From Litomosoides sigmodontis (lineage: Eukaryota; Nematoda; Chromadorea; Rhabditida; Onchocercidae): a stretch of 64,000 bases of DNA. This document shows, piece by piece, positions 1-64,000 of the stretch. The translations under genes were made by a program, and so were the position numbers. Where the stretch lies: NCBI GenBank assembly GCA_963070105.1, contig OY718803.1, positions 11,443,347 through 11,507,346 on the forward strand, written 5' to 3'. Positions within the stretch are counted from its first letter, which is position 1. Each line of letters opens with the position of its first letter. A model generated the notes under the pieces. It ran no database searches, was not told the DNA's origin, and was given only the letters and a program-made list of their open reading frames with translations.

Positions 1-1840
1 TCTATGATATGATACAGTTCACAGAAAGATTTTGAATGTATTTCGAAGCGAAAATATCGTCACTGTTAGCGCAAATTTACGGTAGGAATAGTAACGAAGT
101 ATCGTATATGGAATTCAGGAAGTTGTTTAAATTTTGAAAATAGAAAAAAGAGTAAGCTAAATGGGTGTGGTGAGTGGAGCAAAAAGGAAGAGAAATGAAA
201 AAGTTTGTCAAATTTCGTGATTAATTTAAAACAGTCAAAAGAGAAAGGGCAATGATTTTGCTCACTGCTCACAATATATATTTCAATTTTCTATTATTTT
301 TTTCTTTCATTTGTTCCATTATTCATTTCACTGTTTTCATGATACGGTATGGTTATAGTATTGGCATCGATGTAGGCGCTATCATTACGTGATGTATTTT
401 TCCTTTTCATATTCCTTTTTTTCTGATGTTTAGGTGCGATTATTACTGCGTATATACATATGTTTCTTTTTTCCATGGAATTATTAATTTTGTAACACTA
501 ATTCCAGCATACTTACCATCAGATCAGATAAAAGACTTCTTGAGTGAGTTATTTTGTTTTCGAAAATTATTTTGCTTTGCCTTTTCCAGCAGGCGTGTTA
601 TCAAGCGATCTTTTCCTGATGTTATTTCTGTTTACTATACCCTGATTTCTCGTCATACGTATTTTCCTTTGCATTTCTTCTTTCGATTTTCTAACTTTTT
701 TCGTGCAGTCCAGTATCGGTTACTTTGGGAAGCCCTGTCAAACGGCGTACAACGCGTTCCTCTAAACTGAATTGAGGAGGCCTAAATTTGTAACAGCAGG
801 AATGACTGATCGCTGTAGCGCGAAACTTCTTTAACCTGGTTTCCTAGCCGGTTCGCTCACTGAACACGAAATCCCGGTATCTCAATCATCGTATTTTTAT
901 TTATTCCGTCCTTGTTGTCGTATTTAATGCCCACCAACCATAATGAGAATCTTGTTTACAATTTCCTTTGCATTACCAAGCTTTGTTATCAATTTCCCTT
1001 TTCCTTTTTCTATGCCGCAAATTCATGCCTCTGTGCATTCATCTATTTCATGATTTTGACGAGAAAAATCTGTCATTTTGTTTTATTATATTATGTGATA
1101 AATGTTGTAGCAAGATCTAATTTCATGCGACTTTTTGGGGAGAACGAGGTATGGGTTGGGGTCCGTGCAAAAAAAAGCCGTAAACGTGGACAGAGTTCAT
1201 ATAAAAAATTAGTCCACATTTGACGATTTTGTAATACAAAGCAACATACAATTATGAGGTGTGGAATAAAGCATTTCAGATGCATAACTGTAGAAGCATG
1301 CTAGATGGATGAGTAGACTCATGAATCCCGCACTAGACCTTTCTGTGGTTATGAAGAAATTCCGGAATAAAGTCTAGGACTTCCACCGTATGATCTACAC
1401 ATATATTATTCCCACAAAAATGAGAATTCGCATCCTCGAAGTACATAAAAGATTTGAAGACACATAAGCCGCACTGTATTTCCGTTCTTTTCAGTGATGC
1501 AGTAGTTACTCACCGTTAACGTGTGAAAGGACCTTATTCCATTGCATTATACATTACTCTTCAATAAAAATTCATTACAATGCTAGTATTTTGTAGGGTA
1601 ACACATCGTAGTAATGCACATGTAGAGCGAGCATGTTTGTGATCTTTTTTTATAGGGAACATTGATTAAAAAGTGATTTTATAGGAACAGTGATTAAAAA
1701 CAAGGCAGAATCTGTAACGCCAAGCCAATTTAAATTCAACATGTTTTACATCAATCTGAGAGACTAAACCGTTTGAATACGCCATCAACAAAATTTTCAT
1801 TCTCATAACAGTGGTGAACCAACGAAACAGTTTAATATGT
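1..1840. other. Intergenic, no gene recognised
   Basis: AT-rich sequence downstream of the eL27 stop codon. Open frames at 426-770 and 912-1223 have low-complexity, phenylalanine-rich translations with no family resemblance and no clean exon boundaries. I see no tRNA and no repeat of note. Confidence 0.5.
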
Positions 1841-2537
1841 TCAAAAGCGTAATTTAGTGAAAAACCATCTATTCTTGCCAGTTTTGTATCGTTCTTCAAA
1901 TTTCGTTTTCACTTCTATCCTCGCCCGTCGTTTTTTCCCGGGCTCTTTTAAAACCTCCTTGTTGACCAAATTCTTGTCTAACAGTACATCGACCGAATAT
2001 CTAAAAACTAGCATAACACAAACCTCTTCGTACTACTCATTACAAAACCGAAAGCTTTTTTGAATTTTCCGCGATATACAACACACAAAACAAACTAAGT
2101 AAGTATTCCTCAGCATCTTTTCTCTGGATTAGCTTACAAGAAATGCAAGTCAAATGGCAAGTTATAATTGTAGAGCAGAAAAAACAACGCGACAAATACG
2201 TCAGAGTTAAAAAGTTTGGCCTACACGGAGAACTAATGAATCTTTTTCGTACACAAGTTCCTCATTATTGCATGTCTTTTAAGAATTGTGCAAAGCACAA
2301 GACTGCTATTGGTCATATTAAGAGCGTTCATTTGTATCATCAATATTAAAGGAGTTTCAAGAATTTTAAAGCTACCCTCATGAACGCTCATAAAATAGAA
2401 TTGAAAACTTTTCCTTGCCTACATAAAAATTTTGGCCCTTTAATAGCATTTCATTCCAAGCTGCCAAGCGACAAGATGCGAGACACGTAAATAAATAGAT
2501 AAATAAATAAACAAATAGGTAAATAAATAAAATAAAA

Positions 2538-2576
<39 letters not shown>

Positions 2577-3664
2577 ATATATATATATATATATATATAT
2601 GCACATGACCTCTTTTTTTGCTGAATTTGCAGATATTAGAGGAAACGAACACAAGGAATCACAATTATAACGTAATTCAAAAAAAATTAAAACAAACCGT
2701 GTTGGAAGCAAATTCGAATAGCTAGCAATACCAACGAAAGGGCGTAATTTGCTTCTACTCTTAATTTTTTTCTTACCCATCCGCTTTGTTACCTGAAATT
2801 ACGTGAGCATTCCTTTTGGAGAAAGACCTGTTATATAAATAAGCTCATGTTTTGCATCTTCCGAAGATTCCGCTGCACATTTCTTCACATGAATTACTTC
2901 ACAAAACTGGTAGCTTGAATAAAAAGTGATGTGTCAAATAGAAAAACAGAAACAAAAAAGCAAACATTCAAATACCGCAGCGATAACGCAATCCACATGT
3001 GCTAGACCAATAGGTTTTCTACAATTTCTAAGCAAAGAGATAAAGTGCACTAACTCGGCCGAAAACTTTGAAATGGAGAACAAACAGACATGCATCAGAG
3101 TTAAAAAGCTTTGCCCACATGAAAATTCAATGGATCTTTTCGGGCACATCTTTCTCATCATTCACATGATTGTTTGCTTTATAGGGACCAATTATCTGGT
3201 TTCATCAAACTGATGTATTTGTATGATTTTTCACCGCCTGTGCTTGTTTGAGAATTCAAACCTTTAGTAGCTCGCAGCGAAATATCTCTTTGATAGTATT
3301 TTTTTTCATTAATGATTTTTTACCAATCCGGACAAACAAATTTCACTGAAGTTTATAACATACTGCTTGCCTTTTAATCTTAAATTCAAGGTAGGGATCT
3401 ATGTAACCTACCACAACTATCTTTCGATGAAGTGTAAAAGATGAAGCTCCTAGTAGCAAAGATGTTTTCCGTGACTTTTGGAAATTACAACACTTAAAAT
3501 AGACCAACCATTAGTGGATACTTATCAATACCAGCAATTAATGCATGACTGTAAGCACGATCAGATGATCCCTCATCATATGCTTTCACAATAATTGCTT
3601 TTCGACCAGCAAAACGCCCACCCAACACCAACACCACTTTTCCGGGTTTCATTATCTTCCCCAT
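1841..3664 (-). CDS. rpl-27: 60S ribosomal protein L27 (eL27), complete, 3 exons
   Basis: Structural protein of the large cytosolic ribosomal subunit. The exons on the minus strand are 3664-3509, 2792-2698 and 2000-1841. The introns start GTTGGT and GTTTGT and end CAG and TAG, with phases 0 and 2 that fit exactly. The join gives 136 residues, the usual eL27 length. The family signatures are [14 protein letters not shown] at the N terminus, GIDKYP near residue 47, MGKKKI near residue 57, LLPTRYSVD near residue 80 and a [12 protein letters not shown] terminus. The start at 3664 is chosen because it opens the conserved N terminus and lies 16 bases after a TTTCAG acceptor (AG at 3682-3681), a likely spliced-leader site. 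LSG1 lies upstream on the same strand. Each intron carries a snoRNA candidate, and the second intron also holds an AAAT/AT microsatellite. Residue 52 is Met where C. elegans and human have Lys. The family call is secure. Confidence 0.97.
2191..2276 (-). ncRNA. Candidate box C/D snoRNA in eL27 intron 2
   Basis: Read on the minus strand inside intron 2. A box C-like ATAATGA lies at 2268-2262 (one mismatch to RTGATGA) and box D CTGA at 2204-2201. The ends can pair through GACA (2276-2273) with TGTC (2194-2191), and more weakly further in. Directly upstream of box D is TTTTTAACT, which extends to a 10-base complement of the conserved 18S rRNA stretch AGTTAAAAAG. The block is clearly related to the candidate in intron 1, with the same guide and box D and roughly two-thirds identity around them. 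By the box D + 5 rule it would target the first A of that A-run. Human U36 (SNORD36) and yeast snR47 modify this region (recalled, not checked). The imperfect box C makes this the weaker copy. Confidence 0.6.
2489..2600. repeat. AAAT/AAAAT microsatellite followed by (AT)n
   Basis: About 90 bases of imperfect AAAT units followed by about 20 bases of alternating AT, inside intron 2 of the eL27 gene. It produces long tyrosine/isoleucine-rich open frames that are not genes. Confidence 0.95.
3089..3168 (-). ncRNA. Candidate box C/D snoRNA in eL27 intron 1
   Basis: Read on the minus strand inside intron 1. It has a perfect box C ATGATGA at 3161-3155 and box D CTGA at 3098-3095, about 56 bases apart. 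The flanks CATGTG (3168-3163) and TGCATG (3094-3089) can pair over six positions, two of them G-U, giving the terminal stem typical of the class. The sequence before box D is AGCTTTTTAACT, complementary over 12 bases to the conserved 18S rRNA stretch AGTTAAAAAGCT. The fifth base before box D pairs with the first A of the A-run, the expected 2'-O-methylation position. A position inside a ribosomal-protein intron on the sense strand is the normal setting for such RNAs. Boxes, stem, guide and host gene all agree. Expression is untested. Confidence 0.78.
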
Positions 3665-3669
3665 TTTAG

Positions 3670-4390
3670 GGACACGTATCCTGAAACCATTGATCATAAC
3701 GACAATGTACAGCTTACGTTGCCAAAATACACTCTAGTTCCTATTAACTATACAGCAAAAACGTAGCAGAACGAAAAACAAGCCCAACCCCACCACGGTT
3801 TCCTATCAGCTCTACCTAACCAACTAGTTTTGTTGTACCACAGACCATCATTTTGACCATACCAGCTCTCCCACAATGCAAAACCAAATCCCACTTCAGG
3901 ATAGTGGTGCTCAACTGCTGTTGTGGAACCGTGTGGGAAATTGTAAATGACCGAAGTCACAAATGAATACCCCAGTCTCCGATTAGAGAACTAGATCTCC
4001 AATTTTTTTGGTATTTTGTGCAACCATAAATCCGATATCTCACATTTGCATTTGTATTGAACATATTTAAAGATGAAATCTACCAGCGTCAAGAATGGAA
4101 CGTCTCACAATTGCAGGTGTGTCACAACGGGGAAAAGGGAATGCAGCCTAACGTTGCAAAGTAAACTTATCATATTTCTTGCTTTTGAAATACCAAATTC
4201 ACAGAAAACTGAAGAGTTAACGCGACAGCAATTATTGATTTATACACTTTATTGCGCAAACAACGAGAACAATTATTAAATTTCAAAGGACTATAGTTGT
4301 GCTCAGCTGTAGATGCAACAATAGTACCAAAGGATTTTATTTACTATGTCACCAACAAAAATCCTTCGTATCAGTTATTAGTCAACTTTT
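3670..4390. other. LSG1-eL27 intercistronic region with a GC-richer block
   Basis: About 720 bases separate the LSG1 stop from the eL27 start. Positions 3748-3960 are close to 50% GC, against roughly a third in the surroundings, and carry a 70-codon minus-strand open frame with an odd Trp- and Gly-rich translation. I recognise neither a protein nor a standard small RNA there. The trans-splice acceptor of eL27 (AG at 3682-3681) lies at the downstream edge. Confidence 0.5.
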
Positions 4391-7300
4391 TTAGTCAACA
4401 AAAATCCTTCGTAATTTTTCTCGTTTACTCTTATTGAAATGTTTCTTAGGCGGTCGAGCTTCATCTCTCTGTGATGAGGTTAAGTTCGGTGTAGAACGCA
4501 GGGAGCGAATATGAGCTGAGTTAGTTGAACCAAGAAAAAACTGCTCATCAACTAATTTTTCTGAGTGCTTGATATTTTGTAATAAATGGCGTTTTTCAAG
4601 CTGCAATCAAAGAAAAACACTTTAAATGTAGTAAGTAAAATTTAAAAAGCACTTACACTTGCAAAATTTTATGAAGTAATTGCGACGATAAATCAGACCG
4701 ACTATATCTCACCTGCTGCATAATGCTATTTGGCTTCAGTTTCACTGAACTCGCCTCATCCAAAACATCGTATGTTAACTTATCAAACTCCCTCTGATCC
4801 ACATTTGGTGGTGCAGCAATCCATTTTAGTTTGCCATTTACAACATCTTTCAGCACTAAACGTGCTGCCCGTGAACAATCCGCTACGCCAGATGATGACA
4901 TATAGCCTGAAATGGGAATATTAATAAAATGTACCTGGAAGTGTTAGAAATTCGAACCTTACCTATGGCTATCTCAAAAATATTATCAGAAACACCCTTC
5001 AACGCAGAATAAAATCCCTAAAATTGAAACTAAATCATTCACTTGTAGCAGTTCTAAAAATTCGTCTCTCCACTATATAATAAGGCATAATCTGTAACAC
5101 GAGAACATATTACTTGCAATCATTAATTGGGAAGAGTAAAGGAGTAAGACGAAATAACAACATATGAACTCTGCAAGCGTCATCTGATTGTGGCAATACG
5201 GTCAGCTGACTTTCTAAATTGACATGACTCGCACAAATATAACACTTTATAAAATATTCCGAAAATTTTGAAGTGTGGAAAAAATTAACCTCTAATGAAT
5301 GCAATTGCTGTAAGCAGATCATGCGCACTTGGTATTGTTTCCTGATCACTATCATCAACGCTCATCAGCATTACTGAGTAAATTTTTTCAAAATATCTGC
5401 GTGGGACCCGCGTTAATAGTAATTCAACGGGAGATAAGTACTCGCGCATATGATCGATCGAAAGAATTCCATTCAAAATCATTTCACTTCGACTTAGTGC
5501 AAATGATGGCATCACAAGTCCAGGGCAATCACATAAAGTAAGCTAAAAAACAGAGTGTATGAGTTATACCATCTATGCAGATCGTTTACTTTACATTATC
5601 CATCCGATAAATAAGCATCAATTCATTTTAAAGAGTTACTGAAAACTTTGTTTTATAAAGCTGTAAACTACCTCTTCATCAACCACAAGTGTTTGAAAAT
5701 GTCTCGTTTTCCCAGGCGTAGCCGATACTTCTACCTTCTTCCGACTCAGTAGCTTATTTATCGTAGAACTTTTACCAACATTTGGGTAACCCACCATTCC
5801 AACAACAAGAGAATGTTTTCCTGCTCCATGTCCTTCGACGTGACCTCGAGATTTCAAGAACGATATTAGTTCCTAGAAAACAACTGTTTGAAACGGAAAA
5901 ATTCAAAAAAGTATCAGCTTCTATCGTAAGTTAAAAGTAACACTTTATTTCATCTAAAAACTTAATCCGGCTTAACCGATAATCGTCCCAACAAGTATAT
6001 ATGCTCAAGAGTAAGTAAATATGAATATGAAAGCAAAAAAAATGAATAACACGTATATCGGAGAATTAAAAATTTCCCATAGATAGTTTTTCGCAGAACT
6101 TCCTAATTATCTGGTAAAACTTCTGATTATTTACAGTGTTGCTACATCAAATTTAATACATTCCAAACAATTAAATTGACTTTATGAGATAGTTGTTTTT
6201 AGTTAAATGCAATTACTAATGCAAGTTCACAGAATATATTTTGAAGAACTCCCGAAAGTATGAATTAATCAAGCAGTGAATAATCAGCAACTAAAAGGAA
6301 AGTGCTAACTGCAGCACGGTGTAAAATTGGAATTTTTCCTTCCAAAACATCAACACTCTGTGACAACTTCGCTTCAGAACTCTTTCGTTTGCTACTGTTA
6401 TCGTCCCCATTTATACTGCTAGGTGATCTCTCGGAATTCAGTTCATCATTCTCCCTTTTCTCTTCCTTGTGTTGCTTAGTCATCTTCTCTATTACTGAGT
6501 CGCTCACACTAGTTTCTGGCTCCAAAGCCGACCTACAACAGATATTTTCAGGAAAATTATAAAGATAAAAATTTTTAACAAGATTTTAAACAGATTTAAA
6601 ATTTTCAATTTTCAAAAACTTACCAAAAAACAGCATCTATATTATTTTCCAAGAACCAATTTTTCCACATCTCTATCTGCCTTTTCGACAACAAATCAAC
6701 TTTATTGACTAAGTACATACTTCGCTTCGAGGCATCACATTCCTTAATATATGCTTCCAGATCTAAGTTACGGAACAGCAACGGATTGCGAGCATCCAGA
6801 ATCTGAACAAGGCAAAAATGTGTCATTGTAAAACTATAAGTCAAAATACTCCACGTTGAAAATACATTAATAAACATAGGACATATTCTCGATTTTCCAT
6901 AAAATAAGCTAACTTGAACAACGATATCGCTCCGTTCGACGACTCGCCAAAGTTGTCTCCACAGCTCCAAATTTCTCTCAAATGGAGTCAATAGTACACC
7001 ATGACTCTGAAAATATGATACTGTTATGAAATACATTTGAAATCAGGACTTAAAATGCGAAATAAAGCAAATATACTTGAAAACTGGAAAGAAATTACCT
7101 CTTGTAAGTCAGCAAGATTTTTACGCCATTCCAAAAAATGCATATTTTCTAATCGTGTTAAATCGTCAGCAGTCTCCCAGGCATGTTTCGGTGGTCGACG
7201 AGGAATCCGCAGTCGGTCACCGTATTTTCTATGCAGTTCGTCCACTGAGTGAGCGGTACTTGTATTGACAACAACTTCCGACTTTTTCCTCAACATTGTA

Positions 7301-8266
7301 CAAGATTTGAAAAAATTCTTTTCCTTCATCACAATGTTGCGAGTTAAAGAAATATAATCGACAAAATTTTATCCCAAGAGAATCCACACATCATCGCAGT
7401 GCAAATTTTTTAAAAAAAGAGCCGTTCTGAGCAATGCACCACTCAAAAAAAGAACTCACAAATCGAGCATAGAAAATTCTCCTTGTTCCACTGTAAAATT
7501 CGTTCCAGCAAGCTCTGCCTTGGCTAGGAATTCTTCTAGACCAGTTTCATCGGTCACCGAATCAATATTTTGCGCAACATTCTTTAGAAATAATCATATA
7601 TAAGAAACCGGAAAATGGTAAACAGACGACAATAATTTTGCTGATGAAAAGGTAATATAAAGGCACGGCAAAGCACACATGAGCAAACTGATTTATATTC
7701 CATCTATTTTTTAATAAGTATAACAAAAAACAAAACGATGAGAGATCAACTTAATTAATTTAAATTGAATTTATTTACGCTAACTTCCACTTTGCTCTGC
7801 TTTGTACTACTTCATGTTTAATATATCTTTTTAGCACCTGTACTACAGTCTCTTTCCGCTCTTTATTTTGAGCAAATTTTATGTTGCTTATATGTTCATT
7901 TCCTTTTTTCCTCGTCTTACTTTATTTAGCATTCTTCTTCCTATCAATTCCTATTTCTCGTTATCTTAGAACACCAACCACTCACTGCCACGTTATCTAT
8001 CTACTTTTCTCCAGCCCTCTTGTACCATTTACTTCCTACGCATATTCTACTTTCTTCAATTCCCCACTACTCCTTGTAAAATCAAACACTGCCAAATGAT
8101 ATTTGTGCAATTTAACCTTATTAATTTCAACTAGATCTTCGACATTGCAAGCTTGTTGTTGTTTCCGATATTGCTGACGCAATTTTTCCCGTTCATTTAA
8201 CAAGCAGTTTCCCAAAAAACGATTTAGACCTGTTGGTTTTTTGTTTTTTGGTCGACGTTTTGTCAT
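4391..8266 (-). CDS. lsg-1: Large subunit GTPase 1 (LSG1), 11 exons
   Basis: Cytoplasmic circularly permuted GTPase that releases the export adaptor NMD3 from pre-60S subunits. The exons on the minus strand are 8266-8117, 7581-7460, 7288-7099, 7006-6914, 6802-6624, 6532-6310, 5872-5672, 5542-5290, about 5016-4963, 4906-4713 and 4600-4391, giving about 622 residues (human 658). The permuted order is visible: IPRRP near residue 120, LTPFERNLELWRQLWRV near 160, G4 motif NKVD at 218-221, an acidic/serine linker to about 319, G1 GYPNVGKS at 347-354, the SATPGKT switch, and G3 DCPG at 391-394. The C terminus is basic. The start follows a TTTCAG acceptor by five bases (AG at 8273-8272), a likely spliced-leader site. 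Exon 9 keeps frame only if one G at 5017 is left out, because the canonical AG would shift the frame. The exon 10 donor could alternatively lie 48 bases downstream, near 4665. Confidence 0.95.
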
Positions 8267-8273
8267 CTTTCCT

Positions 8274-9779
8274 GAAAGAGAATGCGACAGATAGACACAA
8301 CTGATCAAGCATTAAATACTTGCATATATAACATATGACGCCGTCTAATAAGTGCATAAGTCTATCTTTTACCACATCGAATATCCATCATCAAGCTTGA
8401 ACCTTCCGAATTAAACTTATATCTTGCATAACAGCGTATTAAACAAATTGGAGGTAGAAATTGATACTTGTGGCCGAATATTCAAGGTGATAAAACATAC
8501 CTGATAGTTCGTTGAAATCTAGAAAACCTGATCTTTCTTGTTCCAAACCCGGTAATGTTGCTCATACTCCCGCAAATCATAGACTCTCTATGAAATTTAT
8601 GATCCCGATGTTCATTTATTTCCGATTAGACGGTCTTAAAGCTCGTCTTTCTCATTTGCGGGTCTTCGAATGAATAACGTATAATCGAGAAGAAACATCA
8701 TTTCAGAAAGTTGAGCTGTCAAGGCAAAGAGAAAAAAACAACTTTCCAACATCCTGAAATAGCATATAAGAAATGAATTCACTCAAAGTTCATGTTTTTA
8801 GCAATTAATTGTTTATCCAAGAAAGATGATGAAAATTAATAGAATGCGATTGCTGTACGTTAAGGAAACGCTTTAAATAGAAGTTAGGGATAAACTACTG
8901 ATACTAACCTTTCCGTTTTAAGTCGAAAGTTAACTGGGATAATCGTAAATGGTAGCAATAAGTCAGGCTGAAATAATTTTAGAAGTGTGTTTCGACATAA
9001 ATAATCTTTGTTAAAAATGTATGAGCAATTCTTGCGAGAAGAAATTTTATAATTTCCGATCCTTTATTTACAGCACGGGATTATCAGTAAACAGGTGTAA
9101 TGGATAAGTGAAAAATGGCGTCGCTTGAGAAAACTGTGAACTCATCGGCATACGTCAGTTTTGACTTCGTCAACTACAATTTAAATGCTTGAATAGTGTG
9201 AGCTTGATGCGATAGATGTTGTGCTTTGCTATCAGTTACAAACGGCGGTATGCTTTCCGTTGCATTCCGTAGGTTGTCGTAGGTTGCATTGGAATGTTTG
9301 CACGTTTCAGTCTACGCCTTATCCGTTTCGAAGCACTTCTACAGTTGCAGAGTAGTGAGGACTGAAAAGCCGAAATTGGTGCGACCGGCTGATGTGAATG
9401 TAACAAAGAACACAATTTATTTATTTCTACCTTTGTAGTAACACACGATTAGCTATGTTTCACATTTCAGGCGGATTTCACAATATTACAAATGTCGCTT
9501 CAGTCATCCGCTTTGTAAACAAATGACAAATGGGAAATTAGACAAATGCATTGATCGGATGACACATCAGAACTTGAAAGCAAGGGCAAGAAAATCTGCA
9601 CTCAAATTTAAACATTGTTGTCAAGTCGGGTAATTTTGGGGTCTAGGAAAGTGGCATATTTCATATTTAATGATAACTGCAAAAATAATTTCACAAAATT
9701 TAACTTTCAACGATGGCTTGGAATTGTTTAGGATAAGAACGCAGTGACGATGCATGTGACACTTCATACTGACGTCATG
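8274..9779. other. Intergenic upstream of LSG1
   Basis: No coding exon recognised. It presumably includes the LSG1 promoter. A short partial repeat around 9255-9290 (GTAGGTTG twice, flanked by GCATTCC and GGAATG) is the only local structure noted. Confidence 0.4.
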
Positions 9780-9782
9780 CTA

Positions 9783-9989
9783 ATATTTACCGCACTGTCC
9801 TTTCTTTGTGATGTTGCAGTTCATTACTTCCGATGTGAAGATGCAAATTAATTTGAAGCATCCGGTCGAATTATAATTAGACATTGTCAGTTCATCAATT
9901 GAAAGACAACGTTTGAACAGGAGAGATACAACACAAATGATGGAAATAATCCAGCGATATCGATGGACACGACACGGCACGGCGCTCAA
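9783..9989 (-). CDS. Weak candidate exon with hydrophobic leader, unrecognised
   Basis: A minus-strand open frame with a hydrophobic stretch (WIISIICVVSLLF) followed by a cysteine-containing segment. It ends at a good donor (TGCG followed by GTAAAT at about 9789). It resembles the first exon of a secreted protein, but it has no upstream ATG in frame: the open frame begins at TTG, just after an in-frame stop. No further exon was found. It could be chance. Confidence 0.15.
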
Positions 9990-10592
9990 TCAAGTTACCG
10001 GAAATAAATGACTTGCAAGAACCACAACCAATAAAGTTTAGTCCTAGTCTCGATGGACAGAGCTAAGTGTTATGGTAACCTTAGTTGATTGATAAAATGG
10101 CACGACAAAGCTGAGCCAATTAATTTGGTTAAAATCATCCAAAATCAAGTAAGCAGTCAAAAATAATGAGATATGAAATTTTATTAAGTAATATTACTAG
10201 TGAGGGCTGACAATTGATTATTGATGATCGTACCGTCGAACGAAATGAAAGCATTGCAAGCCACAGCAGAAGCTTTTTCCTTTGTTCCGCTCTCCAATTG
10301 TCCTCATTCTCAAGCAGAAAAAAGAGAGTTAAGAGAGAAGTTAGAAAGAATGAATTGCTTAATGAATACGTTTAACTTAACTAATTTACTCCTTGCAAAC
10401 TTCCAATGCAATATAGCGGAGATGCCTCAATTAATTTAATTGCAATAGCAGAAAATATCCGTGCAAAGAGCAGCAGAACTTCTATAAAAATGCGAAATTA
10501 AATTAGAAATTCTGCTAGCATCTCTTGCATCGGAAAATATTTTGGTGGAATGAAATAGTTTAATCAGCAAATTCTTAATATCATGGAAGTTA

Positions 10593-12789
10593 TTACTGTT
10601 CGGCTCGTTGCATTTTCATCGCTTCCCGCTTTTCCTCTAAATAATTGCTGTTCCGCTCTTCCTCGTTCTGCATCCAGTTGTTCTTCTTGAGTTCCCTGAG
10701 AAAATTCAATTTTAGATTTCATTCAGTTAAAAACTTCACCAATAATGTCAGCTTAATTAGAAATTTTCGCAAATTGTCCAATTGCCTTTAATCGCTGATA
10801 AAAAAGAAACGGAGTGGGGAGGAGAAAATATCGGAAAATAGATGAATTTGAACCTGGCTCGAACATCGGCCCGAAATGATGCCGTCATCTCCTCGATCAT
10901 GTAATCTAACACCAAACTCCATAAAGTAATCAAATAATCTACATTGGAATGCGTTGAATTTAGCATTCCCAATAATCTTCGGGTCCTATGAAAGGAAAAG
11001 GAATGGATAAATCCAATCAAAATATTTACTTTTGATACGGACTCATCAAATTTATTTCGAAGCGTTTTAGTGCTGAATCTCAGCGATTACTTGCTAATTA
11101 TTAATCGTAAAAGCGGAATTTCGATAAAATCGAGTTTACTATCAAATCAGGCGTGATTTAGGATTAGTGGTATAGTGTGAGAAGAGGGTGAGCAAACTTT
11201 AACTTTTAGGAAGCAGAAAGGCGAACGAACGATTTTAGCAATAATAAGCAGGTTCGCTGAATGATCGAGCATTAACGGGCAACTTTACCGATTGCAAATG
11301 AATTAATTGACAAACAAATTTAGTTGAAATTTAGAACTTTCAATGATGGCAACTGGGAAGAACCAACTTGATTATAATATTACTCTTTCCCAAAACTCGT
11401 CTAAAATGATACAATGTGCACTCACGGAAAACGGTCCAGTATTCCGGTTTGAAGTCGAGTCTATCCTAAACAAATTTTCGGAGTTAGTCTGAAACTGATC
11501 AGGAAATTTGCTTCCTCACGTTTTTGGAAAACCAAGTTTTCTCATTGCTTTTTTACTGTCAAAACTTACTTTCAATTTCTTTCTACCCTCAAATGATTTC
11601 AATTCAAATTTCAATTTATAAATCCAAATGACCGAATGTGTGGACATAAAAAAATGGGCAAAGTGCTTAAGAGGTAATGTAAACAGAAGTAATAAGGAAC
11701 AGCTTCAAGTAATTAATCAAAAAAACAGCTTCCGTAAAAATATTTCGAAGACAGCAAGCAAGCGAATGATAAAATAACCTTTAATTTTCCATGCACGTGG
11801 CCGAGGTTAATTAACAGTGGGCCGATCTCGTCTAAATTCTCGATGGAATTAATAACACTATCTATTGCCTGAAATTTGAATGCAAATAGAAATGACCGGT
11901 TCTGAAAATGAGTTGGTTATTGAAGTGAGGAGTTGTCGTAATAAATTTTCTATTTTTAATCCCACCGAATTCAATTTTTTCTTTCATTCTCTGCTCCTAA
12001 ACTCACTGCAGGCAATAGGCATGTTATATTTAGCATGGAATAGCAGTTCAATGAATTTTCAATTAGAATTCTAAATTGAATTTTTGTTCATTTAGATGAT
12101 TAATTCACTGTATATTTTTTGTTGCAACTCGCACTTCCTCTCTAATTTGCATGCTAGGTAGGACAAAGAGATACTGTCGGTTTGAGCCTGTTCCACTAAA
12201 GCATTAGCAACAGAGAATTGATTAGCTTCATTTACATATTCACATAGCTTCTCTCTCTCTGGCCCTGACAAATTTCACTCTCAGCCATTCGTTCAGACAA
12301 CACCCGACAAAAAATGTTTCCGTCAGATGATCCTCTAATACAGCTTGAAAGAGCTTAAATAGGTCATAAAATTTGAAAAGTCCTCTGCTTGTTACCTGCA
12401 TAAATCTTAAGGAATGAAATTTGATGAAATCGCTGTTTTTCTTCGAAATACTTGTGAGTGGAAATAGCTGGAAACAAAAGTTACACTGTGAGACGAGTTA
12501 AATGAAATTAGCCTGATCGAATTATCGAATGAAATATCATCGTTGAAGTGATGATTTTTTAATAGGCGAAATTGTTGTGCAAGTCGAATATTAACGAATG
12601 ACAAATTGAAAGAAAAAATTTGAAAATTCGTACAAGTTTCGTTCCGGGGCACTGCTCAAAAATCATTACAAAGATGTTAACGCCGATTTTCTGAATATTT
12701 CGATGTATGATCGACCAGGATTCTTGTAGCAAATTCACATCATCCTTTTGAATATTTCTCAGTCTTGCGCTGATGTCTGTGGAATGCAT
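10593..12789 (-). CDS. Globin (nematode glb family), 6 exons, one junction unresolved
   Basis: Haem-binding globin of about 195 residues. The exons on the minus strand are 12789-12634, 12467-12396, 11868-11779, 11465-11426, 10985-10854 and 10695-10593. Helix A shows LLQESWSII near residue 21, then the B-C region GVNIFVMIFEQCPGTKLL. Helix E has IKFHSLRFMQ with the likely distal His70. Helix F has INLGHVHGKLK with the likely proximal His102. Helices G and H show LDFKPEYWTVF and WSLVLDYMIEEMTASF, followed by a charged C-terminal tail ending KMQRAEQ. The start lies nine bases after a TTTTAG acceptor. Exon 4 ends in phase 1 (donor GTGAGT), whereas exon 5 in the globin frame needs phase 2. A small exon between 10986 and 11425 is probably missing, or there is an indel. 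No signal peptide is visible. The particular glb member is not identified. Confidence 0.87.
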
Positions 12790-12849
12790 TTTAATAACTA
12801 AAATATACACACCTCATCAGTGGTGGCCGAAGCACGCAGAGAGAGAGAA

Positions 12850-15800
12850 CACGTCATGTTCATCATTGAGATAATGCTAAGACGGATGGTAGAATTGAGC
12901 TTGAGTGCTAAGTGAGGTCAAAGGTTGCAGCAGCATCCATCAATTGCAAGAAAGTTCAGGAGTAGTTTTCTTGTGAAAAACCCCCCCAACACATCCTGAT
13001 ATTGTCCCTCTCCGTCCCGATCCCTCCACCTTTCTCCGTTCAATTTCATTATCAGTTCGAATTTATGTTAAATGTAGTACTTTTGCTTTAACTACTATCT
13101 TCACATCTACGCACTTTAATGAAGCTGCTGAGACGAACTAGCAACCGTAGCGTCGCTTCGCGATCAACAACACGAAGTGGAAATAAAAGCTTAGCTGATG
13201 AATTCTAGTGATGCATTTTGCTACCTTTTTCAACTGCCTGAAACAATAAATGACTAACTACCACCGGTTGGAATGTAAGCTCTCACTGCTAATTTCCTTC
13301 TTTTGTGCATTCAAAACTTCTTATTTCTCATAAAAAATTATTCTCAATAAAAAGAATGAATGCTGGCTTGAAGTTGCCATGGATGTAATAAAATGTTTAT
13401 GCTTCTTTCCAAGTGTAAACTGTTTTTCTTAATTAAATTCAACGAGAAATAAATTACAATGATGCATAGGTGCTCATTGCGCTTGATGAAATGACCAATG
13501 AGACATTTCTTCAGAAAATTTAATAATAAAAGCAATGGGCGAGCATTAACAGATTACGGTATAGCTACGATAACAGAAAGGTGCGATTACAAAACTGCAC
13601 GATCTCGCCACATTTGGAACTAAATTGAAAGGAATTCATTACCTAAGGGAAAGGTAATTAAAAAAACAAATGTGGAAACATAATGGCAACAAGGAATAAA
13701 AAGCAGAAAAACAAATATAATAAAAATAAAATAAATAAAATGAACATAATGTAATAAAAGCATAAAGGTGATCACCAGCAGCAGGTTCTGGAAGTGATCC
13801 ATTAATTTGGAAACTTTTCCTTCCGAACATGAAAATAATACTGCAACACCTCAAAAGTTGCATAGTAGCAAACAATAAATAAATTATAAAGAAGCTAAAA
13901 ACAACTTGATAGAGCAACAAAAGTAAAAAAGAGCAAAACAAATTTAAATCCTTGTTAATAATAATTTCAATTCCTCTAAAAAAGTTAAATCCACTCTCCT
14001 CGTCAAGAGGCTTAAGAAATGAGAGAGCCTAGAACCTGGAAATCCAATTCCAGGAACGATGATCATCCTCCAAAAGAAAAGCAAAAAACCTAAAAATTGC
14101 TAAATTAAGAACGCAAGTTTTAATTCATGAAAAATAGCAAAAACGCAACAAGCCTACACAGCACCGAGGACTTAAAAAAGATAGCAACAAGCCACATACG
14201 CAAAAAATAAAAGTTAGAAATCATCAAATTAAAATGCTCCCTGTGTCTGCTCAAATATCGTAGACTAAACTAGAAGATTAAAACATCAAAATGATAAAAA
14301 AATAAAAAAAAATTAGAAGCTAATACGTCTGCACTAACAAATGGGAAGATTAAAATAGAGCAGGAAAAGACCGAAAATAGCTTCAAACAGTTAAGCCTAT
14401 AAACATTTAACACGCATTTACTCATCATGAAGTGAATTAATCAGGAAGATTAATTTAAAAAAAAAATGGAAGATTGCTCTTAGCTAAATTAATTTTCAAA
14501 TTTAAACCCGCAAGTCATCATTCAACTTTTTTTCTCTCTACCCCTTTCTCTTGCTAAGTAGCGGTTGCAGATGGAGGACATACGAATTTTTGAAACAGTT
14601 AAAATAGTTAGATTCTATAGATCAGGCAATCGGATGAATGACGTGAATGACGCAGGGAAGCAGTGATATGCAGGAAAGCATAAGCCTGAAATCCTCTAGT
14701 CCTTTCATTTTGCTATTCAACCAGAAGTTTGCATTGCCTAAGAATGTTAAAATACAAACAACCCACTTGTGAATATCATTCAACAAGCCATCGATGTTGA
14801 AAGAACCAGCTGCAAAGGAATCGAAATATTAGAAATTTCTTTCTTTTTCCTTTTCATAAAATGAATAACAAAGTGTGGAGAGATGATAATTAATGCATGA
14901 TATATATGCATTCAATATATTAATATTGTAATAGAATACTCAAATACTAATTGAAATTGACGCATTTATCTGCTCATTTATTCATTCATTCGTTCCTAAG
15001 TGAGCGAAATTAGAATTCGGCACGAAGTTGTGTTGGAAAAATGTCAATTTTGCTTTGCATGACACGATGAGATAAAAAAATTCGACTCTTTCATTGGTAA
15101 TTTTAAATGGAAATATGAAGGAATATGTGAAAGCGAAAGATGTCTAAATGAAAAAAATAAATAATTTAATCATTTCACGATTTCAGTAATAACCTGCATA
15201 CATTATTATCTATTCTCAATTGAAACGAAAAAATTCTCAAAATACAAAGTACTTGGCTTTTTAATTACCGAAGTTGGTAATAATTTAAATCTGAAATCAA
15301 TCAGGAAAATTGATGAATTTTCATAAAGTATATTTCTTCCTTCGCATTAACTTCACTTTATTATAATAGGAAGCCTAAGTATACCATATGGTCAGTTACC
15401 TAGCTGATTTAACAATAAGAAATTATAGGCTAAATTAATGTTACGTGGGAGGTTGTGAAGAAGGTCGCAAAAAAAATTAACACAATTACTAAGAGCAACA
15501 TTACTTTACAAACGATGACGATAATTAATCTTTTCACTTCTCAGTTAAATAATATCTCTTATCCCCTCATTTGTTCTATAAATTTGAAAATTGCTGGATG
15601 ACATTAGTAACAGTGGAAGGAAAATAGCTTCAAAAATTGACAGCGCGTTGTAATACATGGTTGACAGCAAATAGGCCACATATCTGCAAAGTTATTAAAA
15701 TATTCATCGCTTTTACATTTTTCCTGGAAAAAAATCCATTTTAGAAATCATCACTTCAAGCGCGAATAGTTGAGAATTTTATTTCACATAAATTAATTTA

Positions 15801-18050
15801 TCAATCAAGCAAATGTATCTGAGGGGAAGTTGCTTGCATCTCTCTTTCTATCCTCTCCCTCTTTCTCCCATCGACAGATACGATCATCAAATGGGTAAAG
15901 TGTTCAAGTAGCCATCAAGGAAGCAATCTGAAGCATCGTAACTTATTGCTTCCTCATTCTCATCTATCACACTGCATTTTATTCCTACGGAAGTTCGAAG
16001 CGGTGATGAAGTAAATTTTAGGAGGAAAAATTTCCAAAAATAGATGTACATGAAGAAGGATAGCCCAGATTTCCCGATGCTTCATCAGTTTCAGATACTG
16101 AGAGTAGGAATGGATTGACGGAACGTGTGGAGAGAAACGGGGAAGTAATGAATTGGGATTCAGGAGGATGGCGAGGGCTGGAATAATTCGAGTCGTCGTA
16201 ATTGCAGAAAACTTTTTACTGCTTGAGATCGATGAAAAGAGTGCGCGTTCCATCAGATATTTTAATGGGAAAAAACAGGGGAAGAGGTAATAGGATGGGA
16301 GTGGGTGACTAAAGCTAAGATTTTGCAATATTCAGTTTGAGTAGTTCGCACATTTTAATTGTGAATGGGCCGGAAAGAAGTGTGCTGAGATGATGATGAT
16401 GATGTACTGTTGCAATTGCATAGAAGTGGCGAAGAGCGCGACTGGTTGCTCAGGAAAAATCTATAACCGGACGATGATAAGTGCCAGGAAAGGTGAAATT
16501 CTTCCGAATTTTTCCGGTACTTTTAAAGGAAGATATTTCAGGAGACAAATTAAGCAATCCTTTTCAACTTGTTTTCAGCGCTTTTTTCATTATACATTTT
16601 CACGCATTTTACTGATTGTGTAAAAATTTTGAACCACTTTTTTTACGATTATAATAAAAAATTCTTCCCACCACAAGACTTCTATTTCGGCCTAGCAAAT
16701 CACATGTTTGCTAGTGACGAGTAACAAAAGGAAGCGTCAGAAATAATTTTGCATAACACAAACTGGCAGAGTGATACAAATCGCTGGAAACAAACTTTTC
16801 TAAGGCGCATTACAGCAAGTGGAATTTAATGAAAACTTTTTCCCGTTGCAACAGAAAAAACATTCCGGTTTCCAACAGGGCAGAATGGCAATTGGCAAAT
16901 TGAGCGAGTGAAAATAGCAGTAGGATCAACACAAACGCAATAAATTTGAAAAGTACTGATTTACTAATTCATCGCAATTATAGCAAGTAAAAGTCATTTT
17001 GCCGAGTTCGAAATTAGAACGTGCAAGTGAAAGGAGAGAGAAAAAGAGGAAAAAGTGAGGCGCATCTGAAGGATGAAATTCAGTGATTCAACAAGTTGGC
17101 AGTCGCCTGGGAAGTTTCAGGCCGGCAAAAAATATTGACTATCAGTTACAGCCGATAATTGAGCTAAGCACTGACTGGAGAAAGCGGTAAGGACGAGATG
17201 ATATGAACGAAGGCAGTTCCCGAAAACGGAGTGTGCATCTACAGTGATTGCCACCTGCTGTCTATTGATAATTATTGGAGTCATTCATTACTCTCCCTAT
17301 TCAAGTGAAATGCAAAAATTTCAAATCTTTTTAAGTGATTAGACTGCTACTTGTGGGTAAGGGAAAACTGTGAACGTGCATTAGCAGCAATACCTGAAGA
17401 AGAAGTGAAAAAGCGCAAGGATGAACTGAAATCCTTTTCCGCTTTCATTTCTTCATGTAGGTGGAGGAGCACCGAAGGACGGACTCCACCGCCCTCTTCT
17501 CTTTGCCATTGCAACTTCCACCTCTTCCTCTTTCATCTTTCCTTTCGTAGGGCCTTTAGCAGTGTAACATCTTGAGCGTAATGAATGGATACGATTACGT
17601 GGAAATGAACGAATGCTCTGCCCTGTTTGGACGAACGAGACGTAGCACTGGAAGTGGAAGCGCGGTGGAGGAGCGATGAAGGGTGAAACAGGTGGGGCGA
17701 CGAATTCTTCACCGCTGCAGCAGAGGATGGAAATGCGTTGTAAAGCTGCGGGAACGCCGAGAACCACTGTCTCCTTCCTTGTCCCGCTAATCACTTACCA
17801 TCTCTGGATGTAGCTAAGCAAACAACGAGCGAAGAGGAAAAAGAAACGAAGGATGAGGGGTAGGATTACTAAAGTTGGGAAAACGGAAACGCCATGTACC
17901 AGTGACGTGACGTAGAGAACAACTACGCAGGTGCATCCTTAGGTAACACCTGGGCACCGCTCTACTCTATGCGCCCTCGCACTGCACATGCCATCATTGC
18001 ACTCATTCTAATGAAGGAAAGATAATTGAAATCGGTCGGGACAAGGCTCA
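12850..18050. other. Long stretch without a supported gene
   Basis: About 5 kb of AT-rich sequence upstream of the globin gene. Open frames here (for example 13639-13941 and 15960-16328 on the minus strand) translate to low-complexity hydrophobic sequence without exon-like boundaries. From about 17400 GC rises. Around 17895-17955 there are tandem TGACG motifs and an E-box pair, CAGGTG and CACCTG, in inverted order, which could be regulatory. Confidence 0.45.
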
Positions 18051-18051
18051 A

Positions 18052-18270
18052 ATGATAAATTATCCGATGGATTTTTTTCATTTCACGAAACCACTGAATA
18101 TTGATCAACTTTCAACGAAGATTCAACTGATAGCGAACAGTTTGAATAGTCGCACTGATAAAAGCAGACGCGTTGCAGATGTGCTGCTACGTGACGTGAA
18201 AACGTACATGGACTTGGGCGTACGATCTATTCGTAGCACCATGTGGCACCATGCATTGCGTCAAGTAAAA
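18052..18270 (+). CDS. Candidate coding exon, unrecognised
   Basis: An ATG-started open frame of 73 codons with balanced composition and no low complexity. It ends at a plausible donor (CGTCAA followed by GTAAAA at 18271). Without splicing the frame continues to a stop at 18303. No family is recognised, no partner exon was found downstream, and there is no clean acceptor just upstream. It could be a first exon of an unseen gene or chance. Confidence 0.25.
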
Positions 18271-19847
18271 CGAAACGAGTGCTGCGAGCATCAAGTAAAA
18301 TGAAGCTACTTTACAGTCGTTTTTAATATCCGCTCCTATTTTTTCCTTTCAGTGCTTCTCCGCCAATTCGCAGCAGCGAAAAGTAGCAGTTCGCAGTTCA
18401 GCAGGACAATTTATAGCTGCAGCAGTTTTTAAAAGCTCTGAATTGACTGCTTGATTTTGGTATTCCTTTACTGCTTTTGTAACGTGGCCGAGATAGCGGA
18501 AGTGTGTGGTGGTTTTCTTTTTAGCTTACCTTTCCAGATATCGGTTACTGGCTGTCGTCTTCTCCTGTGAAATCTTCAGGAAGAAATGGTGATTTTGAAG
18601 AGAAACACAAGGATGTCTTTCCATTCTCATTATTGTCCTTCGTTATTTAATCATGCATTATTTTTCCTGCCACTTCACTTGAAGCTCTTTGGCAGTTAAA
18701 ATTTCCCAAGGCGAAGAAAATATGGCTTGCATTTACAATTTTAAATTTTAAGATAAGCCCATATTGAATTATTAGGATTATCTTCCCTTTATCGTTAAAC
18801 TCAAAAGGTGTGAATATTTTATGCATGAGGTGGTTTATTTAAGACTGTGTTTTTCCAAAATATAATTCTACTGCTTTTAAAAAAATAGTTTAAATGGAAT
18901 TAAACAGGAGGTAGAATTCGCAAATTATCTCTCGAAATTTGCTCAGTGAACTTTGTTGCGTGATTATATCTCGAAACATCAAGCTATAGTTGCTTTTTTT
19001 CCGAACAGAGTGGTGCGAGTAGAATAGTATTAATGAGGGTGAAGTACGAATGAGTTTCAAAAAGTTCGAGAGTGAAATAAGAGGTGGCATATTTCAGAGC
19101 ACTAAGGGTTGTAACAGTTACTTTTGTTTGAGTGTGATAGTAGTGAATAAAATGACGATAACAAATGAGGACTATAAATGACTTAGATTGCTTTATTAGG
19201 GGAAGGAGAGAGAATATTTCATTTACCAATTTTTGTGAGAATTCATCCCTCATCTGTGCTGTGATTGTTTGTTGTTCTATTAAATATGCTAAAGACATGA
19301 GACGTTGTATAAGTGCTGTTTTGATTTCATGAATTTTTGTTTAGTTGTTGTTGAATTTTGCAGGAAAAATTTAAAATTGATCAAATTTTCTATGAAAAAA
19401 GTTGCGGATTTACTTTTTCTGTAGCAGTGAGTTGACGGAACCTTTTTTCTTCATTGAGAGGATTGCTGACCAAAAAAAATGAAATATAAAAATCATTTTG
19501 TTTACAAATTGAATATCATTTACTTTTTAGCAAGTGGTACTCATTACTTGTGCTTTATCATTAAATGGAGAAGCCTAAATACTTTATTACCTTAGTGTAT
19601 AAAAAAGAAGTGGTGTTAAGGTCTCAATAATAATGTTTCAAGAATAAATATGGTGATATCACTTCTTCCTAGCAGTAGCCACAAGCGATTATCAAAAGAT
19701 ATCAAAAGAATAAGTGATATCCTAACAGTAGCCGGTATTATTGGACAGAAGCTTGTTAACAAGGACAGTCAAGTAATACTGGAATGACAGAAATTAACAG
19801 AACTTATCTATGGCAATCAACAGGTTGTATGTCTGTATCGACTTTAT

Positions 19848-19897
19848 ATAGTCCGATGGAAGTGACTAGTAACATTCAAAAACTGTAGTTGAAGTCT
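19848..19897 (+). pseudogene. Duplicated fragment of pash-1 exon 1
   Basis: Bases 19848-19882 match 20304-20338 inside pash-1 exon 1 at 34 of 35 positions (ATAGTCCGATGGAAGTG, one mismatch, CTAGTAACATTCAAAAA). Similarity then fades, and the copy soon meets a TAG stop. This is a short partial tandem duplication about 450 bases upstream of the original. It has no open frame of its own. Confidence 0.8.
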
Positions 19898-20201
19898 CTT
19901 CCGCAACTTTCTCATCTAATCTTAATGCAAGTGCTATGATTTTTGAAATTTGTGCTTCAATTTTTTTAATTGGAAAAAAAACTGCAAAGCATCAGATGAC
20001 AGGAGTTATGCGAACAAATCCGTCGAACTGTTCCACGTTTATAATTCATTCGACAGAGGTGTTTGTTACATTTCTTGTCATTCATTTTGATGCTTTCCGG
20101 ATCATCAAATCTGAAAAGGAAGTTCTTCAGTTTTATTTTGCATCAAGTTCTTGGGTTACTTTTAGAGTCGAAAAAAAATTTTAATTCCAGTTTCAGGTGT
20201 G

Positions 20202-20216
20202 ATGCGTCATTGCTAA
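20202..20216 (+). promoter_or_regulatory. Upstream mini-ORF overlapping the pash-1 start
   Basis: ATGCGTCATTGCTAATG encodes a four-residue peptide whose TAA shares its last A with the pash-1 ATG at 20216. If the mRNA is spliced at 20196/20197, this is the first start codon in a 19-base leader. Translation of pash-1 would then need leaky scanning or stop-start reinitiation. Confidence 0.5.
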
Positions 20217-23200
20217 TGGCTGATATCCCAGAAGATGTAAAACTTGAACAACTGTTAGAGTTACGGGAACAACTACGAGAGCAGATCGATCAACTCAATG
20301 CAAATAGTCCGATGGAAGTGTCTAGTAACATTCAAAAAGTATCGAAGTGTCGCCATTTTGACAGATGCCAAACAAGAATCAGGAAGACCGAAAAACGTCC
20401 CAGCTGCGCAGTAAATGGTTGGACAAATGATAAAATTGCAAGGGTATCGCCTCTATGCGACGGGGAAGATGAGCAAAGTGAACAGCCTAGTTGCAGTAGT
20501 ATTATGAAGAAACCAGATGAGAAAGTTCTTTGTACTTCGGTTCTGGATATCTCGGCAACAGATTGGCAGAATTTGCATCAGTATCCTTTCCGACATAGAT
20601 CAGGATTATCGTCGGATATAACTGGCACAGAAAATGAATCAAAGAAATTGTACTTGAAAATTAATGAGATAATTCCAGATGAAACAACGAAAACTGGGAC
20701 TATCTGTACTACGAAGGTTGATAACATACCGGTATCATTTATTTACTAAGCGCAGTGTATTTTTTCTTTTGCTTTTTGATAGCCCATTAGTCCTCCGTCT
20801 ATGATGCACTGTGCAATTTGGATAAGTCTCGTAGAACAGAATTTGAAAGTGAAGATATACGTAATAGGTGATATCCACGAAATTAAAGTGTTTGTCTTTT
20901 CCCTAATTTCGGTTCGTGTTTATTTTATTGTTTGAAGTTTCTTAAAAAAAAAAAAAAAAAAAGCTTTCTTTTTCTATTTTTCCATTTTTTCCATTTCTGG
21001 TGGCGGGAGGAGTTTCAGTGTGCATCAGTTTTTTTTTCATATCATGAACTTTACTGTTTTAGATGGAGGAGAGAATGGAAGAAATTTCCCTGAGTACTTT
21101 AATATGTTCAATGGAAAATGAAGCTGGAAAGGTTTGTTTACTCTTTTTCCCTAAATATTTTTTATGAAATCAAAATTTTTTGTCATTAATTATTTGATTA
21201 GAAATTATCATGTTGTCGATTTCTTTCTATTTGATAGAGAGCTTCAATCTTCTGCTCTACTGTGTGTATTTTTTATGTGTATTTTCTGCTATAGTGCGTA
21301 TATTTTTAACTTTTTATGGCACTCCAAATTTCATCATATACTCTCAGCAACAAAAAAATATATGCATAGCCATGAAGAAGCTAAAAATGCGTGCAAATTA
21401 TTGTTTGGAATGTGAAAGAAATTTTAACATTCATTTTTCTAACGCTGTTCAATTAATTTAAAAGTGGACGAAATTTTCTTGGATTAGAATCTTTATAAAG
21501 ATTGTTTATTTACTGTTTGAAGCAGTTTGTATATCAAAACACATGGATAAAAAGGCGCAAATGAAGTTAGACAGACCAGAAGGTGTTCTATCAGTGACTT
21601 TGTTTTTACGAGTTGTTTTGAGTTCGGATTTTTAAATAGTTTGATGCTGGAATTTTAAAATTTTAGGTTTAAACTTTTGTTCCAGATAATTTTTTCAGTT
21701 CTGATATTTTTTAACTTTATCTTATTTTTTGTAAGAGTTTTAGGATGGCGAGAGCAATGTAGCTAGTATCCAAACTGGAAATGCTCCACCTAATGGTACC
21801 GAAAATAGTTCCATTACTCCTGAAAAATTAGTGCCACTTCCGCCTCCACCATTTCCCCTTCCGTCTACCCCATCATTATCACTGGCATTACCGCAGCATC
21901 AATTTTTGGCATCGAATGAAGTGAATTCGACAAGTGATGAGAATATCTTGTTGGATAAGCAACAATCGGAGGAAGCTGAAGAATGCAATAAAAGCTTACT
22001 ACAACCAAGTAAATGTTCCAATTATCTAGTTGACGTAGATATTTTAGCTGCCAGAGCTATTGGCTAGTCATTAGAGCTGCCTGGTTTTTTACTTTGCTGG
22101 AATTAGATATTTTATGGAACTTCTTGTCGCGTTAGTTTACTTAGCTAATGATTGGAGCACTAAAATAGTCTTTTCAATTTTTTTCTAGTTAAAATACCAA
22201 CAATTTATGTATGTTACTTCTGATAACCGAAATATTCAAATGTTTTTTCTATTATTAAAAAGATATATAGTATCATTGTCCCATATTTTCGCACTATCCC
22301 AGTCATTATGGCTTTGTCACGTACTGAAACTAGCAGTTTCAAAGTAGATTGGAGGAAATAACGATAAATAATGAAGTAATTGGGTAATTATAAAATTAAT
22401 TTTTTCTCGAACTACGAGAATGTCCTCCAGTCGAAGACAGTAGCAATGAACTGAACGGGATATGTGGACGAAATAATAAAGATGAGAAATATGCCTTCTT
22501 GTCGTAAGTTATTTTATTATTTTATTTTTTTGTGTGATGATATTTTTTGTAGTTTGGTTTTAGAATCCTTTAATGCAATTTTTGTATTTTAGTTAGAATA
22601 AGTCCATATTGTATATTTGAGACATCATATTTTCAAGTTAACTTTATTTTTGAAATGTCTGCAGTGATGAAGATGATGGAGAAGATATTGAAGAAATCGA
22701 TCTGTTGTTAGAGAAACCAGTTGAAGATGCTCAGACGGGTAGAGTGATTATGCCAGAAGATGGTGAAGTACGAGAGAAAATAGTATTAGCGTATCGTGGA
22801 ACAGATTATTTCGATGTATTACCGGAAGGATGGGTGGAAGTGACTCACAGTAGTGGCTTACCCATTTATTTGGTTACTTTTCAATTAATTCTACAGCAAA
22901 ACATGTTTTTAATACAAATTAATTGTTGAAGGGTCGTAATTTTGTTTTAATTTTTCTAAAGCAGAACGTCAACATGCTTTAACTAATATAATCTAGAACT
23001 TCATCCAGGAATAGGTTTCCTGCATTCCTGCAATACACGAAGCCTAGTGATCAACTCACTTTTGTTTTGTTAATAAATACATCGCAGACTTCTCATTAAG
23101 AAGAGAAGAGACTCCTTTTTTCTGACTTACTTTATTTTTAGCATAAGTCAACACGGGTTTGTACGTTCTCACGTCCGTATTTTATTGGTCCAGGTAGCGT

Positions 23201-26200
23201 ACGCCATCACAATGTACCAATTTCCGCTATACCATGTTTGCATCAGCGACGTGTGCTTAAAGAAATAGAAGAGGGTGCTGCAGCAAGCGCAGCTGCATTG
23301 CAAAGTGCCATTTCCGAATCGGTCGGTGTACAAAGTGGTGATGCTGCAGTTGAAAATTCTGCATTAGTAATGGCACGACTACAAGCGCCGGGTACGAAAG
23401 TTCAGGTAAGCATATAGATTTCAGAAAATGTACTTAAAATTTGTATTCTTTCGTGGCACCGACGCTCGAGCTATCGTTCTAATAAGTCGTGAAGATCTGC
23501 TAAAAAAAATGGGGAACGAAAGAAAAGCTGCTGAAGTTTTGCTTTCTGTTTGTATGCGAAAGTTTCTAAAATTTTAGACTGCTGAAGACTTCAAGGAACG
23601 CCAGCTTGATACAGAAGCGTTACACGATTATGCGAAGGCCGTATTTAAATTTAAAAAAATTCAGGTATTTTTTGATCTAGTTGCATGTTGTCAGTACGTC
23701 TTATTATTTACTTTTGTGATATAATTTTTAAGACATATCGGTTCAGTAAATGGGCTGCAACGCGTAATTTTCATCGTCAACGGAAACTTGCGGAAGCTGT
23801 AAGACTTGGGAAAAATGCATCTTCTATTGAACTGTCAGTTGGTCGTCCCGGTTAGAATTCATCTATCTTTTCAAATTTAATTTGCTAAGAGATAGAGAAA
23901 TAAATTCATTGACTAACAGTAAAAATGAGTAAAATTTCTCTTAATTCTTCATCTATCATTCCTAAATTTGCCGTTTAAATTCATGTTTCCTTCTCAGTCC
24001 ATTGTAGTTTCCTGCTATGAAGAATTTCTAATTTCTGCAGCACTGCCTTCAAATGTGAAATTGATTACTGTGCCTGCATTGGAAGCAAACTTGAAGCCGC
24101 AGCATCGTGGATTTTTTCTTAATCCACAAGGGAAAACATCGGTCAGTGTGTTACACGAATATGTACAGAAAGTTTTGAAAAGTACTATCAATTATCATTT
24201 CTCAGAGACAAGGTATGTATGATTTATTTAAATGATTAATTGATAAAGTGCGACAAACATTTAAATCATTTAACAGACTGCTAGAGACCTTCAAATTTAT
24301 TTTTCTAGGCATCAATTGGTTTTCTTAACTACTTGATTTCTTCATTGTTTGTTGATATATTTTATTTTTAACTTCAGTAAATGATGGCTTTTGTTATAGG
24401 AATTCATCAATGCCATATGGATGTACAGCACGTCTGAAAATGAATTTAAACAATCGAGTACTTTGTGCAACAAGTGTCAAGGAAAAATTAATGCTTTTGC
24501 AAGAAAAGCAGAGGCGGGAGCAACGTTTACAAGAACATGGCCAGCAACCAGGTTAGCTTTTTGCAAAATGAGTGAAACAAGATAGCACAGTTTTTGTAAA
24601 AGAGCTGGGTGGTGCTGAGATTTTTGAATTGCAATTATATATCGATTTGCTTTACACTTTTCTGAGCCAACATGGTTTTTCTAGAATGATTCAAATCATA
24701 GTATCATAAGTGTCCAAAGACCATTGAACTAAAATTTTTCAAGAAAATGCCTGCATCTAAATGTTTAGAATTATTTATTGAACGTCTAATGAATACTATT
24801 TGGGCTTATGTGCCAATTTAGCAAGACTTATATTTCTTGTTTTTACTCTAAGTGGCCATCAGTAAGATAAATTCGTTGTTCGATAAAATTTAGTAATAAA
24901 AAGGAGAAAATTTTTTTTTCAAATATTTAGATGCTGATTTTGTGGTGCTTGGAACGGGTTGTGGTAATAGCAAAAAAACTGCTAAACTAGATGCAGCACG
25001 AAATGCTTTGAAAGTTTTAATACCGGATGTAGAATTTGATCCAGAAGGCATTGCAAGAAGCGATAAGAAAGTGTAAATTTTTTTGTAATAAAGGCACATA
25101 AAAGATTTGAATTTAATTTGACAAGAATGATTCTGTTAGGTTGATTGAAATTCCGCTTTATAATGATTCAAAAAAAACAAAAAATCTTGATGAACTACCT
25201 ATTTGGCAGTTTTCTGATAATGTATATTTTCCATTCTTTGTCGTATTAAAACAATCAAATAAGTTAATATATTCTGCAGATCCATAAACATATTCTACCA
25301 GTTACGCTGTTATCATTTTTACTCGTCACATTTTGTTATAAACTGTCATCCGGAATAGTTTGTTTGATTGCAAAAACTGCTGCCCTTTTAAATTGAATTC
25401 TAATTTTCTAGAAAAGACGATGCAGAAAGCGATAAGGAAGACGCAGTAGCACTATTTGATATGTTACCAATAGAGGATTCACGAATATTTGATTTATCTG
25501 CTAGAGCTGGTCAACCATCACCGTATTTATTACTTCAGGTTAAGCTAACTTTGATTTTCAAGAATTTGCGGACGCTATTTTGCACACGCGTAGAGTTTTG
25601 AAACTTAAATTAATTTATACAAATTTCAATGATTTTTTAGAACTTTTAAACTTTTGAAATGGAAGAATTAATGATATTTTCTGTATTTCTTTAATATTTA
25701 ATGAAATCCTCAGATTTCAAATGTTTTTTATTTCTCCAAATATAAGCTTAATTGGCACAGTCTTCAAATTTTGGGCACTTTCCAAATTTTGAAATGCATT
25801 TTTTATACGCCTCACACTTTGTGACGTTTTAATTTAACTATTCGTTTTGGAATGTTTTCTAGGTTTTTAGATTTACTGCTTACCATATGATAAGCATGGC
25901 ATTTTTATGAATCTTTAGATTCAGCTCCGTAGTTTTTGTGTTTCCTGCAATTTCTAGACTTGTGTTCCAAGTTTCTTATATGCTGTGTAATTATTTTTTA
26001 CTTTTCAAAATCACAAATTTAGTCATATCAATTTTGTCGTAATCCTCCCATTTATGTAGAAATAATGTTGTTATTATTCGATCGTTGGCAGACTGTTTCA
26101 GAATTTCTCATTCGATCCGTTTGCTTCCCATATTTTTTGTATTGCATTAAAGCAAGCGTGAAAGAATTCTAGGAATGCTTGAAACGAAATGCGGCGTACG

Positions 26201-27271
26201 GCGACACTGAGATAAAAGTTCACTCGGTGCGGGTCAAACACCAACGCCATCAGTTCGATATGGACGTCGGCAAACATCGTGTTTCTGTTATATGTGCAAA
26301 TAAACGTGAAGGCAAACAGAAAGCATCGCAAGCAATGCTCAAAAAATTGCATCCTAATGTTAATAACGTTTATAAAAATTGAAATTTCTTTGAGGTTCCA
26401 GAACTGAAAATTCACACCCTGTTAGAAATGGTTTAGTTTTTTTGTTTAGAAAAAAAAAGCTCTTTTGCTTTGAATAGAATTTATTCATCATAGTCGTAAT
26501 TTTTTTGAACTTTGTTCGCATTGCAAAAATTACTTTCGATGCAATAATACTTCCTATAGAAATAAAAGCAATTTGATGGGGAAAATTTCTGAAAATGTTC
26601 TTTTTTTTAAATGGTTCAAATTTCAATGGTGTCCTTATACTTTATTCACCTATGGAAAGGAGGGATAAATTATGATGGAAATCTTTTTAACGCTCCACTT
26701 GCTGCAGAATTTGAACCTCAGTTATATACAGTTAGGACCGTTAAGAAGGATTTTATATTCCAGATCTTTACAAAATTTGGAAATTTCGATTTCAGCTTGA
26801 TACCTGGGGTTCTGTTATACGTCTTTATGGACACGGAACGCAGCAAAAGCAGCAGGAAGCGCGAAAAAGTCGGCAGAGTATTATCAAACTGCAGGGTGCG
26901 CGCATTTTATTTTACTAAGAAAAAAATGACGCAAATTTTTCTCAATGTGAAATTTTTTATTTATAATTCTTGCTACGAAGCAAGGTAAGTTTTCAAACTC
27001 CTTTATCACGCTTCGTATATTGATTCTTGCAGGAAATCGTACTAAGGAAAGCTCAGCACTGGAGCCAAATAATGCAATATTGGAGAAGTTGCGGACAGAA
27101 ATGTTGAAATTATCAAGATCCAAACAATCGGCCAAAGCTTGTAATGTACCGAAGCGACGAAAACTATCTGCAACCAGCGAACCGGTAGATGAAATACAGT
27201 CAGTCAAGACTTCAGCAAATTACGCAGCAACACATCCGGATGCTTTATCGGCTTTAAGAATTGATCTTTGA
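20216..27271 (+). CDS. pash-1: Pasha/DGCR8, RNA-binding subunit of Microprocessor, 15 exons
   Basis: Partner of Drosha that binds primary microRNA hairpins in the nucleus. The exons are 20216-20731, 21063-21131, 21744-22008, 22431-22503, 22665-22872, 23142-23405, 23578-23664, 23733-23850, 24041-24212, 24400-24551, 24931-25072, 25412-25538, 26173-26367, 26796-26895 and 27033-27271. All phases agree and give 908 residues (human 773). Residues 1-350 are a variable region: N-terminal coiled coil, a proline-rich PLPPPPFPLP run near 230, and an acidic stretch near 310. The WW-like dimerisation/haem region spans about 360-411, with LPEGWVEV, SRPYFIG and IPCLH, whose Cys409 matches the haem-ligand Cys of human DGCR8. 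The first dsRNA-binding domain (about 533-690) is interrupted by a Q/R/E-rich insertion. The second spans about 722-796. A C-terminal Drosha-binding helix (AILEKLRTEMLKL) follows. The start follows a TTTCAG acceptor (AG 20195-20196) by 19 bases. Confidence 0.97.
20944..20962 (+). repeat. Poly(A) run in pash-1 intron 1
   Basis: An A19 homopolymer inside the intron between exons 1 and 2. Confidence 0.9.
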
Positions 27272-28446
27272 TAAAGTGTTATGGAGTTTACTCAGTAAAC
27301 TTCCGCGCATGTTAATTTTTTGAACATTCCCTAAAAAATCTTTCATAAGGGTTTTCGTATGACTTATTTTGTGAATTTTTCATTGGATATGCAAAAATTT
27401 ATCCGTTATTGTTTGCTTGTCTACTGTCTTAGTGTGGGATTATGTTCTTTTTATTCTGATTTTATTACATTCCGCGATCTTTTTCTAGTTTTGATTTCTG
27501 GTAACTTATTTCTGTTTTGAAGGTCTTCAAATTTTTATCTTTATTGTTATCATCACTTTCTTCGTTACCGTCGAGTAAATGGTATTTTCATATTTTTAAA
27601 CTCTGAACTACATCCGTTAAATTTCGTTTGAAAAACTACACAGTTTTTGACAAATTAAAATTTCTAAAGTCATTGCTACTTATTCAAAAAGTGAGAAAAT
27701 ATATCGCAACCTGTCGTTCGATTCCTTTTTTTGGATTTTGGAGTCCGGAAGTGAAATATAGAAATGACAATTAAGTGTTCTGATAATCTCTGATTAATAC
27801 AAAACCATAAAAATTTGAGTCATTATTAACTCACATGTTGCTTCAGCGATTTTTCTCTTCTCGTTTGATGGAAATTTCATCCAACTTGAGAGTGCTAGAT
27901 TAGATCTGATTTACGGTTTGAGAAGCATTGTATTGTTGGCACTACGAGTTATCCAATCAGAGTGGTATGGAATTCCATTCTTTTGAAATTCGAAATACCG
28001 AAGAGTATCTGAAGGACAACAGGATCTGAGCTTTTCTTGTTTTGGTGCAAATGAGGGAAGAGGTAGAGTTCTGTAGCGATTTATTTTGATGACTGTAAAG
28101 CGGCGATCACCGGGAGAGGTGCTATTATTTGCTGTTTATTGGACTACAGGAACACGAGGAACTTCGAGTTTTTCCGTATCGTTAGGTCAGAAATACTTAG
28201 TGGTCAGAATATGAAATGGTCGCTGGGGGAGATATTTGCTAAAAAGGTTGGATGGAAGGTGAGTGGAAGGAGGAGCTTGTCAGCCCTGGATTTCTGTAGC
28301 TTTTTTTCCAAAAGGAAAGATGGAAGAAAAAACAATTTATTACCTTACTTTTTTTATTGTTAATTTTTTTCAAAGAAAGTAAAGCAATGCGAATTTTTCC
28401 TCAGCCGTAAAATTAGGCACTTTGAAGTTGAGCTTATCATTGGACA

Positions 28447-28492
28447 TGTGTGTGTATGTGTGTATGTGTACTCAAATAAATGTACACACACA
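28447..28492. repeat. TG-rich imperfect inverted repeat
   Basis: A GTGTGTATGTGTAC-type arm, a short TCAAATAAA-type loop and a GTACACACACAT arm. It could form a hairpin of about 13 base pairs. It is probably a by-product of a TG/CA simple repeat. Confidence 0.6.
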
Positions 28493-28829
28493 TTCAGGGT
28501 AATATAAAAAGTAGTGAGTATGTTATCGTCGTGCTCTGTTCATTGCTGTCGCACTTCTTCCATTAATCCACTTGTAAATATTGTAAAAAGCATCTGCCAC
28601 ACGTCGTTACCTTACCAGTAAGAAATTGTTGAATCAGACTTTTTGCTTCATCCTCTCATTTACTTTATTTTGAACATTACAATGTATTTATTGCATTTTT
28701 ATGAGTCAGTAATTGCAATGATTGCATGCCATACAACAGTTGAAGTGATTAATTGATTACCAGTTTCACATACTGTGAACACTACGTTAAATAGAGGAAA
28801 TTTCCTTTTTCTTCGAATGTTGGTCATTT

Positions 28830-28851
28830 CCTCTCTCTCTCTCTCTCTCTG
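28830..28851 (+). repeat. (CT)n microsatellite
   Basis: About ten perfect CT units in non-coding sequence. Confidence 0.95.
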
Positions 28852-31278
28852 TGTCATTCTCCCTTTCTCTTTCCCTCTCACAGGATGATGCGTGGGGATG
28901 TGAAAACACTTCCTCCCGGATAATAATTTTAGATATGCAACGATCATCAGGTTAATTACCTGGGCGTCGGATTAACTGCGTGTGATCGAAACCATTATTA
29001 CTGTTACTGTGTCATGCATGACCTGATTGTTAGTTGTTGTTGATGCGCCTGTAATTTCTTCGCATTTCCATTCCTTAGGCTTTCCTTTTCACCTTTGTTC
29101 TTCACACTTTCCCTTTTAGAATTTTGTCTTTTCATGCTGTAAAGGAGAGAAACGTTTAACGTTTAGCTCCTTCATTCTTCTATTTCCAGTACTCTTCCAC
29201 GCTTTAATCATCAACAGATTAATGGATGAGAAGCCCTTTGCCGCAAGATGGTAATTAACGCTGCGGACGGCTGCTAAGTGAATTTTCCTCCCGAGAAATG
29301 CGCCCTCTCTCAGAAGGATGGATTTTCATGTCCGTGTTCATAGTTCATCGGAAGAAACACAAGCAATCTGATGGGACGACTCGGATACGATTTATTCCAA
29401 TGCACCGATGCTGGGTACCCCAGGGCGAGGTGCGCTTTTAATACGCAAAATTTCGTTCTCCGAATCGTTCCTCTGAAGTATAAAGTAAGTTTCATACACT
29501 GAACATTAATTAAGCAGGGATGACGGGTTTTGTGGGAAGAGGAGGGAAAGGACGAGGGAAGGTGAGCAAGGATGCGTAATAAAAAAAATTCACACAGACG
29601 GAGAAATGGAAATGCAGTTTTATGAAATAGATGTTTTGTTTTGTGTACTGAGTGACAGGTGGCTTTTTCCTCATTTCGTCTTCTTCGCTTCTTTTTTCTT
29701 AAGTCGAATCTTTCTTCTAAATATTTTGAAGATTAAAAACTTATCGTTGAGGTGATGATTAACTGTTCATCTACCGATCATCCGTTTGTTACCTTTCCTA
29801 ACTATTGTAGATCGATGTTGCCTTCTTGTTTCCTTCTAAGATTCTTGAACCTAAGAAGAAGTGTCACTTTGCAGTAACTATTATTAGAAAAATTTAATAA
29901 AATTAGTATTATTATGAATGGTTGTTTACCATAATGAAAGCTGGCATATTTGACATTGTTCGGAAGAATTTTATTCGAAAACTGAGAACGAAAATAAGGA
30001 ATCTTTTTTCCTTCGTGGTGGTTGTTGAATTTACAATTTGCACTTTTCTTATTTTGTTGAAATATAAGTGGAACAGCAGTTGTGTGAAGTGCGAAGTAAA
30101 AAAAAACAAGAGCTTACAAATTTCAAAAAAAAAAAGAAAAGGAAGAGAAGCAATCTATTGAGTAACGAATAAGTGAGTAATGATTGGTTGTCGCTGCATT
30201 CCTCCTTTTAGATTTGTTAAAACTCATTAATTAATTAATTACATGTATTAATCTCATCCATTGTTTTATTCACCACGTGCTTCTTTCTTCAGGTACTTTA
30301 AATTAATTTCTTTCAATGTTCCCTTTTAAATGAAAAAATTAAAAGAGGAAATTCAGTGGTGATGTCGTCTGGGTGATTCTGTTGAATGAAATTACAACTG
30401 GTAGATTGATCTAGCATGGAGAGTATAGGACTAGTTAGATTATTTATTAAGCATGCCAACCAATGTAAAATATTGTGAAATTTCGATCGAGAATCCGTCC
30501 GTCCGTCATTTCATCACTTCCATGTTTTGTTTCATTCCATTCCTAGTGATATGCAAACATTCGTCACCTCTTTTCTGTTATTTGCTCCTCTGCATTCTCT
30601 TATCTCCTCTGTTTTCCTTCTTCAGCAGTGATATCTCAAAAGCTTCGGCTTTTATAAAACTTTAAAGAGTTAAAAGACGCATTTGTTGTAAAGTGCGCTA
30701 ATTTGATCAATAATTAAAAACAATTAATTATGCATTTATTGCAGCATTTAAGATTACGATGAGAGCAACGACAATAGTTGATGATGGTGATGTAATCGGG
30801 AAAGGTTGTGAGCGATGATCAGGAATTTTCTCCAAAATTCACCTTTTTGATGCTTCAGAGATCCTTACGCTTTTTAGCCTTCTTATGACTGCAGTGTCAA
30901 GAACAATTCCATCAATTCTTTGCATTTAAAAAAAATTGAAATTTTTTCTGGTTACTTATGCAAAATGCTCGCCTTTCTGCTTTTAAGAAGTAATATGTGC
31001 TTCTTCTATGAAGTGAACAAGGACTAATTTCATAAATCTTATTTTAGTTAGCAGCGGGAATGACAAGGAACAAATTTGTTTGAAGGAAAGGGAAAGGAGA
31101 TTCTTCGAAGAATTAATTTCCTATCTCTGAAGCTGAAGCTGCAGCAAAGAGCAAGAAGGCACACCAATCCTTGAACCTCCCGTCTTTCCTTCAGATTTGT
31201 CACAAAGGGTGACGCAGACCACTGGAATCAATCGACTAATTTAATTTGGCGCTGCTCCCAACGAAGGGGAAGGAGAAG

Positions 31279-31279
<1 letters not shown>

Positions 31280-31333
<54 letters not shown>

Positions 31334-31370
31334 GCAATGAACTGCTACTACTACTACTACTACTACTACT
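31280..31370 (+). repeat. (TGC)18 and (CTA)n compound trinucleotide repeat
   Basis: An uninterrupted 54-base TGC/CTG run at 31280-31333, then a 26-base CTA run at 31345-31370. On the minus strand it yields a poly-serine frame, but no gene is apparent around it. Confidence 0.95.
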
Positions 31371-33158
31371 GCTAACTGTTTGTTCATAACACTGATCGAT
31401 CCCTCTACCTCTACCTTTGCAAATCGAAGCAGTCCTTACCATCAGTGGGAAGAAGATCAGCCAGCGCATCCCTCCTCCTCCGATGGAGAGAGAAATTGGA
31501 TTGTCAGCTTAGATTGGCTTCTTCTGGCCTTCGCTTACAGTGGGGCTCATCAGTGCAACACTGCAAACAGCAAAGCAAAGTTCCTCGTTCTCCAAGCAGT
31601 GAGGTCTTTTCGACAAGCTGCAGTGGGCTTGGAAGGTGTCGCTTGATCCGGCAGAAGCCAGTGCCACCTCCTCCCCAGCTTTTCCTCTAAAGCGCTAATG
31701 TTGAAGCGACGAGAGAATGTCGGGAACAGTTATCACAACATCACCAAATACCGGAAGAGTATCGCTCGGTGTGCGAGCCGTGGAGAGTGGAGTGATGTGA
31801 TCATTTAAAAAGAGCACAAATCCACTGGACATTTTCGAAATTAGCACTTTCACATAGAGAAGTGAGCAAGCGCTTTCATGGCTGGTCCTTGCAGTGCTCG
31901 CTCGGTAGACCGTTAAATTTCAATTTTGGTGATAGTAGTCGATAATTGTTGAAGAAGCAACTGAATGCGTCGAGTAAATATTTGCGTTTCTTTTTCTTTT
32001 ATGCCTCTGTCTGTGCATTCGTTTGCTTTTTTCTTCATTTGCACTTCCACTCGCATTTCTGTTTTTTGTTTTCGACTTCGCTTTTTGCTTTTACAATTTG
32101 AGGAAGATGAAAGGGAATGGAATGATCGGATACAGCAAATGCAAATTACTTTCCTATCGAATAATGAATGAGTGCTTTTTCTTTAGAGAATCTCTCTTCA
32201 ACTGCTAGGTTTGGAGGAGTCCGTTGCACTTGCACATGCACGCACACGCATCTACAAAGAGCGCGTAAAAGAAAGGCAGCTAAGCTACGTGATTATGAAT
32301 GCTTTTTCGGTTAACCTTCCTCGCCGCGTTATGCTTCGTTTTCGTGTCATTTTCAGTTGAAAAAGAAAAAATAAATTTCAAGCATATATTTCTAGAAATT
32401 CGCGGTAATATGTTCGCTTGCTTTAATGTTTATTTGCGGACGATATTAAGTTGGTTGCTGGAAAAGAAATGTGGCCCTTCTGCGGACAAGTGGAGCTGCT
32501 ACCCGGAAGGATAATGACCGTTCTACAAATCCGCGGTTTTAGTAAACGTTACTCATCCTTTTCTCCCTAGTACTTGCAGTCACTATTATTACTTGCTGTT
32601 AGCATTGCTGATACTTAGTTAGCAGCAGTGGAAGCAGCATAAATTTTGTTAGAAAAAGCATAAAAACATGGAGTAGTAGAGGAAGTCCTGAATTTTGACT
32701 TCCTTTCTCGATGTCGATGGACAAGAAGCACTTGCGGCACTCCGTCACACTCCTTCACTTTGATGCAAAGAAAGTTCAAGTTGTACTGACCTTGTGAGAT
32801 TAACCCTTGTCGGAAAGAGTTGTATTGACTAATAAAACGTGCCTTTCCTCCTCGCATTATTTTTAGTTTCTAATAGTATGCTTTTTTTAAAGGAAAGGTT
32901 TTGTTGGCCGAATGCGGCCCTCATCACATTCCTCAGCTATGTTCTTCTTCAGCTGTAATTAGCAATTAACAATTTTGAGTTAGGTGGCCTAAAGAATGCT
33001 CATGAAGAAATAGCTTTCGAATATTTCGCTAATATTTCAGTGCTGCGGTGAGACGAATAATTAAAAGACGAATATGGAGCCGTTTGTTCTATAACTATGA
33101 GAGTCTAGTATTGGATGAATATTTGGTGATAAAATCTTAAGATCACTTAAGATCTGTG

Positions 33159-33177
33159 GGAGAGAGAGAGAGAGAGA
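33159..33177 (+). repeat. (GA)n microsatellite
   Basis: About nine GA units in non-coding sequence. Confidence 0.9.
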
Positions 33178-33984
33178 TTACTGGGGATTACATGCTGCGC
33201 ATGTCAAAATGAGAGCTAGATTGCAGTTTGCCGCTGTTAGCTGGAGCGATTAGCTTTTTTATGATAATTACTCTTGCTGCATATATGTGATTTTATGTAC
33301 ATTTTCACCGCTTGCGTGAGGTGAGCACCTGTGTGACGTTTGCTGTAGTGCTTCAAGAAAAGGGACAGCTCTCTTCTCACAGTTGCCTTTTTTATTGCTC
33401 GTATGCTTTTCACTGATATTTTGAATACCTAAATGGTTTTCTCTCCGAAAATGAAATGATGAAAAAATTTGGATGAACGCAGTGGGACACGGACGCTCTT
33501 TTACTGTGGCACAGTTCGAAGATGTATTTTAATGGGTGGGGCCAGATTCTTTCAATATTCCGTTTTTTGTGCGCTCGTTACAATCCGATGAAATATTTTT
33601 GCATAAATCATTTGGGAAGGTTGTCGGGATTGATCGCAGTTCATGTTGCAAGTTGAAATCAGACCTTCGTGGATCCGTTCCACTCCACTTCACCTGTCAT
33701 TTCTTCCTCACCCATCCATTCATTTTCACCGCACTTGTTATTATCAATGAGTAAGTAACGAAAGCAAATATTCAAGAGGCGAGTCTTGGAAAGCCTGATT
33801 TCAGCGTTTTTCTGCAATATTTTTTCTATCTCTTCAAAATTTCGAGGAAATTTGAAAGGCACTCTTTGAAGGATTAAATGGGATCAGAAGAAGCCTTCTA
33901 CCTCTTCTGATCCACTTAACCCTTAATGCCTCACCATTTGTCCACTCCCTTCCATTCCACTTCATTTTTTTTCATTCTATTCTG

Positions 33985-34009
33985 TTCCATTCCATTCCAT
34001 TCCATTCCC
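33985..34009 (+). repeat. TTCCA pentamer repeat
   Basis: Five tandem copies of TTCCA, the last ending TTCCC, with degenerate copies on either side (about 33950-34030). Confidence 0.85.
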
Positions 34010-36127
34010 AATCTGTTCAATTCCAATTCTATTCTCGCTTGTCTATTTTACAATTCATTCTACTTACTTGGTTGAAGAGAAGTTTTGCGTTAGTTTTTAT
34101 AAACGAATTTATTTCATCCACTCCGTTCCTGAATTTTGCGAATTTCTCTCCATATTTGGAGTGCTTCGTTTTTTCTTCATTAATTGTTTCTTTAGGCTCT
34201 TCAGATTTCTTTTTGTTTTCTTATTGAATTGACAGGGACGAACTTCCTTCCGTTATTTGCTTTCAAATTTTACTAACTAAGCACTTTGTCTTAAGCATTT
34301 TGTAGCAGTTACTTAATTTAAGACACTCTTCCAAAATAAGAAGTTTTCACATATGAGGTACTTTTTAACCGTTGTTAGGCAGGCATAACTACGTAAGTTT
34401 GAAATTTCATCCTATGTTTGCAACAGAAAGGTAAAGGTTCGACGGATCAATTCTTCCGCGCAGTTTTAATTGTTGCTGCTACTGCAGATATTGGATCGTT
34501 TCCAAATTTTAATTCCTTTCCGAAAGTGTGCACTCATCCGCGTTTCCTCTCTTCTTTTCAATAAGAGAAGTAAAGGAATTTCGTGTTCCGAAGGCAAATA
34601 AGGTGGAAAAATATTAAAAACATTTGATATTTCGTTTGAAATAATTCTGCTTGTCAAAAAGGAACGGAAAGGAGAAGTGGTTGAGATCAGAAAGTATCGT
34701 CTTAGGAAAGCGTCAATTTACTCGTTTGAAGTGCCCGAACTTCCGAAGCATTATTCTATTTACACAACGAAATTTTGATGCAGGCAAGGGAGATGATTTG
34801 TTGAACGAGTTTAGGCTCCACCAGGTCGTCATCCTCCCCTCAGCTGGAAGGTTTCGATTGAAAGTAAGGATGTACACATTTACGTATAAATACGGAATAA
34901 CACATCGAGGGCGTAATTAATGAGAGTTCGAGTTGAGGGATGGTTTAAGCTTTTGCTTGAACAGGTAGGGTTAGTTCCTCCCAGGTGCGCTTGCGCATGG
35001 TGAGAGGAAGAAAGCGAGCGAAGGCAGTTTTTTATTTCACCTGTTGCTCGAATGCTTCTTCTTCTTTTCCACTCGATAATATCGCTGAAGGTGCCCGACT
35101 TCTGTAATCCTAAAGATCAAAGAAATGCGATTATTCGATCAGCAAACTTTCATCCATCCTCTTTGCTTTACCCCAAAGCTTTCAAGTTTTTACATACTTG
35201 ACGTGTTGAAGTTGTTATGATGATATTGACTGACAGAACTTCTCAACAGCCTATTTATTCTCTTGCTATCATTTGAGTTGTTTTGTTGTTCATCGCTTAC
35301 TTGTTTTTATTGACAGATACCGTTGTAAAAAGAAATTGATCCGTCTATTGGGTACATCTACTAGTAGATTACTGCGTACGTGGACGCATGAAATATTGGC
35401 GGTTTGTGAAACGAGTGAAGCATTAGAAATTGTGAATTAAAAAAATTGATTGGCTGAACGAGCGAAATAGAATTGTCGGGAGATGGCACCATGGACAGTT
35501 GAATTGTGCAAGTTTAAACGTCCTCAAAAATTCAACAGCGTAGAGCAAGGGAAGCATAGATAGGTGTAAAAGAGTTTGATGAAATTGCTTCTGGCTCAAC
35601 TTTGCTTGATAAGTTGTATAGCAAAACGACAACGAACGGTTCCTCGTTCCTTAGCAAATCAGAGGAATTGAAATTACTGTGAACTGAGAATTTCTCGTTG
35701 TGCATTAGTACCAAAGAGAATATGCAACATCAGACGCAATTTTATGTTTCCACGGTGTCGTGCGTTACGAAGAGGATGGGCGGCGGTAAGTGATGACGCT
35801 CAGCAGGAGCGCTACCCTTTCAAATCAGATTTATTCACCGGAAGGAATAGAATGGCAAGTGATTTCTTGCTCCTTCTCTTTACCTCCTCTGGATAGTTAG
35901 TTAGATGAGTTAGAAATACCGAATTTCGTTTATTTGAAACAAAAATGACACGTGGATCTGATGATGGTGTTTTGAGCTGCTCGGGTAAGAAGTAGCAGTT
36001 GAGAGAGGGTGGGCTTAGTTGAGGAATTCGAAAAATAAATTAATAGCAGTTGTTTGCTTCTCCATTCCCTCCGTCGTCTACTTTGATGAAGAAGCATCTC
36101 ATTCCTGCCGGTTGTTGTTTAGAATGC

Positions 36128-36225
36128 TAAAGAACGGAAGGAAGGGGAAAGGAGGGGGAGGAAGAGAGGGAGTGTGGGAGGAGGGGGAGGAAAAGGAGGA
36201 AGAGGAAAGGGTTGCGAGAGGAAGA
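36128..36225 (+). repeat. G-rich polypurine tract
   Basis: About 95 bases that are almost all purine, with several runs of three to five G. It could adopt triplex or G-quadruplex forms. It produces a Gly/Glu-rich frame that is not a gene. Confidence 0.8.
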
Positions 36226-38112
36226 AGTTTAAATATGAATTGAATTTCTTTTTTCATTTTTATAAACTGAATGTGATTAGCTTCCTTGTAGATTTAAAGG
36301 AAAGGCATCAAGGGTAATAATAATCGATGGGTTCATGCGACCAGAAGCGGCACGCCGCATTGTTTTCTTCCTTTCTACACTTTTCATTTTTTTGGAGAAG
36401 GAAAAGAAGTGAAGAAGGTACACACACAGTGATAGGCACTGATTACACACTCAGTTATCAGTTAGTTGACTTTTGTAACGCGCCACTTGATTTATTAAAA
36501 ACCGCTTCGCGAAGGATAGCTTCACGAAAATGTTTGCGTTCGCGCTCCTGTTTCCTCAGCTTCCACCACTGAGCGATGATGCAGTGGGGGGAATTGAAGA
36601 AATTTCAGGCCTGTCTCAGCTTCACTTCACTCTCCTCCTCCCAATACTTCATTCCGTTCATATGTTCTCACAGATATCTTTTCTCCCCTTAGCTTTTTTG
36701 CTTAAAGAGCTTGTGTCTTGTGCTGGGAGATTTTGACGTTTAGTGCAGTAAGCACCTGAAGACTAAGACTAAAAACGCGTGATGATAATTCACATAGGTT
36801 GGAAGTAGCGTTGTGAGTGGCGATTGCCCCATCCTTTTTAATCGCCGCTTCGTTTTACAGCTATCAACAGAAGTGAAAGTATGAAGCAGCAGCCTTTACG
36901 CTCTCTCGATGACACTGACATACTGAAATGTCTGGAACGACGACTACCTCTCACATGTGCCGCCAGTCATTACAACTATTACAGTTTACTTCCACTTGAC
37001 TCCTCCATCCTCCATTTTTTTATTCAGTAATTCTACATTTTATAGCGAAAGCATTACTTTCTCCTGCAAACAAAAGAAGACGACAAGGATCGGTGAAAAG
37101 TAGGTGGATTAATTGTTGAATTAAACATTTGAAAACAAATTTCGCCCTTATCACGACAAACTTTGAATTTCTTTTTTCCTCGAAAAAATTTATTCGGCTA
37201 CAAAATTCTCACCGTTCTTATAATTTTTAACTAATATTTATTCCTAGTTACGTTTGAAATTCGAACTTATGACGGACGCTTTCCATACCATAAAGTACTA
37301 CCACTTGTTGAAGTCTCCTTATATCCTTATCACCTGTCGATAACTCTTGTTCAATGAAACTTAAAAGAAGATAAGTGAAGACCGGAAGACCGGTATTGAT
37401 CAACGGATGATATTTTATTCTTGTAGGTTTGGGTGAATTTTCCAAAGTATCAGATTAAACTGACGCTTTTTTCCAATTTGATAAGCGAAATATGAAGACG
37501 GAAGAGGCGCATTGTGGAATGTTAGCTTGGAAAATGCATAGGAATCAGTTAAATTTGATTTCACTAGCCGTTGGATTTCCATCTGGTAGAGAAGAAAAGG
37601 TAGCCAACACTATTGAAGTTAAGACGAGCAGTTATCCGTATGAATAGCTATAGCTTTCAGTCTTATCACGTCGGGAAGGGATCGGAAAATTGGATTGCTC
37701 AAACAACAACTTATATTTTTGCCAACTGCCGATCCACCACTGTCCAAATAGCTCTTTTCTCTTCCTTATCACTTCGTGAAAAGCTTCCTGCAGTCTTTTA
37801 TCATCGGTGGCACTTTCCCACTATTCGGTCAGCGTGAGGAAGGTGAGAAGGGCAGCAAAACAAATTTGATATTTATAAATGTAAAAACGTCAACACTGGT
37901 TACGCTGCACGTAACCGTTTCGCTATAGCATTTTTATACATCGCGTTGCAATGCCACTGATTAAAGTAGACGTAAACAACGAAATGACGTAACTTTAATG
38001 ACGCAAAAAGAGGTACTTCTCTTATTAACCCAAATTTTGCTATTTTATGTGCATATTATATATGTTCTTAAACAACTTTGACAAATTGAGATACGTAGTA
38101 CGTTTGTTTGTT

Positions 38113-38216
<104 letters not shown>

Positions 38217-41200
38217 TTTGTTGAATGTAATATGTATTCTTTTAAAGTTATTCAACTGATTTCAGGTTTTTCCTCTTCACTGTCCTCTTTAGTGATTTCG
38301 CAATTTCTTTTCTCTTTTGCACCTTTCTTCCTTTCATAAAACCGCTTTCTCATCAAAAAATTTGAGTTTGGAATTTTAGAAATTGAAGGTTGATTTACAG
38401 ATGAGAAAAAGAAGAAGGAACTGTTGCAACAGGAATGTACTGGAAATAATGAAAAGTAAGATCTGGTCATTTCATCGGTTCTTTCTTCAACTATTGCGGG
38501 CCTCACATTTTAGTTTCACGAATTCCTTTGTTATTGTAACTTCAAAGAACTCACGGAATTATTCCCAGTGCTTGTTCTATAACTCTGTTAATTCTCGGCT
38601 AATTCGAAAAATCAATGCGTCAGAGTGTCCGATCTGTCAGCAGTTTCAAGAAACAGGCTCCCAGAGGTACAGTGCACGGTGCACGTTTTCATCCCTCCCT
38701 CCGGAAATCCTGATTTGTACGAGAATATCCTCTCTTAGTGAGGGAATCGTGATATCAAGTTTGAACGCGATTGCATCAACGGTATTCCTTTCCGACGACC
38801 TGTGGGAAGATAGATAATGGAGAAAATTACTGCCTTGTTTAATGAGCTGTGAAAGCCAGCATTATATATACATGAAGGCATCGTTCCTTTTTATTTCGAT
38901 ATTTAACGTGTTGGCTGCGATTGTCCGTCCATTTAAGGCATTGACGCAAAATCTGAATCAAAGCGAAATGATTCCAAAATCTCCGAGGCTTTTTTAAAGT
39001 TAAGTTGTAGAATCGGTGCTTGGACTACTAAATCAAAAACTTTCAGTCATCCCAGTGCGGTAAAAATTGAGGGATGAGAGGGAGGCGCATCTTGTCATGA
39101 CAGCTAAACAAATATCATTAACTTTCTCTTTCTCTCTCTTTCTATGAAATAGGAGGTCAGTTAATGACAGTAGTATCTGAGGAAGAAATATGAGAAGTGA
39201 TGGATTCGTAGAATAATCGTTTCGTTTGACTTTTGATTAGTTGTTCATTGTCAGCTATGATTAACCATCTGATTGGAATTGGCAATGAGTAAAGCTATAG
39301 TAGTAGCGATAATAGTTTTGTACCGGACAGATGAGTAAAAAAGGCATGAGAGAGGAAAAAGGCATTGAAAGTTGGATCGATTGATTCACTAGGCGGAAAA
39401 TTCTGCTTATTTCTTCAAAAATTGCTCTTAAATATTAATAAGGCGTAGGATCTTTTCAGATTTCACATTTAACTTTCATTTCTCAAATGTTCCGGAAGGA
39501 AGTAAGTAGCGCCATATGATTATGTCCTCTGGCGGTCTTCAAATCAGAGAGGATTGTTGGAAATTTTGAAGCCACACGTCATCTTTGAAGGACAACACTC
39601 GTAAAAGTCTTGCAGTGACACTGTACTTTTCTTCACGCCTCTTCTTGGAGGTTAGCTATTGACACGTTATTTATGAAATATCAAAAAACATTTAAATCTC
39701 ATTACATCTATTGCGTCACTTAATTAAACGAGAAATGCTGAGGTCGATATTATAAAAGAATGTGAGGATTACTGAATAATCCTTTGATTGCCTTTTTCAC
39801 AGTAGATGATTTTATTGCCCCATAAAGCGCCTATGAGAAGTTAGTTGCCTGACTTTGTGGGATGAAATTGGAGGAGATGCGATGACCAGAGAGAGCATAG
39901 CGGTCCTTCAAATTATGCGTATCCTTTGATAGCCAGTAGTTTCGTTTAATGCGTATCCATCCGAAAATGACCAGCGTTTGCTTAATTGTGACATTTGAGG
40001 AGTGAAGCAAGGTGGAGGTGGAAAGAGAGCAGAAGATTTGCTGATGCAAAGATTTATGTATTGCTGCTATATATGCACCTGCGTGCGTGTGTTTGGAAGT
40101 TCTTCCGACATCACTTCCAGTGGCATTCTATCAATTTCACCTGTGCAATCCATTCTTCGCCTCCTCATCATCAGTATTATTCAGTTAATGCAGCTAATGA
40201 TAGATTTCAGGTCATTAGGCTTGACATGTAGCAGCAACCGATCGACGAACCAACAAGTGGCGACCAATTTTCCTGCACTTTTTCCTTTCTTTCTTTCCTT
40301 CTTTCCTTTCTTCTGCTCACAACTTTTCAAATTAAATGTTCGAAACGTGGCAGCTATCAAATGTTCATCACAAGTATGATACACGAAGTTGTTCCCTTAC
40401 CTTTCCGAATATGTATGCGCCAACCTCATTACTTCCTTTCTACCACTTATTCTTTCATCTTTCCCTTCAACGTCTGAATATGAATGAATAAGGTGGGAAA
40501 GTGGGGAGTAGTAGCAGTAGGCGGCGGTGGAATGGTTTCAATGAAATTGAAGAACTAAAAAAAATGAGGAATACCTGCATTCTTACTTACAAGCACACAC
40601 GGAATTTCCATATTTCTTTCGGTGCTGAGCTGCTTAGCACTCACGTGAGAGGTAAGGATGAAGCGGAATGAAGGGAAACAAGCAGACAAACATCTTCCTC
40701 TGATTCTTCTCATCGATGTGATAACTAATAATAATGATAGCTGCTTCCGGAAGAGATAAGCCTCCTTTTTTTCACAATCCTGAGGACGTGAAGGAAGCGT
40801 AGGGAGTTGACTTACTACTACTTTACAGCATGTTACAAACAAATGTTCGTTTATTCTCAGCAGTGTATATTCGTGTCACTACTCGTTGTTGTAGTAACTG
40901 TTGCTGCAGGGGAGCACTTCTGAGCTTCCTGTTTTTGAGAAGCATTTATGAAGCTCGATCACTTATTGCTGCACTCATCCGGTTGGAGGGAGACATGAAC
41001 ACATGAATCTATAAATCCCACCGAAATAATGTTTCAGGAGGATTAGTCAAACAAGATGGAATTGAATGAGCAGAAGTTCAAGATTTTTGAAGGAATATTT
41101 AAATCGACCGAGAAAAGTTAATTAAGCAAGACGAAGGCATGAGATGGAAAGATGGCAAAGCCGAGTGAGGCCAACTCAAGAGTTTTTGAAAACGTTTCTA

Positions 41201-41688
41201 AATTAACCTAAACTTTTGGTTTCTCACTTGTCATTTTTCTCCCTCCCAATTTTTCTCAAAAGGAAAGAAAGACATGAGCTTCGAAGAGAGTCGTGGGTCT
41301 TCTTTAATTTTGATTGTATCTTTCCTTTTTTTACAGTTTTCAGGTTTTCTTCACACATTTCAGAAAGATGGCAAAAAAAGAACATTCTGTCATACATTTC
41401 AAATGGATCGGACTCCAATTCACTCTTTAATGAGATAATGCAATCATTACGTATAATTAATTCAATAATCCATCACCTTTTTACCATCATGCCAGTTTTG
41501 AACTTCTATTCAGTCCTTCTGTTCAAGAATACTTCTCCTGGAATCTAGTATTTAATTTTATTAATTTAAAAGGAACTGATAATGTGTCACTCCGAAAACT
41601 TTACTATGTCACTCTAATTTTTTGTTAAATTCTACTTTCAGAGAGTAGAAGTTATTAGCTGAGAATAGTTATTAGAAAATTCGATGAG

Positions 41689-41716
41689 AGAGGGAGAGAG
41701 GGAGAGGGAGAGAGAC
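41689..41716 (+). repeat. GGGAGA-type purine repeat
   Basis: Short tandem GAGAGGGA units in non-coding sequence. Confidence 0.8.
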
Positions 41717-44366
41717 GATGATGAGATTTATCATCTTCCTAACATTCATCACATTTTCCACCTCTCTTTTAATAACCCTTTTCACATTTCTATTTTCAAA
41801 ACTTAACCTTTGCAAAAGGTTGTGTGAATTACACTTTATTATAGATGTATGTGCTCTCCAATTAGCAATTTAACTTTCTTCTATTTCCCATCCATTACTA
41901 GGGCATCGATTCCGGAACACAACTCTTTTCCGCCGTTTTCTACTGATGCTAATTAGATCTTGAAGTGGAGTTTTAAAATGATAGCATGCATTTTGTTGCA
42001 AAATCCACAAATATATTATTGCGCTGCTGTGGTTTGCCTTAGTCGACACATTCTAAGGCACTTTCGATCAATCCCAATATGCCCGGATCCTGGAAATTGT
42101 ATCATTCGTAGAATGAAACTCTTGAAGTAAATAACTCAAGCAGCTATTTGATTTCACGGCTGCAATATAAAGCAATTAGCTTACTTCTTATATTCAAAAT
42201 GTATTTGAGGGTCTTTAGGAAATTAGTCCGATCTATAATTTGCTGACAATGTTTATTAGCCGTCGGTTCATTCTTTAATGTATTATTCTTATTCCGAGAA
42301 TTATTTGCTAGAGATTTTCCCCGAAAAACCTTCTTTTGCAGTTTTGCTAATCAAAAAGAAAAGGTAAATACTTTCGAAGATGCAAAGGTAACGGCAACAT
42401 CTAAGTCTCACCGCAAACAGAACAATATCATTCCTCATTTATCGGACGACAAATTTCCATTAATACTAAAATTAAAAAATTCCATCGCTGTCCACATTGC
42501 TTTCCTTCAACTCATTCTTCCACCATTCCTTACTTGTAACTTCCGCTTTTCACCAACCAAATCAACAAAAATTCGGTATCTCTCGGAAGATAATTAATTC
42601 ACCCAGGTTTGCCTTGATTTTCTCTTCCTAGCTTTAGATTTTTTGCAATTTTGTAAAATTTACTCAATCTCACTGCATTCACTGATTGGGTAATCGAATG
42701 AAGTTAGGCGATCCTCGAAAGTAGCAGTGTGTTTCAGGAACTGCAAGGAAAAATTAGCAGTAATAAAAAACACTGCAGTTGCTAGGAAATTCGGTTCAGA
42801 AAATGTTTGTTGCCGTTGCCAATATATGTGTAACTGATTTTGAGACTTCGACGCTCTTACCAGTTTAACTGAGAAGGTAGACTTAGTCGCCAGATAGCAC
42901 TCGTGAAATTTTATAATGAAATAACCGGTAGAGTTGAAACAATCTATCAAACAACCACCATCGTGTATCAAAATTTCTGGAAGAACAAAAAGACTAAAAA
43001 GGGAAATAAATGAGGAAGCAAATGGTTCGTTAAGAGAAACAAAGGAAAAAGATGGAAATATGATTTATAGCTTACAAAGCTTTTTCCTATTTTTCAAATC
43101 GATTTGGAGAAGACGATAGAAAGGGAAACGGATAAGGCATGACGGGTAAGGGGGATGTTGAATGATGGAGGGGAAGTTGGAGATATCCCATTTACCACCA
43201 CAATTCACTACTTCAGGGCGTTGTTGTGGCCATCTTAGCGAAGTTAGTTGAAGGACAAAAAAATTTTCGCTTTCAGATTTGTGAACTTTTTCCTCTCTGG
43301 CATTGTAGTTTTTAAAGTCTGATATTAAATGTTGAAATGAGTGAAGTTTTCATTTGTTAATTTCAAGCTGAAGGCAGAGATAAATTATTGCTATCTTTAC
43401 TATCATTATTATTAGCGACTTGTCAGGAAGTCGTAAATTACAATTTTCTTTCATAGACACATCAAAAGCATCATTGATTTTTTCAAAAAATTTAAGATTT
43501 TCTACATTTGGATTGGAGAAAACTCGAAATAGTGGATCATTTGTAATTGCATTTTTTCTTTCATAGGAGTTAAGACCATATTCAATTACTTTCTAGGCTT
43601 ATTTTGTGGTAGGTAGTCTGCAATTGAATGGAACATTGACGGCGAAGTAGTGTGTGTTACCGCGTACTTGACTACTAGTTCAAAGGATTTGTCATTGATG
43701 AAGATCGGGTTGGGAATCGGGTCGCTTCCGTCCTCATTCCCCAATCCTCGCCCATCTGTTAAAAGAGTGACAATAGCGAAGTGGAAGTGCAAAGCTGTGT
43801 GAAAACGAAGTTTTGGAATCTTTCTGGAGCTTTCTCTGCTTCTTCCTTCTTCTGTGGGGAAGAACAATGGGCAGAGCAGGAAAGTTAAGTCACTGAATTC
43901 TGGATCGAGTGAAACCTTAGAGAGAAAATATGTGCTTCCGATCATAAATTACTCCATGAAAAATATGCGACGCGTTATAACTCACACATCCATTTCTTTC
44001 TTCTCCTTCTCTTTTCACCCTTCTCTTTTCTCTCTTTACCTTTATTTAAAAAATGCAACGTTTTTGTCAACAGAGAACAATGGGTCGGCAATTTCCCTCT
44101 TATTAATATGACAGTTTGACGTATTGATATTTAAAGTGCTGCTGCTGAGAAAAAACACCGCTTATCTGTCGAAGCCTTTTTGCTCCAAAATAGCTCATAG
44201 TGAGGGCCCAAATTTGTGGAAACTGTTTCATAAATTAAACTGCATTAATCGGTGATTTGATACAAACATACTGAAACTTTGTAGCTAATTTTTTCACTTC
44301 AACTGTAATTAATTTCCAAAATGCTGCCTTCTTATTTTTCAACGATCATTAATTAACTCCTTCCAG

Positions 44367-44489
44367 AAAAAGAGCGTCCGACACAAAGTTTGTGTCGGGA
44401 TGAGGTAGTGGAACGCGCAAATGCAACGGTATGCCGTTGGATTGCAAAATTTGGTGCTTCCTATCCGAACGAAGACGACACGTTGAAAG
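44367..44489 (+). CDS. Candidate exon upstream of the SMAD gene, unrecognised
   Basis: An open segment bounded by a good acceptor (CTTCCAG) and a donor (AAAG followed by GTTATT). It encodes about 40 residues including CRDEVVERANATVCRW. It ends in phase 1, but the first recognised SMAD exon at 44972 needs phase 2. It therefore does not join directly and may belong to another transcript or be chance. Confidence 0.22.
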
Positions 44490-44971
44490 GTTATTCTAAT
44501 TGTACTTTGCGCCATAAAGCTATCCAAGTTTCTCCGCACCTGTTCCGAGTGGTACAGCATGATCATGTATTGTGCATGCAACGGATAAATACAGCCTTTT
44601 TTTATCTTTTCTTTTTTATCAAAGAGCTTTTTAATGTCAAAGGTCAGTCAATTAGTAGTGCTCTTCGGACTGTTCGAATTTCACTCTTCCCACATCTGCT
44701 CTATAGGTCGGCCGCTCCGTCTCTTTCTTTACTTCGCAGCTGCTTTTTTGGGAATTGCTTCATAATAGTTTTATAATTAAAATCAGTTACCGATTTCTTG
44801 AAACGGTTGCAATCTAACTGTGAATGGCAAGCATTTCTGTCCCTCTCTAGGGACAGAGCTTCTCACCTTTTAGCAATTCTGTGCTCAATCGCTTCATAAA
44901 GCAGGGGAAATGAAGTGTTTGGAGTTCAAGTTCTAAATTTTACTTCAATTTCGTAGATGAGATTTTTTTAG

Positions 44972-47900
44972 ACTTTGGAGGTTACGCACCATTCAGTCAT
45001 CTGACGAGAAACGTTCGAGGAGACGTTTCAATCGTCTATTGCGCGCTTTCGATACAGAAGACCTGGCCGCTATACTAAAGGTTCTCGTGATTAATTAAAA
45101 ATGCTATTTAAACCTTTAACAAGTACAAGTTATAGCGTTTTATTTTGGGGATTCAGCATGTATTTATAGTAGCGAAATGCTGAAAAATGAAATATTTCCT
45201 TGGAAGGAGCAAAACGCATCTTCTTTGCTTTTTTTTAATTTTAATTAACATTTTGGTTAAGTGCCATGTCTCGAGCTTCTTTTTTGATAATATACTGCCT
45301 CACAGCATTTGCTTGTTCGCTGCTCCTACCGCACACGTTTTTTTTACGTCCGTTGATCCACTTCCTGAAATCTTATTTTTAAAGGCAGTGGAAAGTGGTG
45401 GTCGTGACATCAAACAGTGTGCTCCCGGACCGCCAATGGATATCATGGAAGAGATGCCTGGCTGCTCACGAGATGTTGCTGAGACAGATGACGATGAGGG
45501 TTTCTTGGATCATCGTTACGAAAATACCGGTTTGATACCGCAGATTGATAAGCCTATGTCTATACCTTATCTTTGTTGTAAATTATGGCGATGGAAAGAA
45601 TTACAGGTGAAATTGCACTTAAATTTTAATCTGAAGTAGTACGCTAACTGCAAAATAACGAAGTAAATTTGAAATTCAAAAACTTTCAATTAAGAGTGTC
45701 CTAGTTCAACATTCCCACTCTTAAGATTTGAGGGAATAACCTAGAAAAAAGCCGACTCAGTTGCTTCCTGATTTAATTATGCATTTTAAATGTTGTTTTG
45801 TTAATGGTTTTTGTTGGCGAGACATTACTAGACGATAAAACCGTACCTTTACAGGTAGATGCAGCGTTGCACAGGTTGGATCCGTTGCCGTGGTGCAGAT
45901 TTGGTCGTGTCACCATGAACAACGCTACTGTTTCCTGTTGTAATCCTTATCACTATGCTTTGTGGATCATCGGTAAGTCGTTGGCTCTAGCCGCCCTGCT
46001 AAAGAAATGGGCCAGATGTTTTGTACGACATATAACTAGTTCAAGTGTACGTATGTATCACACCGTACCTATAACCTTATGGCGAGCAAAACCTATTGCA
46101 TGACGCAAATATCCAGCTCACGTATGATTGCTGTCCATGTGTTACTGTTGCTGTGTCATTGGTGTCGTAGCGGTGGCGCAGTTATTTTTCTCCGTTTCTC
46201 TAAGGATTTCCATACCTAGTAGCTACATTCACCTTAGCTACATGACACACGAAACTTATTTTGAAATATGCTTTATTGGCGCGAATACTTTATCTGTCAA
46301 AAAATATAGAAGGAAAATTCAGTGTGCGATGAACGGCGGGAGTTGGGAAACCATACGGATTTTTTGCGGATCTAATGTTTCCTCCTAATTAAATTTCAAA
46401 TTTCGCTACTTATCTGCTTAGATTCTCTTGCTTCGAATAATATGCATAATGAACAGCTATTTCAACAATTGAATTTGCTTCACATTGAGTTGGGATTACA
46501 CAGTTTTGCGACCCAAGAATTAGGTAAACTTACTTACTACTCACTGAGTAATTTGTGTGCGTCTATAAAATTTGGAAGCACGTTGATTTGCATTTGTTTC
46601 ACCGTCACTAATTATAACTTTGTATCACTTTTTCTAGCTCTAACTTGGACCAGAACTTTTTACTCATCATTTTTAATATGCATTAAAATCAAATCCTCTG
46701 GAACTTTGTTTTATTTCTTGTTAAGTGACTTGCTAACCTTTTTCCTGAAACTTATTTAATAACAGTGACACTGACAATTAATAACAAAATATCAAAGCGG
46801 CAATAAAAATAGTGATAATAATAGTAGTAATAATAAAATAATATAAAGCAATGACAACAAATGATAACAATGATAATAAATAACGACAAATAGTAATAAT
46901 AATAATAAGTAAGGGCATTATCCGTGATAATATTAATAGTAATATTAATAGATATGAACCATTACTATTACTATTACTATTAATAGTGATAGTAATAGTA
47001 ATGATTCATATCGATTTTCCCATATTGTTTTATAAGAACATTTCGAAATTATGGAAAAGAAAAAGGATTTTCGTTGAAGTAAAAGGTCTCGAAGTATGTG
47101 CGATTAATTTGATTCCAAAAATGTTTCGGAGATATTTCTTTTAGACAATATGTCACCAAGAAGTTTGAGAAAAGCATCAGTATGTAAACGAAGACGGCAA
47201 GCAATCGCTGGTATACAAATTTCTTTCTACGAAAAATTGAAAATAATTAATTTAACAGGATTGTAAGGGTAACAGGAGCGATTGATGAAGGAACACTCTA
47301 GAAGATGTCACCTCTCCCTTCATCCTCGTTTTCTGGCGCAAATGATTCTTTTCTCCATCTTATCCATTTTAGTCCTTCCTGCCTACATCTGTGCTAGAAG
47401 AATCTTAGACCGTTAATTGAAACCTTTCCCGACTGTCTTTGACTATGCATGTGACTTTTTGTCAAAAACTTGAGTCGAATCTTTCCTTTCCAAAGTTAAA
47501 CTAAACTTTCGAATAATTAATTCCTGGAAAGCAAATATTTTGGTAGTAGGATGAAATGCATCTTTCTTGACAAAGAAAGAACCGTATGAGTTAATGAAAT
47601 GTTTTTCCAACGGATGAACGAAGAGAGAGGACATCAAAAGAAAGAAGAAAAAGAGGGAATGAGAAAGCAAAGAAGAGGTACGCCACCTTTCCTTTCAGGA
47701 TCCACCAGATGTTGCGAGAGGAAGTTTCAGATCCTCATCACCTGAGTGCTGAAGAAAAATCATAAAATAATGTTTCTCTACACTTTTATGCTGGCGACAA
47801 TACATTTCTACATTTTTCAGCAAGTCCGGAATCGTCTTCCGAAGAGAACAGTTTATCCGGTGGCTTGAACGGTGCTGTTTCTGTTATTGATCATTCCTGT

Positions 47901-49424
47901 AAGTCACACTCACAAAAAAAATTATTTTCAAACAAGTCTTCCTAACTTTTGTTGCAAATTCGATTTTTTTTAATTTTTCTGAGAATAAATTTCCAGTAAC
48001 TGATATCGGCTATTTGGTCCTATTCTGAAATTTCCTGTGGGTGGTTTATCATGATGTTGGAATAATAGCCATTCATTAGTGTTGACGATGGAATGACGGA
48101 ACACATTCTTAAGGTTTTACGGAAGACCGGAAAGATAATTTTAGTTATTAAAAATCAAATTTTAATTATTAGCGGTGAAATCATTTAACTGCTTGATGAT
48201 TGATTTAGCGGCTTGTATTATCTACATTTCGCATGTGAATACCGCTCTCTTCGATGATTTTTACTTGCGGCGTTCAATTAAGTAATAATTGGACGATATG
48301 TTAAGCCGAATTGTCGGATGTTATTTTTTCTTCCAAATTCCTAATACCTCTCGGAAAGCAATAATGGTTTCAGTTGTAACAAATGATACCGGTTTTGGTG
48401 ACGAAATTACGGGCACAAGTGTTGCAAACAACATTTTTCCACCACCGCGTATACCATTTCCTGCGGATTCACCGACACCGAGTAGCCTGCCTTATTCCTC
48501 CGGTATGTGATCATTCATTAACGACATACTTCTTGCTTCTACTCTCCGTTAAGTCCATTCTGTTGTGCCTTTTGTGCATTGCTAATTACCGTCTCCTTTT
48601 CGTTTCAAACATTATTACCAAACTATCATGGCCAGTTTGTTTGTTTATTCACCTTGTGATGGAAGGAGCTGTTGTGTTACCGCTAGAAAGAGAAGAGTTT
48701 ACGAAGTTAGCAAAGAGTTTACGGAAATTAAGTTCAGATTACATGAGTGTGAGTTAGAAGTCATGGCCAAGAGAGATAAACACCAAGTTAATAGGCGGAT
48801 ATTCACTTAGAAACCAAGCGAACAGATGTCCTAGGAAGAAAGGAGAGAATTGTTTGAATGTTTTGGATTGAAAGGAAGCTTTGGGTTAAAAAAATTTCAT
48901 AGTTACACACACCTAGTATCTGATGAAATGGACGCTAACTACTAGAGCTGCTAGTGGTGGTATCGGCACTGTAAGTTGCGGGAAAGTAAAGCATGAATTT
49001 TTGTTCACTGTGATCGGTTATGGAGAACGGACTGATATGGGTGAAGATTTCAGGTTGGGCTCATTTATATAGGTGGAAAGAGAAAGAGCGGATGGATGAA
49101 CATGGTGTGGCGCTTTCTGGACAATTTGTCGCTGTTGGGCTGTTGGCGCACTCCGTACACGATGGCCAGAATGTTTGCAACCAGTGGGATATTGATAACG
49201 ACGTATCGTTTGCACTGATCAAGCAGGCGGATGCGGACGAATCACAGGAAGTATGGCTCTATAATAGGTAGATGTATACTTGCCTTCCCCTCGCAACTTC
49301 TGAAAAGTAGTCGTGTTGGATTGATCAGTAAGGAAGAAATTCGATCGAGTTAAATCATTACTTCAGCATGATTTTTGCCTTTTTTAAAAAATAGTTCCAT
49401 TGATAGATAAGTCACATGAAAAAG

Positions 49425-49463
<39 letters not shown>

Positions 49464-49935
49464 CTGTACAGTTGTGCGTGACGCGTGCGTTCTACCAGTC
49501 TTTGGAAATAATAATGAATTGAGAGAGGGAATGAAAAAGCAAAATGAAGCTGAGTGGTAAGGCGCTGGAAAGGTAAGAGAGAGATGGACAGGTGAATGGG
49601 AGGAGAGTAGCCAGTGAATTAATACAATTATTGATTGTTGCAGTGGTGAGAAGCCGTTGTTCATTTCCATTGCGTCATCATTCAGTTCGCAAATGTCGGA
49701 AACAATCAGGAGGGTGAGTGGTGGCTACTGTTACCGAGTGTATCGCAGATGCAGCAATCCGTTATTGAGGGCGAGAGCTGGAACTGAGAGCCACATGACG
49801 AAGCATGACCCAGCTAATACACTCAGCTTCCTGAATATCAGTGTTGGCAAAGGTTGGGGTGACAAATATCACAGAATGAATCACACGGATACTCCATGTC
49901 GCTATGAGGTCATCTTTATGCCGGACAACTTGTGA
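44972..49935 (+). CDS. Inhibitory-type SMAD (Smad6/7 class), 5' exon not found
   Basis: Intracellular TGF-beta/BMP pathway protein. The exons are 44972-45080, 45385-45606, 45855-45972, 46422-46523, 47145-47210, 47821-47898, 48374-48502, 49054-49267 and 49644-49935. All phases agree and give about 443 residues after the missing start. The N-terminal LWRLR and LKAVESGG match the Smad6/7 N terminus (LWR, QAVES-GG). The MH1 core follows: CCKLWRWKELQ near residue 100 and the zinc-site CCNPYHY near 140. A Ser/Pro-rich linker includes FPPPRIPFP. The MH2 domain runs from WAHLYRWKE through VGLL, VWLYNRSGEKPLFI and KGWGDKYHRM to TPCRYEVIF. It ends in PDNL without the SSxS phosphorylation tail of receptor-regulated SMADs, and no PPxY motif is seen in the linker, unlike vertebrate Smad7. 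The first base of exon 44972 needs two bases from an upstream exon. If trans-splicing hits this exon directly, translation could instead start at the Met cluster MDIMEEM near 45439. Confidence 0.93.
46785..46925 (+). repeat. AAT/TAG-rich simple sequence in SMAD intron
   Basis: Imperfect AATAAT and TAGTAA units in the intron between SMAD exons 46422-46523 and 47145-47210, directly before a palindrome. Confidence 0.85.
46951..47012. repeat. 62-base near-perfect palindrome
   Basis: Arms 46951-46981 and 46982-47012 are inverted copies of 31 bases with two mismatches and no spacer. They begin GATATGAA and end TTCATATC, with ATTACTATT units between. It lies in a SMAD intron beside AAT-rich sequence and could form a long hairpin in RNA or a cruciform in DNA. 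Confidence 0.95.
49427..49458 (+). repeat. (AT)n in last SMAD intron
   Basis: About sixteen alternating AT units between the last two SMAD exons. Confidence 0.95.
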
Positions 49936-51638
49936 AGACTGGTGGAATGGAATCATCTAGGAATATTTGATAAATTTCTCCTCCAAATAATTCCCTGCAA
50001 TTTCCCTTAATTGAAAAAAATTTTGATTTTCATTCCGAGAAAGCATAGAGAACTACTGCTGCTCTACGATTGTGACGGTTGATTAAGTGGTGATTAATTG
50101 ACTAATTAATACATTACTATTATTACGTGAAAGATTAGAGGTAAATGATCTCATTTGTTGATAATTCATGTTCTTTTCTGTGTATGCGTCTTCTTAATCA
50201 TTTTGCTTCTGTCTAGTTAACTGCTTTCACCTCTCCTTCGTGTCGCGCCGAATGAAAAAGGGAAAGGGTCATTCTTGCTCATCGATCCATGTCCCCTACT
50301 TCCCTTCACTTTGAAAATTAGCACACCACAAAAAACTGAGGTAGCACTTTGAACTGCCCATTTTATTGCCGAAAATTTGCTGTGACGCACAGGTGCTCCT
50401 TCCGCTGTTCCGAGAAAGAGGCGTCCTAACAATACTCCAAAACCGCAATAGCATCCTTCTGAAATTAGTTATTAACGATGAAATTGTGAACTTTATTAAT
50501 CATTCACCACTGCTTCAACCTGTCATTGATTTCGGCAATTGTAACTTGTTTAAATTTACGGTTCTTCTACGTTTCAGTGCTTGACATCTTTCAATAGCTC
50601 CCTTTGCTTGAAATTTTGTTCAAAACTTCAACTTTGTTTTTCCTTTTCTTTTTATTTTTCAACTAAATTATCGTTACGAATAATTTGTTTTGATTTGTTA
50701 AAATATGCAACATTCCCACCATAATTCACGTATTTCTTCACCATTTGATGCTTTTGTTACTTGCGTTAAGAATGTTTTGATAAAGCTTTAAAAAACTTGA
50801 TTTCCCCTTTTACCCATCTATCTCACCCATAGTTTAGTGAAAAATTCACAGAGAGTTTAGAAATTTCGGTCATTCATTTCTGGTAATTTATAAATTCTGA
50901 AATTTGATGAAAATTCTGAAATGGCAGGAGATCTCATTCATGCACTGAATGAATAGTCTTGCTTTCTGTTGATGGTTTCTAAATTTTCCTCGCCTTTGCT
51001 GCCTCCGCCCTGCTACGTGCAAGCAAGTTATTGGCTGTTCGCAGAAAAAAGAATTAATAAATAACTAAAAATTTCTGCACTTTCTTTGTATTCCTTTCTC
51101 ACTTCTGCCACGGACTGATCGCTTCTTCTTAAAAGCCTCAAGGATTCTTTAGCTATTTTTAATTGTAATTTGAACTCTCATCAGAACAACAAGCTTGCGA
51201 ATTTTTCTTCCTTTATTGGTCTTCCGTTGCTGAAAAACAACTTTCCCTTCCCACTCAGATAATAAGCACTAATCAACTTACTCACTATTATTATTATCGT
51301 TATTATTTATTATTATTGTCATTATTATCAATTATTATTTATTAATTATCGATTACTATATTTATTAATTAGTATTATTATTAATGATTATTTCAGTGAA
51401 CTAATATAATGATATTACATTCTGCAGTGGTAGCAAATTAGAAGGAGAAAATTTTTGGAAAGTAGTTGGCTTGAAGATTGCAATAATAAATTGCTTGTTA
51501 ACGTAACATTAGATCCTTTGCACAGAAGACACTAGCGTGGACAGTGACGTAAAATTGCAAACGTTTAATGGACAGCAACTGATGCATAAAGTACAATTGG
51601 AAGTGAAAATCAAATTATTCAATTTCAAAAATAGGTGA
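49936..51638. other. Intergenic, SMAD 3' side
   Basis: AT-rich sequence between convergently oriented genes. A TTA/ATT-rich block lies at about 51285-51400. The minus-strand open frame at 50217-50432 has no recognisable signature and is not called. No RNA gene was seen. Confidence 0.5.
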
Positions 51639-52563
51639 TTAATGTGGAGGAGAGGAATTATGAAAGTAATATCCTTCGAGTGGCCCCCTTGCTATGTCAT
51701 CGATGTTGTAAGATTCCTTTGCAGTCGTTTTCACTGACGAATTGTTGCGAGAAACTGAGGAAGGAATTCCATCCAGAAAGAGTAGATGAAACGAGGAGCT
51801 GCGTGGAATATGTGCTCTGTTAGGGTGGCCGATCGACGTAAGAAGCTTCATCTCTGTTGAGTGTGTAGTACTCACTCCCTGTTGACTCACGGCTGGAATG
51901 AATGTATGTAGTGTGAGACGGTTTAATTGGCTCGACTAATTAATTTATTTCAGACTTAGATGTTAGGTGCGTGGTTGAGAAAGCATAGGCAAACGACCTG
52001 ACCTGAAAAGTTAAGAGGGCTGCGCTACACTCTATCAGCTAAACGAGGAGGCTCAGTAGATGAGAGGACGGAAGGGTAGATTAGAGTCATTTTAAGGAAT
52101 GTTGCATCTTTCTGCTAAATTTATATCAGTTTTACTGAAATCGACTTTGACCAGTGCTTTTCACTTCAATGCCAAATCCGGCCAACAGAGGATAGACAGG
52201 ATTACGTGAAATAAGCCACTGCGAGAGGTATGGTTTGCGTTCGCTGCGTAGAAGCTTATGCGATTCCTGTCGAATTATGTGTATGGGTAATCAATGACGT
52301 TGGTGTGGAAAGGAGTAGTGAATAGGTACGACACTTCTTCTTACGTCATACATCTGATGCTTCGGATCAATTTCATCATCTGAACCTCGAGGGAATTGGT
52401 TGGCAAGGAAGTGTTCCTTTTCCTCTAATATTTTGTTGCTGACCAGCAGATGTGTATTTCTAGCATTTTTCGTCAAATCCACAATCGTTGTTTCAGTTAA
52501 TCCATTCCTGCTATTGATCGTCTCTACTGAAATGAGGAATAGGAATAAATTAACTTGCCACAT
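51639..52563 (-). CDS. Predicted secreted protein, unrecognised, 3 exons
   Basis: The exons on the minus strand are 52563-52345, 52266-52152 and 51892-51639, giving 195 residues. The junctions are canonical (GAC then GTAAGA; TTCGACAG; ACTG then GTCAAA; CATTCCAG), with phases 0 and 1 that fit. The start at 52563 gives a signal-peptide-like leader (MWQVNLFLFLIS); an in-frame ATG at 52656 would add 31 mostly polar residues. The rest is hydrophilic, with an acidic stretch (GSDDEID near residue 61), a central segment ERKPYLSQWLISRNPVYPLL and an Asn/Ser-rich C terminus. I recognise no domain. If exon 2 is not spliced at 52152, the frame ends at 52132 and the protein would have 117 residues. The next gene upstream on this strand is about 1 kb away and also encodes a secreted product. 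Coding character rests on open, phase-consistent exons, not on homology. Confidence 0.5.
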
Positions 52564-53606
52564 TCTTCTACGTGAACTTGTGAACTTATCGCTGTCGGTG
52601 ATTGTAATTTTAATCCGCCGACTAACTGTAACAGTATGAACTACTTCATTTTGCATGCATATTTATGAGTGAAATTTTCGCAACATGATTTAAGGCAGTT
52701 GCATCAATGAAATTGAAAAAACACATAAGTTAATACATCAATGAAATTGATAAAATCACTTAAGGCAGTGATATATGGGTGAACGGAAACTGATAAAATG
52801 ATTACAGCATATAAGGTTCGGTGATCAAGCGTATATGTAAGCAATTTATATAATGATGCTCGGTGGAAGCACAAGTTTGGGTTACTTTAAGTTAAAAAAA
52901 ATTGAATTTTAAAATTTGAAAGTTCCAAATGGGATAGCAAGCAGTGCGGGGAGGGAAATTACAATGACATATGGTTTAGACTGAAACTGCTAATACCTTG
53001 TGTACGAATGATGTGGTGTGCTGATCACAGCGAAGCGCTCTCGATGGCAGAAAGAATGAAAATTCTTGCTTAATAGGTGAATTAAAATGAAAAGTTCATA
53101 GTGTAAAAGATTGAAGCAGAAGTAGTCGGAGGCAGTTGAAGCTGATGAAGAGAGGGAAGGAAAACATTGCAAGAAACAATTAGAATGGGATCACTGAAGG
53201 GAGGATGACCGATCAAAACAACTGGACAGATGAAGTGCTACCTCTCAATGAATTGACTGATTCCTGTAAAAGTTTTCAGCACCAAACTGTATCGGTCATC
53301 CTGATATCAAGTACTCAGTGTTGCGAAAGCTGAAAGTTGAAGGCACACCTGGCCAACAAGAATATATGACCAGTCTTCTAATGCTAGCGTGCACGGATTC
53401 AAACCTGCATCACGCTGTGTAAAATGTTGTTAAGGGCCTACCCTTCGCATCCTTCATTTGCTCTCAAAATGACGTGAATGAAGTGGTGCGGAAAGAAGTA
53501 CTTACATAATGAAGAAAAGTGATTAGGTTCTATCAAAGTGTGCATAATTTCCTTAAGTGGTAAATATTCAAGATTTAAAAAGAGGAAACTATCCTTCTTG
53601 ATGAAA

Positions 53607-55690
53607 TTAAAGTCGTCGAGAATGTTGATAAAATTCCCACTTCTCATCGGGTTCATCGTCCATTTGCTGTTCACTTATCGTTTTATACCTCTGTTGATGC
53701 CACCCTAATTCACTCCCAAACTGCTCTCCTTTTTTACGATTTTTTAATTGACTTGTAATTTGTTGTTCATTTAACGGTTGCTTATGACGCAATCTTCGTT
53801 GGCGTTGTTGGTTAAACCGTAATCGCTGTATGTGACCCGTCCTAAAAAATATGTCAAATAGCAGTGGCCGACCGTGAGATGAGCATTTATTAGCGGAAGC
53901 AGCATTACCTCGTCCTACACTTTCTAAGCTAAGCTTAAAACGCGACGATTTCACTTGATTAGATTCATCGTTAGAGTGACAGATACCTAAACAAATATCT
54001 CGTTATCCTGCCGAGCCGCAAAAGCGCTATAGCTTTCTGGTCAGTCCTGCTAAAATCGCTAACCGATTCAGATCATTGGTGCCCAAATTGAGAGGAATTT
54101 TGATGCATCAAATAACAAATTAATTTCTTTATGTGATAATCTGCTGCTGCAAACTGTGTGAAAAGAAATAATGATACTCTTTTTTTGGAACATGGTGATA
54201 TGCATAGTGCTGAGCCTTTCCAGCTTCCGGATCATCCGGATTGCAGATTACGAGAATATACACATTTCGTTGATAAAAGAAGGGATCGTCAACATATGAT
54301 ATCTGTAAATTAATGCCGTATTAACGTGAGAGAGTGAAGAAATTACTTCTAAGAAAGAAGGCGTTCATATTTCAGTGGAGAGTCAAGGAAGTAATTGTTG
54401 TGTTGAACTGGAAATAAAGTTTGACCCTTCCACTGCAAATCATCGTAGGTTGGAATAAGATAGGGAACTGATGAATAAATGGCAAGCATTACTTGCAAGT
54501 TCCAAAATGATACATCTCTTAAACACTTCACAGTTTCTGAGTAGAAGAAATACATGAATTCAGATAGCACAGTTGATTCGTACATATTAATTCGAGAAGC
54601 GATCTTCCTTTTCACTCCCTCTCTTTCCACTGGAATATCCCAGATGAATATCCAGCGCAGGTAAATTAATTATTTCTTATTCAGCGTACTTGCCAACCTT
54701 AACATATTCATTTTCATACTCGATACCCTCGACAAGTGCCTCCTTCATGCAAGCACTACCGTACCACACTTTATCCTTCCTCCAACTTACAATCTTCGCC
54801 ATTTGTTTGCCGCGGTATTCCAGCGCTTCATGAATGCTAGCTTGTCCAGCCTGTACGAATTTAAATCTAAAAAGTTACAGATGCTATGTGATAGCCAACT
54901 CATCAACAGATAATTAGAATTTAGACCTTTGCATTCAATTCATTTAACTTACACATATTTTTCCATATCTCATAACCGCGCCTTTTCTCCAAACCTTAAG
55001 ACAAACCACACTGATAGATATCATGAACAGATGGAAATGTTAAAAGAATTGAACTTTTGACCATAAGTTCTCGTCAGAAAAGTTAAAAATTAAATGTTAA
55101 CCGGAAATGTGCTAAATTTCAGAAAAAAGAATATGATCTGTCGAGAATTACGCTAAATTTCCGTTGTTGTTACTCCTGGAAAGCACACGAAAACCCCCGC
55201 AGATCGTTTTGGCCTTATGATGACGATCCAGAAAGCGAGCGCAAACTCCGTTTTCAACCAAATATGCATGTCCAAATGTTTCATAATGGCCAGCTTCATC
55301 ATACACTACCCTAAGTATGTCACATGCAAATTACAGCTATCTGTAATTCGGAAATTATTCAAAGAAGTGATTTAAATGAAAGGAATGAATAAGTATGATA
55401 AATGTACCAAAAGGCTACGTATGCTTGTCTAGCAGGTTCTTTGAGATGAGTGGTGTGAAATGTCAAGAAGTCCCTAACAGTTCGGTCACCAAGTAAGGAG
55501 CCATCACTGCTAACTGTCGTCCAGTACTCTTCACCGATCTGAAATTGTCCTCTGCAGATGAAAAGGGAGGGGGAAGAAGAAGAAATAAAATAAAGGCATT
55601 TGCATACTACCAATCAATTTAATAAATTATAGAAAGAGTTACCCATAATGCGTCGCCTACAGCAAATATGAAAAAGGTGACGGGCAACAT
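53607..55690 (-). CDS. Predicted secreted protein of unknown family, 7 exons
   Basis: The exons on the minus strand are 55690-55643, 55538-55408, 55310-55187, 54850-54727, 54629-54493, 54302-54155 and 53986-53607. Every junction has GT-AG ends and a matching phase, giving 363 residues. The start lies 22 bases after a TTTCTTCAG acceptor (AG 55714-55713) and opens a short signal peptide, MLPVTFFIFAVGDALW. Next comes an aromatic-rich region (IGEEYWTT; DRTVRDFLTFHTTHL; HYETFGHAYLVENG; VSWRKDKVWYGSACM) with few cysteines. The last 126 codons are Gln/Arg-rich and basic (RFNQQRQRRLRHKQ) and end EFYQHSRRL. I know no family with this order. Alternatives are that exon 4 could read on to a stop at 54677, and exon 5 could extend beyond 54493 to a later donor. 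Either would change the middle or end of the protein. Confidence 0.62.
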
Positions 55691-55719
55691 CTTGACTTTT
55701 GCTTGACTTTTGCTGAAGA

Positions 55720-58155
55720 AATGTTTTATTTAAATAACTTCATTTATAGAAGTATTAATGGACATGCAAAGTGAAAGAATGCAAGTGGAAATAGACTGAT
55801 TGGAATAATATTAAATTTAGTATCATAAAGAAAATGAGGAGGTAATTCAGATATACGAAATCAATTGATGAAGTTCTACCAAAAGTTAAGGGTGCAGGTA
55901 TTGTAGTGTGACGCTCCGCGTATTGGTTTTTAAAAAAAACGCTACCGCTCCTTTTCACTTCTCGCTTTCAATGTACCTGATATAAAGTTATGGAGCGCGG
56001 TAAAGTTGCAAGGCAAGCAAAGGAAGCAGTTGTCAAAAATGAGATAGAAAGACAAAGTCAATCGACTTGTGACCATCGAATAAAGCAGCCGATTGGCATC
56101 TGGTGAAAGTAGCGTCGGCAGAATATCCGTTGGAAGAAATTTGTTGTGATTAAATCGCAAAATTTCATTGCAATCTATGTCGAGGTGTTTGGTAGAAGAA
56201 GGTGCAGGCGGAAGGAGTTTAAAGGAGAAGACGGAATGAAATCGCAGGAGTGAGTGGTGGTGGAAGAACGCAGAAGCCAAGTGCAATAACGCTGCGGAGG
56301 TGTTGTCAGGGAAGTGAAAACCCCGAGACTTGAGAAAAAGCTAGACGCTTGAGGCGGAAATAAAAAACTGAATTCAAAAATTTCTCCTGGTCCATGCACA
56401 AGAGGACATGCATAGCACTCTTTTCACTAGCAACCCTGGGGATTTGCATGATTGACCACTTTCAGATCCACCTGATATCAAATTAACTAGCAACAGGTTG
56501 TGATGATATTAGTCATATACGTTTGCATCCTGCAAGGGAGCATTTCAGGGAAAGAGGCAAAATGAGCCCTGATTCATCCGTCCAATCATCGTGGTATTTT
56601 TGACCAATTTGCATTAACATGGAATTAATTTCATTTCGCACGACGAATGGGGAAGGGAAAGCTAAGAAGACTTCAGTCGTCCCTTTTCCCTTTCCGGCCT
56701 CCCCCCTCTGTAGTGAGATGATGGACTGATAGATAATAGATGTTCACGCTGCGTACAGAAGACTTGAATTGAAATGAGACGTTCTTCCCATTCGTTCAAT
56801 CAGAAAATGGGATGCTAAAAGCACGCTTCTGCTAGGGGAGATTCTGGGAATCTTTCGTTTGAATGGGAAATGAAGCATTATTTCTCGACGAAGAACTGAA
56901 TGCACTTTCTGTCATTTTTCCTTCCTTTCCTTTTTGGTTGCAACTTTAGCTAAAAGGAATTATTTACAATCCGAAATGTTGAAATGGGCAGTTTAATTGA
57001 GAAAGTGTAGTTTAGATTGGGAAAGAGGAGAAGCACTTCATCAACTAACCGTGCCAGCGTGAAAATAACACGAAAATGATGGAAGCATACATGGAATCAC
57101 TATGGTGTGCCTCAATAATTAGTTATACACTTATTAGCTGAATGAATTTAGCAATTGCTATTTGCTTACGCTTATTTTTTGCGCAACTGCCGTGCGGCGT
57201 AAAAAATAAGAAAGGGAAAATTTTCCAAGTGATAACAAATTGTTGAGTAAATGTAGCGTGTGGCATAAATAAATGTGTTTGGTTGTAACTTTTTTCGACT
57301 GTGAAAAAATTCTAGGAAGTGTAATGTTTCATTCGAGAATTTCGGATTTGTTGATAAAACAAAATTCTCGAATCGTTTCAAAAAATAATTCCGAAATATA
57401 ATGTGAAAAATGAAAAGCATTCTATGCGCAAATCGCCAAGTTCACTTTCTCAAATAGTTCAATAGTAAACGTTCACTTCAAATGACTGGCAAGGGCGATC
57501 AGCAAAACTTCTTCAGCTGCTACATTAAGTTTTTCCTTATATTTATCCATTCTGCCATGGTTATTTAAGCATGAAAAGAGTTCAATTCACCATAATTCGG
57601 TAATTACTCTCCTCTAAATTCACTTTGACAGAGCAATGCATTTCAGTGGACGAATTAAATAAATTGAACAGTTCTGCTGACGCAGATAACTCACTGAAAT
57701 GACCACTACTGACGCCCAGCTTCTTCATCTGTCCCAACCAACGTCATTGTCCCGTGAAGAAGTAGCGATGCACTGCTCGCTACAGCACAACACAACGCTA
57801 CGTTATCAGTGATTAATCAAACGAATTCATTATCATGGAGACAAGGAAAGGGAGTAAACCGTTAGGAGGGAAAAGTGAGGAGAAATTGAGTGAGATTTTA
57901 TATCGGTACAACTATTGCCTTCTTTGCTAACTTAAAATGACAATTTTGCATTGATATAGAAATATTTCCACTTTTGAAAAAGAAATGAGCAATTGGAGGC
58001 TTAGGCATTATTAGCAGCAAAGCGAAAGAAGAGTGTTTTAGCTTGAATATGCAACTTGAAATTTAAATTTCAAGTCAGCATTTTAATTAAGGTAATTATT
58101 TTTCCATACTCCGACACTGTTGACCCTTTCCTCCTCTCTTCAGTACACCCACGTA
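55720..58155. other. Region without a supported gene
   Basis: Upstream of the secreted-protein gene. The minus-strand open frame 55942-56286 is long but has no clear splice context or signature. A short pyrimidine-rich stretch lies near 56690-56710. Confidence 0.45.
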
Positions 58156-58158
58156 CAC

Positions 58159-58331
58159 CTGACAGTTGTTGTTTAAAGCAATAATTTACTTCTTCCCATT
58201 CTTGACACAAGTGCCACCAATTCTTTTCGGCATTGTGGGAGAGGGCTTTATTGAGTCGTGCAAATGATGTCCGCAGATGCGATGTCGCTAGTCTGGCCAG
58301 ACGAAAACACATTTGGTCAATTTTTGGCCTT
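58159..58331 (-). CDS. Candidate cysteine-containing exon, unrecognised
   Basis: Bounded by acceptor GCTTAG (after 58332) and donor TCAG followed by GTGTAC (58158), phase 2 in and phase 1 out. It encodes about 57 residues with CFRLARL, NWWHLCQEWEEVNYC and a dense helical pattern. The Cys spacing recalls nematode Cys-rich secreted domains such as DUF19 or CPG4, but this is only an impression. It may belong to the same minus-strand gene as the candidate at 60.5-60.8 kb. No in-phase link was established. Confidence 0.38.
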
Positions 58332-60499
58332 CTAAGCAATCACTCTAGCAGAGACAGCGATGGAAGCAATTGGTACTGTAGAGATTTGTGATGAAAATAG
58401 TATGAAGTTTGAATTTGGGATGGCTAATAACCGATTCAGGCGCGAGAGGTCAGATGACAACGAACGATCGCTTCTATATGGCGTTCGAAATGTTACATAA
58501 GCGTTGACGTCGTTTGTTCTGTTTTTTCGTCTTTTAAATAAATATGTATTACTCGCAGTTTTGAAAAATTGCTTAATTATCATTATTCTTTCCTTCTCGC
58601 TGAGAAGTAATTTCAATGAAAAAGTTGAAATTAAGGAGAGTGTGAGAATTCGGCAACGAGTTACAAAAAATTTATGGAAATTTTGCTGGACGAAAACATT
58701 TTTTTCGATTTTCTTGGTTGACGATCGTTTCTTTTAAGTTGGCGAATTTTAAATTCAATCCGCACTGCCTGAAATAAACTGCCGATGCCACTCATATCTG
58801 CGAAATATATCTAAGCATCATAATACTATTCAATGTGAAATTTTAAATATATTGCCTATCAACAATTCTGTTCACGCAAGAAGCATATGTTAAATTGATA
58901 GTGTAATTATGCAAATGAGGTAAATAACAGTGAATCTGATTATAGAATAATCAATTTAATTTAATTTGCTCAGTTGAAAAGCAGCACGCATGCACAGTTA
59001 AGGGAGTTTTGCGAAACACATGGGAAGTGGAAGAAGAAAATGAATTTAACAATACAAAATCCACGAAGAGAGGAATTGTACTACTGAGTTCTGCTTCCCC
59101 CTTAAATTTAATGCACCAAGGCATTCACGCTTATCATCATCAACTGCAACCAAAAGAGAATTCAATGCGCTCCACTGAGGTTACCGACGGACAGTGGCGC
59201 ATCTGCTCAGCGTCCTGCGTATTTCTACTTTCCTTTCAATACCTTCCCCTCTCGTTTCCCTGCTCGCTACTGCTCCTCACTCTCTTACTGTTCGCTTTTT
59301 TGGATAAGTTCCGTTTAAGGCTTACAAAATTTGATTTTTATTGAAAACAGTTACTGCAGGAAGAATCAGAAAAGCTAACTAACTGAACTTGCCCGCTCGT
59401 TTACCATGGCAATCAAATAATTTAAATAAATGCTACTGAGGGTCACCTTCGAGACTGTCAATCTGACAAAATGTATAAGTTAATTTTTTTCAATGTCAAA
59501 CAAGGGAAAATGGAAAAAAAGGAAATGACGAACAAATGGTTGTGAAATTTGTGATCTTTTATATGAAATAAATTTTAAGAGAAATGTGCAGTCTTATGAT
59601 GATGATGATATTCATAAGAAAGCTAGTGCATTCAGCTTAAATCGCACAGCTCTTGTAAGTTTCAGAAGTTGCAAAGGCCTATTTCTCTCTTTCTATCACC
59701 CTACTTTTTCTCCACAAGCTTATCGTCGTTATCCCCATGTAGTTCCTGTTTGTCATCTGCCGCTACTTAGCACACTACTGTTAACACCACCCTCGTCGTC
59801 CCTTGGCTGTTGCCGCAGGAAAAGTTGGAAACTAAAGTGGCAGCAAGTGGTCAGCAGTGCCTGAAATTTTACGCAAAAGAGATAGAAATAATAATAGTGG
59901 CGGGGAAAGTGGAAGAGAAAGAGCAAGAAGCAAGCAATAACCACTGCTTGTGCTCGGCTCCTTCTATCATCTGATAACGCTGAACCACCACAGCCTGCAC
60001 ACACATTGATATATCGTTGCAAATTCTGCCCATTTAAGTGCACACGTTTAGCTAACCGCAGATACAACCACCGACTCTCTTCCACCATGCAGTGCAGATC
60101 CAGAACGAGGCACACACACACACGCTTACGTGTCTATCTGTAATACGTTTGGTAATTCGCGCGTAACTGTAAATTTCTGGCGCTGTTGCCATCCAAATCT
60201 CCAATGCCATCTTCAACAACAACAATAGGTCGGTCATACGCATTAGCGCTATAATAAAATTTCACTTTTTGCCAATAAATCTGACTAACCGAATGTGTCA
60301 CGTGAAGCACGACAGGCAGTTCTAACAGTTTTAATCTTTCCCTCCATTTTAATATGAGAATTGTTTTCCCACCAATCTCACAAATTTATCAACTGTTCCT
60401 GTGGTGATAACGATAATGTTAAAATAATGTGAATGAGTCATCGAATTTAGGAAAAACTTGAAATAAATGAAAAACTGTTTCTGAAAGAAAGACTGCTTT

Positions 60500-60840
60500 T
60501 GTAATGCAGTAGAGTTAGTTGTCGACAGAGCGGATTCGGGAACAAATCCACTCGTTGTTGAGCATCGGAAACCAAAAAGCCCACGGCACCAAGGCATTCC
60601 ATCAATCGCTAACGAACCGGTCGAATCGAACATTTCCCACATAGCCTGGCCTCGATCCTTCATTCCCTTAAAAAACGAGCAGTAATGCATGTGATCCTTT
60701 TCCAGTCTGATGAGCGTAGCATTGGCTGCGAATGTCTCTCTGTTCATCACATCCATTAGCACCAGCAGTGGATGGCCTATTATTCCACAGTGTGCACGCA
60801 ACGAATGTCTTTCCGCTCCCAACTTTAGAGGACGCATGTC
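60500..60840 (-). CDS. Candidate cysteine-containing exon, unrecognised
   Basis: A minus-strand open frame of more than 110 codons with balanced composition, including HYCSFFKGMKDRG, WEMFDSTGSL and MPWCRGLFGFRC. The frame stays open to 60349, but the part below about 60500 becomes Phe-rich and intron-like. Exon ends are not fixed. Part of the plus strand here (60732-60953) is also open with a plausible translation, so strand assignment is uncertain. Confidence 0.35.
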
Positions 60841-61649
60841 CACCAACTGACTTACTCTTAACGGATAATTTACTTCTTCAAGAAATACAACGAAGGACGA
60901 GAAGAGAAGAATGCATGAATCCTGTCACTTATCATCTCATTTTCACGCGTTGACGATTTAAGGCGGCCAGGTTTGAGCTCTTACTAAATTATCTTCTAAC
61001 ATTTGAGAAATTCTGTTGCTCGAGATTTACGAAGCCCATTCTTCTTCCAGCAGAAAAAGCCCTACGTTTCTACCAAATGATCCCTAACACAGAACCCGCA
61101 ACACGAAGCACTTACCACGAGAGGCTATTCCTTTTATCCAGTTGTAAAGTATATGACGCTGCGCAATTCTTTCTTCCCAAACCGAAATTTAACGCCACAT
61201 ATATTATTACACGCTAGAAAGTGGATTGGGCGTACGTCACAGCTTGGCATTTATTTTGGAGATAGGGCTTTAAGTTTCAGTTTTAATCCATCTAAATTAC
61301 AATTCATCTACGCACTATCCTCCTCCTCTTTTTTTATGAAATTCGAATTCGAACTAAATTGAGAAAGTTGAAGTCTAGATCAGATTTCCAGTTGAGTTTA
61401 TGCTTTAAAAAAATTTGTTAATTTTTTTTAGCGATTTCTTCGCTTTCTAGGAGGATCGTTTTGTGTTCAAAATTGGACGAAATTGGCCTTCTTTGTACTT
61501 CTTTCGGAATATATTTTTTTCTTCAGGTCGAAGCTTTAGTTTATTTTTTATTACAAGACACGAAAAAGACTTACGAGAAAAGTATTTGTATTAGTGATTT
61601 TTTGTATTTGAACAAAAATATGTTTGAACATTAATTTCCAGTCGTAGAA

Positions 61650-62333
61650 ATGTTAGACATTTGTCAACGAATTAGCGAATGGAAGCGTTTCTTATTTCCA
61701 CGATTAACGACCCGGACAACTCTTGCACATTACATACCAATGGTTGGAGCATTGAGCCACTCACTGTATTCTGTGCATATTCTTTCACCAGACTTGCTTT
61801 CCAGGTTTTTTTCCATAATTTTGGATAAGAAAAATTTCCTTGGATAAGAAAACTATTAATTGACTAGTTATTTATGTTTATTATGTTGTGGTTGTTGTGT
61901 GTTTATGCTGAGGAATATTTGTATAAAAGGAATATTTGTATAAGACTTGCTGAATAACAGAGGTGTGTTTGAAGTTTGAACTTTGAACTTTTAATTGAAA
62001 AGTTGGACTAACCATCTTTTATTTAATGCTATAATCATAATTTTAAGTTGGCTGCTGTAATGTTGCATACGTATTCATTTTTGAGCCAAGCCTTTCTTCA
62101 TCCAACAATAGGCTGTTTTTTTTAGGTATCTCGGAGTTCATGACTTAGCGGCGGAATTTTCAATACTCTGCACGGCTACTCTTGGCCCTGGTTTTGCGGT
62201 CTATTTTCGACCACATATGAATCGTTTGGGTCGTTGGAAACGTATTGAATACAGCGTATTTGCCGCTGTAATGTTTACATACGGATCGTTGTTTGCCGTT
62301 ATTTTTCTCAAGGACATTTTACCGAATACGTAG
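61650..62333 (+). CDS. Small predicted membrane protein, 2 exons
   Basis: Exons 61650-61804 and 62126-62333 join in phase 2 to give 120 residues. The start lies eight bases after a TTTCCAG acceptor (AG 61640-61641), a likely spliced-leader site. An N-terminal basic/aromatic segment (EWKRFLFPRLTTRTTL) precedes three hydrophobic stretches: about 31-50 (moderate), about 60-82 with CTATLGPGFAVYF, and about 97-116 with FAAVMFTYGSLFAVIF. It ends KDILPNT. The two segments after residue 55 are convincing membrane helices. I do not recognise the family. Confidence 0.65.
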
Positions 62334-62746
62334 GATATGTTGCCTTTTTCATAAAATATCCGCAGAGAAGGATATTACTAAAAAATTCTTTTGTTAATTT
62401 AGAAATCATTACACTTATGGAGGCTATTTTTCACTACGGAGAAGAAAATAGTGTTAGTATAACTTCAAGTTGCTGGAATAGTGCCATTTATGTTTGTCGT
62501 AGGATAAAGAGCCCATATTCTTTACTCAGTTCTCTAAAGGAAAGAAGTTAATTGCGGGTGTTCGCTTCTCTATTCAAGTTTATTAATTTTAGTCCTCACG
62601 ATTTATTCTTTAAATTATGTGGTTATCAAGAATAGTTGTATGATCGACTGTGTAAAGGTAGCTATGTAACCAAACGATATATTGAACGTAAGAGCAATGC
62701 AATTTTATAGTCGTATAAATCACTTAATTTTAGACTCAAAGTGTGG

Positions 62747-62959
62747 ATGAAATCATTGGTTGGGGTAGGGATGAGTTTGGTCTTGCTATCGCGAGGTTAT
62801 AACTACCTTCGCTTCCATGATTCTCGACTCAAGCATCGAAATAGGCGATCCACAATACACAAACAGGAATATTTGCAACTTCTTCACAAGATGAGTCGTA
62901 GAAGAGATAAAGCGAGCATCATAAAACCTTCTTTTTTTCTGTCTCAGTCAATCCTCTAA
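62747..62959 (+). CDS. Possible small protein downstream of membrane-protein gene
   Basis: A 70-codon open frame whose ATG lies 13 bases after a TTTTAG acceptor (AG 62732-62733). The hydrophobic N terminus (SLVGVGMSLVLLS) is followed by a basic tail (RLKHRNRRSTIHKQ), as in small mitochondrial or signal-bearing proteins. It starts about 410 bases after the preceding stop on the same strand, a spacing compatible with a nematode operon. No family is recognised. Confidence 0.38.
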   Translation: MKSLVGVGMSLVLLSRGYNYLRFHDSRLKHRNRRSTIHKQEYLQLLHKMSRRRDKASIIKPSFFLSQSIL

Positions 62960-64000
62960 GAAATTTCCTTGTCAGGTGATTTATTTTCATTCTTCGATAA
63001 CAAAGGTAAATTTGAATTTAAAGAGACTTGGTGTAAAATTTAATTCATTTCAGTAACATGAAATAGTTGATGATCTCCTTTGATGAATGATTTTCCTAGG
63101 TTTGAATGGACAAACTTTTACCTATCTATTTATATTTTTTTATGTCAAAACATTTGCACGAATAAAGTGCAGTTGCAGTAGTGCGGGCAAGCTTTCTATA
63201 ATCAGTTAGTGGAGTAGGAATTAGTAATGGTAAGCAAGATGAATGTCTCAGGAAATTTGTATTTTCATGCTTTTTTTAACTTATTTCAGGTAGGTTCAGT
63301 AGATTTTTGTTGTACGAAAAATTCATTTCTCTTGTTTAAATCATTCATGGGACATTATTTGTTTACCGGGATTTGCCGAGATTATGTTGATGTAACGAAT
63401 TATGTTGGTAAAAGCTTTACTGAAATAATTCAAAAGTAAGAGAAGGAAGTTTTGAGGTAATTGATTGAAATATTTTCATTGTAACATCAACTTATAGCTT
63501 ATAATACTATGTCGTATATTCTAGACAGATGTTTTGGTGCATTTCATTTGTTATTATTTAGTCTTATTCGAAGTTACTTTCTCATGAAATCATTTTCATT
63601 CTATTTGGTTCAAGCATATGTCATACGCGTTTCTATTACTACTTTGAATTTTGTGTGTCATGTTCTGTTCATTCATAGGCTATCAATATTCATATGCTTC
63701 GTGAAGGTATTGCTTTTCGGTTGTTATAAGTGAGGTCCCTCCCGTAGTGACCGAATGACACCCCATCCGTGAACTTCTGTTCTCTCACACTTAAAATTTC
63801 AACTGTTTTGATGTCTAATTTGTGTACCCTTCAAAGACGTTGCATGGGGAAAATCGAAAATTTCTTTTTTCTGTATAATATCATCCTAGTTATTCATTCT
63901 TCACTATGAATCACTTCGATTATTTACTTTCAACATTGCTTGGTGTTTGAAGTTTTGAAACGTATAGGGATACCTACCATACCCATACTTTTAGTGTTAT
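62960..64000. other. AT-rich end of window, nothing firm
   Basis: Open frames at 63227-63439 and 63509-63733 are Phe/Ser-rich. An acceptor TTTCAG at 63284-63289 precedes one of them, but neither has a recognisable product. An exon of a gene that continues outside the window is possible. Confidence 0.35.

Follow-up and report, generated by a model that had tools for sequence, protein, structure and literature searches.

Two homologous box C/D-like elements that match the worm's own 18S rRNA are carried by the two introns of the eL27 ribosomal-protein gene in the 64,000-nucleotide stretch of Litomosoides sigmodontis DNA analyzed here (the window), and it is highly probable, judging from sequence, that they comprise one likely working guide of the U36/snR47 type in intron 1 (copy 1) and one probably weakened duplicate in intron 2 (copy 2). 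A filarial genome would thereby gain a likely guide for 18S methylation, and the two copies would offer a paired case for the duplication and decay of intronic snoRNAs. Ideas on how snoRNAs work are left unchanged; the system itself is not new but a further instance of a kind already well known.

A preliminary description of this DNA had placed the elements in the two introns of eL27 in sense orientation, and the gene model bears this out. The exons were placed on the minus strand by tblastn, and joining the three of them at GT-AG sites gives an intact reading frame of 136 amino acids with no internal stop (Table 1). Introns of ribosomal-protein genes are a usual class of host for snoRNAs, as stated in the relevant part of PMC3412847. 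As expected, comparing the eL27 introns with phage records yielded no match. Intron 2 also contains a long AT-rich microsatellite of ATAA and AT units (window 2500-2600), situated between exon 2 and copy 2, and a weak mir-297 match arising from this microsatellite is regarded as spurious. Upstream of eL27, the minus strand also has a reading frame whose P-loop-like stretch (GYPNVGKSS) suggests a putative GTPase gene at about 5740-5830 (minus strand).

Table 1. The eL27 gene and its two intronic elements, in window positions
Feature	Position	Strand	Basis
eL27 exon 1	3509..3664	-	tblastn and exon joining; start codon at 3664
eL27 intron 1, 716 bases, host of copy 1	2793..3508	-	GT-AG
eL27 exon 2	2698..2792	-	tblastn and exon joining
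eL27 intron 2, 697 bases, host of copy 2	2001..2697	-	GT-AG
eL27 exon 3, with stop	1841..2000	-	tblastn and exon joining
Copy 1, predicted box C/D snoRNA gene of SNORD36/U36 type	3089..3168	-	Rfam RF00049, 27.8 bits
Copy 1 closing stem, 5′ arm CATGTG	3163..3168	-	pairs with 3089-3094 TGCATG in the minimum-energy fold
Copy 1 box C, ATGATGA	3155..3161	-	sequence and pattern search
Copy 1 guide AGCTTTTTAAC	3100..3110	-	11 Watson-Crick pairs with own 18S 644-654; base 3103 faces A647
Copy 1 box D, CTGA	3095..3098	-	sequence and pattern search
Copy 2, diverged duplicate of copy 1, possibly in decay	2191..2276	-	identical to copy 1 at 58 of 79 aligned positions
Copy 2 box C-like ATAATGA, with A for G at the third position	2262..2268	-	sequence, by eye
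Copy 2 alternative box C reading ATGAGGA	2259-2265	-	sequence, by eye
Copy 2 guide CTTTTTAAC	2206..2214	-	9 Watson-Crick pairs with own 18S 644-652
Copy 2 box D, CTGA	2201..2204	-	sequence

Near its 5′ end, copy 1 has a box C that agrees with the consensus RTGATGA; box D lies near the 3′ end in both copies, and the minimum-energy fold closes copy 1 with a stem of 6 pairs, at a folding z-score of -1.0, which is not unusual. The pairable ends previously ascribed to both introns are found in intron 1 but are absent from the minimum-energy fold of the intron 2 element. When positions 1700-3800 were searched with cmscan (E up to 10), the Infernal model for SNORD36 (RF00049) aligned to copy 1 over its full length (model 1-77 of 77, over 3166-3090) with 27.8 bits, just under its gathering threshold of 30 bits. 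As the score is under that threshold, copy 1 is not filed as a certified RF00049 member, and it is likely, from its sequence, a divergent guide of the U36 type. A cmscan of the whole window returned 0 families at the gathering threshold. Across the whole genome (65,877,608 bases in 7 contigs), the SNORD36 search, in which 70 of 27,615 first-look candidates were scored, gave no match at E up to 0.001 and six weak matches at E up to 10; copy 1 was the best of these (E 0.78), and the other five scored 23.0-26.4 bits. As a control, the same model was run on 14 prokaryote genomes, of which 11 gave matches at E up to 10 with scores that did not exceed the cut-off. The pattern TGATGA-N35-65-GCTTTTTAACNCTGA had a single match in the 65.9-Mb genome, namely copy 1 in intron 1, and 0 for the reversed-pattern control. 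In copy 1, box C, the guide AGCUUUUUAAC and box D are in register with those of the vertebrate SNORD36/U36 RNAs, and the likeness extends to the full-length alignment and the 18S site equivalent to A668, whereas the score below the gathering threshold and the missing D′ guide for 28S A3703 set the worm element apart.

The guide had been described as complementary to a conserved 18S stretch. Complementarity stands, with 11 Watson-Crick pairs between copy 1 and positions 644-654 of this species' own 18S (reference: L015 2028-3865) and 9 between copy 2 and positions 644-652, but the target itself reads GGTTAAAAAG and not AGTTAAAAAG, so that the last U of the guide faces a G. A first pattern search found nothing because AGTTAAAAAG is absent from this 18S; the stretch ...GCTGCGGTTAAAAAGCTCGTAG... 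is present in 11 of the 11 copies found. That U, which lies before box D and beyond the Watson-Crick run, can pair with the 18S as G-U. The rule of box D plus five would place the modification on A647, where the A-run begins, just as had been predicted. Human and yeast 18S have an A beside the target where this worm has a G, and if the guide works, this change in the neighboring 18S base would be tolerated through the G-U pair. From its sequence context, A647 appears to be the residue of human A668 and yeast A619. The earlier attribution of the region to U36 in human and snR47 in yeast agrees with the tables of PMC3511168 and PMC8817022, where the site appears as Am668 (U36A/B, human), Am619 (snR47, yeast), Am621 (AtU36) and Am612 (CD25, Dictyostelium). 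The likely copy 1 guide would thus share its 18S site with snR47 (RF01203) and with the Arabidopsis AtU36 at the positions given in those tables. RF01203 is not among the Rfam matches listed for this region, where one overlapping match of the same clan is omitted without being named.

How much weight the complementarity can bear differs between the copies. The duplex of copy 1 with 18S 644-654 is its longest Watson-Crick run on any rRNA among the best six duplexes per rRNA. For copy 2, other runs of 9 Watson-Crick pairs occur among the best six per rRNA at 18S 1661-1670 and 1084-1094 and at 28S 1977-1985 and 912-921, with up to two G-U pairs in addition. Both copies have a guide of at least nine bases upstream of box D, 11 in copy 1 and 9 in copy 2, and a run of 9 is within chance. 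As a yardstick, 21,327 20-mers were sampled from the minus strand of the window at every third position, both copies included; anchored Watson-Crick runs to 18S, 5.8S or 28S of at least 11 were found at 111 of these positions and runs of at least 9 at 1,339, the corresponding numbers within the two eL27 introns being 3 and 92 of 1,374. The copy 2 guide is worth little alone, because an unrelated locus (L050) reaches the same 9 pairs, and what weight it has would come from the homology of copy 2 to copy 1. For copy 1, the weight lies in a combination of features, namely the boxes, the full-length family alignment, the known site in register, the class of host and the presence of a duplicate. 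Copy 1 is very likely a working guide.

The homology between the copies is clear. The two are mutual best matches within the window, with a local alignment score of 54, while the best unrelated tile reaches 24, or 28 in the reverse comparison (844 tiles per direction), and intron 1 aligns locally to intron 2 at 57, the highest of 500 dinucleotide shuffles reaching 32. Before box D, TTTTTAACT is identical in both, and by segment the identity is 14/14 for guide and box D, 7/8 for the box C region and 31/46 for the interior that separates box C from the guide; between the boxes, CG-AAAAGATYCATT is well conserved. The claims that the two elements are related, share their guide and have diverged elsewhere, and that a likely guide for rRNA methylation was probably duplicated locally within a ribosomal-protein gene, are supported. 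A DNA search of the genome with each copy found only the query itself and no third copy (one candidate scored each), and, as the search with copy 1 missed copy 2, it is insensitive at such divergence.

Copy 2 is structurally weaker than copy 1, a point absent from the preliminary description, which had given both introns a C-like box, a CTGA and the same guide; the CTGA and the guide are indeed present in both, as is box C in copy 1, but the box C of copy 2 is changed. ATAATGA differs from RTGATGA by one core mismatch, and the alternative ATGAGGA, which overlaps it, also has one mismatch and leaves a closing stem that looks poor by eye. In the K-turn, the third base of box C, a G, engages box D in a sheared G-A pair, and, on its sequence, the change in copy 2 would fall where it matters for that structure. 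The minimum-energy fold of copy 2 has no closing stem (folding z-score -0.19, not unusual), and in the cmscan of 1700-3800 no Rfam family matched it as a snoRNA at E up to 10, its sole contact being the unrelated lncRNA Yar_1 (15.1 bits, threshold 50), whose match at 2130-2193 overlaps the last three bases of copy 2. The altered box C, the lack of a predicted stem and the lack of an Rfam match give a nearly even prospect that copy 2 is a dead snoRNA pseudogene and copy 1 the sole gene; the full identity of guide and box D beside a much less conserved interior suggests constraint and so speaks against this, although two sequences cannot prove it. That same identity can be read as a sign that both copies work and provide a double dose of one 18S modification. 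By the K-turn rules, ATAATGA would lose the sheared G-A pair, and the poor stem left by the alternative box, the stemless fold and a guide pairing no better than that of L050 also count against two working copies. Nevertheless, we regard two working copies as a serious possibility, if one short of even, as ATGAGGA retains the G-A core and two-copy guides in adjacent introns are known, as for U36 in introns 3 and 4 of chicken RPL7A in the relevant part of PMC2653536. Copy 2 may be decaying, and between decay and function we consider the two about equally likely.

A more skeptical reading is that intron sequence happens to combine box-like words with a common T-rich word and that there is no snoRNA at all. 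The complementarity alone is modest, and the 14-mer CTTTTTAACTCTGA by itself does not exceed chance, with 3 matches in the genome and 3 for its reversed control. Moreover, a relaxed pattern, TGATG-N38-67-TTTTTAACNCTGA, has 5 matches in the genome (reversed control 0), and four of these lie at unrelated places outside eL27 that likewise combine TGATG, TTTTTAAC and CTGA. In these four, where the words are TGATG, TTTTTAACN and CTGA, the guide-like stretch can form 9, 8, 8 and 8 Watson-Crick pairs with 18S; Rfam gives nothing for them at E up to 1, and they align to the copies at 21-24, which indicates no homology. As the eL27 introns are homologous over 80 bases, the SNORD36 alignment runs the full length of the model, the stricter pattern is unique and the pairing points to the exact known methylation site, a chance origin is very improbable. 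It is also improbable, if less so, that the elements guide something else, or have a second target in 28S or another RNA through a D′ guide. The good conservation of CG-AAAAGATYCATT in both copies would fit such a role, yet among the best six duplexes per rRNA for 18S, 5.8S and 28S, none of the D′ targets of either copy has a convincing D′ box by eye, and the 28S guide of SNORD36 is missing although its target is present.

The absence of this 28S guide had not been noted in the preliminary description. In the part of PMC3511168 that covers these RNAs, U36 also serves 28S Am3703, and snR47 is also listed for 25S Am2218, whereas no such guide is seen in the eL27 copies. The Rfam consensus for SNORD36 has GAAUUUCUUcac before CUGA, which by our own reading is the D′ guide for the Am3703/Am2218 site; this guide to 28S (GAAUUUCUUCAC) is missing from copy 1 and copy 2, although a D′ guide to 28S is not common to all forms of U36, and its target GTGAAGAAATTC persists here at LSU 2661-2672. 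According to the relevant part of PMC2653536, human U36A and U36C divide the two U36 sites between them, and in chicken a single RNA serves both. A genome search for a separate guide of the U36C type (ATTTCTTCACNTGA) gave 10 matches against 4 for the reversed control, and the 6 that were inspected, those ending in CTGA or TTGA, have no C/D frame by eye. The other 4 end in ATGA or GTGA, and one of them lies in the window at 2879-2892 on the plus strand, antisense in intron 1. The worm may have a dedicated 28S guide that so strict a pattern misses.

We infer that the likely guide in copy 1 is transcribed, processed, bound by protein and used for methylation in the way general to the box C/D family, in which the snoRNA matures from its host intron and forms a K-turn bound by 15.5K, NOP56/58 and fibrillarin. 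Once spliced and debranched, the intron would be cut back as far as the closing stem; boxes C and D would fold as a K-turn and recruit these proteins; AGCUUUUUAAC would pair with 18S GUUAAAAAGCU; and fibrillarin would methylate the base opposite the fifth guide position upstream of box D, which is A647. The duplicate probably arose by local copying to the next intron, or the reverse, and copying in either direction would have kept the guide while the rest drifted. Such cis-duplication to a neighboring intron has already been described in nematodes, platypus and sponges, in the relevant part of PMC3412847, and is common in chicken according to that of PMC2653536. The eL27 pair, two related elements in consecutive introns of one ribosomal-protein gene, appears to fit this known class, unlike which one of its copies looks impaired.

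The host differs as well, since the chicken U36 copies described in PMC2653536 reside in RPL7A and those of the worm in eL27. We tentatively suggest, as a history that falls somewhat short of probable, that a filarial U36 guide came to lie in eL27 rather than in the RPL7A host of chicken, shed its 28S half although the target persists and was then copied to the next intron, where box C is decaying and the guide and box D have stayed fixed. If true, this would be a snapshot of a guide RNA changing its address and losing function. The literature search found no paper on a snoRNA in C. elegans rpl-27, or on SNORD36, snR47 and 18S jointly, and we do not claim that the locus is unpublished.

The search for the 18S target also revealed how the rRNA genes are arranged. 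A near-identical 18S-5.8S-28S unit adjoins 11 of the 12 chromosome ends (L004-L014, L015-L040), the 18S pattern giving 11 matches, one near each of these ends, with repeat counts to be read as at least those given. At the 8 ends read through, 18S, 5.8S and 28S are 99-100% identical to the unit at the right end of C1, are transcribed towards the telomere and lie about 4.3-4.9 kb, from 28S, from the TTAGGC tract, with no N in the pieces read. The right end of C5 and both ends of C6, seen as 3-kb loci only, are 98.5-98.7% identical. The left end of C4 holds only a 118-base 28S remnant, and C2 left, C3 left and C4 right carry extra partial pieces of 28S farther inward. Copying of subtelomeres from one end to another, or the collapse of arrays, could account for the end units. 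C. elegans differs, with rDNA tracts on two chromosomes in the relevant part of PMC9071541, and in the main text of the assembly paper (PMC10817185) the terms 'rDNA' and 'ribosomal' are both absent.

Among other loci brought up by these searches, the third genomic CTTTTTAACTCTGA (L003) is rejected as a further copy, with no upstream C box by eye and with Rfam matches that are all below threshold and to unrelated families. L050 (G000:C1:4511815-4511950, minus strand) combines TGATGATGATG with CTTTTTAACACTGA and CTGA and can pair with the 18S A647 site through the same 9 bases as copy 2; with no closing stem by eye, no Rfam match and no homology to the eL27 copies, it is probably a chance occurrence, although it might instead be an unrelated guide RNA. 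Three of the five SNORD36 matches beyond copy 1 were inspected (L047, L048 and L049), the remaining two scoring 23.0 bits, and L048 and L049 have no convincing boxes by eye. L047 (positions 31-100; G000:C3:6190220-6190289, plus strand) scores 26.4 bits to SNORD36 and carries CGATGATAA and CTGA with the guide AGCGTTTGATCG, which has no Watson-Crick run of 9 in 18S, 5.8S or 28S; its 5′ half has a 10-base run to 18S before an unclear D′. On its sequence it is likely another box C/D snoRNA, with a guide differing from that of SNORD36. Two U3 snoRNA genes lie 2.7 kb apart on the minus strand (G000:C2:9194185-9194400 and 9196885-9197100), at 123.2 and 122.9 bits.
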